DNA of 64,000 bases from Pseudomonas sp. S09G 359. GTDB taxonomy: Bacteria; Pseudomonadota; Gammaproteobacteria; Pseudomonadales; Pseudomonadaceae. A program made the translations under genes and the position numbers. Location: positions 3,253,501 to 3,317,500 of the forward strand of contig NZ_CP025263.1 in NCBI RefSeq assembly GCF_002843605.1. The letters run 5' to 3'. The notes under the pieces are model-generated. The model was not told the DNA's origin, ran no database searches, and saw only the letters and a program-made list of their open reading frames with translations. Below are positions 1-64,000 of the stretch, in pieces. Within the stretch, counting starts at the first letter, position 1, and the number at the start of each line of letters is the position of its first letter.

Positions 1-273
1 ACACAGGCGATTGACGTTAAAGGCCGGGGTTTCCTGGGGTATCCCGGCACCCATCGCCGCGACTCTGGAGAGGTAGGCATCCCGGGGCTCGGTGGGCACC
101 ACATTGCCCATGACAACGTGGCCGATAGGCTCGCCACCGATCCCGGCATGGATCAAGGCGCCTTTGACGGCGACGGTGGCCAGGTCAACCAGTGGCACAT
201 CTTTCAGGCTGGCGCCAAAACTGCCGATGGCGGTACGCGCCGTGCCAACGAAGAACACATCTTTGTGGGCCAT
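1..273 (-). CDS. Acetyl-CoA acetyltransferase (thiolase), N-terminal part only
   Basis: This frame opens with ATG at 273 and runs off the window edge, giving 91 residues. It begins MAHKDVFFVGTARTAIGSFG and ends NVNRLC. In thiolases the N-R-L-C stretch carries the acyl-accepting cysteine, so C91, the last visible residue, is the expected nucleophile. Thiolases cleave 3-oxoacyl-CoA to acetyl-CoA plus a shortened acyl-CoA, or run in reverse. The gene is the last visible member of a minus-strand operon, 40 bp behind the acyl-CoA dehydrogenase. The histidine and second cysteine motifs lie outside the window and cannot be checked. Confidence 0.9.
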   Translation of the reverse strand, partial: MAHKDVFFVGTARTAIGSFGASLKDVPLVDLATVAVKGALIHAGIGGEPIGHVVMGNVVPTEPRDAYLSRVAAMGAGIPQETPAFNVNRLC

Positions 274-313
274 GGAAGGCTCCCGTTTTGAGAAGTAAAG
301 GTTCGAGGGGTAG

Positions 314-1465
314 TCAGATCGAGTAGTTCGCCAGCTCGCGGGCAATCAGCAACCGCTGGATTTCGCTGGAACCTTCGTAGATCTGAGTAATACGGGCATC
401 GCGGTAATAGCGCTCCACCGGGTAATCCTCTAAGTAGCCATAACCGCCATGAATCTGGAGGGCTTTGGAGCACACGCGCTCTGCCATCTCCGAGGCAAAC
501 AGCTTGGCCTGGGAGGCCTCGGACAGGCAGGGAAGGCCCGCGCTTTTCAGGCGTGCAGCGTGCAGGATCAACAAGCGTGCGGCATTGAGTTGTGTGTGCA
601 TGTCGGCCAGCAAGTTGGCAATGCTCTGGTGCTCGTTGATCGGCTTGCCGAACTGCACGCGGTCGCGGGCATACACCAGTGCCGCCTCAAACGCCGCGCG
701 GGCGATGCCCAGCGCTTGGGCGGCGATGCCGATGCGCCCGCCTTCCAGGTTGGACAGGGCAATCGACAAGCCCTTGCCCCGTGCGCCGAGCAGGTTGGCT
801 TCGGGTATACGGCAATCGTTCAGGGTGACGGCGCAGGTATCGGAGGCGCGAATGCCCATCTTTTTCTCACTGCGCTCAACGCTGAAACCTGGGGTGTCAG
901 TGGGTACCAGAAACGCCGACAGGCCTTTCTTGCCCAGCGCAGGGTCCGTGACCGCAAACACAATCGCCAGCTTGGCCCGCTTGCCGTTACTGACAAACTG
1001 CTTCGCGCCATTGAGCACCCAGTGCCCCTCATGCAGTTCTGCGCGGGTCCGCAGGTTATGCGCCTCTGAGCCGGCCTGGGGTTCGGTCAGGCAAAAGCAG
1101 CCGATGGTTTTGCCGCTGGCCAGATCCACCAGCCAATGATCCTTTTGGACCTGGCTGCCGTAGTTCAGGACCGGGCCGCAGCCCACCGAGTTGTGGATGC
1201 TCATCAGTGCCCCCACTGCACCATCGCCTGCGGATATTTCTTCCACGGCCAGGGCATAGGCCACGTAGTCGATGTAGGTGCCGCCCCATTCCTCGGGCAC
1301 GACCATCCCGAGCAGACCCAATTCGCCCATTTGAGCTACCAGGTCATCTGTGATCCAGCCGGCTTTCTCCATGGCTTCGGCCTGGGGGGCAATCTCGCCA
1401 CGAGCGAAATCGCGGGCCATGTCGCGGATCATGCGTTGTTCGTCGCTCAGTTCGAGATCGTGCAT
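314..1465 (-). CDS. Acyl-CoA dehydrogenase
   Basis: A complete 383-residue acyl-CoA dehydrogenase, the usual length for the short/branched-chain soluble type. The central beta-domain signature [13 protein letters not shown] is present. The C-terminal FAD-binding stretch [20 protein letters not shown] is followed by [10 protein letters not shown], with E364 in the catalytic-base position of short- and medium-chain enzymes. It would oxidise a short or branched acyl-CoA to the 2-enoyl-CoA and pass electrons to ETF. Its start overlaps the end of the upstream hydrolase gene by 19 bp, which suggests translational coupling. With an HIBYL-CoA hydrolase and an enoyl-CoA hydratase beside it, an isobutyryl-CoA-type substrate is plausible but not proven. 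Confidence 0.93.
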
Positions 1466-2562
1466 GCCAGTGCTCCTGGGTAGCGGCGAGCAGCGCCGGG
1501 GGCGAAGTCGCAGAAAAAATCCTGCACCTGTGCAGGCTCAAGCTGGGCCAGGGTCGCCGGACGCCAGACAGGGGTTTTGTCCTTATCGATGAGCAGTGCG
1601 CGAACGCCTTCCATCAGGTCTCCCGCCGCGAACCACCGAAGGTTGAGTTGCAGCTCCTGGGCAAAACAATCGCTTAGAGACAGTTCGCGGCCACGGCGCA
1701 GCAGCTCAAGGGTGATGGCCATCGCCATAGGCGACCGGCTATTTAGGACATCGACCGTTTCTTCGGCCCAGTCCTGAAACTCCGGCGTCGTTTCTGCCTG
1801 GAGTGCTGCGTGAATCGACTGCACGTCTGGGTGCGAGAAGTGCTGATCAATGGCGGGCTGCATTGCCTTAAGCTCCGACCCAGGGAATTTATTGACACCC
1901 AGTGTGGCGATCAGCGACCGCAACGCTTGTCCGGGTTGCTGGGGCCAACTCATGTTGTTCAGGCAGTGATCCAGCTCCGCGATCTGCGTGCTGCTGATGC
2001 ACCAGTCTGCGAGCCCGGCATACAGGGCGTCGGCAGCGCGCACCTGAACACCCGTTACGCCGAGGTAGTCGCCCAAAACGCCCGGCAGGCGCGACAAGAA
2101 ATAACTGCCGCCGACATCGGGGAAAAAACCGATCGCAACTTCAGGCATGCCCATTCGGGTGCGCTCGGTGATCACGCGCAGGCTCGCGCCTTGGACCAGT
2201 CCCATGCCTCCCCCTAGTACCAGGCCGTCGATCAGCGCCAGCACTGGCTTTGGATAGGTATGAATGTATTCATCCAGCGCGTATTCCTCGGCGAAGAACA
2301 CCTGGTGCACGCCATCAGCTACTTGTTGGCTTTCGTACAACATGCGGATATCGCCGCCGGCGCAGAAGGCCTTCTCGCCAGCCGCGCGCAAGACCACTGC
2401 CACCACGTCCGAGTCCTGCTCCCAGGCGTGCAGGTGTTGCTGGAGCAGGCGCACCATGGTGAGTGTCAGCGCATTGAGGCTCTGCGGGCGGTTTAGGGTC
2501 AGGTGGCCTATGCGATTACGTACGGTTGCCAGAATCGAGGGTTCAATTTCTGTGCTGCTCAT
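1447..2562 (-). CDS. 3-hydroxyisobutyryl-CoA hydrolase (crotonase superfamily)
   Basis: A 371-residue crotonase-fold protein, longer than a simple hydratase (about 260) and right for HIBCH-type thioesterases. The hallmark [20 protein letters not shown] carries the conserved Glu and Asp that distinguish HIBYL-CoA hydrolase from hydratases. The oxyanion-hole segments KAFCAGGDI and LGGGMGL are intact. The known reaction is 3-hydroxyisobutyryl-CoA to 3-hydroxyisobutyrate and CoA in valine catabolism. It lies 17 bp behind the hydratase gene and overlaps the dehydrogenase gene, so the three are almost certainly co-transcribed. No mmsA or mmsB homologue is visible beside it. Confidence 0.9.
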
Positions 2563-2579
2563 GCTGAGTCCTCGGCCTA

Positions 2580-3353
2580 TCAGAAGTGTTTGAACTGCGG
2601 CGCACGTTTTTCGACGAAGGCGGCCATGCCTTCCTTCTGATCTGCAGTGGCAAACAACGAATGGAACATACGGCGCTCGAAACGCACGCCTTCACTGAGG
2701 CTTGACTCGAAGGCGCGGTTGATACTTTCCTTGACCAACATGGTGGATGGCAGGGATTTTTCGGCGATGGCGCTGGCGACCTTGAGGGTTTCCTCCAGCA
2801 GCGTTTCAGTCGGAAAAACGCGCGCGACGACGCCGGCGCGTTCGGCTTCTTCTGCGCCCATATGGCGCCCCGACAGGCACATTTCCATGGCCTTGGCTTT
2901 GCCAATCGCACGGGTCAGGCGCTGTGTACCACCCACGCCCGGCAACACCCCCAGGGTGATCTCCGGCAAGCCGAAGCGCACATTGTCGGCCGCGTAGATG
3001 AAGTCACACATCAAGGCGAGTTCGCAGCCACCGCCCAGGGCATAGCCGGCCACTGCGGCAATCAGTGGCTTGCGGCGACTGGCAATGCGGTCGGCGGCCG
3101 AGAAGAAATCATCGAGAAACACCTGGGGGTAGGTGAACTCGGCCATTTCCTTGATATCGGCACCGGCGGCAAATGCCTTGGTGGAGCCGGTGATGACCAT
3201 GCAGCCGATCGCCGGGTCTTTTTCCAACTGATCCAGGGCCAGATTCAGCTCGGTGATCACTTGGGTGTTGATGGCATTGAGTGATTTAGGGCGGTTCAGT
3301 GTGATCAGGCCCACACGCTCATGGACTTCCAGCAGCAGGGTTTCAAACGGCAT
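2580..3353 (-). CDS. Enoyl-CoA hydratase
   Basis: A 257-residue classical crotonase. The acyl-CoA oxyanion segment is [12 protein letters not shown]. Both catalytic glutamates are present, in [13 protein letters not shown] and [18 protein letters not shown]. It should hydrate 2-enoyl-CoA to 3-hydroxyacyl-CoA, the step between the dehydrogenase and the HIBYL-CoA hydrolase in valine or isobutyrate breakdown. It is the first gene of the minus-strand operon and faces the AraC-family gene across about 190 bp that should hold the operon promoter. Assignment to the hydratase family is firm; the physiological substrate is inferred from neighbours. Confidence 0.92.
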
Positions 3354-3545
3354 GGTTCAGACTCCGTAGATTTGCATTAACGGCCAGGCAATGGCGACCC
3401 TTTCAAGGTGGTCATTCGAGTTAGGTTGCGTTGGATATGGACTTTGGCCTAGCTTAGCCAGCGTGCCCGGTGCCTTGAAATAACCCGATCCGCCGAATAG
3501 TTTGCATATCGCGCCATGTCAGCCGTCAGCAGAGGAGTGCAGCAG

Positions 3546-4616
3546 GTGGAGCATCCCGTGGATAACACCTTACCCATGACCTTCGTTCAAGGCCTGCTGC
3601 AAGGGGCTCTGAACATCTGCAGCGAGGCCGATATCCGGGCTTTCGTCGGCGCCGCAGGCATAGCCGGGCACTTGCTGGAGGCGCCGGGCGCGCGGGTCAC
3701 CTACGACCAGTTTGTGCGTTTGTACCAGCAGGTTGCGTTGGGCACCGATGATGAAGTGATGGGGCAGTTTTCCAGGCGCATGCGCAGCGGCACGCTCAAG
3801 TATTTGTGTTCGAGCCTGCTTGATGCTCGTTCGCTGGGCAACGCGATGTACCGCTTCACACGGTTCTGGAACCTGTTGTTGGACGACTATCTTTTTGGCT
3901 ACAGCGAGCACGACGGCCAACTTGTTATCTCGCTGGAGGCACGTGACCCTGGCGCCAACGCCCAGCGCTGGGGTCACGAACTGATGATGAAACTTGTGCA
4001 CGGCGTAGCGTCGTGGTTGGCCGGCCAGGAGATCCCGCTGCACAGCGTGGCGTTTTCTTTCGCGACGCCGGTATATGCGTCGGAATACATGCATATGTTC
4101 CCTGGCCCCATCCGTTTCGAGCAGCCGTGCACGGCGTTATCGTTCGACGCCGTGTGGGGTGCACTGCAGTTTCGTCGCAGCAAGGCCGAGTTGCTGCCGT
4201 TCCTGCGCGAAGCCCCGCGCTACTGGCTGTTCACCACGCTCAAGGAGCGCCTGGTGGCGCAACAGGTGCGTCAATACCTGCTGGTCCATCTCAAGCAGGC
4301 TGACACTATCCAGGGCGCGGCAACCGCGCTGCTGCTGTCCACCCGTACGTTGACGCGCCGGCTCAAGGAGGAGGGCACCAGTTACCAGATGGTCAAGGAC
4401 GCACTACGCCGAGACATAGCCGTGCAGCAGTTGATCCACACAGACCTGTCCATCACGCAGATTGCCCTGGGCTTGGGGTTTGATTCCACGGCGGTGTTTC
4501 ACCGTGCTTTTCGCGGCTGGACCGGCAGTACACCAGGCGCGTATCGACGCCCAGGTGTGGACCTACAAACGTACAATCCAATTGCGGCGCCAGCCGATAA
4601 AGTCAGCTCCACATGA
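3546..4616 (+). CDS. AraC-family transcriptional regulator (arabinose-binding-like N-domain)
   Basis: The protein is 356 residues from a GTG at 3546, chosen because AGAGGAG stands 8 bases before it. An in-frame ATG at 3516 has no clear ribosome site. Roughly residues 15-230 resemble the Arabinose_bd sensor domain of OruR/ArgR-like Pseudomonas regulators. The last 100 residues hold two helix-turn-helix units, with STRTLTRRLKEEGTSYQ and ITQIALGLGFDSTAVFHRAF. It is divergent from the hydratase-hydrolase-dehydrogenase-thiolase operon and is its likely local activator. The inducer is unknown. Confidence 0.9.
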   Translation: MEHPVDNTLPMTFVQGLLQGALNICSEADIRAFVGAAGIAGHLLEAPGARVTYDQFVRLYQQVALGTDDEVMGQFSRRMRSGTLKYLCSSLLDARSLGNAMYRFTRFWNLLLDDYLFGYSEHDGQLVISLEARDPGANAQRWGHELMMKLVHGVASWLAGQEIPLHSVAFSFATPVYASEYMHMFPGPIRFEQPCTALSFDAVWGALQFRRSKAELLPFLREAPRYWLFTTLKERLVAQQVRQYLLVHLKQADTIQGAATALLLSTRTLTRRLKEEGTSYQMVKDALRRDIAVQQLIHTDLSITQIALGLGFDSTAVFHRAFRGWTGSTPGAYRRPGVDLQTYNPIAAPADKVSST

Positions 4617-4653
4617 CGGCTGATCCAGGCTGTCATTGCTACGGAGCAAGGTT

Positions 4654-4845
4654 ATGACCCCCTTTCTGAGTTTGATCATTCGCCCTCACCGCAAACGCAG
4701 CGACAGCGTTTACCTGCTGCTGGCGCTCCTGACAGGAGGCTTCTTCGGTGGCGTCATGGGGCTCAAGATTTCACTCGCGGCAGGGCTGGCGATCGGGGTG
4801 TTCTCCACGCTGGTGCTCTACACGATGTGGCGCACGCCGGGCTGA
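4654..4845 (+). CDS. Small inner-membrane protein of unknown function
   Basis: A 63-residue frame from ATG 4654, preceded by ACGGAGCAAG at good spacing; a longer TTG start at 4636 lacks support. The sequence starts MTPFLSLIIRPHRKRSDSVY, a basic segment, followed by two hydrophobic stretches (about residues 20-36 and 40-56) that could form a membrane hairpin. It ends WRTPG. No family is recognised. It lies 37 bp behind the AraC gene and before the 2-oxoacid oxidoreductase, on the same strand. Confidence 0.6.
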   Translation: MTPFLSLIIRPHRKRSDSVYLLLALLTGGFFGGVMGLKISLAAGLAIGVFSTLVLYTMWRTPG

Positions 4846-4884
4846 CTGACCCTCATAGCGCTTAACCCTAAGACAGACGAAATA

Positions 4885-4911
4885 CGCGCGGCCGCCCCTT
4901 GCAGCCGCGCG
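4885..4911. other. GC-rich inverted repeat between two genes
   Basis: CGCGCGGC at 4885-4892 and GCCGCGCG at 4904-4911 form a perfect 8-bp stem with an 11-base loop. No T-run follows on either strand, so it is not a canonical intrinsic terminator. It sits between the small membrane gene and the oxidoreductase gene and may slow or end transcription from upstream. Confidence 0.45.
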
Positions 4912-4973
4912 AGGTCAACTCGCGCCTGCTCTTCACTAAAAACAATAAATACCCCACCAAGGGGTGGAGTTGA

Positions 4974-7900
4974 ATGATGACCCTGAAGACCGTCCAGCTT
5001 GACGATAAATACACGCTTACCCAAGGGCGTATTTTCATCACCGGCACCCAAGCCCTGGTTCGTTTGTCGATGACCCAGCGTCAGCGTGATCAGCAAGAGG
5101 GCCATCACACGGCCGGCTACATCTCCGGCTATCGGGGCTCGCCGTTGGGCGGTCTGGATGATCAGTTGGGCAAGGCGAAAAAGTACCTTGAGCAGCACCA
5201 CACTCTGTTTGTCCCGGGCATCAACGAAGATCTGGCAGCCACCACCATCTGGGGGGCGCAACAGGCTCACCTGAGCGGTGAGGGCAAGTACGACGGCGTG
5301 TTCGGTATGTGGTACGGCAAGGGCCCCGGCGTTGACCGCACGGGTGATGCGTTCCGGCATGCGAACCTCGCGGGCACGGCGCAGTTGGGCGGGGTGCTGG
5401 TGCTGATGGGCGATGACCATACCTGCGAATCGTCCAGTACCTGCCACCAAAGCGAATTTGCCATGGTCGACGCCATGATTCCGGTACTCAGCCCATCCGG
5501 CGTCCAGGAAATCCTCGACTTCGGTCTGATCGGTTGGGCGTTGTCGCGTTACAGCGGGTGCTGGGTCGGCATCAAATGCGTCAAGGACACCGTCGAAGCC
5601 ACAGCGACCATCGACGTCGACATCAACCGCGTGAAAATCCAAATCCCCCAGGACTTTGCCCTGCCGCCGGACGGCCTCAATATCCGCCAACCCGACACCC
5701 CCCACGCCCAGGAAGCGCGGCTGCACCGCTACAAGCTGAATGCGGCGCGCGCCTTTGCCCGTGACAACGCGCTGGACCGCATAGTCATTGGCGCCCCTGG
5801 CGCTACGCTTGGCGTGATTACCCACGGCAAGAGCTATTTGGATGTACTGCAAGCACTTGACGATCTGAACCTCAGCGAACAGGCCGCCGCTGTGATGGGC
5901 TTGCGCATTTACAAGGTCGGGATGGTCTGGCCTCTGGAACCCGAAGGCGCGCTACGATTTGCCGAGGGCCTGAACAAAATCCTGGTGGTGGAAGAGAAGC
6001 GCAGCCTGCTCGAATTCCAGCTCAAAGAGCAGTTCTACGGCCGTGCCGGCGCCCCGGTCATTATCGGCAAACAGGATGAGGCGGGCCAGACGTTGTTCCA
6101 GTCGGAAATGGCCCTCGATTCCAACCAGATCGCTATCGCCCTGGGTGAACGCCTGCTCGAATTGGGTAGCAGCCCCAGCCTGCGTCTGCGCATTGAAGAG
6201 CTGCGTGCCTACCAAATGGTCAAGGGCGACACCGAGCTGCTGGCGCGCAGTTACTACTTCTGCAGCGGCTGCCCGCACAGCTCGTCTACGGTGCTGCCGG
6301 AAGGCAGCAAAGGCTACGCCGGCATTGGCTGCCATTGGATGGCGCAGTCCATGGACCGCTCCACCCTGGGCTACACTCACATGGGCGGCGAAGGCATGGT
6401 GTGGGTTGGCGAAGCGCCGTTTTCCAAGCGCAAGCACATGTTCCAGAACATCGGAGATGGCACCTATTTTCACTCCGGGTATCTGGGCATACGCGCCGCC
6501 GTTTCCGCCGGCACCAACATCACCTTCAAGATTCTGTTCAACGACGCCGTGGCCATGACCGGCGGGCAGAAACACGATGGCGCATTGACCGTGCCGGCCA
6601 TCGCTCATCAAGTCAGTGCCGAAGGGGTCAAGCGCATCGTGGTGGTCAGCGATGAGCCCCACAAATACCCGCTGGAGACCGCCTGGCCCGCCGGCGTGAC
6701 CTTCCATCACCGTGACGAACTCGACAACGTCCAGCGCGAGATCCGCGAGGTGCAAGGCACGTCGGTGCTGATCTACGACCAGACCTGCGCAGCGGAAAAG
6801 CGTCGGCGCCGCAAGCGCGGTACTTTCCCCGACCCGGCCAAACGCATCGTGATCAACGACCTGGTGTGTGAAGGCTGTGGTGACTGCGGCGTGAAGTCCA
6901 ACTGCGTGTCAGTGCAGCCGGTGGAAACCGAGTTTGGTCGCAAGCGTGCAATTGATCAGTCGTCCTGCAACAAAGATTATTCCTGCGTCAACGGCTTCTG
7001 CCCAAGCTTTGTCACCGTTGTCGGCGGCAGCCTGCGCAAGCCGGAGGCGGCCGTGCAAGGGCAGGCGGTACCGTTGCTGCCGGAACCGATGCGGCCGAGT
7101 ATCGATGATCGGGTCTACAGCATTTTAGTCGCGGGCATGGGCGGCACTGGGGTCGTCACCATTGGCGCCATTTTGGGCATGGCTGCGCACCTTGAAGGGC
7201 GCGGCTGTGGCTTGCTCGATATGGCGGGCCTGGCCCAGAAGGGGGGATCGGTGTGGAGCCATCTGCGCTTCGGCCCCGACCCGCAGTCGATCAAGACCAT
7301 CCGTATCGCCGCCGGTGGCGCCGACCTGGTGCTGGGCTGCGACCTCATTGTGGCGGGCAACACCAAGACCCTAGCGGCAACGCGCCATGGCAGCACCTAC
7401 GTCCTGGCCAACACCCAGGAAACCATGCCGGGTGCCTTTACCCGCAATGCCGACATGCAATACCCCACCCAAGCGCTGCGCCGCAATATCGTCGAGGCGG
7501 TGGGTCAGGAGCGTGCTGAGTTTGTAGATTCCGGGCGCATCGCAACGGCGTTGTTGGGCGACAGCATCGCCGCCAACATGTTCATGCTCGGGTTTGCTTA
7601 CCAGCGCGGGCTGATTCCGCTCTCTGCGACCTCGATCGAATCGGCCATCGAACTCAATGGTGCGGCCAAAAAGATGAACACCGAAGCCTTCCGTTGGGGG
7701 CGTCAGGCAGCGGTCAACCCGCAAGCTGTCGAGCAATTGCTGGCGGCCAAGGCTGCTGGCCAGGGTATGCGTATTTCACCGGAGCCCGTGAAGACCCTGG
7801 ATGAGGTGATCGCTGTCCGTCATCAGTTCCTTACCGCGTACCAGAGCAGCGCCTATGCGCAACGCTACAGTGCTTTGGTCGAACAGGTGCGTAACGCAGA

Positions 7901-8459
7901 ACAACGGCTCGGCAACGGACGTAGCGAACTGACCCAGGGCGTGGCCAAGTACTACTTCAAATTGCTGGCGATCAAGGACGAATACGAAGTCGCGCGCCTG
8001 CATGTAGAAAGTGGTTTTCTTGACCGCATCTCCCAGCAGTTCGAAGGCGATTACAAACTGGTGTTCAACCTGGCCCCACCGCTGTTTGCCAAACGCGACC
8101 CGCACACAGGGCTGCCGAAAAAAAGCGAATTTGGCCCCTGGATCGTGCCGGTGTTCCGCCTGCTCGCCAAGCTGCGTGGGCTGCGCGGTACCGCGCTGGA
8201 TGTGTTCGGCTACTCGGTCGAGCGCCGTCAGGAGCGCGCGCTGATCCAACGTTATGAGGCGGTGATTGCTGAGGTATTGCCGCTGCTGGAGGACGGTGGC
8301 GCGCATTACGACACGCTGCTGGAGCTGGTTTCGCTACCCGAGCAGATCCGCGGTTATGGGCACGTTCGCGCCAAAGCCATGGCGTTGGCCAGGCAGCGCG
8401 AAAGCGTTTTGCTGGATGTGTTGCGCGGTCGTGTGATCGCGCTGAAAAAAGTGGCTTGA
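4974..8459 (+). CDS. Fused indolepyruvate-type 2-oxoacid:ferredoxin oxidoreductase
   Basis: A 1161-residue protein in which the alpha and beta parts of indolepyruvate ferredoxin oxidoreductase are fused, as is common in proteobacteria. In order: POR N-terminal-like domain (about 20-230), thiamine-diphosphate domain with FCSGCPHSS near residue 429 and a GDGTYFHSG stretch, ferredoxin-like cysteine cluster CEGCGDCGVKSNC near 631 with a later CNKDYSC...C group, POR gamma domain beginning VAGMGGTGVVTIG near 717, and a C-terminal extension. The family oxidatively decarboxylates aryl- or branched-chain 2-oxoacids to acyl-CoA, reducing ferredoxin. The site GGTGGAG precedes ATGATG. An aminotransferase gene follows by 40 bp and could supply the 2-oxoacid. 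Confidence 0.93.
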   Translation: MMTLKTVQLDDKYTLTQGRIFITGTQALVRLSMTQRQRDQQEGHHTAGYISGYRGSPLGGLDDQLGKAKKYLEQHHTLFVPGINEDLAATTIWGAQQAHLSGEGKYDGVFGMWYGKGPGVDRTGDAFRHANLAGTAQLGGVLVLMGDDHTCESSSTCHQSEFAMVDAMIPVLSPSGVQEILDFGLIGWALSRYSGCWVGIKCVKDTVEATATIDVDINRVKIQIPQDFALPPDGLNIRQPDTPHAQEARLHRYKLNAARAFARDNALDRIVIGAPGATLGVITHGKSYLDVLQALDDLNLSEQAAAVMGLRIYKVGMVWPLEPEGALRFAEGLNKILVVEEKRSLLEFQLKEQFYGRAGAPVIIGKQDEAGQTLFQSEMALDSNQIAIALGERLLELGSSPSLRLRIEELRAYQMVKGDTELLARSYYFCSGCPHSSSTVLPEGSKGYAGIGCHWMAQSMDRSTLGYTHMGGEGMVWVGEAPFSKRKHMFQNIGDGTYFHSGYLGIRAAVSAGTNITFKILFNDAVAMTGGQKHDGALTVPAIAHQVSAEGVKRIVVVSDEPHKYPLETAWPAGVTFHHRDELDNVQREIREVQGTSVLIYDQTCAAEKRRRRKRGTFPDPAKRIVINDLVCEGCGDCGVKSNCVSVQPVETEFGRKRAIDQSSCNKDYSCVNGFCPSFVTVVGGSLRKPEAAVQGQAVPLLPEPMRPSIDDRVYSILVAGMGGTGVVTIGAILGMAAHLEGRGCGLLDMAGLAQKGGSVWSHLRFGPDPQSIKTIRIAAGGADLVLGCDLIVAGNTKTLAATRHGSTYVLANTQETMPGAFTRNADMQYPTQALRRNIVEAVGQERAEFVDSGRIATALLGDSIAANMFMLGFAYQRGLIPLSATSIESAIELNGAAKKMNTEAFRWGRQAAVNPQAVEQLLAAKAAGQGMRISPEPVKTLDEVIAVRHQFLTAYQSSAYAQRYSALVEQVRNAEQRLGNGRSELTQGVAKYYFKLLAIKDEYEVARLHVESGFLDRISQQFEGDYKLVFNLAPPLFAKRDPHTGLPKKSEFGPWIVPVFRLLAKLRGLRGTALDVFGYSVERRQERALIQRYEAVIAEVLPLLEDGGAHYDTLLELVSLPEQIRGYGHVRAKAMALARQRESVLLDVLRGRVIALKKVA

Positions 8460-8499
8460 GTCACCCAGGTCGCACCGATTATCAATGGAGGATAAAACC

Positions 8500-9693
8500 A
8501 TGAACTCACTGATCAAACCGCCCGTTATCGCCGCCCGTATGGACGATGTGGCGCCGTTTCATGTGATTGATATCCTGACCCGCGCCAAGCGGCTGGAGGC
8601 GGAAGGGCGCGACATTGTGCACATGGAGGTCGGCGAGCCCGACTTCCCGACACCCCCCGCCATCATTGCTGCCGGCCAGGCGGCCCTGGCCAACGGCAAG
8701 ACCACCTACACCCCGGCGCTGGGAATTCCCGAACTGCGCCAGGCAATCGCCGATTACTACTTGCAGCGCTATGGCGTCACGGTGCCGGCGGCACGCATCG
8801 TGGTGACGGCGGGTGCTTCGGGTGGGCTGTTACTCGCACTGGCCTGCCTGGCCGAGCCGGGCAAGGAATGGTTGCTGACCGATCCTGGATACCCGTGCAA
8901 CCGCAATTTCGTGCGAATCTTTGAGGGCGTGCCTACCTCGATTCCGGTGGGCGAAGCGCATAACTTCCAGCCCACCCTGGCTGACCTTGAAGCCCATTGG
9001 AATGATTCGACCGCCGGCGCGCTGTTTGCCTCACCGGCCAACCCTACAGGCACCATGCTCAGCCTCGAACAGGTCCGCACGTTCGCAGAATTTATCCGCG
9101 CCAAGGGCGGGCATTTTATTCTCGATGAGATCTACCAGGGCCTCACCTACGACCAGGAGTCCACCACCGCACTGCAGTGCTGCGAGGGCGTCTGGATCGT
9201 TCAAAGTTTCTCCAAATACTTCCAGATGACCGGCTGGCGCCTGGGCTGGCTGGTGGTGCCAGAAGGCTATACGCGGCACATCGAAAAGCTTGCGCAAAAC
9301 CTGTTCCTGTCGCCGTCGGCACCAGCCCAGTACGCGGCGCTGGCAGCCTTTAAACCCGAAACCCTCGACTTGCTGGAGACGCGTCGCATGGAGTTCCAGT
9401 GCCGTCGCGACTTCCTGTCTGCGGAGTTGGCAAGGTTGGGCTTTCGTGTGGTGGCCAAGCCTGAAGGCGCGTTTTACATCTATGCCGATTGTTCAGCATT
9501 CACCACCGACAGCTTTGCATTCGCCATGACGCTGCTCGAAGAGGCTGGGGTGGCAACAGGGCCAGGTTTGGATTTTGGGATCAATCAACCGGAGCGCTAT
9601 ATCCGTTTTTCCTACACGACGAGTATCGAGCGGCTCCAGGAAGCCGTTAGTCGCATCGAGCGATTTTTGCAGGCGCAGGACAAACGTTCATAA
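8500..9693 (+). CDS. PLP-dependent class I/II aminotransferase
   Basis: A 397-residue fold-type I aminotransferase. The start at 8500 (MNSLIKPPVIAARMDDVAPF) is set by GGAGG seven bases upstream; an ATG at 8485 overlaps that site. K239 in QSFSKYFQMTGWRLGW is the PLP Schiff-base lysine. SPANPTGTM and the phosphate-binding region are also present, and YIRFSYTTS holds the carboxylate-binding Arg. It would convert an amino acid to its 2-oxoacid. Its position directly behind the 2-oxoacid oxidoreductase suggests sequential steps. Substrate specificity cannot be read from sequence. Confidence 0.93.
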   Translation: MNSLIKPPVIAARMDDVAPFHVIDILTRAKRLEAEGRDIVHMEVGEPDFPTPPAIIAAGQAALANGKTTYTPALGIPELRQAIADYYLQRYGVTVPAARIVVTAGASGGLLLALACLAEPGKEWLLTDPGYPCNRNFVRIFEGVPTSIPVGEAHNFQPTLADLEAHWNDSTAGALFASPANPTGTMLSLEQVRTFAEFIRAKGGHFILDEIYQGLTYDQESTTALQCCEGVWIVQSFSKYFQMTGWRLGWLVVPEGYTRHIEKLAQNLFLSPSAPAQYAALAAFKPETLDLLETRRMEFQCRRDFLSAELARLGFRVVAKPEGAFYIYADCSAFTTDSFAFAMTLLEEAGVATGPGLDFGINQPERYIRFSYTTSIERLQEAVSRIERFLQAQDKRS

Positions 9694-9794
9694 ATCGCCT
9701 GCAAACGTACAAGGCTGCGCGAGGACGCAAGGGATACAGTCGCCACTAAGGAGAAAGTTACGGACAGGAGGTTCTGCACCCGCACCATCTGCCA

Positions 9795-9818
9795 GCCCCT
9801 TTCGTCCTGAAAAGGGGC
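9795..9818 (+). promoter_or_regulatory. Hairpin in the leader before the MFS gene
   Basis: GCCCCTTT (9795-9802) and AAAGGGGC (9811-9818) form a perfect 8-bp stem with an 8-base loop, about 30 bases before the transporter start. No T-run follows, so a transcript-processing, stability or attenuating role is more likely than termination. This is seen directly; the role is inference. Confidence 0.45.
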
Positions 9819-9848
9819 GCAGATATAACAATAAGAGAAACCATTGCC

Positions 9849-11147
9849 ATGAGTTCAGTCCCCTCAAGTGCTGCACCCTCACTTCCCGTTGCACGCCGGC
9901 TGACACGCAGCGATTACAAAACGCTGTCGCTGTCTGCGCTGGGCGGTGCGTTGGAGTTTTACGACTTCATCATCTTCGTGTTTTTCGCCACCGTGGTGGG
10001 GAAGCTGTTTTTCCCCAGTGACATGCCCGAATGGCTACGCCTGATGCAAACATTTGGCATTTTTGCAGCGGGCTATCTGGCAAGACCGCTGGGCGGCGTT
10101 GTCATGGCGCACTTCGGCGACCTGCTGGGGCGCAAAAAAATGTTCACCTTGAGCATTTTCATGATGGCTGTGCCGACCTTGATCATGGGGCTGCTCCCCA
10201 CCTATGCGCAGATCGGTATTGCAGCGCCCCTGTTATTGCTGTTGATGCGTGTGATTCAAGGCGCTGCCATTGGCGGTGAAGTGCCGGGGGCCTGGGTTTT
10301 TGTTTCCGAACACGTGCCTCAACACCATGTTGGGTACGCCTGCGGCACGCTGACCTGTGGCCTGACGGCTGGCATCCTGTTGGGCTCTCTGGTGGCTACT
10401 GCGATCAACAGCGTTTACTCGCCAGCAGAAGTTGCCGACTACGCTTGGCGAATCCCCTTTTTGCTAGGAGGCGTGTTTGGTTTGCTCTCGGTCTACTTGC
10501 GCCGCTGGCTCCACGAAACGCCCGTGTTTGCTGAGATGCAGCTGAGAAAAACCCTGGCTGCCGAGGTGCCGTTACGCGCGGTTTTGCGTGACCATCGTGG
10601 TGCCATTCTGATTTCCATGGCGCTGACCTGGTTCCTCTCAGCCGGCATCATCGTGGTTATTTTGATGACGCCGACGGTGTTGCAGACGGTCTACCATTTT
10701 TCCGCCACCACGGCCTTACAGGCTAACAGCCTGGCCATTGTCTTTCTGAGCCTGGGCTGCGTGTTGGCCGGCTCGCTTGCAGACCGGTTCGGCGCCGGGC
10801 GCGTGTTTGTGCTGGGCTGTGCGGCATTGATGATCAGTTCGTGGACCTTTTATCACAGCCTCTTCGCCAATCCCAACTGGCTGTTCCCGATGTATGCCGT
10901 AACAGGCCTGTTGGTCGGCACCATCGGTGCGGTGCCCTACGTGATGGTCAAGGCATTCCCACCGGTAGTGCGCTTTAGCGGGTTGTCATTTTCATACAAC
11001 TTGGCCTACGCCATTTTCGGCGGCCTGACCCCTATGGTTGTTACGTTGATGCTCAAGGAAAGTCCTTTGGGGCCGGCGTATTACGTGTCGATTATCTGTG
11101 CGATTGGGATAGTGGTCGGCGGTTATCTATGGTCAAAAAATCGATAG
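9849..11147 (+). CDS. MFS transporter, metabolite:H+ symporter type
   Basis: A 432-residue, 12-helix major facilitator. The first helix has GGALEFYDFIIFVFFA and the 2-3 loop has ARPLGGVVMAHFGDLLGRKK, both typical of the MHS branch (citrate, 2-oxoglutarate, proline/betaine importers). The helix-4 RVIQGAAIGGEVPGA segment also fits. It lies 155 bp behind the aminotransferase and overlaps possible long starts of the next gene, so it is probably co-expressed. It is the likely importer of the substrate handled by the cluster. Confidence 0.9.
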   Translation: MSSVPSSAAPSLPVARRLTRSDYKTLSLSALGGALEFYDFIIFVFFATVVGKLFFPSDMPEWLRLMQTFGIFAAGYLARPLGGVVMAHFGDLLGRKKMFTLSIFMMAVPTLIMGLLPTYAQIGIAAPLLLLLMRVIQGAAIGGEVPGAWVFVSEHVPQHHVGYACGTLTCGLTAGILLGSLVATAINSVYSPAEVADYAWRIPFLLGGVFGLLSVYLRRWLHETPVFAEMQLRKTLAAEVPLRAVLRDHRGAILISMALTWFLSAGIIVVILMTPTVLQTVYHFSATTALQANSLAIVFLSLGCVLAGSLADRFGAGRVFVLGCAALMISSWTFYHSLFANPNWLFPMYAVTGLLVGTIGAVPYVMVKAFPPVVRFSGLSFSYNLAYAIFGGLTPMVVTLMLKESPLGPAYYVSIICAIGIVVGGYLWSKNR

Positions 11148-11182
11148 AGTTTCCGATGCCTACCAAAATGGAGGGCACCGCG

Positions 11183-12004
11183 ATGCCCACTCAGTTTTCA
11201 TTGCAGCGTATTGATTGGATGGTGACCCTGCGCGCCCTGGATATCCACGGTTATGCAACGCTCCCAGGGTTGATCAGCGAAGCTCAATGCCTGGAACTGG
11301 CTGCAGCTGAGGCCACGGAGGTCACCACCCTGGAAACGTTGAGTGGAGTGGGGGCGGGTTTTTGCCAGGGTTCTGTCTGCATGTTGGTGAACCCTTGTTC
11401 TGTCGTGGGTTATTTAGAGGCGTTGTTATATCCACCGCTGAACTTGCTCGCCAATGTCTGGAGCGAGCGCTCCGGTTCCAGCTATCGCTTCCCGGCATCG
11501 CCGCAGGCCCTGGTGACGGAATGTGCCGAGTGGGGGCAACACCGCACTCTGAGCTATCTATCTTGCTACGGCGTAGATGACTGCGAGCGGCTGCATCACT
11601 GTGTCAGGGGGGAGCAGAGAGTGTTCCCCTTTCAGGCGGTCGTGCTGCTGTCCAGCACGGAGCATGACTTTTTGGGTGGTGAATTGTTAATCGCGCGCCA
11701 GGATGAACGGGCACCTACGGCCACCTTCAACGTTCAGGCACAGCAGGGCGACGTGGTGCTGTTGGCGGTCAAACGCAAACCGCGCCGTGAAGCGGGGGAC
11801 CTGGTCTGGTCGACCTTGCGCCACGGCGTCCAGCCGGTGCGCTCAGGGCAACGCAAAGCACTGAATCTTGTGTTTCATCGAGGCAACGGTTCGGACGAGG
11901 ATTTTTCGTCACCCGAGCGCTACGTGCGTGCCGGTCCTGGTGTATCGCTTGCGGATTTCGGTCCTGGCATTGCAAGCCAAGACATCGGCGTTTCGCATGA
12001 GTGA
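11183..12004 (+). CDS. 2OG-Fe(II) oxygenase-like protein with altered metal motif
   Basis: 273 residues from ATG 11183, behind TGGAGGG; upstream in-frame starts at 11129 and 11156 lack a ribosome site. The C-terminal half resembles bacterial 2OG-Fe(II) oxygenases of the DUF2086 type: VFPFQAVVLLSS, FLGGELLIARQ, a QQGDVVLLAVKRK strand, and RHGVQPVRSGQRKALNLVFH with the distal His and 2-oxoglutarate-binding Arg. Where relatives as I recall them read L-H-x-D, this protein reads LHHC, so the metal-binding Asp appears replaced by Cys. It may be a changed or inactive oxygenase. It sits inside the amino-acid catabolic cluster. Confidence 0.7.
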   Translation: MPTQFSLQRIDWMVTLRALDIHGYATLPGLISEAQCLELAAAEATEVTTLETLSGVGAGFCQGSVCMLVNPCSVVGYLEALLYPPLNLLANVWSERSGSSYRFPASPQALVTECAEWGQHRTLSYLSCYGVDDCERLHHCVRGEQRVFPFQAVVLLSSTEHDFLGGELLIARQDERAPTATFNVQAQQGDVVLLAVKRKPRREAGDLVWSTLRHGVQPVRSGQRKALNLVFHRGNGSDEDFSSPERYVRAGPGVSLADFGPGIASQDIGVSHE

Positions 12005-12140
12005 ATGCCATCTGGCAGCGGTCCCACCGGCGTAAACGCAATCGCCTGCCAAAGGCTAACGGGTAACCTGCCTTCCCATGCGTTCGGGCGTTCTGTCTGC
12101 GCCACCATACCCTTTTCATCAACCATCTCAGGATTATGAA

Positions 12141-12992
12141 ATGACTCGTCTTCGTTCTTCCCATGGCTTTATGGGGCCATTTTCTCCCGACGGTAAGTCA
12201 AGCATCGCACCCACGCCACCTTGGCACTATGCGGCTGACTTCATCACCATTGAGTATTGGGTTGAGCCTGAATTCATCGAGCGCTTATTGCCACCGGGCC
12301 TGAGCTTGCATCCTGACGAACCCGGACTGGTAACGGTCTCGTTCGTCGACTGGCAGGCGTGTACCAATGGTGCAGAAGAGTTATTGGACCCGGTTCGCGC
12401 CCAATACAAGGAATGCATCGTGTTGGCCAGTGTCCAGTATGAGGGGCAACTGATGCAGTACTGCCCCTATATCATCGTCGACCAGGACACGTCCCTGGCG
12501 CGCGGCTGGGCCCTGGGGTACCCGAAAAAAATCGGTTCGGTCTGGACCACTCGTTCGATGGGGGTTAAATCCATCGCGTCACCTGGCGAGGAGACAGGCA
12601 GCGTGTTTGCCGGCACCGTGGCGGTCAAGGACCGGCGCCTTGCCGAAGGTCATGTCCGGCTGACGGGGCCTGCCGACGGAACGGCCGTCACATTTGGCAG
12701 TCGCCCCATTGTTGCCCTGCGCCATTTTCCTTCGATGTTCGAGGGTGAAGAAGATCGGCCGGCGGTGTTCGAGCTTGTGAGGCTTCAGGCCGAGAACGTG
12801 CAGGCGGGTGAGGTACTTGAAGGCGAAGCCAAGCTAACGATTTTTGATTCGGCCACGGAGCTGCTGGGTGCGTTGGACCCGGTCCGCGTGGGACGCGGTT
12901 GGCGCTATTCGCTGGCAATGTCCAACCGCACCAACACCCTGCTGCGCGACCTGCGCACCGTTGGACTGGATATTTGCGAAGAGGGCGCTTGA
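12141..12992 (+). CDS. Acetoacetate decarboxylase-family protein
   Basis: 283 residues from ATG 12141, with AGGATT upstream; a longer frame from 12078 has no ribosome site. The stretch RGWALGYPKKIGSV matches the acetoacetate decarboxylase active region, where a lysine forms a Schiff base with the substrate. An upstream ECIVLASVQYEGQ segment supplies the acidic residues seen in the family. Members decarboxylate beta-keto acids or catalyse related Schiff-base chemistry. The stop is 2 bases from the next start, so it is coupled to the RraA-like gene. The substrate is unknown. Confidence 0.82.
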   Translation: MTRLRSSHGFMGPFSPDGKSSIAPTPPWHYAADFITIEYWVEPEFIERLLPPGLSLHPDEPGLVTVSFVDWQACTNGAEELLDPVRAQYKECIVLASVQYEGQLMQYCPYIIVDQDTSLARGWALGYPKKIGSVWTTRSMGVKSIASPGEETGSVFAGTVAVKDRRLAEGHVRLTGPADGTAVTFGSRPIVALRHFPSMFEGEEDRPAVFELVRLQAENVQAGEVLEGEAKLTIFDSATELLGALDPVRVGRGWRYSLAMSNRTNTLLRDLRTVGLDICEEGA

Positions 12993-12994
12993 AC

Positions 12995-13702
12995 ATGGAC
13001 GCCTTGGTACTTCAGCGTACTTACCTGGATTTGACGACCCCGCATGTTGCCGATGCGTGCATGCGTTTGGGGATCGCAGTGCGTCTCGCACCCTCGGCAG
13101 TACGCCCAGTGTGGAGTGGCACGCATTTTGTGGGCCGTGTATGTCCGGCGCGGCATTATGGAAGTGTCGATGTGTTTTTAGAGGCCATTGATACGGCTGA
13201 ACGGGGCGATGTGCTGGTGGTGGATAACGGCGGGCGCATGGACGAAGCCTGTGTCGGGGATCTGGTGACTCTGGAAGCAAGCCTCGCCGGCATGGCCGGT
13301 GTAGTCATCTGGGGGTTGCACCGTGACACGGTTGAACTCAAGGCCATTCGTCTGCCCATGTTCAGCTTGGGGACGTTGCCCGTAGGCCCGCAGCGTCTGG
13401 ATCCGCGTGAAACCGAGGCGTTGGTGTCTGCAACGTGCGGCGCTACGTTGGTGACTGCTGAAGACTTTGCCCTGGGCGACGATGACGGTGTGCTGTTTAT
13501 TCCCTTGAAGCGTGCAGCAGAAGTGGCAGAAGTGGCCACGGCGATCCGTGACACCGAGCGCTACCAGGCAGCGCGAATGCGCTTGGGCAAGTCGTTTCGA
13601 GAACAGGCCCGCTTCGACACTTACCTGCAATCGCGGTTGACTGATCCTGAACAGACATTCCGCCAGCATTTGCGCGCCTTTGGCGGTGAAATCGAAGAGT
13701 AG
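12995..13702 (+). CDS. RraA-like / 4-hydroxy-4-methyl-2-oxoglutarate aldolase-family protein
   Basis: 235 residues from ATG 12995, two bases behind the preceding stop. The family core is visible: VADACMRLG near the start, RGDVLVVDNGGRMDEACVGDL, then LAGMAGVVIWGLHRDTVEL, which corresponds to the usual VIDGxVRD metal/pyruvate site. The D of VIDG is W here, while the R-D pair is kept. Characterised members are class II pyruvate aldolases or oxaloacetate decarboxylases; others (RraA) bind RNase E. Within a catabolic cluster a lyase role is likelier. It is longer than RraA (about 160), matching the aldolase-like subgroup. Confidence 0.78.
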   Translation: MDALVLQRTYLDLTTPHVADACMRLGIAVRLAPSAVRPVWSGTHFVGRVCPARHYGSVDVFLEAIDTAERGDVLVVDNGGRMDEACVGDLVTLEASLAGMAGVVIWGLHRDTVELKAIRLPMFSLGTLPVGPQRLDPRETEALVSATCGATLVTAEDFALGDDDGVLFIPLKRAAEVAEVATAIRDTERYQAARMRLGKSFREQARFDTYLQSRLTDPEQTFRQHLRAFGGEIEE

Positions 13703-13716
13703 AAAAACTGCGGGTA

Positions 13717-13741
13717 GCCTGCTCAAAGGAAGGGGGCAGGC
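13717..13741. terminator. Possible bidirectional hairpin between convergent genes
   Basis: GCCTGC (13717-13722) and GCAGGC (13736-13741) form a 6-bp stem in the 50-bp gap between the converging RraA-like and Lrp genes. There is no strong T-run on either strand, so confidence is limited. Confidence 0.35.
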
Positions 13742-13752
13742 CATCAGCAGTA

Positions 13753-14214
13753 TCAGATGGGCAATGCCGAGGTCAGCTTGATCGTCTGCATGGGCACTTC
13801 AGTTTTGACACTCTTGACGCCTTTGATCGTTGCCAGGTAGTCACCCTGGAATTTGCGATAGCCGGTCAGGTCACCGGCCACTACCCTGAGCAGGAAATCA
13901 CAGTCGCCCGCCATGAGGTGGCACTCCACCACCTGAGGGAGTTTCAACACCTCTTGGGTAAAGTGATCGACGGTTTCTGCGTCCTGGCCATTCAGCCAGA
14001 TCCGTACAAACACCGTCAGGCCAACATCCAGTTTTTGGGCGTTGAGCAGTGCGACGTAGCGCTCAATGATGCCATTGTCCTCCAGCCACTTCACGCGGCG
14101 CAGGCAGGGCGACGTGGAGAGCCCTACGTGGTCCGCCAGCTCGATATTCTGCATACGCCCGTCGGCCTGCAACGCGCGCAGGATTCTGCGGTCAATTTCG
14201 TCCAGGTTTTTCAT
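13753..14214 (-). CDS. Lrp/AsnC-family transcriptional regulator
   Basis: 153 residues with the standard layout: N-terminal winged helix (LDEIDRRILRALQADGRMQN, then VGLSTSPCLRRVKWLEDNGI) and a C-terminal RAM effector domain (FVRIWLNGQ..., LMAGDCDFLLRVVAGDL). Such proteins form octamers and respond to amino acids. It is 9 bp behind an AraC-type gene on the same strand, so the two are probably co-transcribed. It converges on the oxidoreductase-aminotransferase cluster and is a reasonable candidate for its amino-acid sensor. Confidence 0.93.
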   Translation of the reverse strand: MKNLDEIDRRILRALQADGRMQNIELADHVGLSTSPCLRRVKWLEDNGIIERYVALLNAQKLDVGLTVFVRIWLNGQDAETVDHFTQEVLKLPQVVECHLMAGDCDFLLRVVAGDLTGYRKFQGDYLATIKGVKSVKTEVPMQTIKLTSALPI

Positions 14215-14223
14215 CTCTTCAAC

Positions 14224-15030
14224 TCACCCGTCACACTGTGGAAAGTACCAGCGTGAAGGGGCAATACCGAAACTTCTCTTGAAGTGCCTGGACATATGGC
14301 TCTGGTCAAAAAAGCCCGAATCTATGGCCGCCTTGGACAGCGTCTGGCCGGCCTGCACCAGTTGTTTGACCTGGCTGAGTCGGCGCGCGGTGATGTAACG
14401 GTGGGGGCTGGTGCCAAAGAACACCCGAAAATCTTTGGACAGGCTCCAACGGTCTCGGCCGGCGCAATCCGCGAGTTGGTCGAGGGTGATCGGTCGGTCC
14501 AGGTTGTCGTGGATGTATTCGCGTGCCCGCAGTGCAGCGGCGAAATGGTGGGCAGGGCGTGCCGGACGCTGACCGGTGACGGCGGCGAGGGTCATCACGA
14601 AGTTGAACAGCGCATCGTCTTCTGCCAGGGGGGCGAGTTCATGGGCATGCAGGAGTTCGAATACCGCTGAAACCAGGCGTTGGTCACGGGACACCCCGCT
14701 TTTCAAGAATGGCAACGGCTTGCCCTTGACGATGTGCTGAACCAGCGACGGCGGCACGTAAAGGCCTTGGTAGCGCAAACCCGTGTCCGTTCCAGCGCAG
14801 CCATCGTGCATTTCGTCCGGGTGCAGAATCATTGCCTCGCCGGGGACGCAAACGTTGGACTCGCCGCGGTACTGGAAGCGGTGCGCGCCGTCCAGCGTCA
14901 TGCCGATCGCATAGGTGTCGTGCTGGTGCGCGTCGAACGCATGAGCCACGAAAAACGCCTCGAACCGCTCCAGCGATGAGGTCTGAGGAGCATGTTTAAC
15001 CCAATCTGTTGTCGAGCGTTGATCGTGCAT
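14224..15030 (-). CDS. AraC-family transcriptional regulator (cupin-type sensor)
   Basis: 268 residues. The N-terminal half is a small cupin-like sensor of the AraC_binding type (HAFDAHQHDTYAIGMTLDG, VPGEAMILHPDEMHDG). The C-terminal 100 residues hold the paired helix-turn-helix, including TLDQLADCAGRDRWSLSKDF and SKAAIDSGFFDQSHMSRHFK. It lies directly upstream of the Lrp-type gene and probably forms a two-regulator operon with it. The GlxA-type gene that follows is a separate unit. Target genes are not evident from sequence. Confidence 0.9.
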   Translation of the reverse strand: MHDQRSTTDWVKHAPQTSSLERFEAFFVAHAFDAHQHDTYAIGMTLDGAHRFQYRGESNVCVPGEAMILHPDEMHDGCAGTDTGLRYQGLYVPPSLVQHIVKGKPLPFLKSGVSRDQRLVSAVFELLHAHELAPLAEDDALFNFVMTLAAVTGQRPARPAHHFAAALRAREYIHDNLDRPITLDQLADCAGRDRWSLSKDFRVFFGTSPHRYITARRLSQVKQLVQAGQTLSKAAIDSGFFDQSHMSRHFKRSFGIAPSRWYFPQCDG

Positions 15031-15117
15031 GATGGCGCACTACTCAGTGATTTTTCGAATTTTACGCCAGTGCATCGGGTCATGGCTTGGACGTTTGTGG
15101 GTGGTGTGGCAGGCCGG

Positions 15118-16143
15118 CTAGCGTTGTCGATTGCCTGTCGTTGTAGCGAATCGACTGCGGTAGGCCGCTGGTGTCGAACCCACCTGCTGGCGAAAGAGAC
15201 GCGTGAAGGAACTAGCGTTCTGATAACCGACCTGATTGGCGATCTCCTCGATGCTCAAATCGCTGCTTTCGAGCAGGGTCATGGAGATCTCGAGACGCAG
15301 GTTTTGCAAATAGGCTAGGGGTGTTGTGCCCAGCACGCTGTTGAAGTGGCGTATCAGCGTACGTACGCTGACCGACAACGCCGAAGCAAGCTCGGGCAAG
15401 CTGATGTCCTCGGCAAAATGCTTGAGCAGCCAGTGCTGTGCCTTGGCAACCATGGTGTCGCTGTGCACGGTTTCCATCTGCAGGGGCAGATAAGGCAGTT
15501 GAGTGGTCTGGCTGGTGTCGATAAGCATCGTTTTGGCGGTCAGGGTTGCGGTATTCGCGCCGCAGAAATGCTCGACCATCCGTACCCCTTGCAGCAGATA
15601 CGAAGCATTGGCGCCAGCGCACCACAGGCGGTCCTCCTCGGTCACCATCGAGCGCAATTGCAGGTTCACCGCAGGGTGGCGCTCGCGAAACAGCCGCTCC
15701 AGCCACCAGGTAGTTGTGGCCTGACGACCCTGCAACAAGCCGGTCTCGGCGAGCAGGAAGGTGCCTGTGCAATTGGCGGCCAGCACCGCGCCCTCGCGCC
15801 ATTGCGCCTTGAGCCACTCCAACTGCGGTACAGCGCTTTCGAGCATCTGTTCGAAAGCGTCATGCCCCGCGTAGTACAGCCCCGGAATAAAGATCATGTC
15901 GACCTTCTCTTGCGGTAGCGGGGTGGCGATGTTCAACGCCAATCCATTGCATGCCGTGACGGGCTTACCCTTGTTCGACACGAACTGCCAGGAAAAAGGC
16001 CGGGCAATGGCTTTACCGGTCTTGTGTTGCTGGCGACTGAGGTGCGCATTGGTGACATGGAACACGTCGGCGATGCCGGCGAGGCTCGAGGCATAACAGC
16101 CATCGAGAGCCAAAATGGCGACACGTAGCGGGGCGATTTTCAT
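15118..16143 (-). CDS. GlxA-type AraC regulator with DJ-1/PfpI-like sensor domain
   Basis: 341 residues. The first 200 form a class I glutamine amidotransferase-like (DJ-1/PfpI) domain: RVAILALDGCYASSLAG, VDMIFIPGLYYAG and AANCTGTFLLAETGLL, the last with the Cys at the nucleophile elbow. The final 100 residues are an AraC DNA-binding domain (DISLPELASALSVSVRTLIR; SIEEIANQVGYQNASSFTRLF). GlxA-like regulators such as GbdR, ArgR and CdhR usually activate catabolic operons. It is divergent from the flavodoxin-fold reductase gene, and the shared spacer holds one of two copies of a 55-bp element described separately. Confidence 0.93.
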   Translation of the reverse strand: MKIAPLRVAILALDGCYASSLAGIADVFHVTNAHLSRQQHKTGKAIARPFSWQFVSNKGKPVTACNGLALNIATPLPQEKVDMIFIPGLYYAGHDAFEQMLESAVPQLEWLKAQWREGAVLAANCTGTFLLAETGLLQGRQATTTWWLERLFRERHPAVNLQLRSMVTEEDRLWCAGANASYLLQGVRMVEHFCGANTATLTAKTMLIDTSQTTQLPYLPLQMETVHSDTMVAKAQHWLLKHFAEDISLPELASALSVSVRTLIRHFNSVLGTTPLAYLQNLRLEISMTLLESSDLSIEEIANQVGYQNASSFTRLFRQQVGSTPAAYRSRFATTTGNRQR

Positions 16144-16156
16144 AATGGCAAATTAC

Positions 16157-16211
16157 GCATAAAAATAGTCATTAATGCCAATTTAGCACCGCGATCCGCT
16201 TCCGTACAGTG
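16157..16211 (+). promoter_or_regulatory. Conserved 55-bp promoter element, copy A
   Basis: This stretch matches 20055-20109 at 39 of 55 positions with no gap. Shared blocks include GCATAAAAA at the left, GTCA, TGCCAAT in the middle and CGTAC-GTG at the right. The left arm ATTxxGCATAA and right arm TAATGCCAAT form an imperfect inverted repeat. It lies between the GlxA-type regulator gene and the reductase gene, 29 bp before the latter, and is the likely operator/promoter of that unit. Confidence 0.75.
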
Positions 16212-16239
16212 AGCTCATCAGCCATTGACCGGAGCTTTC

Positions 16240-16956
16240 ATGAACGTACTGATTGTCCACGCGCACAACGAACCGCAGTCATTCAACACGGCCATGTTCA
16301 ACCTCGCTGTGGAGGTGCTGAGCGGGCAGGGGCATGAGGTGGACGTGTCTGATTTATACGCGATGAACTTCAACCCTGTCGCCAGCGCCAGCGACTTTGG
16401 CCAGCGCGCCAACAGCGAGCACCTGGTCTACGCCCTGGAGCAGCGCAACGGTTACACCACTGGCACCCTCGCGCCGGACATCCTCGCTGAACTGGAGAAG
16501 ATCAAGCGCGCCGACCTGATCATCTTCAACTTCCCGATCTACTGGTTCAGCATGCCGGCGATCATGAAGGGCTGGTTCGACCGCGTGTTCATTTCGGGGT
16601 ACTGCTATGGCGGTGCGCGCATTTATGACCGCGGCGGCTTGAAAGACAAAAAAGCCATGCTTGCGTTTTCGCTCGGCGGCCAGGACCACATGTTTGGTCC
16701 GGGCGCTGTGCACGGTGAACTGGAAACTTTGTTGCAGCCTATCCAGCGCGGCGTGTTGGGGTATGTCGGCCTTACTGTCTTGCCGCCATTCGTAGCCTTC
16801 CATGTGCCCTATATCAGCCAAGCGGCGCGTGAGGACTACCTGGCGCAGTACCGCGAGCATCTGTTGACCCTGGATCAGCGCGCGCCGCTCGAGTTTCCGT
16901 CGCTGGATGACTACGACGAAATTCTGCGCCCTAAACATTCGACGGCTCACGCATGA
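16240..16956 (+). CDS. Flavodoxin-fold NAD(P)H:quinone oxidoreductase
   Basis: 238 residues from ATG 16240, behind CCGGAGC; an in-frame ATG at 16225 overlaps that region. The start MNVLIVHAHNEPQSFNTAMF and the segment IFNFPIYWFSMPAIMKGWFD are characteristic of the KefF/NQO1-like flavodoxin_2 family, which binds FMN/FAD and reduces quinones or similar acceptors with NAD(P)H. It is the first gene of a unit that continues with a crotonase and an SDR. A paralogue is at 38042. A role in reducing an enone or quinone-like intermediate is possible. Confidence 0.88.
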   Translation: MNVLIVHAHNEPQSFNTAMFNLAVEVLSGQGHEVDVSDLYAMNFNPVASASDFGQRANSEHLVYALEQRNGYTTGTLAPDILAELEKIKRADLIIFNFPIYWFSMPAIMKGWFDRVFISGYCYGGARIYDRGGLKDKKAMLAFSLGGQDHMFGPGAVHGELETLLQPIQRGVLGYVGLTVLPPFVAFHVPYISQAAREDYLAQYREHLLTLDQRAPLEFPSLDDYDEILRPKHSTAHA

Positions 16957-16973
16957 CGGTTGGTGAGGTCGGT

Positions 16974-17789
16974 ATGACGACTCCCTTTAACAACCGTTCA
17001 GGCGTTCAAGTCGAGCGCCTCGGGCTTATCTGTTTCATTACGCTGGATCGTCCCGAGACGGGCAACAGTGTGGATCTGGGCATAGGGCTGGCGTTGAGAG
17101 ATGCGGTGCGCTCGCTGGTTGTGAACCCGCCACGTGTTGTGGTTCTGCGCAGCAGCGGCGCGCACTTCATGGTGGGGGGCGATGTGCGCCGCTTCGAGAC
17201 CTTATTGAGGGTCTCCAGCGAGGCCTGCGCCGATGAGTTGGAAACCCTGATCAGTGCCGTCAACGAAGCGGTAACCGGACTGACGCAATTGCCCTGTCCG
17301 GTGCTGGGTTTGATCAACGGCGCCGCTGCCGGCTTCGGACTGTCGCTGGCCTTGGCGTGCGACATCCTGGTCGCGGCCGACGATGCAAGTTTCCTGATGG
17401 CGTACAGCGCAATCGGTGCAACGCCGGACGGCGGCGGCACCTGGCATCTGCCACGGCAGGTGGGGTTGCATCGAGCCATGGCCATCGCGTTGTTGAATCC
17501 GAAACTGAGCGCCGTTGACGCGAAGGTCGCAGGCCTGGTGATCGAGGTGGTGCCTGGCGAAGAGCTGGCGGCAGCCGGCCTGGCCATCGCCCAACGCTTG
17601 GCCGACGGTCCCGCCGCGGCGCAGGCTGGGATCAAACGCTTGCTGCGTAGCGGCCTGGACGCAAACCTGGAAACGGCCTTGGCAGCCGAAAAGGCCACGT
17701 TCGTGGCGGTATCCGCCAGCGCTGACTTTGCAGAAGGCGTTGCCGCGTTTTGCCAGCGCCGCAAGGCTCAATTTGGTTCGTCCCTTTAA
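16974..17789 (+). CDS. Enoyl-CoA hydratase/isomerase family protein, PaaG-like active site
   Basis: 271 residues from ATG 16974, preceded by GGTGAGG; an alternative ATG at 16953 overlaps the upstream stop by 4 bp. The oxyanion-hole stretches are present (AHFMVGGDV, AAAGFGLSLALACD). The first hydratase Glu is replaced (GLSLA instead of CELA). The second region reads SAIGATPDGGGTWHLPR, which resembles the PDSGGTWxLPR motif of the ring-enoyl-CoA isomerase PaaG, where Asp is catalytic. An isomerase rather than hydratase role is therefore more likely. It is translationally linked to the reductase gene. Confidence 0.85.
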   Translation: MTTPFNNRSGVQVERLGLICFITLDRPETGNSVDLGIGLALRDAVRSLVVNPPRVVVLRSSGAHFMVGGDVRRFETLLRVSSEACADELETLISAVNEAVTGLTQLPCPVLGLINGAAAGFGLSLALACDILVAADDASFLMAYSAIGATPDGGGTWHLPRQVGLHRAMAIALLNPKLSAVDAKVAGLVIEVVPGEELAAAGLAIAQRLADGPAAAQAGIKRLLRSGLDANLETALAAEKATFVAVSASADFAEGVAAFCQRRKAQFGSSL

Positions 17790-17807
17790 TCCCCCACGAG
17801 GTCTTTC

Positions 17808-18575
17808 ATGAGAATCGAAGGTTCTGTTTTCTTCATCACCGGTGGTGCTTCGGGGCTAGGGGCTGCCACCGCCAAGTGGCTGGTGGGATCGGGCGCCCAG
17901 GTGGTGCTGGCTGACCTCAACGAGGTGGCAGGTGAAGCATTGGCGAATGAGTTGGGGCCCGATGCGCTATTCGTGCGCACGGACACGGTGCAAGAGCAAT
18001 CCATGCAAGCGGCCATCGACCTTTCACTCAGCCGGTTCGGCCGTGTAGACGGGCTGATCTGCTGTGCCGGCGTCGCACCTGGGCAGAAGGTGCAGAGTAA
18101 GGCGGGGCCGCATGACCTGGATACCTTTGCGCGCGCAATCACGATCAACCTGGTGGGGACGTTCAACGCCATACGATTGGTCGTAGCGGCCATGAGTAAC
18201 AATGCGCCCAATGGCGATGGCGAGCGCGGCGTGATCATCACCACCGCGTCCGTCGCGGCCTTTGATGGCCAAATCGGCCAGGCGGCCTATGCGGCGTCTA
18301 AAGCCGGTGTAGTGGGTATGACACTGCCGATTGCTCGTGAACTTGCCCGGTTTGGCATTCGGGTGGTGACCATTGCGCCCGGCATCTTCGAAACGCCAAT
18401 GCTGCTTGGACTGCCTCAGGCCGTTCAAGACTCGCTGGGTAAAACAGTGCCATTCCCCCCACGCCTGGGGCGCGGTTGCGAGTACGCGCAATTGGTGGAG
18501 TCGATCGTACTGAACCCGATGCTCAACGGCGAGGTGATACGTCTGGATGGTGCATTACGCATGGCGGCCCAATAA
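17808..18575 (+). CDS. Short-chain dehydrogenase, 3-hydroxyacyl-CoA dehydrogenase type 2-like
   Basis: 255 residues. The NAD-binding motif is [10 protein letters not shown], an acidic residue in ADLNE suggests NAD preference, and ICCAGVAPG replaces the usual NNAG. The catalytic Ser lies in [15 protein letters not shown], followed by YAASK. The sequence resembles HSD10/FadB2x-like enzymes that oxidise 3-hydroxyacyl-CoA, often with branched substrates. It lies 18 bp behind the crotonase gene, so reductase, isomerase and dehydrogenase form one unit. Confidence 0.9.
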
Positions 18576-18588
18576 GGAGTTACTCACG

Positions 18589-18600
18589 TTTCAATTGAAA
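18589..18600. promoter_or_regulatory. 12-bp perfect palindrome before the porin gene
   Basis: TTTCAATTGAAA is a perfect palindrome, 13 bp after the SDR stop and about 130 bp before the porin start. It may be an operator for the porin transcript; no matching copy was noticed elsewhere in the window. Confidence 0.35.
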
Positions 18601-18728
18601 TTCTGAACAGAAAGTTTGAATGAATTTGGTGGCGTTGGGCGTTATCCCGGCGGCGCTGAAGTGTGCGTCACAGTCGAAAAAAATAAAAAACAGCAATAAC
18701 AATAACAATAGCGAAAGGTAGACTAACC

Positions 18729-19994
18729 ATGCAATTCAACTTCGGTACAGTTATGCCCGTCCTGTGCGCCAGCGCAGTCCTGGGTATGGTCGGATCGGCA
18801 CGTGCAGACTTCCTGGGGGACAGCAAATCCACCCTGGAACTGCGTAACTTCTATATGAACCGTGACTTCCGCCAGGCCGGCGCGGCGCAGAATAAAGCGG
18901 AGGAATGGGCTCAGGGATTCATGTTGCGCCTTGAATCCGGTTACACCGAGGGGCCGGTAGGTTTCGGTATTGATGCCATCGGGATGCTGGGGCTGAAACT
19001 CGACTCCAGCCCAGATCGGGTTGGCACCGGCCTGCTCAAGACCAATGCGGTCGGGCCCAAGCGGGCCAAGGATGAATATGGCGAGTCAGGCTTTACTGCC
19101 AAGGTACGTATCTCCAAGAGCACCTTGAAGCTCGGCACTCTCCAGCCGGTGTTGCCGCCTTTGATGCGCAATGACTCACGTCTTATGCCGCAGACCTTTC
19201 GCGGGGCCTGGTTGGCCAGTAACGAGATCGAGGGTTTAAATCTTGATCTGGGCCGCCTTGATCGGGTCAATCAGCGCGACTCTTCGGACAACGAAGTGAT
19301 GACAGTCTTCAATGGCGGCAAGCGCAATATAGTGCTCGGAAGTGCCAAAACCAGTGATGAATTTCTGTTTGGTGGGGGTCGCTATCAATGGAATCCGACA
19401 CTTTCCACCAGTTATTACTATGGCGGCCTTGATGGCATCTACATACAACACTTGATCAATCTTGTGCATCAATTACCGTTGGCGGGCGGGCAAAGTCTTA
19501 AGTCCGATATCCGATTTGCACACTCTGGTGCCGACGGCGGAAGTAACGTGGACAACGATGCTTTGGGCGCCTTGTTTACCTACAAAATGCTTGGGCATAG
19601 CTTCAGCGCCGGCTACCAGCACCTCAGCGGTCGCACCGGTTTCGCCTACGTCAATGGCGCGGACGATGCCTTGCTCAATCAGGTGCAGATCAATGACTTC
19701 GGCAACCGCGATGAGCACTCGTGGCAGGTGCGTTACGACTATGACTTCGCCGCGTTGGGCTTTCCAGGGCTAACCCTGATGACCCGCTATCTGTCGGGTG
19801 ACAACGTGGACCGAGGGGCCGGGCTGAGCGAAGGCAAAACCTGGGAGCGCAACACCGACCTGGGGTACGTCATTCAAAGCGGGCCGCTGAAAAACCTGGC
19901 GTTGAAGCTGCGTAACGCCACCACCCGCAGCAACTTCCTGAATGATCTGGATGAAAACCGCCTGATCGTCGGCTACAGCTTGCCACTCTGGTAA
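18729..19994 (+). CDS. OprD-family outer-membrane porin
   Basis: 421 residues. An N-terminal signal peptide (about residues 1-26, ending GSARA before DFLGDSK) precedes an 18-strand-type barrel. The body has [30 protein letters not shown] and the C-terminal YSLPLW with a terminal aromatic residue for BAM recognition. OprD proteins are substrate-specific channels for carboxylates and amino acids. The gene lies between two catabolic units under the same apparent GlxA-type control, so it is a likely uptake channel for the acid they activate. AGCGAAAGG stands before the start. Confidence 0.93.
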
Positions 19995-20054
19995 GTCCTG
20001 AATCATCGCAGCCTGGCGCATGGCCAGCAGGGAATGGCTGGCTTGGCGAAATTG

Positions 20055-20109
20055 GCATAAAAAACGTCAGTATTGCCAATGTGCCAGCGCTGCCGACTCT
20101 CGTACTGTG
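20055..20109 (+). promoter_or_regulatory. Conserved 55-bp promoter element, copy B
   Basis: This is the second copy of the element at 16157-16211 (39 of 55 identical, gapless). Here the inverted repeat is clearer: ATTGGCATAA at 20051-20060 against TATTGCCAAT at 20071-20080. The conserved CGTACTGTG at the right end could contain the -10 region. It ends 40 bp before the acyl-CoA synthetase start. Confidence 0.75.
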
Positions 20110-20149
20110 CAAAAGGGCACAGCGGCACATCAATGTTGAGAAAGACACG

Positions 20150-21835
20150 ATGAACACAATAAAAAGAAGTTATTCGCGTGGCGCGATTCACACTCCGTTG
20201 ATTGAGAAAACCCTGGGGGATTTCTTTGACGAGGTGGTCGCACGATTTCCCGATAATGAGGCGCTTGTTTCGTGTCATCAGAGTATCCGGCTCAGCTATT
20301 CGCAACTTCAAGCCGAAGTAAACCAACTGGCGAGTGCGCTGCTTGCGTTGTCACTTGTGCCGGGTGATCGTGTGGCTATCTGGGCCAACAACAGCGCCGA
20401 ATGGCTGATAACCCAACTGGCGACAGCCAAGGTCGGTATCATCCTGGTCAACTTCAACCCGGCCTATAAAACCATCGAGCTTGAGTACGCGCTGAATAAG
20501 GCGGGCTGCAAGGCATTGATCACTATGGCCGCGTTCAAGACTACTGATTACCTGCAAGTGATCAGAACCATTGCGCCGGAAATCCACACATCTACACCTG
20601 GACAGCTCAGTGCTGCGAGGTTGCCCGCACTGCATGCGGTCATTCACCTGGGCGAAGAACACGTGCCCGGGTTTATGCGTTTTCGCGATCTGATGAGTCT
20701 GGGAAATGCCTTGGATGAACATGTCCCGCGTGTCGCCGCGACGCTGAAGAACACTGATGCGATCAACATCCAATTCACCAGCGGCACCACGGGCTCTCCA
20801 AAGGGCGCAGCGCTGACCCATCGCGGCATTCTCAACAATGGCTTTTTTCTCGGCGAAGGCATGAGCCTGACTGCCACCGATCGCCTGTGCATTCCGGTGC
20901 CTTTGTTTCATTGCTTTGGCATGGTGGTTGGCAACCTGGCGGCATTGACCCATGCCAGCACCATCGTCTATCCCAACGATGCGTTTGACCCGGTGCGTAC
21001 CCTTGAGGCCGTACAGAGTGAGCGCTGCACCGCCCTGCACGGTGTGCCGACGATGTTCATCACCGAACTCGACCACCCCCGCTTTCACGAATTCGACCTG
21101 TCCACCTTGCGCACCGGCATCATGGCCGGCACGGCTTGCCCGATTGAGGTGATGCGCCGGGTTCAGCGCGACATGCATATGCGCGATGTCACTATTGCCT
21201 ACGGCATGACCGAAACCAGCCCGGCCAGCTACCAAAGCACCTGTGAAACGCCGCTGGAAAAACGCGTGTCGACCATCGGCAAAGTCCACCCCCACCTGGA
21301 AGCCAAGGTGGTCCACCCGGAGTCGGGAGACACCTTGCCGATCGGCGTCGTGGGGGAGTTGTGTATCCGTGGTTATTCGCTGATGCAAGGCTACTGGAAC
21401 GACCCGGAAAAGACTGTGCAGACCATCGACAGCGACGGCTGGATACACAGCGGAGACTTGGCCACGATGGATGCCGAGGGCTACGTCAGCATCACCGGGC
21501 GTATCAAGGATATGGTGATACGCGGCGGCGAAAATATTTCCCCGCGCGAGATCGAGGAGTTCCTGTATCAACACCCGGCGATTCAGGATGCGCAGGTGAT
21601 CGGCGTGGCAGATGAGAAATACGGCGAGGAGCTCTGCGTTTGGGTGATCGTGCGCCCGGGCCTGGCGATCAGCGAAGACGAGATACGCGAGTTCTGCAGC
21701 AGCCAGATCGCCCGTTACAAGATCCCGCGCTATATACGCTTCGTCGACGGCTTCCCAATGACGCTCTCCGGCAAGGTACAGAAGTTCAGGATGCGCGAAA
21801 TCATGGAAGAAGAGCTTACCCTGGCGGTGTGCTAG
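20150..21835 (+). CDS. AMP-forming acyl-CoA synthetase
   Basis: 561 residues from ATG 20150; a longer frame from 20081 would begin inside the promoter element. The family motifs are complete: P-loop [27 protein letters not shown], the hinge [35 protein letters not shown], and the C-terminal catalytic Lys in [11 protein letters not shown]. The enzyme activates a carboxylic acid to its acyl-CoA via the acyl-AMP. It heads a unit with a crotonase and an amidohydrolase. A paralogue with the same motifs is at 30250-31953. Confidence 0.93.
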
Positions 21836-21894
21836 AGCGCCGCCCACATTTACTCATGCGCCGCTTCATAGGCGCCACCGATAAGGAATGAACC

Positions 21895-22665
21895 ATGGCA
21901 TGGCAGATTGAAGTGATTGAAGGGTGTGCGGTTGTGCGCATGAATACCAACAAGGTCAATGTGCAGAACGACACCTTCTTCAAGGACCTGCATGACGCGT
22001 TTGATCGGCTCGAAACCGAGTTCAGCGAGTTGCCGGTGATTCTGACCGGGCAGGGCAATGCCTTTTCAGCCGGTATCGACTTCAAGTACAGCTTTGATGT
22101 ATTTGGCAGCCAGAACAAAGAGCGGATCCGCCAGTGGTACGCCGAATACCGCGCGACCAACCTGCGTATTTTCCAGTACCCGCGCCCCACCGTGGCAGCG
22201 ATCAACGGGCATGCTATTGCCGGTGGCCTGATCACGGCCTTGGATTGCGACTTTCGTATCGCCGCTCGCAAAGACGCCAAGTTCGGCTTGAACGAAGTGC
22301 CTATCGGCATTCCGATGCCTGCCGCGTATGTGGAAATCATCAAGTATGCGCTGGGCAATCAGGTCGGCGCGCTGACCACCCTCAAGGGTGAGCTCTATTC
22401 GCTGGAGCAGGCCGAGAAGCTCGGGTTCTTCCATGAGGTAGTGGAGGAATCGCAACTGCTGGCCACCGCGATTGCCTATGCGCGATGCATCACGCCCGAT
22501 TGCAACGTGGCGTATGCGATGTCCAAGAAAGCCTTGCAGGATTCGGTCATGCAGCAGATTGACCTGCGTACTACGCTGCTCGACCAGGAACTGCCCACCG
22601 GCATGAGCGATGCAGGTAATCGCCGGGCCCAGGACAAGCGTCGCCGGGAAATCATGGGCGAATAA
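21895..22665 (+). CDS. Enoyl-CoA isomerase-type crotonase
   Basis: 256 residues, much diverged from the other crotonases here. It has NAFSAGIDFKYSF (CoA/oxyanion loop) and HAIAGGLITALDCDFRIA, which lacks the first hydratase Glu. The second site KFGLNEVPIGIPMP keeps a Glu. A single Glu at that position is typical of delta3-delta2-enoyl-CoA isomerases. The gene follows the acyl-CoA synthetase by 59 bp with AAGGA before the start. It may shift a double bond in the activated substrate. Confidence 0.85.
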   Translation: MAWQIEVIEGCAVVRMNTNKVNVQNDTFFKDLHDAFDRLETEFSELPVILTGQGNAFSAGIDFKYSFDVFGSQNKERIRQWYAEYRATNLRIFQYPRPTVAAINGHAIAGGLITALDCDFRIAARKDAKFGLNEVPIGIPMPAAYVEIIKYALGNQVGALTTLKGELYSLEQAEKLGFFHEVVEESQLLATAIAYARCITPDCNVAYAMSKKALQDSVMQQIDLRTTLLDQELPTGMSDAGNRRAQDKRRREIMGE

Positions 22666-22678
22666 GAGAAAGAACATC

Positions 22679-23509
22679 GTGGAAATTATCGACGCCTGGA
22701 TGCAGTTTCCCAACAAGCGCTTTTTGCAGGACCCGATGTTTGATTCTCTGCGGCGCTGGCCCACGGCGTGGAAGGTGCTAGCCGAGAACAGTCCTGACAT
22801 TACCTCGGCGCAAGTGCTTGAAACGCTCCAGAAAGAGGGCGTATCGAAGGTCTTCGCCAGTGCCTGGTGGGGACCTGCGGGGCCGATGATCACTAACGAA
22901 GAAGTGGCGGCGGCCGTCACGGCGCAGCCTGAGCGAGTCATTGGCGTGGCATCGGTAGACCTGAGCCGGCCGATGGAGGCGGTCAGGGAACTGCGCCGTT
23001 GCGCCCGCCAGTATGGTTTCAAGGCGTTGCGCGTATTGCCATGGCTTTGGGGCCTGCCGCCTGATGACCGCCGTTACTACCCGCTGTATGCCGAGTGCAT
23101 CGAGCTGGATATCACCTTCTGTCTGCAAGTAGGCCACGCGGGCCCTATGCGCCCGTCGGAGCCAGGGCGCCCGATGCCTTATCTGGATAACGTGGCGCAT
23201 GAGTTTCCTGAGCTGCGCATCGTCGGCGGGCATATCGGCTTTCCGTGGGTGGCCGAAATGATTTCCTTGATGATGAAGCATCCGAATGTCTACGTGGATA
23301 CATCAGCCTACAAGGCTTCGCGGTTTCCTGCGGAGCTGGTGGCGTATATGCGTGGAGCGGGGAAGAGAAAGGTCTTGTTTGGCACCAATTACCCGATGCT
23401 GACTGCCGCTGATTGTTTACAAGGGCTGCAAGCGTTGAACCTGGAGGAAGATGTACAGCGCTGTTTCCTGGCAAACAATGCGCGCCGGGCGTTCAAGTTG
23501 CCCGGCTAA
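22679..23509 (+). CDS. Amidohydrolase-family (TIM-barrel) protein with altered metal site
   Basis: 276 residues from GTG 22679, preceded by AAGAGAAAG; an ATG at 22610 lies inside the upstream gene. The amidohydrolase_2 fold is recognisable (VGHAGPMRPSEPG, LRIVGGHIGFPWVAEM, NVYVDTSAYKA, VLFGTNYPML). The N-terminal metal motif, normally D-x-H-x-H, reads IIDAWMQFP, and the late Asp is replaced by Asn in GTNYPM. The protein may act without a metal or with a different one. Relatives include ACMSD-like decarboxylases and lactone hydrolases. It is coupled to the isomerase gene. Confidence 0.82.
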   Translation: MEIIDAWMQFPNKRFLQDPMFDSLRRWPTAWKVLAENSPDITSAQVLETLQKEGVSKVFASAWWGPAGPMITNEEVAAAVTAQPERVIGVASVDLSRPMEAVRELRRCARQYGFKALRVLPWLWGLPPDDRRYYPLYAECIELDITFCLQVGHAGPMRPSEPGRPMPYLDNVAHEFPELRIVGGHIGFPWVAEMISLMMKHPNVYVDTSAYKASRFPAELVAYMRGAGKRKVLFGTNYPMLTAADCLQGLQALNLEEDVQRCFLANNARRAFKLPG

Positions 23510-23521
23510 AGAGTCAAACAG

Positions 23522-24319
23522 TCATTTACCCAGCATGCGCCTTGCCGAGGTCAGTACGGGTGCATCGATCATTCTCCCTTCAAAGGAAAACGCCCCGCCG
23601 TGCTGCTTTGCCGCCTCGAGCACGCGCTCTGCCCAGGCTTGCTCGTGTGCTGAGGGTATGAAGATACTGTCAACCTGCTCGACCTGTTTAGGGTGCAGGC
23701 AGAGCATGCCGGCGAAGCCCAGATCCTTTGAGGCGGTCGCAAAGGCGCTAAGGCCCTCCATATCACTTAGCACGGGGTAAACCGTGTCGACGGGCGGTTC
23801 CAGGCCATTGAGTGCGCTGTGCAATAGCAGCGCATAACGAACCTGGTCGAAGATCCTGTGACTGCTGGGCGAGTAGGCATTGATACCGAGCTGGATAGCC
23901 AGATCCAATACGCCAAACACCAAGCGCTCGATGCCTTTGCAGGTCGCTGACTCGGGGAGTGTCAAAAGGCCTTGAGGTGTTTCTATCAGTGGCCAGATTT
24001 TGCGGCAGGTATCAGCGACTTCTTCCAGCTGTTTAAGGCTTTCGGCCTTTGGCACCATGACACCAGCCAGGTGGGGGTGAGCCCGGCACAACGCCAGGTC
24101 CTGTTTATAAGCCTCATCGCCATTTGAGTTGATCCTGACCATCACATTTTGATGACGCGTCTGCGCCAAATACCGATCAGCATTTTCGCGCGCCTGGTCC
24201 TTATGCTGTGGCTCAACGGCATCTTCCAGGTCGATGACGACGCGGCCTGCGCCTGTCGCTATAGCTTTTTCGAAGCGTTCCGGCCTGTCCCCAGGCACAA
24301 ATAACACAGTCCTAATCAT
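23522..24319 (-). CDS. CitE-like HpcH/HpaI-family lyase
   Basis: 265 residues from ATG 24319 (MIRTVLFVPGDRPERFEKAI), preceded on the minus strand by GGGAGCC; a start at 24361 adds an unsupported 14 residues. The fold is that of citrate lyase beta/malyl-CoA lyase: VVIDLEDAVEPQHKDQAR with the metal-binding acidic residues, VMVRINS with the substrate Arg, and IETPQGLL with the catalytic-site Glu. Members cleave or hydrolyse 3-hydroxyacyl-CoA such as malyl-, citramalyl- or methylmalyl-CoA. It is the last gene of the TetR-linked minus-strand operon, and could release pyruvate, glyoxylate or acetyl-CoA at the pathway end. Confidence 0.87.
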   Translation of the reverse strand: MIRTVLFVPGDRPERFEKAIATGAGRVVIDLEDAVEPQHKDQARENADRYLAQTRHQNVMVRINSNGDEAYKQDLALCRAHPHLAGVMVPKAESLKQLEEVADTCRKIWPLIETPQGLLTLPESATCKGIERLVFGVLDLAIQLGINAYSPSSHRIFDQVRYALLLHSALNGLEPPVDTVYPVLSDMEGLSAFATASKDLGFAGMLCLHPKQVEQVDSIFIPSAHEQAWAERVLEAAKQHGGAFSFEGRMIDAPVLTSARRMLGK

Positions 24320-24374
24320 AGGGGGCTCCCGCGGCAGGCATTGCACTGAAAAGTGCAACACCTGCAGGTAGTGA

Positions 24375-25952
24375 TTAACGATTCAGATCGAGATTCTTGG
24401 TTTCACGTATGTAGATAAAACCAACGATGCAGGTGAGCGCCGCTACGCCGATGGGGTAGTAAAGCCCCGCATAAACATTGCCTGTCCACAGCACCAGCCA
24501 AGATGAGATCAGCGGCAGGAAGCCACCGAAGCAGCCATTCCCCAAGTGATAGGGCAATGACATGGAGGTGTAGCGAATGCGTGCAGGGAACAACTCGACC
24601 AGGAAGGCGGCCATGGGGCCATACACCATGGTGACGTACGTCATCAACAGCACCAGCAGCAGCAACATCATCGGCTTGTTGACCTGGGCCGGGTCCGCAG
24701 CGCCCGGGTAACCGGCACTGGCTAACGCCGCTGTCAGTGTCGGCTTGTCGGGCGCGGTCAAATTAAGGTCGCCGATGGAAATAGCGACACTGTTGTTTGC
24801 CTCTATCACCGTACGATAGGGCACACCACGCGCCGACAGTTCATTGCGGATGGCATCGCAGTTATTGCAGTTTTCTGGGGCGGTAAGGATTACAGGGGTG
24901 GTAGCAATAGCCGCTTCCAAGGCGGGGTTGCCGTAGTGCATCAGCCCCTTGTAGATAGGCATGAAGGTCAGTGCCCCCAAGAGGCAGCCGGCAAGAATAA
25001 TCGGCTTTCTACCGACCTTATCCGATAGGTATCCGAAGAACACGAAGAGCGGGGTTCCGATGACCAATGCCAACGCGACCAGCATGGTGGACAGGCCAAA
25101 CTCGATCTTCAGGATACTTTGCAGAAAGAACAGGGCGTAAAACTGCCCGGTGTACCAAACGACCGCTTGTCCGGCAATGGCGCCCAACAATGCAATGAAC
25201 ACCAGGCGCAGGTTTTTCGAGTCGCCAAAGCTTTCCTTCACCGGGTTGGCCGATAACTTGTGCTCGGCCTTCATCTTGAGAAAAACCGGGGATTCGCTGA
25301 GTGTCATGCGGATATAGACCGAGACCATCAGCAGCACCAGCGACAGCAGGAATGGAATACGCCACCCCCACGCACGGAATTCCTCCTCACCCAGCAGTGA
25401 CCGACAGGTAAGAATGACGCCAAGTGACAGCAAGAACCCGATGGTTCCTGTGGTCTGGATCCAACTGGTGCGAAAGCCACGCTTCTTCGCAGGTGCGTGT
25501 TCGGCGACGTAAATGGCGGCACCGCCATATTCGCCGCCCATGGCCAGGCCCTGGATCAGTCGAAGGAGCACTAACAGGATCGGCGCGAGAATACCGACTT
25601 GTTCGTAGGTCGGCAGGACACCCACCAAGGCGGTAGACAAGCCCATGATTACAATGGTGGCGAGGAAGGTTTTTTTGCGGCCGAACAGGTCGCCAAGGCG
25701 CCCGAATATGATTGCGCCTACAGGCCTGATGGCAAACCCGGCGCCAAAAGTAGCCAGGCTGGCCAACAGGGCTGCTGTTTCGTTGCCTTTCGGAAAGAAT
25801 AACGAGCCGAAGAACACGGCGAGGCTTCCGTACAAGTAGAAGTCATACCATTCGAATACAGTCCCCAGTGACGAGCCTAGTATCACTCGCCGTTCTTCTT
25901 TGGGGGTGGTGGTGTGCGTTGTGTGAGAGTCTGTATCGATTGCAGTAGCCAT
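24375..25952 (-). CDS. MHS-family MFS transporter with CxxC-containing insert
   Basis: 525 residues from ATG 25952, where GGTGA has six-base spacing; ATG 25958 is the next alternative. The MHS signatures are clear: GTVFEWYDFYLYG, AIRPVGAIIFGRLGDLFGRK and GLAMGGEYGGAAIYVAEH. Between the C-terminal-half helices there is an extra soluble segment of about 90 residues containing APENCNNCDAIRNELSARGV, resembling a small glutaredoxin-like unit with a C-N-N-C pair. Most MFS proteins lack this. It lies 55 bp before the CitE-like gene and probably imports the pathway substrate. Confidence 0.9.
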   Translation of the reverse strand: MATAIDTDSHTTHTTTPKEERRVILGSSLGTVFEWYDFYLYGSLAVFFGSLFFPKGNETAALLASLATFGAGFAIRPVGAIIFGRLGDLFGRKKTFLATIVIMGLSTALVGVLPTYEQVGILAPILLVLLRLIQGLAMGGEYGGAAIYVAEHAPAKKRGFRTSWIQTTGTIGFLLSLGVILTCRSLLGEEEFRAWGWRIPFLLSLVLLMVSVYIRMTLSESPVFLKMKAEHKLSANPVKESFGDSKNLRLVFIALLGAIAGQAVVWYTGQFYALFFLQSILKIEFGLSTMLVALALVIGTPLFVFFGYLSDKVGRKPIILAGCLLGALTFMPIYKGLMHYGNPALEAAIATTPVILTAPENCNNCDAIRNELSARGVPYRTVIEANNSVAISIGDLNLTAPDKPTLTAALASAGYPGAADPAQVNKPMMLLLLVLLMTYVTMVYGPMAAFLVELFPARIRYTSMSLPYHLGNGCFGGFLPLISSWLVLWTGNVYAGLYYPIGVAALTCIVGFIYIRETKNLDLNR

Positions 25953-26076
25953 TGTCATTCACCGTGTTTTACGGATGAGCTCCCACAGCCCTCCTGGCTA
26001 ACGTGTGCGTTGACCGAGACGGCTGTAGCGAGCCTGAGAAGTTTTTTATTGTTTAGGCTAGTGACGAGCAGAAGTG

Positions 26077-26850
26077 TTAGAGGAGGGTAGTGCCACCATC
26101 CACCATCAACGTCTGACCAGTAACGAAACCGCTGCCTTCGCTGGCGAGGAAGATGACCGCACCGACGACGTCATCCGGTGTCAGGTTGCCCTTGAGGCTC
26201 TGACCCGACTTGATAGCGTCTGTAGCTTTGTCCAGCTTGTCGTCGAAGAACTGGCTGGTGGCCTCGGTCAGTACCAGGCTCGGCGCGATGCTGTTTACAC
26301 GGATCCAGTGGCGGCCGACTTCACGGGCCAAACCACGGGTAATACCAATGACGGCTGCTTTGGAAGCGGTGTAGTGCAGGGCATAGGGCATGCCGTAGAC
26401 CGCGGCCAGTGACGCGATGTTGATGATACTGCCGCCGCCGGCCGCTTTCATCGAAGGGAATACGGCTTTGGAGCAATTCCAGACACCCTTTACGTTGACA
26501 TTCATGCAGCGGTCCCAGATGTCCGGATCGATGTCCGTGAACGGCGTATTTTTGAGGTCGGCCCACAAGGCTGCATTGTTGACCAAGACGTCGATCTTGC
26601 CGAAGCGTTCAACGGCAGCCTCTGCCATCTTCTGAGTGCTGGTCGCGTCTGCGACGTCTACTTTTACCGTCAGAAAGGGAATATTTTCCTTGGCCAGAAG
26701 ATTTTCGGACTCTACACAGTCATTGAAGTCTGCCAGGACAATGTTGGCGCCCAAGCGGCCCAGTTCCAGCGCATAGGTTTGACCTAGCCCACGGGCAGCG
26801 CCAGTGATGATGATGGTTTTACCGGTCATGTTGTTGGTGTTTTTAGTCAT
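26077..26850 (-). CDS. Short-chain dehydrogenase/reductase
   Basis: 257 residues of classical SDR. It has TIIITGAARGLGQTYA (cofactor), LADFND (acidic residue suggesting NAD), DVLVNNAALWAD, and the active site IINIASLAAVYG with YTASK. VTGQTLMVDGGTTLL closes the protein. It oxidises a hydroxyl or reduces a ketone; the substrate is unknown. It lies 24 bp behind the crotonase gene and 118 bp before the transporter on the same strand. A second in-frame ATG seven codons in is possible. Confidence 0.92.
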   Translation of the reverse strand: MTKNTNNMTGKTIIITGAARGLGQTYALELGRLGANIVLADFNDCVESENLLAKENIPFLTVKVDVADATSTQKMAEAAVERFGKIDVLVNNAALWADLKNTPFTDIDPDIWDRCMNVNVKGVWNCSKAVFPSMKAAGGGSIINIASLAAVYGMPYALHYTASKAAVIGITRGLAREVGRHWIRVNSIAPSLVLTEATSQFFDDKLDKATDAIKSGQSLKGNLTPDDVVGAVIFLASEGSGFVTGQTLMVDGGTTLL

Positions 26851-26874
26851 GATAATTACCTCTTATTGGATGAG

Positions 26875-27672
26875 TTATTGACGCGCGCCGAAACGGGAGA
26901 TGCCGTTTTCAAGTTCTTCTGAGTGAACCGTGCTGTTCCAGAGGGTGTTTTCCATCCATAGCCCGTCCTGCAGCGGTCGACCCAGGCCGCGCAGTACCGA
27001 CTCTTTATCAGTGCGCAGCGAGGCTTGCGGGAGTGCGGCAATTTGCCTGGCGTATTCCAGGGCCTTGTCCAACAAGGCTTCACGGGGGACAACCTGATTT
27101 AGGAAGTTGATGCGCAGGGCTTCTTCAGCGGTGAATTGCCGACCGCTGAGAATCAAGTCCAGCGCATTGCCCAGGCCGACGATATGCGGCAGACGTTGAG
27201 TCAGGCCCGACTCGCAACCGATATCCCAGCGCCTGTTCAGCACACCAAACTGGGCTTCGGGCACTGAAAATCGAATGTCGCAGGCCATGGCCAGTTCCAT
27301 TCCGCCTGCGAGGCAATACCCGTTGATCGCGGCGATGATGGGCTTGTACACCTCGACGCCACGGGTCAGACCGCCGAGCCCTGGCTCATAGGCGGCGCGT
27401 TCACGCAGGTCGTTCAAACTCAGGGTGGAGGTACGTTTCGCGTAACCTTTGATGTCCCAACCCGAACAAAAAGACTTCTCGCCAGCCCCTGTCAGCACCG
27501 CTACGTTCAGCTCCGGGTCCTTACGAAATTTCACCCAGGCTTCACACAACCCTTCGTGGACCGCTTCATCGATGCAATTTTCGCGGTTGGCGTTATTAAT
27601 CGTGATTAGCACGACGCCGCCGGCTTGTTTTTCGTACCGGACAGCTGCCGGCAGTTCATTTGGCTGAATCAT
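26875..27672 (-). CDS. Enoyl-CoA hydratase/isomerase family protein
   Basis: 265 residues. The loop KSFCSGWDIKGYAKR and the site YCLAGGMELAMACDI, with the first catalytic Glu, fit crotonases. In the second site the usual Glu-containing PEI/L segment reads NRRWDIGCESGLTQRL, with D or E nearby rather than at the standard place. A hydratase, lyase or isomerase role is possible. It follows the aldehyde dehydrogenase gene by 9 bp. A retro-aldol hydratase-lyase followed by aldehyde oxidation, as in ferulate degradation, is one possible logic but the sequence is not the known Ech. Confidence 0.87.
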   Translation of the reverse strand: MIQPNELPAAVRYEKQAGGVVLITINNANRENCIDEAVHEGLCEAWVKFRKDPELNVAVLTGAGEKSFCSGWDIKGYAKRTSTLSLNDLRERAAYEPGLGGLTRGVEVYKPIIAAINGYCLAGGMELAMACDIRFSVPEAQFGVLNRRWDIGCESGLTQRLPHIVGLGNALDLILSGRQFTAEEALRINFLNQVVPREALLDKALEYARQIAALPQASLRTDKESVLRGLGRPLQDGLWMENTLWNSTVHSEELENGISRFGARQ

Positions 27673-27681
27673 GGTCCGCTC

Positions 27682-29169
27682 CTAGCGAATACGCGCCCAA
27701 GTGGTTTTGAGGTCGGTAAATTTCTCCAGACCCTGGATACCTTTGTCGCGACCAAATCCAGATTGTTTGAACCCACCAAACGGAACACCGAAGTCGATTT
27801 CGTTGAAGCAATTGATCCAGACAGTGCCTGCCTTGACTCCTCGGGACACTCGGTGTGCCTTGTTGATGTCGTTAGTCCAGACAGAGGCGGCCAGGCCGTA
27901 AGGGGTGTCGTTGGCCAGCGGCAGAATTTCGCTTTCTTCGTCGAACGAAATGACCGACAGGACAGGGCCAAAGACCTCTTCCTGGGCAATCGTCATGGAC
28001 GGCAGTACATCGTCGAACAACGTTGGCCTCAGGTAGTAGCCACCGCTATCAACAAGGCTGCGTTCGCCGCCACAACGCAGGGTGGCGCCGTCGCGTTGAG
28101 CGCCTTCGATATAGCCACACACGCGTGAAAGTTGTTTTTGGCTGACGATGGCGCCCAGACGGGTCTGCGGATCCAAAGGGTCACCAGGGACCAGGCGGCT
28201 GGCGGACGCAATGATCTTGTCCACCAGCTCATCCTTGATTTTTCGATCAACGATTAGCCGTGAGCCTGCGTAACAGACCTGGCCTTGGTTGGTGTAGATA
28301 CCGAATGTAACGGCTTTGGCCACCTCATCCAGATTGGTGAAGTCGGACAGCACGACTTGAGGGCTTTTGCCGCCACACTCCAAGCTCAGTCGCTTCATGT
28401 TGGACTGGCCTGCGTACTGCAGAAATTTTTTGCCGACGTCGGCAGAACCCGTGAAGGAGATGAAGTCTACATCTGGGTGCAGACCAAGGGCCTGGCCTGC
28501 TTCGGCGCCGCCAGGAATGACGTTGAATACGCCTTCCGGAATACCTGCTTCCAAGGCAAGCGCTGCGAGGCGTAGAGCGGTAAACGGAGCTTCTTCAGAA
28601 GGCTTCAACACCACTGAGTTGCCGGTGGCCAGGGCCGGGGCGATGCGCCATACCGCAAGCAGCAGGGGGTAGTTCCATGGGGTGACCACACCCACGACGC
28701 CCAGAGGTTCGCGAGTAATGGTTGCAACGACGTCCTGAGCGGTAGGCGCAACCTGGTCGTAAAGCTTGTCGACTGCTTCCGCGTTCCAGACGAAGCAGGC
28801 GATTGATGCCGGAATATCAACGGTTGTGGTGTCACGAATGGGCTTGCCAACCGCCAAGGACTCTAGCAGTGCCAGTTCATCGGAATGTTTGCGCATCAAT
28901 TCAGCCAGCGCCAGTAGACGACGCTTGCGTTGGGTCGGCGCCATCCGACGCCAGGTGCCTGCTTCATAGGCATGACGCGCCGCCTTGACGGCTGCATCCA
29001 CTTCCCGTTCGCCGCAGGCGGAGACTTCCACCAGTGCTTGGCCATTGGCCGGGTTGATACAGAGCGAGGTTTTTTCCGCACGCACGTGCTGCGTTCCGAT
29101 AACGGCATCCGTTGGTAGCACCAGCGCTGCAGCCCGTTCATGCCAATTCACGTCAACATTCTTATTCAT
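27682..29169 (-). CDS. NAD(P)-dependent aldehyde dehydrogenase
   Basis: 495 residues from ATG 29169 (MNKNVDVNWHERAA); ATG 29184 is also in frame. The family features are complete: VVTPWNYPLLLAVW, FTGSADVGKKF, LSLECGGKSPQ with the general-base Glu, NQGQVCYAGSRL with the nucleophile Cys, and EEVFGPVLSV. It oxidises an aldehyde to the acid. It is the first gene of the minus-strand operon and has a 16-bp palindromic element 36-51 bp upstream that matches one at the divergent synthetase/hydratase promoter. Confidence 0.94.
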   Translation of the reverse strand: MNKNVDVNWHERAAALVLPTDAVIGTQHVRAEKTSLCINPANGQALVEVSACGEREVDAAVKAARHAYEAGTWRRMAPTQRKRRLLALAELMRKHSDELALLESLAVGKPIRDTTTVDIPASIACFVWNAEAVDKLYDQVAPTAQDVVATITREPLGVVGVVTPWNYPLLLAVWRIAPALATGNSVVLKPSEEAPFTALRLAALALEAGIPEGVFNVIPGGAEAGQALGLHPDVDFISFTGSADVGKKFLQYAGQSNMKRLSLECGGKSPQVVLSDFTNLDEVAKAVTFGIYTNQGQVCYAGSRLIVDRKIKDELVDKIIASASRLVPGDPLDPQTRLGAIVSQKQLSRVCGYIEGAQRDGATLRCGGERSLVDSGGYYLRPTLFDDVLPSMTIAQEEVFGPVLSVISFDEESEILPLANDTPYGLAASVWTNDINKAHRVSRGVKAGTVWINCFNEIDFGVPFGGFKQSGFGRDKGIQGLEKFTDLKTTWARIR

Positions 29170-29204
29170 CGTATGTCTCGTCATTCTGTGAAGGTCGACG
29201 AAAA

Positions 29205-29220
29205 AATAACGCTGTTACGG
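29205..29220. promoter_or_regulatory. Candidate TetR operator before the aldehyde dehydrogenase operon
   Basis: AATAACGCTGTTACGG, containing the dyad TAAC-GCT-GTTA at 29207-29217, matches 12 of 16 bases of the element at 31997-32012. It lies just upstream of the aldehyde dehydrogenase start. The adjacent TetR-family gene is the obvious candidate regulator. Confidence 0.6.
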
Positions 29221-29436
29221 AAAGATAGCAAGCGTGATTTTTAAAGATGCCCGATATGAATTTTCCGCTGGGAAAAGAGCAAGCGTAAGCAGGCTAAGAA
29301 ACGCCTGGATTGGGTGGGCGATCGCGGTACGAAGAGTTGAAACGCTGGGGGAGGGCGAGCGATTACGGGGCGAGTTTGCAGGATGGTCTACCGAGCCTTA
29401 GTGGCACGGTATCCGAAGGAGGCGGTTTAAACTGGG

Positions 29437-30066
29437 TTATGCGCTGTGGGCGTGCTGGAGTGTTCTAAGGCTGTCATCCAGTAGTTTGTCCACATCGATC
29501 TCCAGGATTTTCAGGCGCCCGGTGCCTTTCATTAACAGGATGCCAAACATCCACGATGCGCCTGCGACCGCAAGATGATGCTTGTTGTCGGCTGTCGCAA
29601 TCGCGTCGTTTTCCATGGCGTTGGCGACCGTTTCATACACAACCTTGAGCTTTACGTTCAGCTCACGGTTCAACTCACTGCCAACCCCGACGGGATGCGC
29701 GCCGCCGTAGAGGTAAAAGCCCAAATCGAACTCTGCAGGCCTGGCATCGAAGTATTCAAACCAGGCACGTAATGCGGCGAGGCTCTGTTTGCCTTTAGGC
29801 CCTTGATCGGCACCGTCCTTGACGGCTTCTGCCATGTTGACCAGAGACTCACGGAGGATATCTGCGTACACCTCCTCCTTGTTTGTGTACTGCGCGTAAA
29901 TCGCCCCGGTGGTGCACCCTGCGATTTTGGCAATTTCACGCAGCGACGCACCATGCAAACCGACCTCGACAAATATTTGTTTGGCTGCGTCCCTGATCAG
30001 TTCACGGCGAAAGGCACTCAGTGCTGCTTTACGCTTAACGACGGGTGGCTTTACCTCTTCGTTCAT
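29437..30066 (-). CDS. TetR-family transcriptional regulator
   Basis: 209 residues. The N-terminal helix-turn-helix is clear: RRELIRDAAKQIFVEVGLHG, ASLREIAKIAGCTTGAIYAQ, YTNKEEVYADIL. The C-terminal ligand domain is of the usual TetR type and has no distinctive signature. It lies between the aldehyde dehydrogenase operon and the acyl-CoA synthetase gene, both on the same strand. Two related palindromes upstream of those units are likely binding sites, so it probably represses both until an acyl-CoA or aldehyde intermediate appears. Confidence 0.92.
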   Translation of the reverse strand: MNEEVKPPVVKRKAALSAFRRELIRDAAKQIFVEVGLHGASLREIAKIAGCTTGAIYAQYTNKEEVYADILRESLVNMAEAVKDGADQGPKGKQSLAALRAWFEYFDARPAEFDLGFYLYGGAHPVGVGSELNRELNVKLKVVYETVANAMENDAIATADNKHHLAVAGASWMFGILLMKGTGRLKILEIDVDKLLDDSLRTLQHAHSA

Positions 30067-30249
30067 AGTTGGCTCGCTGGGCTATCTAATTATGTTCATC
30101 TTCAAACAAGCTCGTATCGTTGAAATGAATGACTCGGGCTGCGAAGATAGGAATTTTCAATCATACCTTCGCACGTAGTGCCTGTCGAGGTGAAGACCTG
30201 TAGAGTCCCTGATTGTACAACGGCAGCCACTAACTACCGTCGCGCGCTA

Positions 30250-31953
30250 TCAAGCGGTTTTTATTTCGCTAAGTCCCAGTTCATTAATCATCACCTCGCG
30301 CATGCTGAACTTTTGAACTTTGCCGCTTACTGTCATGGGGAACGCAGACACAAAACGAATGTACCGCGGGATCTTATAGTGTGCGATTGATCCACGGCAA
30401 AAAATTTTGACCGCCTCCTCATCCAGCGTGTAGTCCTCTTTAAGGCGAACCCAGGCACATATCTCCTCACCAAATTTAGAGTCAGGCACACCAAATACCT
30501 GAACCTCACCGATTGCTGGGTGACCGGATAGAAACTCTTCAATTTCCTTGGGGTAAATGTTTTCTCCGCCGCGTATCACCATGTCCTTGATTCGGCCCGT
30601 GATGTTGCAGTAACCGTTACTGTCCAACGTAGCAATATCGCCGGTGTGCATCCAGCCATTGGCGTCGAGTACTTCAGACGTCTTCTCGGCATCGCCCCAG
30701 TAGCCCAACATGACTGAGTAGCCTCGGATGCAGATCTGCCCGGGAACGCCTCGGGGAACGATGTTACCAACGTCATCGACGACCTTTGCCTCAATATGTG
30801 GTAATGCCGAGCCGACCGTGGAGACGCGGCGCTCAAGAACATCGTCGCGGCTGGTCTGGAAGCTTATCGGGCTGGTTTCGGTCATTCCATAGGCGAAGGT
30901 GATTTCGGTCATGCCTAGATCTGAAATGATTCTGCGCATTACGTCCATAGGGCAGGGTGCGCCTGCCATCATCCCGGTTCGCAGAGAACTGAGGTCGAAT
31001 GTATGGAAGTCGGGATGTTCCAGAATTGAGATGAACATGGTGGGTACACCATGTAACGCTGTGCAATGTTCTGCTTGAATAGCCTCAAGGACTGAAAGAG
31101 CATCAAATGATTCGCTCGGTATAATCATCGCCGCACCGTGACTGATGCAGGCCAGGTTGGACAGTACCAAGCCGAAGCAGTGATAAAACGGTACGGGAAT
31201 GCACAGTTTGTCTTTGGCCGTGAGCCCCATTCCCTGGCCGCAGAAGTAACCGTTATTAAGAATGTTATGGTGGGACAACGTGGCCCCTTTTGGTGAGCCG
31301 GTAGTGCCGCTGGTGAACTGGATATTGATCGCGTCATCAAACTTGAGTTTTACAGTCGGAATTGAGAAAAACTGACCTCGCTCACTGACACTGTCAAAAC
31401 TTATAAAACCTGGCGAGGCCAGCTGGTTAATTTGAATGATGGTGTGCAGGTCCGGCAGGTCTTTTAGCTTCAAATCTCCTGGTGTTTGCGTACTTATGGC
31501 CGGCGCCATCTGATACAGCATTTCAATATAATGGCTACTCTTGAATTGAGTTGCGGTGACTAACGCACTACAGCCCACTTTCTTTAATGCATATTTAAGC
31601 TCTTCAGGCCGATAGGCTGGATTGATACAAACCAATATCAACCCTAATTTGGCCGTGGCAAATTGAGTGATGACCCACTCGACGTTGTTTGGCGACCAGA
31701 TCCCGACCCGGTCTCCCGCATTGAGCCCCAGCGAGACCAGGCCACAGGCAAACCGATCGACCTGCTCGGCAAGCTGAGCGTAGGTCCAGCGGATGCCCTG
31801 GGAGCGCATGACCAACGCCAAGCCATCCGGATTTTTTCTGACAGCTTGGTCAAAGCTTTCGCCAATGGTCATTCCCAAGAGGGGATAGGTAGGGGTGCCA
31901 CTGACATAGCTGTGAGCGACAGGAACATCGATTGCAGATGCGGCTGAACACAT
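30250..31953 (-). CDS. AMP-forming acyl-CoA synthetase
   Basis: 567 residues from ATG 31953, preceded on the minus strand by TTTGGAGG. An open frame continues to 32394 but runs antisense through the hydratase gene and is not coding. Motifs: [62 protein letters not shown] and [11 protein letters not shown] with the catalytic Lys. It is clearly paralogous to the synthetase at 20150. It is divergent from the MaoC-like hydratase across a spacer with a perfect 15-bp palindrome. Confidence 0.93.
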
Positions 31954-31996
31954 GACGGCCTCCAAACGGTGCGTGATTATAATTGTGTTCTTTACA

Positions 31997-32012
31997 GATA
32001 ACACTGTTATCG
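31997..32012. promoter_or_regulatory. Perfect 15-bp palindrome, candidate TetR operator
   Basis: GATAACA-C-TGTTATC (31997-32011) is a perfect dyad in the spacer between the divergent synthetase and hydratase genes. Twelve of 16 bases match the element before the aldehyde dehydrogenase operon. Position and symmetry fit a TetR operator. Confidence 0.65.
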
Positions 32013-32102
32013 TTAGCCTGCAAATGCTTTCTACCGGTCGTTTGCCTGCCTGAATTGGGAGCGTGCCGCCCGGACCATGTCTGTTTAAGTTTAGGAGTGC
32101 AG

Positions 32103-32915
32103 ATGGATTACGCAGCTTGGATTGGAAAAGTTCAGGTGAGTCATGACTCGCTGAATCACTCCCATGTAAAACGCGTCGGTTGGACCCTTGGTCGGGCGGC
32201 CCCGTCCGATAGCGCGGACCTGCCGTTGCTCTGGCACTGGGCCTTTTTTCACGAGTCCGTCGACAGCCAGGAGCTGGGCGTCGATGGCCACCCGCTGACG
32301 GGGGACTTTCTTCCCGAGACACACGGCCGCAAGCGGATGTGGGCAGGCAGTCGGCTGACGTTTCATCGTCCTTTGAAAATAGGTGTGGCGGCACTGCGCA
32401 GGTCCTCGATCCTCTCCATTGAGGAGAAGGCTGGGCGTAGCGGCAGCCTGCTATTTGTCACCGTTGGACACGAATATAGTCAGGATGGCGACCTTAAGGT
32501 CTACGAGGAGCAAGACATTGTCTACAAGGCGGCAAACGGCACCGTAGTTGGAGGGGAGCCCCTGCCGGAAGGTGATTGGCAACGATCTACGCGTGTGCAC
32601 CCAGCCCTGCTGTTTCGTTATTCCGCAATTACGTTCAATGCCCACCGCATCCATTACGACCTGCACTACGTGACTGAGGTTGAAGGCTATCCTGGGCTGG
32701 TCATGCATGGTCCGCTTGTGGCAACGCTTGCCTTGCAAAGCCTGCTTGAAGCGCATTCGGGGATCGTTCCACGCAGCTTCAGTTTCAAGGGCGTCCGCCC
32801 ATTAATTGCCGGGGAGGACCTGATTGTTCACGGGCGGCTGACATCGCCAGGTGTTGCCGCACTCTGGTCTGGCAATACCCAAGGGGTCGGTCAAGTGGGT
32901 GAAGTTAGGTTTTGA
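32103..32915 (+). CDS. MaoC-like / FAS1-type dehydratase, mesaconyl- or itaconyl-CoA hydratase-like
   Basis: 270 residues from ATG 32103, preceded by AGGAGTGCAG; the frame is open from 31983. The protein has an N-terminal FAS1-like dehydratase half ([27 protein letters not shown]) and a C-terminal hotdog half with [16 protein letters not shown] and [13 protein letters not shown], the catalytic Asn/His segment. This layout is that of 3-methylfumaryl-CoA, mesaconyl-C4-CoA or itaconyl-CoA hydratases. Such an enzyme would make a 3-hydroxyacyl-CoA of citramalyl type, a natural substrate for the CitE-like lyase in the same regulatory circuit. Confidence 0.87.
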
Positions 32916-32933
32916 CGAGGGATAGCGGATGGG

Positions 32934-32958
32934 CGCAACGCCCTGAGCGGGCGTTGCG
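32934..32958. terminator. 10-bp perfect hairpin between convergent genes
   Basis: CGCAACGCCC (32934-32943) and GGGCGTTGCG (32949-32958) form a perfect 10-bp stem with a 5-base loop between the converging hydratase and panB genes. T-runs are weak, but position and strength suit a bidirectional transcription stop. Confidence 0.6.
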
Positions 32959-32974
32959 ACAAGTATTTCAGGGC

Positions 32975-33808
32975 TCAGAACGTATGTTCAGGCCCCGGAA
33001 ACTCACCGGTCTGCACCTCCCGCGCAAAGTCACTGGCGGCGGTACGGAGTACCGATCGTAGGTCCGCATATTGTTTGACAAAGCGCGGCAGGCGGCCGTT
33101 GCGCAGCCCCGCCATGTCCTGCCACACCAGTACCTGGGCGTCGCATTGGTTACCCGCTCCAATGCCCACAGTGGGGATCGACACCGCTTCGGTGATCGCA
33201 CGGCCCACTTCTCCCGGCACCATCTCGATCAATAACGCAAACGCCCCGGCCGCCTCGAATGCCTTGGCGCTGTCGATCAGGCGTTGCGCATCATCGCCGC
33301 GCCCCTGAACCCGGTAACCACCCAGTTGATGCTCCATCTGGGGCGTGAAACCAATGTGCGCCATGACGGGAATACCGGACTGTGCGAGTTTCTCCACCTG
33401 GGGCAGCATCTCGATTCCCCCCTCCAATTTGACCGCATGCGCGCCGGCCTCTTTCATAAAGCGCACGGCGGTGTGAAAACATTGCTCGGCCGACGCCTGG
33501 TAGGCGCCGAAGGGCAGATCGGCAATCACCAGCGCCCGCTGGGTTGAGCGGCTGACCGCGCGCACCAGCGGAATCAGTTCGTCCACGGTCACCGAGAGCG
33601 TGGATTCGTAGCCATAGACATTATTGGCCGCTGAATCGCCCACCAGCAGCACCGGGATACCGGCCTCCTCGAAAATCGCTGCGCTGTACATATCGTAGGC
33701 GGTGAGCATCGCCCATTTGCGACCCTCGACCTTCATCTGCTTCAAGTGCGGGATACGAATGCGCGGCGCCGATTGGGCGTTGCCGTAGGGTGCAGGCTGA
33801 TCAGTCAT
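32975..33808 (-). CDS. panB: 3-methyl-2-oxobutanoate hydroxymethyltransferase
   Basis: 277 residues. Active-site elements: [13 protein letters not shown] and ADLPFGAY (metal-binding Asp residues), [17 protein letters not shown] (His), [11 protein letters not shown] (catalytic Glu) and PTVGIGAG. The enzyme adds a hydroxymethyl group from methylene-THF to 2-oxoisovalerate in pantothenate synthesis. No panC is adjacent. The wording of several segments ([40 protein letters not shown]) resembles actinobacterial PanB as I recall it more than the usual Pseudomonas copy, suggesting a second, transferred gene. Confidence 0.92.
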
Positions 33809-33831
33809 TTTGTTGCCTCGCTGAAAAGGGA

Positions 33832-34449
33832 TTAACCCAGTACTTGCTCGATGAACAACACGATCGCGATTAGGATCATGGCCGCGCCGGAGAAACGGCT
33901 GACACGCCGGGCCGCTACGGGCCGGGCACGCAGCACGGTTTGGGAGCCATAGCCGACCAACAGATAGATCACTGCGCAGCTCAGCGTATGCACAAGCCCC
34001 AGCGCCACCATCTGCATCGGCACCGGCCAGGTTGCCGTGCTATCGGTAAATTGCGGCAGCAGTGCGAGGAATAGCAGGAACACTTTGGGGTTCAAGCCAC
34101 TGACACATAGGCCCTTGATTGCCCAGCGTTGCCACGAATCCGATACCTGGATCTGATCCGCGTGGGGCGTGGCAGGGTGGGCAAGCATGTTGATCCCCAG
34201 CCACAGCAGGTAGCCGGCACCGGCAACGGTCAGCACAGATAACGCCAAAGGATGGTTGGCCACCAGCGTACCAACGCCGCCGGCGACGATCAGCGTGGCG
34301 ATGATATGCCCTGACAGAAGTCCACCAACGGCAGGCAGTACCACGCGGCCTTTCAACCCTGCCGAAATGGCATAGGCCCAATCCGCGCCAGGGGTTATTA
34401 CAAACAGAATCGACACGGCCCAGAATGCAACGAAGATACTCAAGGTCAT
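33832..34449 (-). CDS. LysE/RhtB-family amino-acid exporter
   Basis: 205 residues from ATG 34449, with GGAGAGG nine bases upstream; ATG 34476 is an alternative with poorer context. Five to six hydrophobic helices are visible. The family start [19 protein letters not shown], with the conserved TPGAD, and the segment [22 protein letters not shown], with the NPK motif, are intact. It exports an amino acid or analogue. It is divergent from an Lrp-type gene, the standard arrangement of exporter and activator. Confidence 0.92.
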
Positions 34450-34539
34450 GCCGCTGGCCCTCTCCGTTGATGACATCTACTTCTTTGCATCTCGTTGCCT
34501 CACGCATAAATGAACGCGAGGAAGAATAATGAAATGTGA

Positions 34540-34556
34540 TTAGAATGTGCTTCTAA
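34540..34556. promoter_or_regulatory. Lrp-like operator in the exporter/regulator spacer
   Basis: TTAGAA-TGTGC-TTCTAA is a perfect 17-bp dyad midway between the divergent LysE-type and Lrp-type genes. Its inner 15 bases fit the Lrp consensus YAGHAWATTWTDCTR at the outer triplets and differ only in the centre. It is a strong candidate for the binding site of the adjacent Lrp protein. Confidence 0.65.
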
Positions 34557-34597
34557 AGATAGTCAAGTTAGCGCTCTGGATTGGGAGAATCTTCCAG

Positions 34598-35050
34598 ATG
34601 GATGAGATTGATCGCAAGATTATTTCTGAGTTGCAAAAAAACGGTCGTCTCTCGGTCACGGAATTGGCTGAACGGATAGGGCTTAGCCTGTCGCCGTGCC
34701 ATCGTCGCGTGCGAGCGTTGGAAGAATCCGGGGTGTTGATGGGCTATCGCGCTCAATTGGACCCTGGAGCGCTGGGGCTCAATTTCTCTGCGATGGTGTT
34801 TGTCACCCTGCGCGAGGGCGACAAATCTGCTGTGCATGCGTTTGAAGCAGCGCTGATGCAGATCCCTCAGGTAATCGATGCTCAGCGGTTGTTCGGCGAG
34901 CCGGACTATCTGCTTCACGTCATTACCCAGGATCTGCCGGCTTTTCAGCGGCTGTACGACGAGAGCCTCTCAGCCTTGCCCAATGTGCAACGGCTGACCT
35001 CGACGCTCGTCATGAAGCGCGTCATTCAGGATCGGCCGCTGCCCGTGTGA
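34598..35050 (+). CDS. Lrp/AsnC-family transcriptional regulator
   Basis: 150 residues from ATG 34598 (MDEIDRKIISELQKNGRLSV) with GGGAGAAT upstream; a start at 34547 would overlap the operator region. The helix-turn-helix has LAERIGLSLSPCHRRVRALE, and the RAM domain has MVFVTLREGDK and RLFGEPDYLLHVITQD. It is divergent from the LysE-type exporter and likely activates it in response to an amino acid. It differs from the Lrp-type protein at 13753. Confidence 0.94.
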   Translation: MDEIDRKIISELQKNGRLSVTELAERIGLSLSPCHRRVRALEESGVLMGYRAQLDPGALGLNFSAMVFVTLREGDKSAVHAFEAALMQIPQVIDAQRLFGEPDYLLHVITQDLPAFQRLYDESLSALPNVQRLTSTLVMKRVIQDRPLPV

Positions 35051-35299
35051 CTGTTGCGTCGATGCAGTAACAGCTTCACCGGCCAGCTCATCCGCATCTG
35101 CCTGTTCCGCTGTCGAGAGCTCGGAGGCTGTATGCCCGATACGCTTGAGCAACAGCGCGGGTAGTCATGGTGGGCTCCTATTGTTTTTATTGGATATAAC
35201 CCTTCTTGAACGCTCGATGGGTTATTAGCGAAACGGCACGCCATGATAGTACAGGGTGCCGATCGCTAAATACGGGATTTCGTATCGTATATCGCGGTT

Positions 35300-35662
35300 T
35301 TGGATGCCTGCGAAGGCTGTAGCGTCTTGTTCGAGATATTCACCTCGCCCGGTGTGTTGAAAGTGCTCAAGGCCAACTTTAAGCCTGGGTTGATTGAGAT
35401 GAGAAACTCGATCTTCAAGCGCGGCTATCTCAAGCAGGTGCAAAAATACTTCCCTTCTATCAACCAGGATGATTTGAAACCCTATCCTGCTGGTGTCCGC
35501 GCCCAGGCTGTGTCGAACAACGGCAAGTTGATTGACGACTTCCTGTTTGTGAACACCAAACTGAGCGTGAACGTGTGTAACGCGCCGTCGCCGGCGGCTA
35601 CGTCGGCAATTCCTATCGGGGCGTTTATCGTCAGTAAGGTCAAGGCGCAGCTTAGCGCTTGA
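35300..35662 (+). pseudogene. C-terminal remnant of L-2-hydroxyglutarate oxidase
   Basis: An open frame of 120 codons whose last about 110 match, as I recall it, the C-terminus of L-2-hydroxyglutarate oxidase (LhgO/YgaF): EMRNSIFKRGYLKQVQKYFP, PAGVRAQAVSNNGKLIDDFL, and CNAPSPAATSAIPIGAFIVS. The full enzyme is about 400 residues with an N-terminal FAD-binding domain, which is absent here. The first 10-15 codons do not fit the family, and no ribosome site precedes ATG 35300. It is therefore a deletion remnant. No other part of the gene was found nearby. Confidence 0.8.
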
Positions 35663-35668
35663 AGGCGT

Positions 35669-36479
35669 TCAGTCGAGTGCCAGGCAGGTGTCCACCAACA
35701 GGCTGCGTAACCAAGTGTGAACGGGGTCGTGATGGGTGCGCTCATGCCAGGCCACAGTCTTGCTGAAACCTGGAATGTCCAGCGGCGGTTCGCGCAACAC
35801 CAGCCCATCGGCGTGCAACGCCAGGCGCCGGGGTACCACGGCGATCAGGTCGCTGGTGCGCAGGATCTCCGGTAGCACCAGAAAGCTGGTCACCGAAACC
35901 GTCACGCGCCGTGATCGGCCGATACGGGCGAGCGCGTGATCGGTTACCCCTTCGAAGGCGCCACCGGCGGGGGAGACCAGCGCATGATCCAGCGCACAAA
36001 AGCGCTCCAGGGTCAGTACCTCATGCCGTAATTCAGGGTGATCGGCGCGCATCACACACACATAACGCTCATCGAACAGCGCCGCCGAATGCAGGCCGGG
36101 CGGGGTGCTGTCGGGTGTCACCAGCGCCAAGTCGATGGCCCCACTGTCCAACTGGCCAGGCAGCTGTTGCGGGTCGACGGGTTGCACCGCGATGCGGATA
36201 TTCGGCGCCTGTACGCGCAGTGCGCTCAGGAAAGGCACCACCACCGCCCGCAACGCGTAGTCGGTGGACGCCAGCGCAACCGTCATCGTCGCCGTGAGCG
36301 GGTCAAATGCCTGGGGTTGCAGGGTCGCCGAAACTTTCGCGCAAACGAGTGAGCATTCCGCTGACGGCGGGCTGGGTCAGCGACAAGCGCTCGGCGGCGC
36401 GGGTGACGCTGCGCTCATCCAACAAGGCATCGAGGGCTTTGAGCAGGTTGAGGTCGAGGTGTCTGATATCAGAATTCAT
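35669..36479 (-). pseudogene. LysR-family regulator with internal out-of-frame deletion
   Basis: The N-terminal helix-turn-helix is read from ATG 36479 ([40 protein letters not shown]) but stops soon after LRESFGDP. The substrate-binding domain resumes in another frame at about 36310, with [20 protein letters not shown], and continues to 35669. A LysR protein normally has about 45 residues between these points; here roughly 40 are missing and the frame is shifted. The gene is broken. The divergent neighbour at 36565 is an SRPBCC protein, probably its former target. Confidence 0.87.
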
Positions 36480-36564
36480 GATGCTCTGCATAAAAGATGA
36501 CGATTGGTTTTATTTCACGATAATACCGACGATGGCGCCAGTCCATTACCACTGAGTACTGAGC

Positions 36565-37074
36565 ATGAACGAGATCATCTGGCCGCAAGACTACCTGCCA
36601 GGCTTCACCGAGAATTTTGTCTCCAATGAAATCATCGTCGCCGGCCTCGCCGCCGCGGATATCTGGCCGTTGTTGAGCCATGCGTCGCAATGGCCGAGCT
36701 ACTACGCCAACTCGGCGAATGTGCGCTTGCATGACGGCGTGGGTCCTGAGCTAGAAGACGGTATGCGCTTCTACTTTGAAACCTTCGGGTTCCCGGTCGA
36801 AGCGCAGTGTAATGAATTCGTCCCCCCGGCGGACGGCCAGCCAGGTCGGATTGCCTGGCATGGTTGGGCGGGCGAGGGCGATACCCGCCTGGATGTTCAT
36901 CATGCGTGGCTCATCGAGGACCTGTCGCAGGGGCGCGTACGCGTCCTCACCCAGGAAACCCAAAAGGGTAAGCCGGCAGTAGAACTGGCCATGGCTAGGC
37001 CCAACCCGATGATCAATGGCCATCAGGACTGGTTGAATGGGTTGGTCCGGGCTACACGTGAGGCGAGCAACTAA
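36565..37074 (+). CDS. SRPBCC (START-like) domain protein
   Basis: 169 residues with a helix-grip layout: an N-terminal strand (FTENFVSNEIIVAGLAAADI), a helix (WPLLSHASQWPSYYANSANV), and antiparallel strands with GMRFYFETFGFPVEAQCNEF and LTQETQKGKPAVEL. It resembles polyketide cyclase/dehydrase-like proteins that bind hydrophobic ligands. The start has few ribosome-site features. It is divergent from the broken LysR gene and its end overlaps the convergent LysR gene by 23 bp. Function is unknown. Confidence 0.82.
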   Translation: MNEIIWPQDYLPGFTENFVSNEIIVAGLAAADIWPLLSHASQWPSYYANSANVRLHDGVGPELEDGMRFYFETFGFPVEAQCNEFVPPADGQPGRIAWHGWAGEGDTRLDVHHAWLIEDLSQGRVRVLTQETQKGKPAVELAMARPNPMINGHQDWLNGLVRATREASN

Positions 37075-37963
37075 GTGCCGATTGCAATAACCACTGCCGG
37101 AGTTGCTCGACGGGTGCACGCAAGGGCGCGCTAGCGCGGTGAACCAGATAGTAACCCTTGCCGACGGACAGGGTTGCTTCGAACACCTGCTCCAGTTGCC
37201 CCTGCTCCACGGCCTCTTCGACCAGCCAGGGACTGGTCAGCACCACTCCCTGACCCCGCCGCGCCGCATCGATGGCGAGTTCGGGCTGGTCGAAACGCAG
37301 GCCGGATGCCATTTGTGCATCGGCCATACCGAGCTGTGCGAGCCACGCGGGCCAGTGCGCATGCGACGTGGTGTACAGCAGCGTCGTGCGCGTGAGGTCG
37401 GCGAGCGAGCGTAACTGCAGGCGCTCGCGATACAGCGGGCTGCAATACACCCGGACCTCATCCGCCAGCAACAACTCGGCCACCAACCCTTGAACCTTCC
37501 CATCGCAATGGCGTACGGCAAGGTCAACTCCATCGTGGTTGACGTCAACCAGATCGGTGCTCGCACTCAGGTGCAGCTTGAGTTGAGTGTGCTGGCGAGT
37601 GAGTGTCGGCATGCGCCGAGCGAACCACGAATTGGCAAAGGCGGGTGGCAGGCTAAGGCGCACTTCCTGGCCCTGCCGGTGACGCAGCGCAAGGCTGGTG
37701 TTCTCCAGCGTCTGAAGTGCGGGCTGCACCTGTTTCCAGTAGGCCAACGCTTCCTGAGTAGGATTCAGCTTGCGCACGGTGCGAGTGAACAACGACACGC
37801 CCAGCCAACCCTCAAGCTTACGGATCTGCTGCGCCACGGCACCCGGGGTGACAAACATCTGCTCGGCAGCCAGGGCTGCACTGCCGGTGCGCATGACTGC
37901 GTCGAAGCAGGCGATGGCCTTGAGGGGGACTTCAGGTTTCATGGCGCAGTTTTTCTCTTTCAT
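37052..37963 (-). CDS. LysR-family transcriptional regulator (GcvA-like)
   Basis: 303 residues. The DNA-binding part has LKAIACFDAVMRTGSAALAA, FVTPGAVAQQIRKLEGWLGV and LFTRTVRKLNPTQEAL. The effector domain has RLSLPPAFANSWFARRMP and VDLAVRHCDGK, as in GcvA-type members. It is divergent from the NAD(P)H oxidoreductase gene at 38042 across 78 bp and probably activates it. An internal ATG eight codons in is another possible start. Confidence 0.93.
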   Translation of the reverse strand: MKEKNCAMKPEVPLKAIACFDAVMRTGSAALAAEQMFVTPGAVAQQIRKLEGWLGVSLFTRTVRKLNPTQEALAYWKQVQPALQTLENTSLALRHRQGQEVRLSLPPAFANSWFARRMPTLTRQHTQLKLHLSASTDLVDVNHDGVDLAVRHCDGKVQGLVAELLLADEVRVYCSPLYRERLQLRSLADLTRTTLLYTTSHAHWPAWLAQLGMADAQMASGLRFDQPELAIDAARRGQGVVLTSPWLVEEAVEQGQLEQVFEATLSVGKGYYLVHRASAPLRAPVEQLRQWLLQSALSCSPHV

Positions 37964-38041
37964 ACGGCTAAAAATGATGATTTGTCGTGCTCGGGGTCAG
38001 GCGTAAGAATCACAGGCATCATTGGTCTTGAGGAAATGCAG

Positions 38042-38824
38042 ATGAATGTCCTGATTGTGTATGCCCACCCGGAACCTCGTTCCTTCAATGGTGCACTGAA
38101 AGACCTGGCGAGTGAAACCCTGACGGCCCAGGGACACAAGGTTCAAGTGAGTGATCTTTACGCACTGGAATGGAAGGCGCCCCTCGACGGCGCCGATATC
38201 ACCACGCCGCGGGTGAACACAGAGTTTCTGAATCTCCCTGCTGAACAGGAGCACATGTTCATCCAAGGCCGCCCGACCTTTGATGTGGAACAGGAGCAGG
38301 CAAAGGTGCTTTGGTGTGATCTATTGATTTTCCAGTTCCCGATCTGGTGGTTCTCAATGCCAGCCGTGCTCAAAGGCTGGGTCGACCGCACCATGACCCG
38401 TGGCTTTGCGTACGCGTCCGGTGAGAAATACGACAACGGCAAGTTCAACGGCCGCAAAGCCATGGTCTGCGTCACCACCGGCACCGCCGAAAGCCTATAT
38501 CAGCCCGATGGGATCGATGGCTGCATGACCCATATTCTCTGGCCGATCCACAACGGGATATTTCGCTACCTGGGGTTTGACGTGTTGCCACCCTACGTTG
38601 CCTGGATGCCGGGCAATGTGTCTGAGGAACAACGCATTATTTACCTGCAGAGGTACAAGCAGGTGCTCGAGGTTATTGATGAGGTTGAACCGCTGTTTTT
38701 TCACCCGCGTGAAGACTATGGCGACGATCAACGCCTGAAGGCGGGAGTGGTGGCCCGGTCGGGGTTCCAATGGAATCCACGCGCTGGGCAAGGTCACGAC
38801 AAGGCCGCGGATGACTTCACCTGA
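38042..38824 (+). CDS. Flavodoxin-fold NAD(P)H:quinone oxidoreductase
   Basis: 260 residues from ATG 38042, with TTGAGG eight bases upstream; the open frame extends back to 37490 but that part is antisense to the LysR gene. The start MNVLIVYAHPEPRSFNGALK and IFQFPIWWFSMPAVLKGWVD mark it as a KefF/MdaB-like FMN/FAD enzyme reducing quinones. It is a paralogue of the protein at 16240. Divergent LysR regulation suggests induction by a quinone or electrophile. Confidence 0.92.
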   Translation: MNVLIVYAHPEPRSFNGALKDLASETLTAQGHKVQVSDLYALEWKAPLDGADITTPRVNTEFLNLPAEQEHMFIQGRPTFDVEQEQAKVLWCDLLIFQFPIWWFSMPAVLKGWVDRTMTRGFAYASGEKYDNGKFNGRKAMVCVTTGTAESLYQPDGIDGCMTHILWPIHNGIFRYLGFDVLPPYVAWMPGNVSEEQRIIYLQRYKQVLEVIDEVEPLFFHPREDYGDDQRLKAGVVARSGFQWNPRAGQGHDKAADDFT

Positions 38825-38859
38825 TCGTAAGGGCGCGGTTGATCGCACCCTGCACGAGG

Positions 38860-40206
38860 TCAGAACAGGGTTTGCACTTCCATGCCAAACACCAGCGAAT
38901 TCGGCACTTCGCGCACGCCGTCAGGGTGCTTGATGTACTGCAGGTTTGGCATCGCACTCAGCCAGCGGGTGGCTTGCACGCGGTAGTTGAGTTCTGCGAC
39001 GTACATGCTGTGTTGCTCTGGCACGTAGCCAGTCGCGTCATAGCCCAAGCCACTGGCTTGATTGGCCGTTTGCGCATTGCGCAGCAGGTGTGAGCTGGCA
39101 TGCACGCGGGCCACGCCGAAACCCAGGGCATCCTTGGGGCGTGCATCAAACGGGCCTTTGTAGAGTGCGCTGATTTTCTGGTAGCTGTCGACGGGAGTGG
39201 TCGCGCGGTCGTAGAACGATACGCTGGCAGTCAGGGTCATGCCGCGCGACGGGTCGCCGTCCACCGAGGTGACCTGCTGCTTGCCCACCCACCAGTAACC
39301 GTGGCGGCTTGAAACGCTGCGGTAGTCGTTGCCGGTCAGCGCGGCGGGCTGGCTGGCGTCATCTTTGTAGAGGTCTGTGCCATCTGCCGTGCTGCGAAAG
39401 TAACCGATGCGGTATTCGCCCGGCAGGTCGTTGACGCGGGGTGTCCACACCAACTCCACCGGCACCAGCGTGCCCCTGGTACCGGCGGTGTTGAGCTTGA
39501 ATCCGTTGCCGTTTTCCAGGTTGGACGGGTTGACGTTGAACGCGCCGACCTGTGCATATACCTCATCGCTCAAGCGATAGCGCAGGCGTGCCGCCCATTG
39601 GCTGATGGGACCGTTGTAGATGCTGTCGACGTAGTTGCCCGGCTGCGAACCGCAGAAGGCCAGGTTCTGGAACACGCAATCTTCGGCGGCAAACTCGTCG
39701 CTCACCGCAAAGCGGCCGGCCTTGAGGTTGATACGATCGTTGAGCCAACCTTTGCTCAGCCACAGTTCACCCAAGCGTGTGACGCTGCCGCGACCATTGA
39801 TTTCCTGGGTTGACCCCATGCCGCGCGCCCTCGGGTCGTCGGTCTTTTCACCGAGTTCCTTCCCGTTGCGGTTGGAGACCGCCACGCTGAAGAGCGCGTC
39901 TTCCCAACCCATGAACTTTTGCAGGTCGATATCGGCGCCAAGGTTGAACTGGTCCGAATAGCGTGTCGGGTGTTCGTGGCGGCTGTAGCCGCCGAGCAGG
40001 CTGGTGGCGGTTTCACCGAGGTAGCCCATCTTGATATCGACGCCCAGCTTGAGCAGGTCGGTACGCAGGCCGCCCCAGTCGCCGGTCATCCAGGGGGATT
40101 CGGCGCCAAAGGCGTCGGCGCTGGCTGTGCCACTGGTGGCACAGAGGCAGAGCAGCAGGGCGGTGGCAGATCCGTGTGGCAGTGCGCGGAGAGGCTTGAA
40201 TTCCAT
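38860..40206 (-). CDS. OprB-family carbohydrate-selective porin
   Basis: 448 residues from ATG 40206 (MEFKPLRALPHGSATALLLC), opening with a signal peptide that ends near TASADAFG. The mature start SPWMTGDWGGLRTDLLKLGV is the classical OprB opening, and the C-terminus FGMEVQTLF ends in Phe as expected for an outer-membrane barrel. OprB channels admit glucose and other sugars. It is the last gene of the gluconate-dehydrogenase-type operon, 72 bp behind the cytochrome, so sugar or sugar-acid entry and periplasmic oxidation are linked. Confidence 0.92.
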   Translation of the reverse strand: MEFKPLRALPHGSATALLLCLCATSGTASADAFGAESPWMTGDWGGLRTDLLKLGVDIKMGYLGETATSLLGGYSRHEHPTRYSDQFNLGADIDLQKFMGWEDALFSVAVSNRNGKELGEKTDDPRARGMGSTQEINGRGSVTRLGELWLSKGWLNDRINLKAGRFAVSDEFAAEDCVFQNLAFCGSQPGNYVDSIYNGPISQWAARLRYRLSDEVYAQVGAFNVNPSNLENGNGFKLNTAGTRGTLVPVELVWTPRVNDLPGEYRIGYFRSTADGTDLYKDDASQPAALTGNDYRSVSSRHGYWWVGKQQVTSVDGDPSRGMTLTASVSFYDRATTPVDSYQKISALYKGPFDARPKDALGFGVARVHASSHLLRNAQTANQASGLGYDATGYVPEQHSMYVAELNYRVQATRWLSAMPNLQYIKHPDGVREVPNSLVFGMEVQTLF

Positions 40207-40278
40207 GATAGGTGGGTCTTCCTGGGTCAAGGGTGGTGCCGGGCAGGGCGCAGCGCTTACTGCCGGCAATTATTGTTA

Positions 40279-41571
40279 TTAATGGTTCAACCATGGCTGC
40301 GCATCGAGTTGAGTGCGCGCGTGTTTCACATCGTCCGGGGTTACGCGCGGTGCGCTGTTGCCCCAGCTGTTGCGGATGTAGGTGAGTACCGCCGCGATGT
40401 TGTCGTCCGGCAAGCGCCAGTCGAAACGCGGCATGCCGGCTCCAGTCGGATTGCCTGTGGTGACCGGGCCTTCGGCCCCCTTGAGAACTACGTGCAGCAG
40501 GTTGGCCGGGTCTTCTGCGTTTACCTGGGCGCTGGCGCTCAGCGCGGGGATCATGTGGCGCACGCCTGAACCATCGGTGTTGTGGCAGGCGTTGCACTGG
40601 CTTTCCATCACGCGCTTGCCGGTAACCATTTGCGGGTCGCTTGCGGCGATAGCCGCTGTGTTGCGCGCTGGGCTGGCTGGCAACTGCTGCAGGTAGGCGG
40701 CAATGGCCTTGAGGTCCGGATCGGTCAGGTGTTGGGTGGAATATTCCACGGCTTCCTGCATTGGGCCGGAGGCCACGCCCTGGCGGCTGGCGCCGGTTTT
40801 CAGGTAGCTGACGATGTCGTCAGTGGTCCACTGGTCTAGGCCGACCTTGTGGTTACCGGTCAGGTCAGGCGCATGCCAGCCCTGCAAAGTCCCGCCGTGC
40901 AGCGCGTCGCTGACATCGCCACCGAGGACATTTTTGGCGGTGTGGCAGGCAGCGCAGTGCCCGGGACCGTTGACCAGGTAGTCGCCGCGGTTGATGATGG
41001 CGGTCACCCCGGGCACCGGCGTAAAGGGCTGATCACGAAAGAACAGCAGGTTCCATCCCGCCAGCAACACGCGCTGGTTATAAGGAAAGGGCAGTTCGTT
41101 CTCCACCACCTTCTGCTTCACCGGCGCGACGGTACCCATGTACGCCCACAGATCGGCGATGTCCTGGTCGGTCATCTTGGCGTAAGCGGTGTACGGCATG
41201 GCCGGGTACAGATAACCGTGACTACCGATGCCGTGGCGCACCGCTTTGTCGAAGCGCTCCAGGTCCCAGTGGCCGATGCCGGTTTCGGTGTCGCTGGTGA
41301 TGTTGGATGCCTTGATTATGCCGAAGGGCGTTTCCAGCGCGTACCCACCCGCGTACGGCGGCTCGCCCGGTACGGTGTGGCAGGCCATGCAGTCGCCCAT
41401 GGCGGCGACATATTCACCGCGTTTTATCTGCCCTTGCAGAGGGCCGCTGTTGTCGGCCTGCACGGGGGCAAAGGTGCGGTGTTCGCCGTAGATGGCAAAC
41501 CCGATAAACCCGGCCGCGCCGAGGATGCCGCAGCCTGCAACGACCGCAGCGAGCTTGGTGAGCTTTTTCAC
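40279..41571 (-). CDS. Triheme cytochrome c subunit of membrane dehydrogenase
   Basis: 430 residues with an N-terminal hydrophobic segment (about 7-28) and three heme c sites: CMACH at 61-65, CAACH at 206-210 and CNACH at 326-330. This is the layout of the cytochrome subunit of gluconate 2-dehydrogenase and related alcohol/aldehyde dehydrogenases. It takes electrons from the flavoprotein and passes them to ubiquinone. It lies 10 bp behind the GMC gene. Confidence 0.95.
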   Translation of the reverse strand: MKKLTKLAAVVAGCGILGAAGFIGFAIYGEHRTFAPVQADNSGPLQGQIKRGEYVAAMGDCMACHTVPGEPPYAGGYALETPFGIIKASNITSDTETGIGHWDLERFDKAVRHGIGSHGYLYPAMPYTAYAKMTDQDIADLWAYMGTVAPVKQKVVENELPFPYNQRVLLAGWNLLFFRDQPFTPVPGVTAIINRGDYLVNGPGHCAACHTAKNVLGGDVSDALHGGTLQGWHAPDLTGNHKVGLDQWTTDDIVSYLKTGASRQGVASGPMQEAVEYSTQHLTDPDLKAIAAYLQQLPASPARNTAAIAASDPQMVTGKRVMESQCNACHNTDGSGVRHMIPALSASAQVNAEDPANLLHVVLKGAEGPVTTGNPTGAGMPRFDWRLPDDNIAAVLTYIRNSWGNSAPRVTPDDVKHARTQLDAQPWLNH

Positions 41572-41581
41572 GGTGTGTTCC

Positions 41582-43354
41582 TCAGCGGGTCAGCGGGCCA
41601 GGTTGGCGCAGGTAGTCGTTAATGATGGCTTGAGCGGTCCACAAGGTCAGCGCGCTCAGGGTGCCGGTGGGGTTGTAGCCGGCATTGTTCGGGAACGACG
41701 ATGCTCCGATCACGAACAGGTTGTGGGCGTCCCAGCTCTGCTGGTAACGGTTGAGGGCCGAGGTGGCCGGGTCGAGGCCCATGGCCGCGCCGCCGATGGT
41801 ATGGCCGCTGTCGTACGCGCGTGACGGTGAGAACGGTTGATCCGGGAACGCCTGCGCATCCCAGGTCTTGGCCCCGCTTACACGGCAAATATCGGCAATC
41901 CGGTCGCGTACGAAGCGCGCCATTTTGCGGTCGTTTTCGTTGTACTCGAAGGTCATGCGCAGCAAGGGCTGACCGTTAGCGTCCGAGTAGTTCGGGTCCA
42001 GCGAAAGGTAGCTTTCGACGTGGGCGTAAGAGGTGCCCTGGCCCTGGATCTTGGCGTAGTTCTGGTAGCTGTGCTGGAAGGCTTTTTTCCACTGCGAGCC
42101 CCACATTTTTGTGCCGGCCGGCACGCGGTCGGTCATGCCCATGGGCGTGGCCTGGTCGCTCAGTGCCTGGATGCCCGCGCCGCCCAGAAAACCCAGGTTG
42201 GTGTGGTCGAAGTTGTCGCCGTTGTAGTCATCGATCTGGGTCGATAGGGCGCCGGTGGAGATGAAGGGGTTCATGTATTCGTTTTCGAAATACAGGAAGC
42301 CATAGGACATGGTCTGGAAGTTATACGCTCGGCCGATGGTGCCCTTGCGTGTTTGCGGATCATACGGGGTGCCGACTTCGGACAGCAGCATCAGGCGCAC
42401 GTTGTCGAACTGGAAGGCGGCAAACACCACGATATCGGCCGGTTGGAAGCCGATGTTCTTGTCCGAATCAAGAAAGGTCACGCCGGTAACGGTCTTGCCG
42501 TCGGCAGCTTTCTCAGCCTTGAGCGCGGTGCATTCGGTGAGCAGGGTGAAGTTCGGCCGAGTCATCAGCGCCGGGATCACGCAGGCATTGGGCGATGACT
42601 TGGACCAATTACCGCAGCCGTAGAACCCGCAGAAACCGCAGTAGGTGCAGGGCGCGAGATTGATCCCCAGCGGGTTGGTGTACGCTGCGCCGATGGTGCC
42701 GGCGGGGATCGGAAACGGGTGCAGGCCCATTTTTTCGGTAGTCTGGTGGAAGATGTCATTCCAGCGCGAACGCACCAGTGGCGGGGTCGGGTATTGCGAG
42801 CTGCGCGAACCTTCAAACGGGTTGCCGCCGGGTTGCACCTGGCCATTCAATACGCCGGCTTTGCCGGAGATGCCGGAGATTTTTTCCCAGCGATCGTAGT
42901 GCGGTTCCAGCTCTTCGTAGGTCACACCCCAATCCTGCACGATCAGACCTTCAGGCAGCTTCATGTGCGGGTAGCGTTCCTTGACCCGCGTGGCCATGGT
43001 GAAGTCCGCCGGGGTGAAGCGCCAGGCGTTGGCCGACCAGTGCTTGCCGGCACCGCCCACGCTGTAGCCGACCACCCAGTTATTCATGTCGCGGCCGGGC
43101 AGGGCTTTTTCATGGCGGTTGTTGCGAAAGGTCAGGGTTTCGACGCTGGGCGGGCGCAAGGCCTCGCGTCGTGCGCCATAGCGCAATTCGTCGGCGGCAA
43201 TGCTAGGCGGCATATTGCGGTGGGTTTGCTCCCACGGGCCACGCTCGATCACCACCACATTCAGGCCGGCGCGAGTCAGTTCTTCGGCCATCAACGCGCC
43301 GGCCCAGCCCAGGCCGACGATCACTGCATCGGCTTTAGGTCGTGTGTAATTCAT
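41582..43354 (-). CDS. GMC oxidoreductase, gluconate 2-dehydrogenase-type flavoprotein
   Basis: 590 residues. The FAD-binding Rossmann motif is ADAVIVGLGWAGALMAEELT followed by VVVIERG; GYSVGGAGKHWSANAWRF, the cysteine-rich PCTYCGFCGFYGCGNWSKSS, and the C-terminal SSFPNNAGYNPTGTLSALTL also fit large subunits of gluconate/sorbitol-type dehydrogenases. It oxidises a sugar acid or polyol in the periplasm with the small subunit and cytochrome c. The operon neighbours are the usual partners. Exact substrate (gluconate, 2-ketogluconate, other) cannot be decided. Confidence 0.94.
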   Translation of the reverse strand: MNYTRPKADAVIVGLGWAGALMAEELTRAGLNVVVIERGPWEQTHRNMPPSIAADELRYGARREALRPPSVETLTFRNNRHEKALPGRDMNNWVVGYSVGGAGKHWSANAWRFTPADFTMATRVKERYPHMKLPEGLIVQDWGVTYEELEPHYDRWEKISGISGKAGVLNGQVQPGGNPFEGSRSSQYPTPPLVRSRWNDIFHQTTEKMGLHPFPIPAGTIGAAYTNPLGINLAPCTYCGFCGFYGCGNWSKSSPNACVIPALMTRPNFTLLTECTALKAEKAADGKTVTGVTFLDSDKNIGFQPADIVVFAAFQFDNVRLMLLSEVGTPYDPQTRKGTIGRAYNFQTMSYGFLYFENEYMNPFISTGALSTQIDDYNGDNFDHTNLGFLGGAGIQALSDQATPMGMTDRVPAGTKMWGSQWKKAFQHSYQNYAKIQGQGTSYAHVESYLSLDPNYSDANGQPLLRMTFEYNENDRKMARFVRDRIADICRVSGAKTWDAQAFPDQPFSPSRAYDSGHTIGGAAMGLDPATSALNRYQQSWDAHNLFVIGASSFPNNAGYNPTGTLSALTLWTAQAIINDYLRQPGPLTR

Positions 43355-43410
43355 GAATGCTTTCCAGATCAGGCATGCGCCTATACGGCGTCATTGGGAT
43401 GAAGTTCGAT

Positions 43411-44136
43411 TCAGATGCGGCCGATGAGGCTGACCGGGATAATGTCCAGCTTCTGGCCTTTAAGGTTGACGTAGTCGCGGTAGTCGTAACGGGCGCCAGG
43501 GAAACCGACCATTTTCCAACCGGCCATGTCCTTGTTGCCGCCGTAGATCGGGTCGGCGAAGAAACCTTCCTGCACGTTGCTCAGCAATTGCGTGAACAAC
43601 GCGTTCGAGGGTATGGACGCCAGCTGCACGTCGCCGCTTTCCATATGTTCAAGCAGCTCATCCTGCTGTTCGGCGCTCAGGGCCTCGAAGCTGTTGCCCA
43701 GGTGGGCGTGGCAGTACGCGTCCAGCTCGGCCAGGCCCTTGCGGTAGAGATACGCCGGGGTTCTCAGCGACTGGTTGCCCTGGGTGTCGCTGCCTTTTTC
43801 TTCCGGGCCACTCAGGTAACGCAACGCACCGGCGGCCCAGGGCGTGACCAGTTGGTGATCGATAAACACCACACAGCCAGCTTGCGAAGCACTGACGCTG
43901 ATGTCATCCGCCGGGATCAGGCGGTCGAAAATGGCCGTGACCTGGGCGAATTCTTTGTCGGTCAGGAACATGCGTTTTGTCGGGTCAACCGGGGAGGGCG
44001 GCAAGGTTTCTTTTGCCAGCCACTTGGTGCCACCGTTGAGGACCCGCAGCGCTGCACCGGCAGGTCGAAAAATCGAGGCAGCCACACTGGTGCTGATCAG
44101 CACCATGCCGGCTTTCAACACACTTCGACGATCCAT
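43411..44136 (-). CDS. Gluconate 2-dehydrogenase subunit 3 family protein
   Basis: 241 residues. The N-terminus MDRRSVLKAGMVLISTSVAA has a twin-arginine-like pair and a hydrophobic segment, consistent with Tat export of the folded complex. The body (FLTDKEFAQVTAIFDRLIPA; VFIDHQLVTPWAAG; NALFTQLLSNVQEGFFADPI) matches the small subunit of gluconate 2-dehydrogenase. It is the first gene of the operon, 56 bp before the flavoprotein, behind the LacI-type operator pair. Confidence 0.93.
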   Translation of the reverse strand: MDRRSVLKAGMVLISTSVAASIFRPAGAALRVLNGGTKWLAKETLPPSPVDPTKRMFLTDKEFAQVTAIFDRLIPADDISVSASQAGCVVFIDHQLVTPWAAGALRYLSGPEEKGSDTQGNQSLRTPAYLYRKGLAELDAYCHAHLGNSFEALSAEQQDELLEHMESGDVQLASIPSNALFTQLLSNVQEGFFADPIYGGNKDMAGWKMVGFPGARYDYRDYVNLKGQKLDIIPVSLIGRI

Positions 44137-44196
44137 CTTTACTCCTTCTCAGGTACGGCGATCGGCGCTGGGTTTGCGTGCAACATGGCACGCTTA

Positions 44197-44254
44197 GAGA
44201 GCGCTCTCATTTTCTATGAAAAAATAAACGCTACCTGAAAAAGAGAGCGTTCTC
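44197..44254. promoter_or_regulatory. Twin LacI-type operators before the dehydrogenase operon
   Basis: GAGAGCGCTCTC (44197-44208) is a perfect 12-bp palindrome with the central CG of LacI-family sites. GAGAGCGTTCTC (44243-44254) differs at one base. Both are followed by ATTTT, and their centres are 46 bp apart. They lie 60-120 bp before the dehydrogenase operon and after the LacI-family gene, its likely ligand. Confidence 0.8.
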
Positions 44255-44329
44255 ATTTTGTGACGAAAAAAAACCAGCAACCGCTGGGCAGAAGACTGCT
44301 CCGTGTGCTGGCAGGCGGCGATTCTAGGC

Positions 44330-44346
44330 CGCGACACAATGTCGCG
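44330..44346. other. Short perfect hairpin behind the LacI-type gene
   Basis: CGCGACA (44330-44336) and TGTCGCG (44340-44346) form a 7-bp stem with a 3-base loop, 40 bp behind the LacI-family stop. No T-run follows on the minus strand, so termination by this hairpin alone is doubtful. Confidence 0.4.
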
Positions 44347-44385
44347 TCAATCCGCCCCGAGCGCGAAACGCCCCGGGTGTGCAGG

Positions 44386-45393
44386 TCAGGACGCTTTTGC
44401 GGGGCCGCAGGAATGGCGCAGAACCAGCTCCACCGGCATCACGTGGCGACGTATGCGCTTGGCGCCGTTGGCAATCATTGCCTCAAGGGAATCAACGGCT
44501 GTTTGCGCCTGGGCGTGGATATCCTGGCGCAGGGTCGACAGGGAAAACACCGAGTTCGCGGCGCTGGGAATATCGTCAAAACCTACCACGGAGACATCCT
44601 CCGGCACAGACAAACCCATGCCCTTGAGGCGATCAAGTACGCCCAGGGCGAGAAAGTCATTGGAGGCGAAGATCGCCGTCGGCGGGTTGGCGTCGCTGAA
44701 CAGTGCGTCGACGCCGCGTCGGCCCGAGGCCGCATCATGGGTGCCGCGCAGGAAAAACGGTTCGAGCCCGGCTTCCTCCATCACCTCGCAATAGGCCTTG
44801 GTGCGTTCCCGCGCAGACGCTTCATTGCCACCGCCCAGGTGAGCGATACGCCGGTGGCCTAAGGAGAGCAGGTGCTCCATGGCCGTTCTGACGCCTCCAT
44901 TGTCGTCGACGGTAATCACTGTGACTCGCGGATGGTTCACGCGCTGACTGCCCAGGTACACACACGGCAGGCTATCGGCGATGGTGCTGATGGCTTTGGA
45001 CGTGATCAGCGGCGCGATCAGGATCACGCCTGCCGCCCGAAAGCGCAGCAGCCGCTCGGTCTCGTTCACTGCCGAGCCGTCCTCGGCCGAGCGCAGGGTG
45101 GTCACGGGCTCGAAGCCACGGTCCAGCAGGGCGCGATCCACGGCTTGGGCCAACTGGATATGGAAAGGGTTGCTCGGGTCGCCAATGATCAACCCGACGA
45201 TGGAGGAGTGCGCGGATACCAGGCTGCGTGCGGCCAGGTTTGGCCGATAGTTGAGCTCGGCGGCAATCGCGGCAATGCGCTCACGCGTCTCGGCGCGCAC
45301 ACCGGGGTCGCCACGCAGGGCGCGGGAGGTTTGCGCACGGGACATATTGGCCGCCAGGGCCACATCTTCCAGGGTCGTGAAGGGTTTTTTCAT
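44386..45393 (-). CDS. LacI-family transcriptional regulator
   Basis: 335 residues from ATG 45393 (MKKPFTTLEDVALAANMSRA); a frame from 45438 adds 15 unsupported residues. The LacI headpiece has VALAANMSRAQTSRALRGDP, then LNYRPNLAARSLV with the hinge helix. The periplasmic-binding-like domain has IVGLIIGDPSNPFHIQLAQA and ASNDFLALGVLDRL. It lies upstream of the gluconate-dehydrogenase-type operon on the same strand, so it probably represses it through the two GAGAGCG-YTCTC sites. GntR/PtxS-like regulators bind gluconate or 2-ketogluconate. Confidence 0.92.
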   Translation of the reverse strand: MKKPFTTLEDVALAANMSRAQTSRALRGDPGVRAETRERIAAIAAELNYRPNLAARSLVSAHSSIVGLIIGDPSNPFHIQLAQAVDRALLDRGFEPVTTLRSAEDGSAVNETERLLRFRAAGVILIAPLITSKAISTIADSLPCVYLGSQRVNHPRVTVITVDDNGGVRTAMEHLLSLGHRRIAHLGGGNEASARERTKAYCEVMEEAGLEPFFLRGTHDAASGRRGVDALFSDANPPTAIFASNDFLALGVLDRLKGMGLSVPEDVSVVGFDDIPSAANSVFSLSTLRQDIHAQAQTAVDSLEAMIANGAKRIRRHVMPVELVLRHSCGPAKAS

Positions 45394-45507
45394 GGGCGAG
45401 GTCAGGCGCTCTGAAGAAAGAGGCGCAGAGTATCGCATGATCCATGAAATGCGTTCAGCCGAACGCCCTTGACGGGTTATGTCAGAGGCGCCTGCGTTAG
45501 TTTGGAT

Positions 45508-46284
45508 TTACTTTTGGAACGACATTGAGTGCCCTAGCGGGATGCCCTCCACCAACGTCGGCAGTGCCATTGAATAGACACTGAAGGTGCCTGAAGTCGC
45601 ATTCACGCCACGGTTGAAGTTAGCCAGCAGTTCGCCCTGCGTGGCCGGGATCAGCAGGCGGCGGTTGGCGTCGATAAACAGCGCATCCGGGCCGATCAGC
45701 CGGTCATCCTGGATCAACGTTGCGGTACGACCATCGGGTGCAACGATGCCGATGCTGCGCGACTCGACCAGGCCCAGGTACAGATTGCCGAGCGAGTCGA
45801 TGCAAGTACCGTTGATAGTGCCTTTGTCGAAAGCCTTCACAATATGCCGTTCCAGTTCGGCATCGCTGACGGACGGGTCATCCAGCAGCTTGCGTGGAAT
45901 CTTCCACATCGGGCTGCTGGGGGTGGAGAACAGCAGCCACTGACCATCCGGGGTGATTTCCAGCATGTTGGCGTGCACCTGCGGGCGTTTGCCGTGCTCG
46001 TCCTCATACAGGCGGCCATGGGTTGCCAGCAAGGGGCTGTCCACGGGCTGACGCAGCATCGGGCGGTTGCTCAAGCGGCGCACGGTTTTGCCGGTGTCCA
46101 GGTTATGGATGATCAGGCCGCCAATGTCGGCGTCGGTGATATAGACGCGATGATCAAACACCCGCAGGTCATTCATGACCGTGCCGGGCGGCAGGATGTC
46201 CTTATCGAAGCGCAGCACCCGCAGTGCCTTGCCGGTCTTGCTGTCGAATTGCGCGACTTTGGCCGCGCCGGGCAGGAAATTTCT
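45508..46284 (-). pseudogene. MRJP/Yellow-family (L-dopachrome tautomerase-related) gene, N-terminus lost
   Basis: From about NFLPGAAKVAQFDSKTGKAL to the stop the frame encodes a beta-propeller of the major royal jelly protein family: ILPPGTVMNDLRVFDHRVYI, DADIGGLIIHNLDTGK, GTINGTCIDSLGNLYLGLVE, and PDALFIDANRRLLIP. Bacterial members are about 380-400 residues with a secretion signal; here about 255 remain. Upstream of 46284 the frame runs on for 57 codons that do not resemble the family and are antisense to the DUF3732 fragment. The gene has lost its 5' end, apparently at the element junction. Confidence 0.82.
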
Positions 46285-47175
46285 TCCTATGCGCGTGAGA
46301 GCTTGCGCGATGAGGAGGGTAAGATAGCTAAGAAGCTCACAGACCAAAAAGAAACTATGTCTAGTATCCAGTCGAGAATTACTCGCTTGGAGAAGCAGGT
46401 TGAAGATCTTAAGAAGAGTAAAACGGTCGATGAGATTGCGCTGCGAGTGAAACATCGCTTGGAATTGGAGATTGAAAACTACTCCAATAAACCGAAGTCA
46501 GAGTTTGAAGGCACGCGGAAAACAATTGAAGCCAAGATGGCTGAGCTTAAACCCATCTTGGATGGATATGACGTGCCCGGGAAAATGCGCGACCTGAGCG
46601 ACTTAATTAATAATGAAATGGCGCGAATTGGTGCTGGCTTTGATTTCGAGCCTGCTTATATGCCAATAAACCTGAAATTTGATCTCGAAAATTTCGACTT
46701 GTGGCATGAAAGCGTCGAGATGGGCAACCTGTACCTTCGCTCTATGGGCAGTGGTGCGAATTGGCTGTATTCGCACCTGACGCTATTCCTGGCTTTGCAT
46801 TCGGTATTTGCACTTAAGCACAAGGATGGGTGCAAGATCCCCCCAATACTATTTCTGGATCAACCAACGCAGGTCTATTTTCCGGCTAAGATCGACCACG
46901 GGCAGCAGGGCTTTAACGCCCTGGCCTTGGCGAAGCTCACCGATCGGGTGGAAAAGGTTGATGAGGACATCGGGTCTGTCACCAATATGTTCGACAAGCT
47001 CGTAGAGTTTTGCCAGGAAACGAAAGAAGCGACTGGGATCATGCCCCAGATAATCGTCACCGATCACGCCGATGAACTTGAGCTGAGTGGTGAAGCTGAT
47101 TTCCAATCATTCGTTAGGGTCACTTGGCGCAAGCGTGGGTTCATCGCTGACCGTCCCGCGGAAGTGCCTGCATGA
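46280..47175 (+). pseudogene. DUF3732-type ABC/SMC-like ATPase, C-terminal fragment
   Basis: About 300 codons without a start remain. They give a coiled coil (about 46310-46560; SRITRLEKQVEDLKKSKTVD) and then an ABC-type C-terminal lobe: signature-like GSGANWLYSHLTLFLALHSV, Walker B and D-loop PPILFLDQPTQVYFPAKIDH, and the switch His in IIVTDHADEL. This matches DUF3732 proteins, which in my recollection are the ATPases of some three-component ABC conflict systems. The Walker A half is missing. The frame opens at 45844 only by running antisense through the truncated MRJP gene. Confidence 0.75.
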
Positions 47176-47180
47176 TCACA

Positions 47181-47211
47181 CTGGGCTCGCTCCAGTCTGG
47201 AGTGAGCCCAG
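47181..47211 (+). terminator. Hairpin after the DUF3732 fragment
   Basis: CTGGGCTCGCT (47181-47191) and AGTGAGCCCAG (47201-47211) form an 11-bp stem with one G-T pair, five bases after the DUF3732 stop. The following bases are not a T-run, so this is a terminator-like hairpin rather than a full intrinsic terminator. Confidence 0.5.
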
Positions 47212-47315
47212 ATAACGTCAAGATTCGGTGACACAGGCCTCGAACAGGGAGGCAAATAGGAAGCAAGGATTGCGGCGCGAGTACAACAAACGTCTGAAGG
47301 ATGTGATTAGCGTCG

Positions 47316-49040
47316 TTAGCCATCATCAAGCACGAGAAAAGGGTTATCTGGCGGCAGCGATTCTAAAAGTGACGTCGGCTCCGAAATCAGATAGCCCTTC
47401 AAGGTCGTTTTCTTCCTGGGACCTTGCACTTTGCACGCCCAGATATTCAAGCCGTTGCCTCGCTTCCTGTGGATCTTCAGTTTCTCGAACTCCTTCTGCA
47501 CCCAGCGCCACTCTTCAGTTTCTTGATTGGCACCCTGTGAGATACCAGGAAACTCCTGAACGTAGCGTTGGAAGAGACCAGGTGTTACTAGAAACACCGA
47601 ACCGCGCACCGTGTGCACCTTGGCCTTGCTGTCGTTGATGATCAACTTGTGGCTCTGGATGCCTTCCTTGACCCAATTCACAAAAACCTGACCAGGGTTA
47701 CTCGAAAGGGGCGTTGGGATTTCGAGAATGCTTTCTGACGGCGCATCACTGACCTCGGGTTCTGCCAATTCGAACATATCCAGCAACGTTCCGAGGTAGT
47801 CGGTATCCTCCATCTCCGGTGGCTCGGGCTGCAATGGGCTTTGAGTTGATCTCGTACTGACTGACTTGGACGCTCGCAGTGATACAGGAGCATCAGTCGG
47901 GGGTGCATCGATTGCAACACTCACCGTTCCGCTGAAAGCCTCAGGCCTGTCTTCGTTCCCCCAGATCAACGCCGGTTGAAGGCGCAGAAAGGTAAAGGTC
48001 TGCTGCCAGTTTCCCTGCGCAACCAGAGCGGTCCAAATGGCTTTGCCTTCCGGGGTCGACTCGGCCAGCCCATGCGACTGCAGCTCGTCGAACACCGCGA
48101 TGTTGGACGAGGGAATGCCCTCAATCGATTGCGACAGCAAATAGGCTCGCAATTTGTCGGTGACGGTCTTGCTGACCAGCCAGAGCGCGTCCTGGGTCAA
48201 CCATCCCGCGGCACCTGGCTGGTTGAGTTTCAGCTCGTGTTGAACCAGATGACGCAGTCCGCTGATCAAGTGATGTTGCAGGGAATGAATCGGCGCTAGG
48301 AGCGCCTTGCTAGGGTTACCGCCAATGTTCTGTGCGGTGGAGACCCGGTCGGCCTGCATCACCAACTCACCGAGCACGCCGGCACGTTCGTACTGGCCCG
48401 CCAGGACATACAGCAGGCTGGCCCACAGCGACGGAAATCCACTGAGCCAATCGAGGATGGGCCGGTCGAGAATCTGGGTGTAGAGCAAACCTGCAGCGGC
48501 GCCGTGCAAGTGATAGTCGCGCCCCTTGATGTAACGAAAACGGTAGGGCTGATCCAGCGGGCCCTGCCAAGGATGCCAACGACGGCCATCTTGGCGTTCA
48601 ACCAGCAGGTCCACGGCGATTTTGCCGATGTCATGCAGCAGGGCACCATAAGCGATTCCGGCGGACCAGGCATCAATCTGGGCGGCTTGATCTTCGGGCG
48701 CGGCGCCGGTGGGAAGCAGATACGACTGACGCAGTTTCAAACCACAGGCGACCAGTTCCAGCCCATGGTCGAGCATGCCGCCGAGATACGCATGGTGGTG
48801 CGACTCGCTGGCCGGGAGTTGCTGGACCTGTTCGGCGTAGCGATGGATCGGATTTAAATAGAGCTGGATGAACTGCGCGTGGGAGAGGGCGGTGTACTGC
48901 CAGATGCGATCGAGCAACTGGCGGCGGTGCTCCGCGGCTAACAAGCTGCGGGCTGACTCGATGGGCAGGTAACCTTCGGCGACGTTCACAGTCGGTGGCG
49001 GAGGGAGCTTCTGCCTTTTATGGCGAAACAGACTGAGCAT
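47316..49040 (-). CDS. traI: MobH-family conjugative relaxase, TraI type
   Basis: 574 residues. The N-terminal TraI_2 domain (about 15-330) contains the HD-type metal site: HHHAYLGGMLDHG near 81-93 and ALLHDIGKIAVD with H136 and D137. The C-terminal TraI_2_C domain (about 450-560) has FVNWVKEGIQSHKLIINDSK, VHTVRGSVFLVTPGLFQRYV and HRKRGNGLNIWACKV. MobH relaxases nick the origin of transfer of SXT-, clc- and PAPI-like elements. It is divergent from a small unknown gene at 49263. Length is in the family range; the gene appears intact. Confidence 0.92.
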   Translation of the reverse strand: MLSLFRHKRQKLPPPPTVNVAEGYLPIESARSLLAAEHRRQLLDRIWQYTALSHAQFIQLYLNPIHRYAEQVQQLPASESHHHAYLGGMLDHGLELVACGLKLRQSYLLPTGAAPEDQAAQIDAWSAGIAYGALLHDIGKIAVDLLVERQDGRRWHPWQGPLDQPYRFRYIKGRDYHLHGAAAGLLYTQILDRPILDWLSGFPSLWASLLYVLAGQYERAGVLGELVMQADRVSTAQNIGGNPSKALLAPIHSLQHHLISGLRHLVQHELKLNQPGAAGWLTQDALWLVSKTVTDKLRAYLLSQSIEGIPSSNIAVFDELQSHGLAESTPEGKAIWTALVAQGNWQQTFTFLRLQPALIWGNEDRPEAFSGTVSVAIDAPPTDAPVSLRASKSVSTRSTQSPLQPEPPEMEDTDYLGTLLDMFELAEPEVSDAPSESILEIPTPLSSNPGQVFVNWVKEGIQSHKLIINDSKAKVHTVRGSVFLVTPGLFQRYVQEFPGISQGANQETEEWRWVQKEFEKLKIHRKRGNGLNIWACKVQGPRKKTTLKGYLISEPTSLLESLPPDNPFLVLDDG

Positions 49041-49262
49041 CGCGACCTCCGGGAAGTGGCTGGGTCAGTGGCCTTTTAGCCTTTTCGGATAGAGCTCTTA
49101 CCCTTGAGTCCCCATTCCCTTCCAACCCTTTCCCGTCCTTTTGGCTCGTGTCCCTTTGTGCGGCAATGGAAATATTGATTCTTCTAGACATCGTTTTGTT
49201 GGGGGCTAGTACGGAAAAGAAAAGAGTCGGTACACTGCGGTGCATATTTTTTGGGTCTTGCA
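49041..49262. other. Spacer upstream of the relaxase gene; possible origin of transfer
   Basis: This 222-bp non-coding spacer separates the relaxase gene from the divergent small gene. It is rich in repeated CCCTT, TTCCC and CCTTTT motifs between about 49071 and 49165. Origins of transfer often lie upstream of the relaxase gene, so it is a candidate, but no known nic motif was recognised. Confidence 0.25.
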
Positions 49263-49460
49263 ATGAACCTCACTGACGCCACGCTCGTGCTGCTGCTTGC
49301 GGCACGTATCCATGGGACAGACGAAGCTGTCAGGGCTTCGGCGAAGAGCGTGGTCAAGAAGTTGCCGCGCAGTAAACGCGATCTGATCTACAAGGTGATC
49401 GACAGCCGGAGTCCGCTTGAACTAGTGGATTTTCTGGCGCAGAACCTGGATGCGTCATGA
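49263..49460 (+). CDS. Small conserved-looking ICE protein of unknown function
   Basis: 65 residues from ATG 49263 (MNLTDATLVLLLAARIHGTD); a start four codons earlier is possible. The protein is predicted helical, with charged segments (AKSVVKKLPRSKRDLIYKVI) and an acidic end. No family is recognised. The gene is divergent from the relaxase gene and is followed by a good intrinsic terminator at 49503, which supports a real transcript. Confidence 0.6.
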   Translation: MNLTDATLVLLLAARIHGTDEAVRASAKSVVKKLPRSKRDLIYKVIDSRSPLELVDFLAQNLDAS

Positions 49461-49502
49461 CAGGTTGCGGGTGTTTACCCATCTCTGATTCTTTGCCTCA
49501 GA

Positions 49503-49525
49503 GCCCCGCGGGATGGGGCTTTTTC
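49503..49525 (+). terminator. Intrinsic terminator after the small gene
   Basis: AGCCCC (49503-49508) and GGGGCT (49516-49521) form a 6-bp stem followed directly by a run of five T. It ends the small plus-strand transcript. Confidence 0.8.
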
Positions 49526-49535
49526 TGGGCGCAGA

Positions 49536-49563
49536 AAAAAGGGCTCAACTCGCGTTGGGCCCT
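49536..49563 (-). terminator. Intrinsic terminator after the ArdC-like gene
   Basis: GGGCTCAAC (49542-49550) and GTTGGGCCC (49555-49563) form a 9-bp stem with a TCGC loop and one G-T pair. On the minus strand six T follow (49541-49536). It ends the ArdC-like transcript, so two opposed terminators lie back to back. Confidence 0.8.
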
Positions 49564-49592
49564 GTGAAGCGTTTACAGCGGAGAGGTAACGA

Positions 49593-50555
49593 TTAAGCTC
49601 CATCGCTCATGCATTGCGAGTCATCCATTACCGTCTGTTTCAGTTGCTGCTCCAAGTTGAGTACATATTCCGAGGCGCTTCGGGCGTGGCCACTGGCACG
49701 AAAGATTGCGCGCTTGTCAGCCTTGAGCAGGCTGAGCCAGTACTCGATGTAGCCCTCGTGCCTCAGCTCTCCCTGTATACCGGTGTAGGCACATAAAAAC
49801 GCCGCGCCCATTTCGGCGATCAACTCCTCAAACGCGTAGCCTGGCGAGCCGAACGGACAGGATGACGTCACGCCTTCGCGCTGCAACCGAGTGTGATGCC
49901 CGGTCCAGTGCGTCAGCTCGTGCAGTGCGGTGGCGTAGTACCCACCTTCATCGTGAAATTGCGCTTTTGTCGGCAGTTGGATGAGATCCCCAACCGGAAG
50001 GTAAAAGGCTTCGTCGGTAGGCCGATGAACGATTTGTGCACCCGAACGTAACAGTAGATTTTCCGCAGAGCTGTTGGCCTGGAAGGGATCACTCGGTTCC
50101 GTCTCGAACAGGGTTTCATTGAGCGCTTCGAGCCCCTCCGTTTGCTCGATGTTGAACAGAAAATGCGTCCTGACAATGCCGAAGTGAGCGACCTTGGGCT
50201 GACCGTTTTCATTGAGTACGGGTTGGCCTGACTCTGTCTGTTCCTCGCGCTCCATCGGCTTATAGAGCACCGCCAGAGTGCTGTGCTCACCCTTACGGAT
50301 GTGCCCACTGGCCTTTTTAGCTTGGTTGAAGGTCAGCCAACGATCTTGAGTGAACCCCTGCAACCTGGCCTCGGCCCAGAGCAACGGTAAGTTGATGCCC
50401 GAATACGGACGACGCGTGATGGCGTTGATGGGGTAGGGTTGATGATGACCGACGTCAGTTGAGCCACTTGAGGACCAGGGTTTGATCCAGGGGGCAACGC
50501 CTTGGTCCAAAGCGGCAACGATCTTGTCAGTCACGTCTTGGTAGATATCGCGCAT
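49593..50555 (-). CDS. ArdC-family antirestriction / zincin-domain protein
   Basis: 320 residues from ATG 50555, with GAGGAAAATGCC before it; a frame from 50714 would read through the leader hairpin. The N-terminal ssDNA-binding ArdC domain has IYQDVTDKIVAALDQGVAPW and WLTFNQAKKASGHIRKGEHS. The C-terminal zincin-like domain has ALHELTHWTGH, with H212, E213 and H216 as the metal site, and FEELIAEMGAAFLCAY with a later acidic ligand. ArdC proteins protect incoming single-stranded plasmid DNA from restriction. It belongs to the conjugative element and has the repeated GC-rich leader. Confidence 0.92.
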   Translation of the reverse strand: MRDIYQDVTDKIVAALDQGVAPWIKPWSSSGSTDVGHHQPYPINAITRRPYSGINLPLLWAEARLQGFTQDRWLTFNQAKKASGHIRKGEHSTLAVLYKPMEREEQTESGQPVLNENGQPKVAHFGIVRTHFLFNIEQTEGLEALNETLFETEPSDPFQANSSAENLLLRSGAQIVHRPTDEAFYLPVGDLIQLPTKAQFHDEGGYYATALHELTHWTGHHTRLQREGVTSSCPFGSPGYAFEELIAEMGAAFLCAYTGIQGELRHEGYIEYWLSLLKADKRAIFRASGHARSASEYVLNLEQQLKQTVMDDSQCMSDGA

Positions 50556-50586
50556 GGCATTTTCCTCGAGAGAAAACGGAGGAACG

Positions 50587-50620
50587 CCTTGCCCGTCGGG
50601 GAGGGTTCCCCGGTGGGTGA
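50587..50620 (-). promoter_or_regulatory. GC-rich two-tier hairpin leader, copy 1
   Basis: On the minus strand this reads CACCCACCGGGGAACCCTCC and on to CCGACGGGCAAGG. An inner stem CGGGGA/TCCCCG with an ACCC loop is flanked by CCC and GGG that can pair. It ends 31 bases before the ArdC-like start. A related copy is at 51039-51076. Confidence 0.6.
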
Positions 50621-50682
50621 TAGGTTGGATTGATTCAGGTCCTGCATGTTGTCCGAATGTGGATTTGAGAGCCGAGATAGGG

Positions 50683-51009
50683 TTATCTGCGTTTAGCGTT
50701 GGCCTCTTCTGCAAGCGCTATCAGCAAGGCGCCAGGTTGACCCAATTCTTGGAGTAGGGTGAGACTCAATTGCAGCGACGGGTCGTGGTCTAAGTGATCT
50801 GTTGATTGAATGTGGACTACCTCGAACAGCACATAGGGCTCGTGTGGAGAGGACAGGTGAGCGCGTCATACGTGGCTCAGCCGATCGACCTGCAGCTTCT
50901 CAGCGTAATCTGAGTGATCGAGCAGTACTGCGCGTTGCCACGCGCGAGGGGTGAACACAATGGGCAGCCGAAGGGCGTTCAGTGTTTTCGGTGTCAGTGA
51001 GTCGGGCAT
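50683..51009 (-). pseudogene. Small ICE gene interrupted by an in-frame TGA
   Basis: ATG 51009 follows AACGGAGACATACC, an excellent ribosome site. It opens a frame MPDSLTPKTLNALRLPIVFT to RLSHV, then TGA at codon 48, then continues in the same frame (RAHLSSPHEPYVLFEVVHIQ to LLIALAEEANAKRR) to TAA at 50683. Both parts read as a normal soluble protein of 108 residues, so a CGA or TGG codon has probably become TGA. No family is recognised. Its leader shares the GC-rich hairpin with the ArdC-like gene. A 47-residue product may still be made. Confidence 0.6.
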
Positions 51010-51038
51010 GGTATGTCTCCGTTGAAAACGCGAAGAAA

Positions 51039-51076
51039 CCTGTCCCGTGCGGGGAAAGATTCCCCCGCCGTGGGTT
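51039..51076 (-). promoter_or_regulatory. GC-rich two-tier hairpin leader, copy 2
   Basis: On the minus strand this reads AACCCACGGCGGGGGAATCT and on to TTCCCCGCACGGGACAGG. The inner stem is GCGGGG/CCCCGC, flanked by CCC and GGG as in copy 1. It stands about 30 bases before the start of the small interrupted gene, the same distance as copy 1 from its gene. Confidence 0.6.
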
Positions 51077-51465
51077 AAAGAAAAACAAGAGGGCTTATCT
51101 CACGAGCAGCGCTCGAAAGGCGTTCAGGAGAGCAGTAGGCGTTCATCACCGTACCAACGGTCACTGTGCGAGCCACCGAACGCTAATCGCACTTGGGGAG
51201 AACCATCATTGAAGTGACGTAGCCTTGAAGGTTCTGGCTACCTGGGAAAGTGCTGTCGATAACAGCGATCCGTACCTTGTATTTAACCGGACGATTTGTA
51301 TGTGTCAATGACTGTAGAGACGCTGTTTCACGGAGATTGTCTTCTGTCTTCCAGCGAAGATTTTTCGGCTGGGGCAAACTGATAAACGGTCAGGCACGGG
51401 CCAATTTAAGTAGTACGCTATTACTCCTGTCTCAACCATGAAAACGCTCGGAAGAGGGCGAGACC
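51077..51465. other. Spacer without a confident gene
   Basis: No gene with a ribosome site was found here. One minus-strand frame (51183-51377, TTG start) encodes 64 residues ending YVTSMMVLPKCD that looks protein-like (YKVRIAVIDSTFPGSQNLQG), but it has no ATG or ribosome site and follows a stop closely. It may be a degraded gene. Promoters for the leader at 51076 and for the DUF3742 gene should also lie here. Confidence 0.3.
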
Positions 51466-51864
51466 ATGCCGATTCAGCAACCTGTTCAGAGTTCACGTGC
51501 CCACCGCTGGGCGTACGTCTGTGGTATGTCGGTGAAGCGTGGTTACCGTAGGTTGAAAACCTTTGAATTCCGCGTGGTTGAGCGTGCGGAGACGGTAGGT
51601 ATGCCCGCAGGTAAATTACTTGTTCGCGGGAGTTTTCTGGCTGCCAAACTGGCATTGATCGGAGGATTGCTCTTTGTCAGTGTTTGGCTGGTTACTTTTT
51701 TTGTGATGATGCTGGCTGTCATCACTTTGCTTTGGTTCAGGGCTTTTGTTGGTTCCGATCATCAAGAGGAAAGTCCAGGGCCAGACTACCTAGGTGCTGA
51801 TCTCTACATTGGTGACTTCGACGACAATGGGCATTATATAGGCGACAGCAAATCATCTAATTGA
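51466..51864 (+). CDS. DUF3742-family ICE membrane protein
   Basis: 132 residues. A basic N-terminus (SVKRGYRRLKTFEFRVVERA) is followed by a hydrophobic region (about 60-90; LALIGGLLFVSVWLVTFFVM) and an acidic tail (YLGADLYIGDFDDNGHYIGD). This is the layout of DUF3742 proteins, which accompany TraG in PFL-type elements. GGAAGAGGG stands upstream of the start. It converges on the TraG gene with a 12-bp overlap. The function is not known. Confidence 0.8.
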   Translation: MPIQQPVQSSRAHRWAYVCGMSVKRGYRRLKTFEFRVVERAETVGMPAGKLLVRGSFLAAKLALIGGLLFVSVWLVTFFVMMLAVITLLWFRAFVGSDHQEESPGPDYLGADLYIGDFDDNGHYIGDSKSSN

Positions 51865-53394
51865 GCGCTTAGCAGCACCCAATATTTGATCTGTGCCTTT
51901 GCTCGCTGAATCACTTGCGGCTTTGCTACCGTTCGCCAACATACCTTGAATCCCGGTGCCGACTGAATATCCTGCCCAACTCATGGCCCCTAGAAACAGC
52001 ATCGGTAGCACGATGAACATCGACCCCATCACGTACTCGATCACCTGCGCGGTGACAGTCCCATCCATAAACCCGGAAGTGGGCAGCGACAACAGCGCCT
52101 GATTGGAAGCCGAAACCTGGTTGTACAAGGTCTCGAGCATGCTGGAGTCGACCCAGCGGGCCAACTCCCACCAGAAACTCAGCATGTGCAGTGTGAACAG
52201 CGCGAACGTCACCGTCATGACGGTCTTTAGCTGGTAGGTACTGACCAGCAAGATCAACGGCAAGCTGATGATGACGCCCATGATCAGGAACGCCTGCACC
52301 ATCGGCAAGGCGGCGCGTAATGCATTCATTGCCGGGAAGTTGCTGAAGGAACCTAGGGCCAACCCGGTATTGGTGGCTAGGTTATTGAGCCCCTGATTGA
52401 TCGAACCGCCACGAGCGCTGGAGCCGTAGTCCTGATACACCTGTCCGGGCGACATGGACATCGATTGCTGGCGCGGGCTGACCAGCTCGCGCAGGGTGGC
52501 GTCTTCGATCTCGTTGCTCGAACGCCCAGTCAACCAACCTTTCAGCTGAGTCAGCAGCGAAGGATCGACCTGCTCGATCAAGCGCTCGCGTAGCCCGACA
52601 CCACTGTCGCTCCACCACTGCTTGCAGGTGGGGTAGCCCGCGCCATTCTCCAGCCGCGGCAAGGAAACGTCGCGGTTGTCGTCATACGGCCAGTTGACTC
52701 TCGGTGTGCGTGAGCGATCCATATCGTAGTAGCCGGGTGTGTCGAGAAGATAGCTTGAGCCGATCCAGGACGCGTCGTGACTTTGTGCCTTGTCTAACTG
52801 CGGGCGATTGGTAAACAACCGAGAACGGGAGTAGCCATAGCAATCGCGAGTGAAGTCGGCAACTTCCTGCAGCAGTACCTGACTGTCGATGCGCGAGCTG
52901 TCGATCTCCATGCGCATCTGCCGGATGTCCGGTGCGCAGGGAATGGAGGCGGTGGCCGCTGCGGTCACGCCTTTGCTCAAGGCATGCACCAGAAACCACC
53001 AGATAGGTACGTTGGCGGAGCGTTCGCCAATGGTATTGAAGGTCGTCCCCCAGGCGGTTTCCGCTGGCTTGGCCACACTCACGCCGCAGCGCTGGCTCGC
53101 CGCATCATCGAACGCCATTGACGAGAGGCTCAACGGAAAGATCGGCGCGCAGCCGAACAAGACGACGATGTAGGCCAGCCACAACCGGTTCTCGATCCGC
53201 GGTACCGAGAGCAGTCCCTTGTTGCCTTCATCCGCGCCTTGCTGACAGGCTGACAGCCATTCCTGGAGGATAATCGCACCGAACGGCGCCGCGAATAGCC
53301 CAGTGTCGGACAGGACACTCCAAAGGCCGTTGTTGATGATCCAGGCCAGCAGAGAGAGGTAAAACTCCAGGTAGCTGTTGGTGCTCATGAGCAT
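51853..53394 (-). CDS. Conjugal transfer protein, TraG N-terminal domain type
   Basis: 513 residues with hydrophobic segments near the N-terminus (LEFYLSLLAWIINNGLWSVL; LWLAYIVVLFGCAPIFPLSL) and in the C-terminal third (AFLIMGVIISLPLILLVSTY; VMGSMFIVLPMLFLGAMSWA). The middle is a soluble periplasmic part with two Cys. This fits TraG_N-type inner-membrane proteins needed for mating-pair stabilisation in ICE systems. It lies 10 bp behind the 102-residue gene in the minus-strand transfer operon. Confidence 0.88.
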   Translation of the reverse strand: MLMSTNSYLEFYLSLLAWIINNGLWSVLSDTGLFAAPFGAIILQEWLSACQQGADEGNKGLLSVPRIENRLWLAYIVVLFGCAPIFPLSLSSMAFDDAASQRCGVSVAKPAETAWGTTFNTIGERSANVPIWWFLVHALSKGVTAAATASIPCAPDIRQMRMEIDSSRIDSQVLLQEVADFTRDCYGYSRSRLFTNRPQLDKAQSHDASWIGSSYLLDTPGYYDMDRSRTPRVNWPYDDNRDVSLPRLENGAGYPTCKQWWSDSGVGLRERLIEQVDPSLLTQLKGWLTGRSSNEIEDATLRELVSPRQQSMSMSPGQVYQDYGSSARGGSINQGLNNLATNTGLALGSFSNFPAMNALRAALPMVQAFLIMGVIISLPLILLVSTYQLKTVMTVTFALFTLHMLSFWWELARWVDSSMLETLYNQVSASNQALLSLPTSGFMDGTVTAQVIEYVMGSMFIVLPMLFLGAMSWAGYSVGTGIQGMLANGSKAASDSASKGTDQILGAAKRSIR

Positions 53395-53404
53395 GGTGGT
53401 GACC

Positions 53405-53713
53405 TCACAGTCGGGTGAGTTCGACGCAGGTAAAGAGCACGAGCCCTAATGCTCCGATGCGTTTCACGCGCAGTCGATCCTGTGGTCGATGGCGGTAGCG
53501 CCGAAGCAGATCCCACCAGAGCGCAAAGAGGGCGGCGTAGAGCAGGGCGCGCCACCACCGCAGATTGGGTCGTGCGGATTCGAATGCCTGCTGCCAGACC
53601 TCGAAACTACCCAGCGCAGTGCGGCCGATCCAGGCGACCAGTGCGGCGGTGAGGATCATCACCGCGGCAATCCCCAGACCTGAAAGCAGAGTGAATAGCG
53701 GTGAGCGTTTCAT
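53405..53713 (-). CDS. Small ICE membrane protein of unknown function
   Basis: 102 residues with two or three hydrophobic helices (FTLLSGLGIAAVMILTAALV; RALLYAALFALWWDLL; GALGLVLFTCVEL) and a basic RRYRHRPQDRLRVKRI stretch between them. In PFL-type elements a short membrane gene commonly lies between TIGR03755 and TraG. It is 3 bp behind the TIGR03755 stop, so it is part of the transfer operon. Confidence 0.75.
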   Translation of the reverse strand: MKRSPLFTLLSGLGIAAVMILTAALVAWIGRTALGSFEVWQQAFESARPNLRWWRALLYAALFALWWDLLRRYRHRPQDRLRVKRIGALGLVLFTCVELTRL

Positions 53714-53716
53714 GGC

Positions 53717-55099
53717 TCACTTGTGCCTGGCGTCAGCATCATTAAGTCGACCGGGCTCAGGGTCGCCTTGCTCGACGGTGCGCGAAGCATCGGCGCCACC
53801 GGCATGCCGGTCGAGTACCAGGCTGGCGGTATTGGTGGCGAGCATCTGCCGGACCTGCAGTTCCGTCTGCAGCAGGCGGATTTCGCGCTCCAGGGCGTCG
53901 ATATTTTTCGTCAAGGCGGTTTGGGCCGGCTCGACGGCGGCGATGTTCGGCTCGTGACTACCCGCCAGCAGGGTGCGCAGTAGCAGCAGTGCCTTGTCGA
54001 GTACGCTGGACAAGGCCGTCTCACTGGCCAGGCGCCGTGCCAACAGATCCTGGTCGGGATCGTCGCGCAAGGCTTCGATCACAGCACGGGTCACCGGCAG
54101 CATTGGGCTGGAGGCTTTAGCCAGGTTGTCGGGGGTAGGCGACAGTGAGCCGGACAGCAGCCCTTGCAGGGCCTTTAGACGTTCGCTGTAGGCCTCCTGG
54201 ATCAGCGGCGTCAATCCGCTGCCAGCGGTCGCACGCAGGGTTTCGCAGGTGTCGCAAGTCGCGACTTCGCTCTCACCCAGCACGCGAACGGCCCATTCGG
54301 ACTCCTCCTGGGGCGAAGCCCAGGTCTGGCAAATGGCCCCACCCAAACAGTCGCTGCTACTGATTGACGCACTGTCATCCACCGTCCGGTTATGCAGCAA
54401 GTTGTAGCCCGCGCGCACTACGTCGGAGGTCACCCGAATGGGCGTCTGCCCATTACCTCCGGCCTTTGAGCCGCCGACCCAGGACACCCCATTGTTGCCG
54501 TTATGGGCCTCGGTGTTTTTCACCGCGGCCACCGCATCGCCGCCGGTTTGCTCCAGATTGCCCTGCATTTCTTGGTTCTTGGCCAGCGAGCCCCAGCCGG
54601 CCTGACCGACCTTGTCCGCCATCTTTTCGGCCATGGCTTGGCAGGTCAGCTTGGAGCGGTCGAAGTCGATACGACCTTGCATCACCCCGTTACTCAGCAA
54701 CTCATAGAGGCCAGGATTGGCACGCTGGATGATTAACGCCGGCAGCGACATTACCGCTTGGGTCGCGTTCTGCACGATGCTGCCCATGATCTGCTGGAAA
54801 CCTTCGGTCACGCCATTCAGTTGGTTTTGCAGGGTGTTGGTGAGGCTCATGTTTCCGCACATCATGTTCGCTCGCCATGACCCGCCGACACCAAGACCAC
54901 TGGGTCGGTAGAGCGAACTCGGTGAGCCGACCGCCGAGCCGCCACCAATGGTGTACATCACTCGGTCGTCGAGTACTTCGCCTTGAGTGCCCAGGCGGTA
55001 GTCACCTTCGGCGGCGTCGGCATGCGTGGCCATGGTGAGCAGCCCGCAGAGCAACAGACTCGTCACGCCCAACCATGGTCGTCCGAGAAGCCGACTCAT
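53717..55099 (-). CDS. Integrating conjugative element protein, TIGR03755/PFL_4711 family
   Basis: 460 residues from ATG 55099, whose ATGA overlaps the upstream stop. The signal peptide (about 1-29, ending THADA) precedes GDYRLGTQGEVLDDRVMYTI and GLGVGGSWRANMMCGNMSLT. A mid region has QLNGVTEGFQQIMGSIVQNA, and the C-terminal part is helical (NIDALEREIRLLQTELQVRQ). This is the layout of the PFL_4711-type, TraH-like periplasmic component. It is translationally coupled to TIGR03756. Confidence 0.88.
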   Translation of the reverse strand: MSRLLGRPWLGVTSLLLCGLLTMATHADAAEGDYRLGTQGEVLDDRVMYTIGGGSAVGSPSSLYRPSGLGVGGSWRANMMCGNMSLTNTLQNQLNGVTEGFQQIMGSIVQNATQAVMSLPALIIQRANPGLYELLSNGVMQGRIDFDRSKLTCQAMAEKMADKVGQAGWGSLAKNQEMQGNLEQTGGDAVAAVKNTEAHNGNNGVSWVGGSKAGGNGQTPIRVTSDVVRAGYNLLHNRTVDDSASISSSDCLGGAICQTWASPQEESEWAVRVLGESEVATCDTCETLRATAGSGLTPLIQEAYSERLKALQGLLSGSLSPTPDNLAKASSPMLPVTRAVIEALRDDPDQDLLARRLASETALSSVLDKALLLLRTLLAGSHEPNIAAVEPAQTALTKNIDALEREIRLLQTELQVRQMLATNTASLVLDRHAGGADASRTVEQGDPEPGRLNDADARHK

Positions 55100-56052
55100 G
55101 AAGCACCGCCTTCGAAGTCGATGCTGAACAGAAAGGTCTGCCCCTCGCGCTTGCAGCAGCTGTAGGGACGCCACAACGACCAGGCGTAGCCGCCATCCGA
55201 GCTCTGTACCGGATCACTGGGGAAGATGGCGCACGTGGGCTGAACCTGAGGGTAGAGCAATTGCCATTTGTGGGTTGAAGCGTCGTTTTCAACGATCGGG
55301 CGAGGCGGCCAGTAGCCGTCGCGTTTGGCGGGCGTGAGCGGTACATACACATGCGGTTGCCAGTTGCTGGTAGTCACATCGCCGGCCCGTTGCGCCATGA
55401 CTGCGGCGGCCTTGAAGTCGTCGGGCTGTACCAGAAAGCCCTGCCGGGGATAGACGTTGCCCCACATGTTTCCCGAAGCCTGACGTCCGATTTCACGGAT
55501 CCCCGGCATGAGCGACTCGGGGTAAAGACTTTCCGGGATGCCATGGCGCCAGGCCAGTGAGTCCAGGGTGCTCAAGTAGTAGGGCATGAATGCCGTTGCA
55601 CCGCTGGCGCAGGCATAGCCGGATTGCGAAGCCAGTTGCGTTGCGACCCAGCCACCGGGATGGCCGATGCCATCGACGTTCTTGAAGCGGGGTAGGTTGT
55701 CGCGGTGGGTGTTCGGGGTGATCAGGTTGCCGCCACCTTCCGCACCGCTGATGGGAGAGGAAAGGGTGGTCATCTCGGTCCAGGGATTATTGCCGGTGGT
55801 GGCGTAGCTCGAGACCACGAGTTCAGGAATGAAATGGCGTACCTTGGTCGAGGTTTTGACCTTGCAGCCTAAGGGTGTGCACAGGAGCCAGAAACAAATA
55901 CCGACGACCCTGTATGCAAGGCAATTCGGCGACAACACAGAAGACGTGATGCTGCCGGTGTCCAGCGCCATGCTAGGGCCGCACGCCAGCAGGAGGCTCA
56001 GCGCCAAGGGCCTTAGCTTTGTGGGTGGGATTGACGAGCAGGCAGCAGGCAT
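55096..56052 (-). CDS. Integrating conjugative element protein, TIGR03756/PFL_4710 family (TraU-like)
   Basis: 318 residues with a signal peptide (LALSLLLACGPSMA). The body has several conserved Cys (VLSPNCLAYRVVGICFWLLC, TPLGCKVKTS, the late RPYSCCKREG) and HFIPELVVSSYATTGNNPWT, typical of the TraU-like PFL_4710 proteins of ICE mating-pair formation. It is the first of the TIGR03756-03755-small-TraG set. Upstream, where the TIGR03757 gene is usual, lies an Xre gene instead. Confidence 0.9.
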   Translation of the reverse strand: MPAACSSIPPTKLRPLALSLLLACGPSMALDTGSITSSVLSPNCLAYRVVGICFWLLCTPLGCKVKTSTKVRHFIPELVVSSYATTGNNPWTEMTTLSSPISGAEGGGNLITPNTHRDNLPRFKNVDGIGHPGGWVATQLASQSGYACASGATAFMPYYLSTLDSLAWRHGIPESLYPESLMPGIREIGRQASGNMWGNVYPRQGFLVQPDDFKAAAVMAQRAGDVTTSNWQPHVYVPLTPAKRDGYWPPRPIVENDASTHKWQLLYPQVQPTCAIFPSDPVQSSDGGYAWSLWRPYSCCKREGQTFLFSIDFEGGAS

Positions 56053-56157
56053 GATCCAGGCTCTTGGTGTATGGCCTGGTCAGGTTCGGTTAGGGATTGA
56101 AGACTGTCAGTGGAGATTATGAAGGCGGATCTATCGGGTTTGTGAAATGTGAGACTA

Positions 56158-56412
56158 TTATTTGACGTGAAGGGCGCTGCGCAGGATATCGGGTTCCACA
56201 AGTAACTGATCTGCGGTAATTTCGAAAATATTGGCGAGCTTGCACAGGACCAATAGCGACGGGTTGCCCGTGCATCGTTCGATTTGACTGACGTAGGTGC
56301 GATCCACCTCGGCCATGAGCGCCAGCTGCTCTTGGGTAAGGTTTTTCACGCGTCGCATCAAGCGGATGTTTTCCGCCAGCTGCAGACGAAGCTGTTCGTA
56401 GTCTTGAGTCAT
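56158..56412 (-). CDS. Xre-family helix-turn-helix regulator
   Basis: 84 residues. The Cro/C1-type helix-turn-helix covers about residues 10-65 (LAENIRLMRRVKNLTQEQLA, LMAEVDRTYVSQIERCTGNP, SLLVLCKLANIFEITADQLL). It resembles small stand-alone ICE regulators. It lies 105 bp before the TIGR03756 gene on the same strand and is divergent from the small gene at 56582. It may control both or the transfer operon. Confidence 0.9.
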   Translation of the reverse strand: MTQDYEQLRLQLAENIRLMRRVKNLTQEQLALMAEVDRTYVSQIERCTGNPSLLVLCKLANIFEITADQLLVEPDILRSALHVK

Positions 56413-56581
56413 GCGCGCAAATTGCGCCTTGAGGGACTCTCAATCCACGGGATATAGTCTACATTGGCATTGATCTAGGCCATTTGATGCTCATGCCTGT
56501 TATCGAGCGTTCATTTGGCTTCGTTAAGCTTTTCGAAGCTGTACTCCTTGTCTAACAATAATTCAGAAATCTAGGGTGTGT

Positions 56582-56839
56582 ATGGACGAAAACTACATTT
56601 CAATTCCTGCGGTGGATGGTTGCCCAAGTCTTCTGACACCTTGGGGCAACGAGTTTGCCTCGATGATCGAACGTGGCGTGCAATGTGCTCAGGCTTGGCT
56701 TGATACGCCCGGCGAGGTTCCCCTGTGGTGGGCGCTGGCGCAAACCCGCAAGACCTTTCCTGTCGGTGACTGCCAGGATGCCTTCGAAGCCGGATTCCTG
56801 TTGAGGATTCAGCAGCGGCTCCGGGGCGTACCGCAATAA
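56582..56839 (+). CDS. Small protein of unknown function in the transfer region
   Basis: 85 residues from ATG 56582, with AGGG five bases upstream; a GTG two codons earlier is possible. The sequence (MDENYISIPAVDGCPSLLTP; GVQCAQAWLDTPGEVPLWWA; QDAFEAGFLLRIQQRLRGVP) has no recognised family. It is the only plus-strand gene inside the transfer operon and ends 40 bp before the convergent VirB4-type gene. With the divergent Xre gene it forms a two-gene insertion. Confidence 0.6.
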   Translation: MDENYISIPAVDGCPSLLTPWGNEFASMIERGVQCAQAWLDTPGEVPLWWALAQTRKTFPVGDCQDAFEAGFLLRIQQRLRGVPQ

Positions 56840-56879
56840 CCGGTCACTCGCTTTAGAGCGAGAGCCTCAATAGATTCCC

Positions 56880-59633
56880 CTATGCGGGTTCTATTTCTCG
56901 CGCTCTATCGATCCGTTCAGCTACCCTATACGCCGCTTCGAGTTCTGAGCAGCCGTTCTCCTGCATCAGCGTCCAACGCTCGGCTTTTTCCTCGGGCTCG
57001 GTCATGGCCAGGGCGAGGTAAAGGCTGGGTGGCACGGCTCGAAACAGTGTCTCGAGCTTCTTCGACAGCACGACCCCCTCAGTGTACTTCCCCGGCTCCT
57101 TACTGGCGGAGAGCAACAAGGCTTTCTGCGCCGGCGTGAGTTTCTTGAACCGTGCGATCTCTTCGATTTCCGCGGGCGGCATGTTCAAACAAATCCACCA
57201 TTCGATCATGTTGAGCATGGTCTGCGCAGCCGTGGGAAAATCGGCAAGGTTTTGCGTGGCGAGCCAGAACCAAGCACCAAGCTTGCGCCACATCTTCGTC
57301 CCCTTGACCACGAATGGCGCCAGCAGTGGGTTTTTGGTGATGATATGGCCCTCGTCGGTGACCATGATGATCGGCCTCCCCAGATATTGGTCGCGCTCGG
57401 CGAGGTTGTTCACGGTGTTCATCAGGCTGATGTAGCTGATGGACATCTGGGCCTCGTAGCCTTCGCGAGCGTAAGTGGCGAGATCGACAATGGTCACATC
57501 GCTCTCGGGCCAAGGCGTACCCTCGCGATCGAACAGTTCGCCCTCGAAACCCTGGCAAAACAGGTCGATGGACTCACCCATTTCCTGGGCACGCTCGCGG
57601 CGTTTCTCCGGCAAGTGCGTGTCAGCGGCGACGCGCAGCAAGGCGTCGCGCACGTCGCGGGTCAGGACCTGGCGACCCGCCGCGACACAGGTCTGTGCCG
57701 CATCGAGGATGCACTCGCGGATCAGACTGCGATCGGCCCGGCTCAGGCGGGCTTCTTCCTTGGCCTCGCCGCCAGTGATCATCAGCCGGGCGGTGATTTC
57801 CAGTTCACCGAGAACATCGCGCTGGTCCTCGCGACTGGCTACCGCATCCTCGTCCCACTCATCGATCGACAGACTCGCCACTTGATCCGGTTGCTCGACC
57901 AGGCGCCAGGCATCGGCGAACGGGGCGAGACTGACCGAGGCGCCAGGTTTCAATTGGACCTTGTTGACCGACAGGCCTTGTGTCGCGAAGTAGTCGCCCT
58001 GCAACCCGAATGAGTTGCCGGCCTCGACGATAAATAGGCGAGGGCGGTACACGGCCATGACCTGCATCAGTAAGGTGACCAGGGTCGCCGATTTGCCGGC
58101 GCCGGTGGGGCCAAACAACAACAGATGACCATTCATGGCCCGGTCCAGGCGTGACAACGGATCAAAACTCAACGCCGAGCCGCCACGGTTAAACAGGGTG
58201 ATGCCCGGGTGGCCGGTGCCCGTGCTGCGACCCCAGACCGGAACCAGATTCGCCAGGTGCTGGGCAAACATCAGGCGGGTGTACCAGTTGTGCGTGTCGC
58301 GGGCCGGGTTGTAAACCATCGGCAACCACCGCAGGTAGCTATTGCAGGCGGCGACTTCATCGCCTTCCCGTACGGGCTGCAGACCCGCACCTAACAGTGC
58401 ATTAGCAAGGCTGACCGAACGCTGGTGCAACTGCTGTTCATCACGACCGCGCACGTAGAACGCCAGCGCTCCCCGGTACAGCTTGTGCTGACGACCGATG
58501 ATCGCGCGGGCCTCTTCAACATCTTGACGGGTCTGGGTCGAGGCCAGATTTTCACCGATGGCTTTGCGCGCCAGGCGGTTTAACTGGTCCTCGAGTACAT
58601 CCTGTGGTTTGACCACCAGGGTCAGGCTCATCACCGTACCTTCGGGTAACTGGTCGAATAACGCGTTCACTGCGTCGCCCTTACGGGTTTCTCCGGTGAG
58701 TTGACCAATCAACGGCGGCCGGCGCAGCTTGTCCACCACCATGACCCGATGGGGCTGATGGTCGAAAAACCAGAGTCCGTGCTCTACATCCGAACGCGGT
58801 TCGTTGAAGAACAGCCGTTCGGCAAAGTCATGATCGAAGGGCAGTTCCAGCGACTCGCCATCACCTGACTCCGGATAGGCTGCGAGTTGGTAGAACTCCT
58901 CGGGCGCTTCATCGGTGAGCCTGGGGGCTGGATTGAACCAGGGCAGCAGCCAGGCATACAGACCGCGGCCATCGACTCGCGTCGATTGCACCCCGCACGC
59001 CTGCAACGAAGCCGCGACCCGTTCGCAAGCCTGATGCAGGGATTGCGCCGGGGTGAGTCCTGTCTCCTCGCCGTCAGACTCAAGCCAGCGATAGACCACC
59101 AGACGCACCCGTCGGTTGTTGCCACGCCAGGGCAGGCGCGTGACGGCCTTGTCCTCGAACAGACCTCCCGGCTTGGCGATGGCCTTCAGATGACGGCGGC
59201 TGAGTTCCAAATACGTCTCGGTGAAGACCGTGCCTCGCGCGCTGTCCTGAATATAATCGGTGAGCCGGGTCAGGTAGGGGGTGAAGTCGTTGTCGTCCTG
59301 GCAGAAAAACTGCGCCACCCAAGGCGCTTGATCCAGCTCGTCAAAGCTATCCTGCAGGGCATCCTCAAGGGCATCGCGGGCCGCCATCAACCAATCGGGT
59401 TCGCGCCCTTCAGTGCTGATGGACAGCAACTCGAACACCGCACCCACCGAGCGATTGTCATCGAGCAGAAAACACTGCTTGGTGTCGAGGTACTCGACCC
59501 ACGGCAGGTGATCGGTGAAGCTGGGGTTGCGCGCATACAGTGCGGCTTCATCGGCCAAGGTGGCGCGCGGGCGCAATGGATTGCGCCAGGCTTTCCACGC
59601 GGCAGTGTGGTTGCCCAAATCGCCGGTACGCAC
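56880..59633 (-). CDS. Conjugative transfer ATPase, VirB4 type (TIGR03744/PFL_4706 family)
   Basis: 917 residues from GTG 59633, overlapping the lipoprotein stop by one base (TAGTG). Walker A is LLLFGPTGAGKSATLVTLLM near residue 505-513, and the Walker B region is RPIIMVTDEGHIITKNPL near 750. The N-terminal half is the CagE/TrbE-type domain. It powers pilus assembly and substrate movement in the type IV system at the inner membrane. The length matches the family. Confidence 0.94.
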   Translation of the reverse strand: MRTGDLGNHTAAWKAWRNPLRPRATLADEAALYARNPSFTDHLPWVEYLDTKQCFLLDDNRSVGAVFELLSISTEGREPDWLMAARDALEDALQDSFDELDQAPWVAQFFCQDDNDFTPYLTRLTDYIQDSARGTVFTETYLELSRRHLKAIAKPGGLFEDKAVTRLPWRGNNRRVRLVVYRWLESDGEETGLTPAQSLHQACERVAASLQACGVQSTRVDGRGLYAWLLPWFNPAPRLTDEAPEEFYQLAAYPESGDGESLELPFDHDFAERLFFNEPRSDVEHGLWFFDHQPHRVMVVDKLRRPPLIGQLTGETRKGDAVNALFDQLPEGTVMSLTLVVKPQDVLEDQLNRLARKAIGENLASTQTRQDVEEARAIIGRQHKLYRGALAFYVRGRDEQQLHQRSVSLANALLGAGLQPVREGDEVAACNSYLRWLPMVYNPARDTHNWYTRLMFAQHLANLVPVWGRSTGTGHPGITLFNRGGSALSFDPLSRLDRAMNGHLLLFGPTGAGKSATLVTLLMQVMAVYRPRLFIVEAGNSFGLQGDYFATQGLSVNKVQLKPGASVSLAPFADAWRLVEQPDQVASLSIDEWDEDAVASREDQRDVLGELEITARLMITGGEAKEEARLSRADRSLIRECILDAAQTCVAAGRQVLTRDVRDALLRVAADTHLPEKRRERAQEMGESIDLFCQGFEGELFDREGTPWPESDVTIVDLATYAREGYEAQMSISYISLMNTVNNLAERDQYLGRPIIMVTDEGHIITKNPLLAPFVVKGTKMWRKLGAWFWLATQNLADFPTAAQTMLNMIEWWICLNMPPAEIEEIARFKKLTPAQKALLLSASKEPGKYTEGVVLSKKLETLFRAVPPSLYLALAMTEPEEKAERWTLMQENGCSELEAAYRVAERIDRAREIEPA

Positions 59634-60049
59634 TACAAGTCTTCCTGACGTTCGCCCGGCAATGCGTACTGCACCCGTTGGTAGAACGGAAAGACGGTCG
59701 AGTAACCCGGGACCGGTGCCTGCTCGGTGCCGCTCAGATGCGGATACACGTACAGCACTAGATCGGGATTGGGCAAGCGAGGGAACAGGTTACGGATCTC
59801 GTTCGCCGCTGTGCGAGTGTATGGTTCCTGGAGAGCGGCGGAGAAATTCGCCTGGGCCAGCGGACGGCGTAACTGCTGCCGAGCATCCAGCAGTTGCTGC
59901 TGAGTGCCTTGCGAACCGGCACCGTTCCAGATGTCCAGCATGGTTTGCTCGCCATGGGGCAAAAGCGTGTCTTTGTCGGTGGAACACCCCGTCAGGACCC
60001 AGCAGAGCGCGCTAATCCAGGTCAGGCAAAGAAGCATGGTCTTTTTCAT
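59633..60049 (-). CDS. Conjugative transfer region lipoprotein (TIGR03751 family)
   Basis: 138 residues from ATG 60049, with GGAGCG upstream; the start lies 38 bp inside the preceding gene. The lipobox WVLTGCSTDKD places the lipid-bearing Cys near residue 21. A conserved-looking region EPYTRTAANEIRNLFPRLPN and DLVLYVYPHLSG follows. Lipoproteins of this type correspond to the TraV/VirB7-like outer-membrane part of the secretion channel. Confidence 0.87.
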   Translation of the reverse strand: MKKTMLLCLTWISALCWVLTGCSTDKDTLLPHGEQTMLDIWNGAGSQGTQQQLLDARQQLRRPLAQANFSAALQEPYTRTAANEIRNLFPRLPNPDLVLYVYPHLSGTEQAPVPGYSTVFPFYQRVQYALPGERQEDL

Positions 60050-61529
60050 GGCGAACGCTCCGGCCCTTGGGCTCGTAGTCGATGGTGATCTCATGGTCGA
60101 GGTGCAGAGCGACCTGTGCTGCGGGCGGCACGTAAACAGCGGCGAAGGCTTCGCCATACAGTTTGTTGACCCACTCGCGGATGTCGCTGACCCCACCACT
60201 GAGAATTGAATTCAGTGCGCTATTGCCACTGCTGCTGGTGACCCCGAACGCACTGCCGCCCGAACTGATCAAGCTGCTGTTGTTTTGCTGGTTCCCGAGC
60301 AAGGCACCGACACCCGCGCCGGCCGCAGTGATCAGGCTCTGGCTGCTGAGGTACTGCTGGGCGTTCGAGCGGCGCTCGCCGGCAATGCAAGGAATGCCAT
60401 ACGGATCGGACAGGTAACCGAGTCCACCACGGATCTTGCCGGTGTTTGAGCTCTGGGTGGTGGAGGCATTGCGGCTGGCGACCGCCTTCGGCTGAGGCAC
60501 CGTGCGGATGGTGCCATCGGTAAACACAAAGGTGATCGACTCGACCTGTCCGCGTACACAAGACAGGGTCCAGTCACCGGAGGCTGTGCCGCTCATCACG
60601 GCCCCCGCGACGTCCGGTAGCTCGATACCGTTGGCAGTCAGGTTCTCGGGGCCGACCAGCACCTTGAAGGGGTAGGGATCATTCACCGTGCCGTCCACCG
60701 GTACTCGGCCGATCAGCGCGGTCATCGCGACCGAGCCCATCAGTGTGGCGTTTTCGGGAATGGTGTAGACCGGCTTCGCGCCTTCGGTACGATCAGCGGA
60801 TCGCGTCAGGTCACGCTCACCCTTGCTGACTGCTCGTAGCTGTTTCTGGCTGCGATCAATAGCGTTATCTTTCAAACCCTCCAATGAGTTGAAGGCGGTA
60901 GGCAGACTGAGTGCGGAGGAGGTCTTGGTTTTTTCTCGGGTGTCGGTGGGCAGAGTATCCGAGGGTTCAATCCACTGCATCGTGTCACCGGCAGGATGGC
61001 CTCCCTCGAACTGAGCGCCATCGCCTGGCTGAAGCCCCAGTCCGACCGGCAGATCCTGACCCTTGCCGGTCAGTCCGGACAACTGATCCTGCAACTTTGT
61101 CAGCAGCCCATGGGCCTGACGACTGTCTTGTTCCGCTTTGAGTCGGGCCTCGTTGGCTTGGCGGCGGCCTTCGTCGACCTGCTGGGTCACGCTTCCAAGC
61201 GCCGTCTGGATACGCGAATCGACGCTGTTTTCGCGCTCGCGCAGGCGGTTGTTCTCCGTCTGCAGCGACTCGTTGTGTTTCTTCAAACTGAGCATGTCGC
61301 TGCGCATGGCCTTCACCTGCCCGACCAGGGTGGCGACCGTGTCGCGTGGGGTATCGCCGGCAATGCCGAGCGCCTGGGCTTGCTGGGTGGATAACTGAAT
61401 ATTGCCCTGATCAACTGGGTGCTCTGGAGAGGGCGTGCTGCCACCCGCTACCCAGGTTTTCAGGATGATCACCACCACGGCCAGCAGCGCAGTCGGTACC
61501 AGCCATTTGAGCAATGCATTAGCCTTCAT
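60012..61529 (-). CDS. Integrating conjugative element protein, TIGR03752/PFL_4705 family (TraB/VirB10-like)
   Basis: 505 residues from ATG 61529, preceded by GAGGTCCTGGCG. A single N-terminal membrane helix (LLKWLVPTALLAVVVIILKT) is followed by a coiled coil (VKAMRSDMLSLKKHNESLQT to about residue 140) and a Pro/Thr-rich linker. A beta-rich C-terminal part follows (VYTIPENATLMGSVAMTALI, IRGGLGYLSDPYGIPCIAGE) with Gly/Ser-rich GAGVGALLGN. This is the scaffold that bridges inner and outer membranes. Confidence 0.9.
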   Translation of the reverse strand: MKANALLKWLVPTALLAVVVIILKTWVAGGSTPSPEHPVDQGNIQLSTQQAQALGIAGDTPRDTVATLVGQVKAMRSDMLSLKKHNESLQTENNRLRERENSVDSRIQTALGSVTQQVDEGRRQANEARLKAEQDSRQAHGLLTKLQDQLSGLTGKGQDLPVGLGLQPGDGAQFEGGHPAGDTMQWIEPSDTLPTDTREKTKTSSALSLPTAFNSLEGLKDNAIDRSQKQLRAVSKGERDLTRSADRTEGAKPVYTIPENATLMGSVAMTALIGRVPVDGTVNDPYPFKVLVGPENLTANGIELPDVAGAVMSGTASGDWTLSCVRGQVESITFVFTDGTIRTVPQPKAVASRNASTTQSSNTGKIRGGLGYLSDPYGIPCIAGERRSNAQQYLSSQSLITAAGAGVGALLGNQQNNSSLISSGGSAFGVTSSSGNSALNSILSGGVSDIREWVNKLYGEAFAAVYVPPAAQVALHLDHEITIDYEPKGRSVRHEKDHASLPDLD

Positions 61530-62331
61530 CGCCAGGACCTCGCGCAACGGGCGGGAGCATCATGGCTTGTTCGAGGCCAGCACCGCGGGTGATGAGGTAG
61601 GCAATCGTGGTGTCTTCAGCGCTGCCGACACGCCCGAGGAAAGCATGCTGGAAGGCCGCGGCAAACAGCTTGGCCTGAAGCCGACGCGGGTCGAGTTGCA
61701 GAGTCTCTGAACCACGATTGCGCAACTTCACCGCCGTCACCCAGTAATTACCGAGTCGCCAGGCGGCGATCGGTCTGCTTGACACGTTTTCGGTCGGCAG
61801 CAGGGTTGGCAGTTCGGTGCGCAGCTTGAGCGGGATGCGGCGTACACCGGGCAGGGACTCCACGGTGCGCAGAGACGCGTACAGGCTTTGCGCGGCGTAG
61901 CGCGTCAAAGCGACCGGGATCGGTATACGTTCTGGAGCAGGGACGGTGCTAGATTCAGCCTCGGTAGCTTGCACCTGAGCATTCTTGAGGATACGCACGG
62001 GCTCCAGCGGTTGATCACCAGGCGTGGCTGCGATATCCAGGAGGATGATCTCGCCGGTCGCGCCCGATTGCAGTTGCAGTCGGGTCGGTGCAATGGCTTC
62101 CGATGCGCGCAGATACAGCGTGCCGCCGGTTGATTGCACGCGCAGCTTGCCCGTCAGGGTTGAGGGCACACCGACTCGAACATCCTCATCGACAAAGATC
62201 ACTCGTTCCTGACCGATCACCAGTGGGACCGTGAGGGGTAGGCGTTCCCAGTGTATCAACTCGACGGCCTGAGCCAGAATCCCGAAGAGTGTCAACGCAA
62301 CGGCTGTCCCGATAACAAAAATCCGCTTCAT
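61519..62331 (-). CDS. Integrating conjugative element protein, TIGR03749/PFL_4704 family (TraK/VirB9-like)
   Basis: 270 residues from ATG 62331, whose ATGA overlaps the previous stop; GGAGGCCCGTC stands upstream. The signal peptide (about 1-22, ending AQA) precedes VELIHWERLPLTVPLVIGQE and several beta-rich segments (GVPSTLTGKLRVQSTGGTLY; WRLGNYWVTAVKLRNRGSET). This is the periplasmic/outer-membrane TraK-like component. It is coupled to both neighbours by short overlaps. Confidence 0.89.
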   Translation of the reverse strand: MKRIFVIGTAVALTLFGILAQAVELIHWERLPLTVPLVIGQERVIFVDEDVRVGVPSTLTGKLRVQSTGGTLYLRASEAIAPTRLQLQSGATGEIILLDIAATPGDQPLEPVRILKNAQVQATEAESSTVPAPERIPIPVALTRYAAQSLYASLRTVESLPGVRRIPLKLRTELPTLLPTENVSSRPIAAWRLGNYWVTAVKLRNRGSETLQLDPRRLQAKLFAAAFQHAFLGRVGSAEDTTIAYLITRGAGLEQAMMLPPVARGPGDEG

Positions 62332-62969
62332 GACGGGCCTCCAGGCAAGGCGAGTTTTTGCGGCGTGCCCTGATAACAATCCAGGGCCAGCCCCCACTTA
62401 TTGCGTTCGGGATCAAGATCAAACCGCACCACGCGCAATGGATAACGCACCACCACCCGCTTCACCGGTTCGGCGGCGTAATACTCATCGGCATTGAGGT
62501 CGAGCCTGACCAGCCAGCTGTCGCGATCGAGTTGTTTGACCCTGAGTTCCGGATCTTCGCTGTAACCTCGGCCCAGAATTTCGTAGACGCCACGCACCCG
62601 ATGGCGCAGTTCGCCGGCGGCCTTGCGGTACTCGTAGTCGCCATCGAGGAAGGCCTTGCAGGCGGGTGTCAGGTAGGGCTGCAAGCCATAGATGGCGCGG
62701 CGGTAGTCCTGCTCGCCATCCGAGGGCCAGCGGTTGAGCTGACCAAAGATGTACAGGGCAAAGGCATACACATTCTCTGAGGGAATATCCCACCACTTAC
62801 GAGTGCTGCCCGAGCGCAGATCGGGGGGGACATGCACGGTCAGATCGGTCGGTGCCGAGCGCCAGCCATACCAGAGACCGGCACAGACCAGGGCGAGGAT
62901 CGTTACCGCTAGACGCAGGCTGAAGATATGTGCCTGTTGGGCATCCACCTTGTTCCGAAAACGACTCAT
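62328..62969 (-). CDS. Integrating conjugative element protein, TIGR03746/PFL_4703 family (TraE/VirB8-like)
   Basis: 213 residues from ATG 62969, overlapping the upstream stop by 4 bp. An N-terminal basic region and one membrane helix (SLRLAVTILALVCAGLWYGW) are followed by a periplasmic domain (LTVHVPPDLRSGSTRKWWDI; ENVYAFALYIFGQLNRWPSD; YPLRVVRFDLDPERNKWGLA). This is the TraE/VirB8-like assembly factor of the transfer channel. Confidence 0.9.
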   Translation of the reverse strand: MSRFRNKVDAQQAHIFSLRLAVTILALVCAGLWYGWRSAPTDLTVHVPPDLRSGSTRKWWDIPSENVYAFALYIFGQLNRWPSDGEQDYRRAIYGLQPYLTPACKAFLDGDYEYRKAAGELRHRVRGVYEILGRGYSEDPELRVKQLDRDSWLVRLDLNADEYYAAEPVKRVVVRYPLRVVRFDLDPERNKWGLALDCYQGTPQKLALPGGPS

Positions 62970-63379
62970 GGTTGCCACCGGGACAGGGCAGGGCGCAGTC
63001 GACGCGAACGGCGAATCGTCCAGGCGCCGGAGTGTAGGATCAAACTTCCGCGCCCCAGGCGCCAACGGCTGGCGAGTATCCATTCGAGTTTGCGGTAAAA
63101 CCAGGTCTCGGGGCGAGCCCGTTTGGCCCGACGTAAAAGCGTACCACCGGCAAATAACACCAGCGCCATACTTGCGATCATGCTGGTCGGTGCCACGGCA
63201 ATGGAGGCGGTGGCGATCGCTAGAGGAACGCCCAGCAGTAGGCCAATGATTGCGCCGGCACCGAGGGCCATCCACATCTCATCATTGGTCAACCCGCGCA
63301 GTACGGCGGGATCACGATTGAGTCGCTCCGGCAGAAAGACCAAGGTGCCGTCGACAAGGCGTTCGATAGTGTCGTTCAT
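62966..63379 (-). CDS. Conjugal transfer protein, TIGR03750/PFL_4702 family (TraL-like)
   Basis: 137 residues. The motif VFLPERLNRDPAVLRGLTND at the N-terminus is the hallmark of TIGR03750. Two membrane helices follow (MALGAGAIIGLLLGVPLAIA; APTSMIASMALVLFAGGTLL), then a basic cytosolic tail with RARPETWFYRKLEWILASRW. TraL-like proteins help assemble the mating channel in the inner membrane. Confidence 0.92.
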   Translation of the reverse strand: MNDTIERLVDGTLVFLPERLNRDPAVLRGLTNDEMWMALGAGAIIGLLLGVPLAIATASIAVAPTSMIASMALVLFAGGTLLRRAKRARPETWFYRKLEWILASRWRLGRGSLILHSGAWTIRRSRRLRPALSRWQP

Positions 63380-63386
63380 ATCGACC

Positions 63387-63758
63387 TCACAGAATCGCGG
63401 CAGCCTTGGTCAGGAACCAGATGATGATCACCACCAACAGGGCACCGATACCGACCACGGCGCCGAGATCCTTCCAGGTCTTGCGCTGGTTCTGTACGTC
63501 GGCATAGACGGTCAGCGAATGCCAGGCCACCCCTAAAAAAGCGAGTAGGGCGATCAGCAGACCGAGCAGGATGCCGCCGTCGTAAGCGTAGTTTTTAATC
63601 GTTTCGATCAACCCGGAACCCTCACCGCGTGAAGGTGCCTCCATGGTGGGGAGTTCGGCAAAAGCAAGGCTTGGACCGAGCACCAACAACAGACCGATCA
63701 GGCGCTGACTGGCGCGATCACGCAGGTTGTTTTTTAGGGGGACAAGGTACTTGAGCAT
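63387..63758 (-). CDS. Integrating conjugative element membrane protein, TIGR03745/PFL_4701 family
   Basis: 123 residues from ATG 63758, with GGAGAT upstream; longer frames start inside the previous gene. The precursor-like N-terminus (LIGLLLVLGPSLAFAELPTM) and two hydrophobic helices (GGILLGLLIALLAFLGVAWH; GAVVGIGALLVVIIIWFLTK) give a VirB2/TraA-like pilin layout. It lies 7 bp before the TIGR03750 gene. Confidence 0.88.
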   Translation of the reverse strand: MLKYLVPLKNNLRDRASQRLIGLLLVLGPSLAFAELPTMEAPSRGEGSGLIETIKNYAYDGGILLGLLIALLAFLGVAWHSLTVYADVQNQRKTWKDLGAVVGIGALLVVIIIWFLTKAAAIL

Positions 63759-63775
63759 GATGGTGATCTCCGGTG

Positions 63776-64000
63776 TTAGGGCAGGGTGAAGAACATCAGA
63801 ACCAGCAAGGTGAGCAGGACGCGCGCGGCGCTGCCGCCAAACGCGCCGAAGCGCACACTGCCTGTTGCCCATCCCCGGTATGCCGTCCACATCACCCAGG
63901 CACACCAAAGCAAAGCCAGAACGAGAACCAGAGACAGCCAGAGCGTCGAGCTGCTCTGCTGTGAGAAGCCAGAAGCGTTTTGGAACGCGGCGATCTGGGC
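63776..64000 (-). CDS. Integrating conjugative element protein, TIGR03758/PFL_4700 family, partial
   Basis: The last 74 codons before a TAA at 63776 are visible and the start lies outside the window. The sequence (AQIAAFQNASGFSQQSSSTL, then WLSLVLVLALLWCAWVMWTA, YRGWATGSVRFGAFGG, and RVLLTLLVLMFFTLP) has two membrane helices, as in the short PFL_4700-type proteins at the head of this gene block. It lies 17 bp before the TIGR03745 gene. Confidence 0.85.
   Translation of the reverse strand, partial: AQIAAFQNASGFSQQSSSTLWLSLVLVLALLWCAWVMWTAYRGWATGSVRFGAFGGSAARVLLTLLVLMFFTLP

What the first reader, a model, noticed from the sequence alone, without database searches (positions are those of the whole stretch)
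16157..20109. A 55-bp gapless promoter repeat ties two catabolic units to one GlxA-type regulator
The segments 16157-16211 and 20055-20109 agree at 39 of 55 positions without a gap, although they precede unrelated genes (reductase; acyl-CoA synthetase). Shared blocks are GCATAAAAA, GTCA, TGCCAAT and CGTAC-GTG. Copy B shows an inverted repeat ATTGGCATAA / TATTGCCAAT. Copy A lies in the spacer of the GlxA-type gene. This implies one regulon covering about 16.2-18.6 and 20.1-23.5 kb, with the OprD porin between. Identity is seen; the regulator link is inference.
Basis: partly seen in the sequence, partly recalled or inferred. Interest (0 to 1): 0.72.

Follow-up and report, generated by a model that had tools for sequence, protein, structure and literature searches.

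The report
Shared activator site at two promoters
Two promoters of a breakdown-gene cluster in a Pseudomonas carry the same control site at the same distance from the likely start of transcription, and comparison with relatives ties that site to the regulator gene next door; this is a normal kind of gene control, unusually easy to read from the sequence alone.

Summary
In detail: 39 of 55 positions agree without a gap; the next best 55-mer in the window scores 30. The repeat is the downstream part of a longer element: a 37-bp site (A 16145-16181, B 20043-20079), then exactly 23 bp, then a -10-like box (TACAGT 16205-16210, TACTGT 20103-20108). A pattern of the site with up to 3 mismatches finds only A and B in the 6.77-Mb genome. 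Of the six other genomes carrying an orthologue (at least 83%) of the GlxA-type regulator, five have two matches and one has three. Degenerate forms of the site lie at or up to about 32 bp before the start codon of 27-53% identical homologues. In 57 homologue rows, orthologues included, TAnnnT stands exactly 23 bp beyond the located site in 29; other distances average 0.41, maximum 3. The AraC-type gene beside the regulator is not found near four orthologous clusters that keep both sites. Best reading: an AraC-type activator binding at about -72 to -36, next to a poor -35, switching on both units and probably restraining its own gene. Binding, inducer and substrate are untested.

The parts
15118..16143 (-). 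GlxA-type regulator: DJ-1/PfpI-like N-terminal domain plus AraC-type double HTH, 341 aa
   Evidence: Pfam PF01965 4.9e-08, PF12833 9.8e-25; best solved relative AdpA 3w6v 1.1e-16, over the HTH part
16145..16181 (+). Site A, 37 bp, one base from the regulator's start codon; reads toward the reductase unit
16182..16187 (+). -35 position of promoter A (TTTAGC, poor match)
   Evidence: 17 bp upstream of the -10-like box (sequence); inference
16205..16210 (+). -10-like box TACAGT of promoter A, 23 bp after the site
   Evidence: the same in L015-L020; fixed distance across homologues
16240..16956 (+). NQO1/NQO2-like flavodoxin-fold quinone reductase
   Evidence: PF02525 7.2e-50; 1qrd 3.9e-57
16953..17789 (+). 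Enoyl-CoA hydratase/isomerase family protein
   Evidence: PF00378 1.7e-45
17808..18575 (+). Short-chain dehydrogenase
   Evidence: PF00106 1.5e-45
18729..19994 (+). OprD-family porin, between the two units, no site of its own
   Evidence: PF03573 3.2e-145; no site
20043..20079 (+). Site B, 37 bp
20103..20108 (+). -10-like box TACTGT of promoter B, 23 bp after the site
20150..21835 (+). Acyl-CoA synthetase (AMP-binding)
   Evidence: PF00501 2e-93; NCBIfam NF009233 854.5 bits, cut-off 832
21895..22665 (+). Crotonase/enoyl-CoA hydratase family protein
   Evidence: PF00378 2.2e-35
22610..23509 (+). Amidohydrolase-2 family protein (start uncertain; 278 of 299 residues align in L017 and L018; no match in L019)
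   Evidence: PF04909 3.4e-42

Best explanation
Sites A and B are binding sites of the neighbouring GlxA-type (GATase-1-like AraC family) regulator. It binds as a dimer over about -72 to -36 of each catabolic promoter, directly against a poor -35, and with its inducer helps RNA polymerase start from the -10-like box 23 bp further on. Both units are thereby switched on together, OprD by read-through from unit A. Because site A ends one base before the regulator's own start codon, the same binding probably limits the regulator's own expression. Shown by sequence comparison: the sites, their uniqueness in the genome, their conservation, the fixed spacing, and the link to the regulator. Inferred: binding itself, activation, dimer geometry, autorepression, read-through, inducer.
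For: The pattern (22 defined positions, up to 3 mismatches) gives only A and B in the own genome; two hits in G398, G399, G400, G401 and G403, three in G402 (all carry the orthologue); none in 4 genomes with a roughly 50% homologue; reversed control 0 in all 11. Of 199 genus genomes, matches with at most 2 mismatches occur in 3: the own genome, G151 (same contig number and coordinates as the L017 genome) and G179 (likewise the L015 genome). The footprint is kept in L015-L020. With a matrix made from A/B only, the best-scoring place of the locus is at the regulator start in 13 of 21 loci of 27-53% homologues; column-shuffled matrices give mean 1.5, maximum 5 in 200. Sites located by inner columns only have complementary outer arms in 197 of 312 cells, against 21-29% at shifts of 1-3. 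TAnnnT at exactly 23 bp in 24 of 36 sites with at least 4 of 6 outer pairs, and in 29 of all 57; other distances mean 0.18 and 0.41, maximum 3. The AraC-type gene beside it gave no match in the L017-L020 loci.
Against: No binding, start-site or expression data. Residues co-varying with the site's bases include many outside the HTH, so protein-site co-variation is confounded by descent. L015 has 22, not 23, bp between site A and the -10-like box. 21 of 57 homologue rows did not show at least 4 of 6 outer pairs, and only 5 of those 21 have TAnnnT at 23 bp. In one search, 8 of 21 loci had their best place elsewhere. Spread is narrow: seven genomes, about four lineages. In 23 of the 28 loci scanned there is no convincing second linked site, so copy B is particular to this cluster.
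Confidence: 0.83

Rival explanations
1. The GlxA-type protein binds A and B, but mainly as a repressor relieved by a substrate, not as an activator.
For: Site A lies one base from the regulator's start codon; in homologues L084-L088, L090, L092 and L095 a promoter-like element of the regulator gene (TGACN, 17 bases, CATTWA) runs into the operator (read by eye), which suits repression of the regulator's own gene.
Against: On the catabolic side the site stays upstream of the -10-like box at a fixed 23 bp over a poor -35, the place of an activator and not of a block.
Confidence: 0.12
2. Another regulator (the AraC-type 14224-15030, the AsnC-type 13753-14214, or an unlinked one) binds the sites, and the GlxA-type gene is a bystander.
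For: Both other regulators lie just downstream of the GlxA-type gene in the window, L015 and L016; L019 has a 37% AsnC-type match.
Against: The AraC-type gene was not found in the loci L017-L020, nor the AsnC-type in L017, L018 and L020, though these clusters keep both sites. The site travels with GlxA-type genes in distant homologues.
Confidence: 0.05
3. The repeat is a passive duplication remnant carried along with neighbouring genes.
For: Duplication does occur: in G402 a second OprD gene with a copy of site B but no -10-like box and no synthetase behind it (L061).
Against: The flanks of A and B are unrelated. Box positions are kept while the DNA between and around them changed. Spacing to the -10-like box is kept in other homologues' loci.
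Confidence: 0.03

Closest known systems
CdhR / GbdR / SouR / ArgR of Pseudomonas aeruginosa (PMC5806209, passages read)
   Same: CdhR and GbdR are AraC-family regulators of the GATase-1-like subfamily; CdhR is divergent from the catabolic operon it controls; paired half-sites repeating at 21 bp (6-bp GGTCGC plus 15-bp spacer). Our site also shows a 21-bp direct register.
   Different: CdhR is described as class I, binding direct repeats upstream of the promoter, and as enhancing its own expression (its authors also propose inhibition without carnitine). Here the site abuts the -35 position and the regulator's start codon, and its outer boxes pair as inverted arms.
AdpA of Streptomyces (consensus TGGCSNGWWY; PMC8653842, PMC4021200, PMC3411110, passages read)
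   Same: AraC-type regulator with a TGGC-led box; its HTH domain is the best solved relative of our regulator (3w6v). An inverted two-box site type for AdpA is recalled, not seen in a call.
   Different: AdpA is a pleiotropic regulator with degenerate sites, up to five per promoter between -260 and +60; here only two strong sites in the genome at one fixed position.
GliR (PA3027) of P. aeruginosa (PMC8151288, passages read)
   Same: Motif A YYGGCGHTDTYSGMC resembles one half-site here (TTGGCGAAATTGGCA); it lies upstream of or over the -35; regulator gene divergent from its target cluster.
   Different: Single motifs and 24 ChIP-seq sites; no 37-bp double site with fixed -10 distance was described in the passages read.
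E. coli AraC at araI1-I2 (recalled)
   Same: Two half-sites at 21-bp spacing covering roughly -72 to -35 and touching the -35.
   Different: Direct repeats plus a looping site; different sensor domain.

Membership tests
GATase-1-like AraC family regulators (GATR) | DJ-1/PfpI-like N-terminal domain joined to an AraC-type double HTH | tested here: met
   PF01965 and PF12833 above cut-off
GATase-1-like AraC family regulators (GATR) | Gene divergent from or beside the catabolic genes it controls | tested here: met
   Divergent arrangement in the window and L015-L020; that it controls them is inferred
CdhR/GbdR type (direct repeats of GGTCGC, 15-bp spacer) | Two GGTCGC half-sites at 21-bp period | tested here: not met
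   21-bp register present (0.52 identity against 0.16-0.37 in 31 non-orthologous rows) but boxes are TGGC/AGTC, not GGTCGC, and outer arms pair inversely
AraC-type class II activation | Site directly against or over the -35 at fixed distance from the -10 | tested here: met
   Site ends 23 bp before the -10-like box in A, B and in 19 of 31 non-orthologous dyad rows; activation itself not tested
AraC-type class II activation | Regulator needed for transcription with inducer | not testable with these tools
   Needs deletion and reporter assay
FtrA and GbdR named families | NCBIfam equivalog cut-off | tested here: not met
   FtrA 141.9 bits of 425 needed; GbdR 110 of 480

The most novel reading that the evidence does not exclude
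A promoter grammar shared by a large branch of GlxA-type regulators: a 37-bp site at or shortly before the regulator's own start codon, four boxes that read both as a 21-bp direct repeat and as inverted outer arms whose bases change together, and a -10 exactly 23 bp beyond it on the divergent side. If true, the site and the first target of any such orphan regulator can be read off the bases before its start codon, and further regulon members found by scanning for that site.
Probability: 0.6. Interest if true: 0.55.

Novelty: new member of a known kind. Interest (0 to 1): 0.42.

Why it matters
GlxA-type regulators are numerous: 13 matches at E up to 1e-12 in this genome, the regulator itself and one HTH-only match included. 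Here a site, its two likely targets and its exact position are defined, giving two directly testable promoters. The same architecture in distant homologues suggests a way to find the target of many orphan regulators from sequence.

Tried and rejected
Searches used a pattern with 7 instead of 8 free positions (my error); their zero counts carry no information and were replaced. The first own-genome pattern (TGGCATAAAAANNGTCA, up to 3 mismatches: 107 matches, 76 in the reversed control) was too loose. A relaxed 18-base pattern gave 21 matches against 7 in the control, but only A and B at 0 mismatches and the next three at 2, so no further convincing regulon member. A pattern for the downstream half was wrongly spaced too, since it failed to find A and B in the window, and carries no information.

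Protein-site co-variation was meant as a direct test of the regulator link; residue 264 (in the recognition helix, by recall of the fold) ranks high, but so do residues outside the HTH, so descent is not separated and it is not used as evidence. Direct-repeat and inverted-repeat readings of the site were both tested: both signals are there, and the dimer geometry is left open. In one search all inverted spans tried (29 to 45) were raised to some degree (z 2.0 to 7.0), so that call alone does not define the dyad; direct periods 21 and 30 stood out (z 7.2 and 9.8).

Rows dropped before the counts: L031 (match begins at residue 80), L033 (no ATG found near the expected start), L038-L046 (weak or partial matches), own-genome paralogues L065-L068 and L070-L073 (match begins far from the N-terminus), L015 and L018 (near copies of rows kept), and all homologues beyond the 29 new loci returned. 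Start codons were taken as the ATG (or else GTG/TTG) nearest the expected place. L077's site was set by hand. L003's site was located off register and so fell out of the 36. Four loci (L109, L111, L112, L115) were left out's 32, leaving 28. The 'other distances' left out 22 bp as well as 23; one search put 22 back in (count 0).

Paper searches showed in their listings no title or abstract start describing this architecture; only listings, and passages of six papers, were seen, and most subscription papers are not held.
Full report
Check of the observation. The two 55-base segments agree at 39 positions without a gap; on either strand of the 64-kb window no other ungapped 55-mer exceeds 30. The identity drops outside the segments, except that a TTGGC-type box lies 12 bases before each. 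The window belongs to a 6.77-Mb single-contig genome. Its nearest named relatives are two records labelled Pseudomonas viridiflava: L015 (regulator 99.7% identical, short contig) and L016 (98.5%).

Genes. The regulator at 15118-16143 (-) joins a DJ-1/PfpI-like domain to an AraC-type double HTH; its best solved relative is the DNA-binding part of AdpA. Unit A is an NQO-like quinone reductase, a crotonase and a short-chain dehydrogenase; OprD follows; unit B is an acyl-CoA synthetase, a crotonase and an amidohydrolase-2 protein. The substrate cannot be named from these; a carboxylic acid activated to a CoA ester is likely (inference).

Orthologous clusters. A pattern-based scan of one genome each for 84,980 species returned 32 loci, six of them with at least 83% identical regulators, all Pseudomonas (L015-L020). 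L016-L020 hold the arrangement, L019 without a match to the amidohydrolase; L015's contig ends within the first crotonase. In 149 genus genomes, only the own genome has a match better than the roughly 50% level; four others have such 50% homologues. The AraC-type and AsnC-type genes next to the regulator occur in the window, L015 and L016; the 20-kb loci L017-L020 gave no match to the AraC-type and only a 37% AsnC-type match in L019.

Footprint. Aligning the two promoters across these loci shows one element: TTGGCrAAAnnnGCA, eight variable bases, GTCAaTAntGCCAAT, then a variable stretch and TACAGT or a close variant. Written as 37 bp, A is 16145-16181 and B 20043-20079, and the -10-like hexamers follow after exactly 23 bp at 16205-16210 and 20103-20108.

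Genome-wide uniqueness. With up to 3 mismatches in 22 defined positions the own genome has only A and B. Five of the six other carriers also have two and G402 has three, while the reversed pattern gives none. Four genomes with a roughly 50% homologue have none. In 199 genomes of the genus, 12 have a match, but matches with at most 2 mismatches occur in three: the own genome and two that correspond by contig and position to the genomes of L017 and L015. The other nine have only 3-mismatch matches, against three genomes for the reversed control; two of these (G180, G060) look like related sites. The third G402 site lies behind a second OprD gene, with no -10-like box and no synthetase: a duplication remnant.

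The site follows the regulator. A matrix built only from A and B copies places its best hit of the locus at the regulator start in 13 of 21 loci with 27-53% homologues; 200 column-shuffled matrices give a mean of 1.5 and a maximum of 5. Reading the bases shows the site ending at the start codon, overlapping it by two bases, in Variovorax (L024, L026), Mesorhizobium (L023), Bradyrhizobium (L032) and Arenimonas (L037). Over the 36 rows with at least 4 of 6 outer pairs the site ends between 2 bases inside and 32 bases before the start codon.

Symmetry. When sites in 52 non-orthologous homologues are located by the inner 25 columns alone, the outer six columns on either side are complementary in 197 of 312 cells, against 21-29% when shifted by 1 to 3. 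Bases change together (columns 4/34: GC 14, TA 13; columns 6/32: AT 16, GC 8, CG 6, TA 4). In the 31 non-orthologous rows with at least 4 of 6 outer pairs, the sites also repeat directly at 21 bp (0.52 identity, other registers 0.16-0.37). Both are real, partly because TGSCA is nearly its own complement; I do not decide between head-to-head and head-to-tail dimers. The homologues are related, so these counts are not independent events.

Position. For the 36 of 57 sites with at least 4 of 6 outer pairs, TAnnnT stands exactly 23 bp beyond the site on the divergent side in 24 (19 of 31 without orthologues); other distances from 5 to 49 average 0.18 and reach 3 at most. Without that selection it is 29 of all 57, others averaging 0.41, maximum 3; among the 21 rows that fail the outer-pair test it is 5. 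The -10 played no part in locating the sites. If the hexamer is at -12 to -7, the site covers -72 to -36 and touches a poor -35 (TTTAGC in A, TGTGCC in B). This is the place of an activator that contacts polymerase; recalled AraC geometry at araI is the same. The general promoter scan of 16000-24000 found three consensus-like promoters, no more than in shuffled sequence (mean 3.9). None uses the -10-like boxes named here, although one (16118-16146, +) runs into the first two bases of site A. That suits activator-dependent promoters but proves nothing.

Own gene. Site A ends one base from the regulator's ATG. In one branch of homologues (L084-L088, L090, L092, L095) a TGACN-17 bases-CATTWA element of the regulator gene runs into the operator (read by eye). 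Autorepression is therefore likely but inferred; CdhR, a known relative, is reported to enhance its own expression.

Second copy. In 28 loci with a usable site, only the window and L016, L017, L019 and L020 carry a second linked copy (23-29 of 37 matches). The other 23 have best second matches of 20-24, where the best of 30 shuffled queries reach 22-25; L106, L116, L120 and L032 exceed their shuffled maxima by 1 or 2. In L017 the second copy itself scores only 23, level with its shuffled maximum, and is recognised by the footprint. Recruitment of the synthetase unit through copy B is thus a feature of this cluster, not of the family.

Verdict. As biology it is a well-built case of a known kind, an AraC-type local regulon. 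The wider layout shared by homologues is the more interesting part and deserves a phylogeny-aware test.

Noticed in passing
L017 7799-9166, L020 7827-9188 (window equivalent: junction at 16953-16956): Between the reductase and the first crotonase, L017 and L020 have two more open frames (by eye from their translations: a GST-like and a DsbA/2-hydroxychromene-2-carboxylate-isomerase-like protein; names recalled, not searched); L018 and L019 have a gap of about the same size. The window, L015 and L016 lack them.
   Followed up: partly
L061 1500-1536 (G402): Third copy of the site behind a second OprD gene (81.9% nucleotide identity to the cluster's OprD in the same genome), followed by no -10-like box and no synthetase: a duplication remnant.
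   Followed up: yes
window 13753-15030: AraC-type and AsnC-type regulator genes downstream of the GlxA-type gene are shared with L015 and L016; the L017-L020 loci gave only a 37% AsnC-type match in L019.
   Followed up: partly
window 23522-29184: Convergent minus-strand genes (CitE-like lyase, MFS transporter, SDR, crotonase, aldehyde dehydrogenase) look like another CoA-ester pathway without the site; the lyase and transporter follow the cluster in L016 but were not seen in L017-L020, whose loci end 0.9-1.9 kb beyond the last cluster gene matched.
   Followed up: no
L063 and L064 (own-genome paralogues): Two of four own-genome GlxA-type paralogues whose starts were read also have a TTGGC-led double box directly before the ATG.
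   Followed up: partly
G180 (L129) and G060:C3:186718-186754: Single matches with 3 mismatches that look like true relatives of the site, not chance; neighbouring genes not read.
   Followed up: no
G000:C1:2705819-2706715 (L066): A GlxA-type paralogue whose match contains an in-frame stop; possible pseudogene.
   Followed up: no
L017 106-801, L018 110-805: A second NQO-like gene, 46-47% identical to the unit A reductase, stands beyond the amidohydrolase in these two loci.
   Followed up: no
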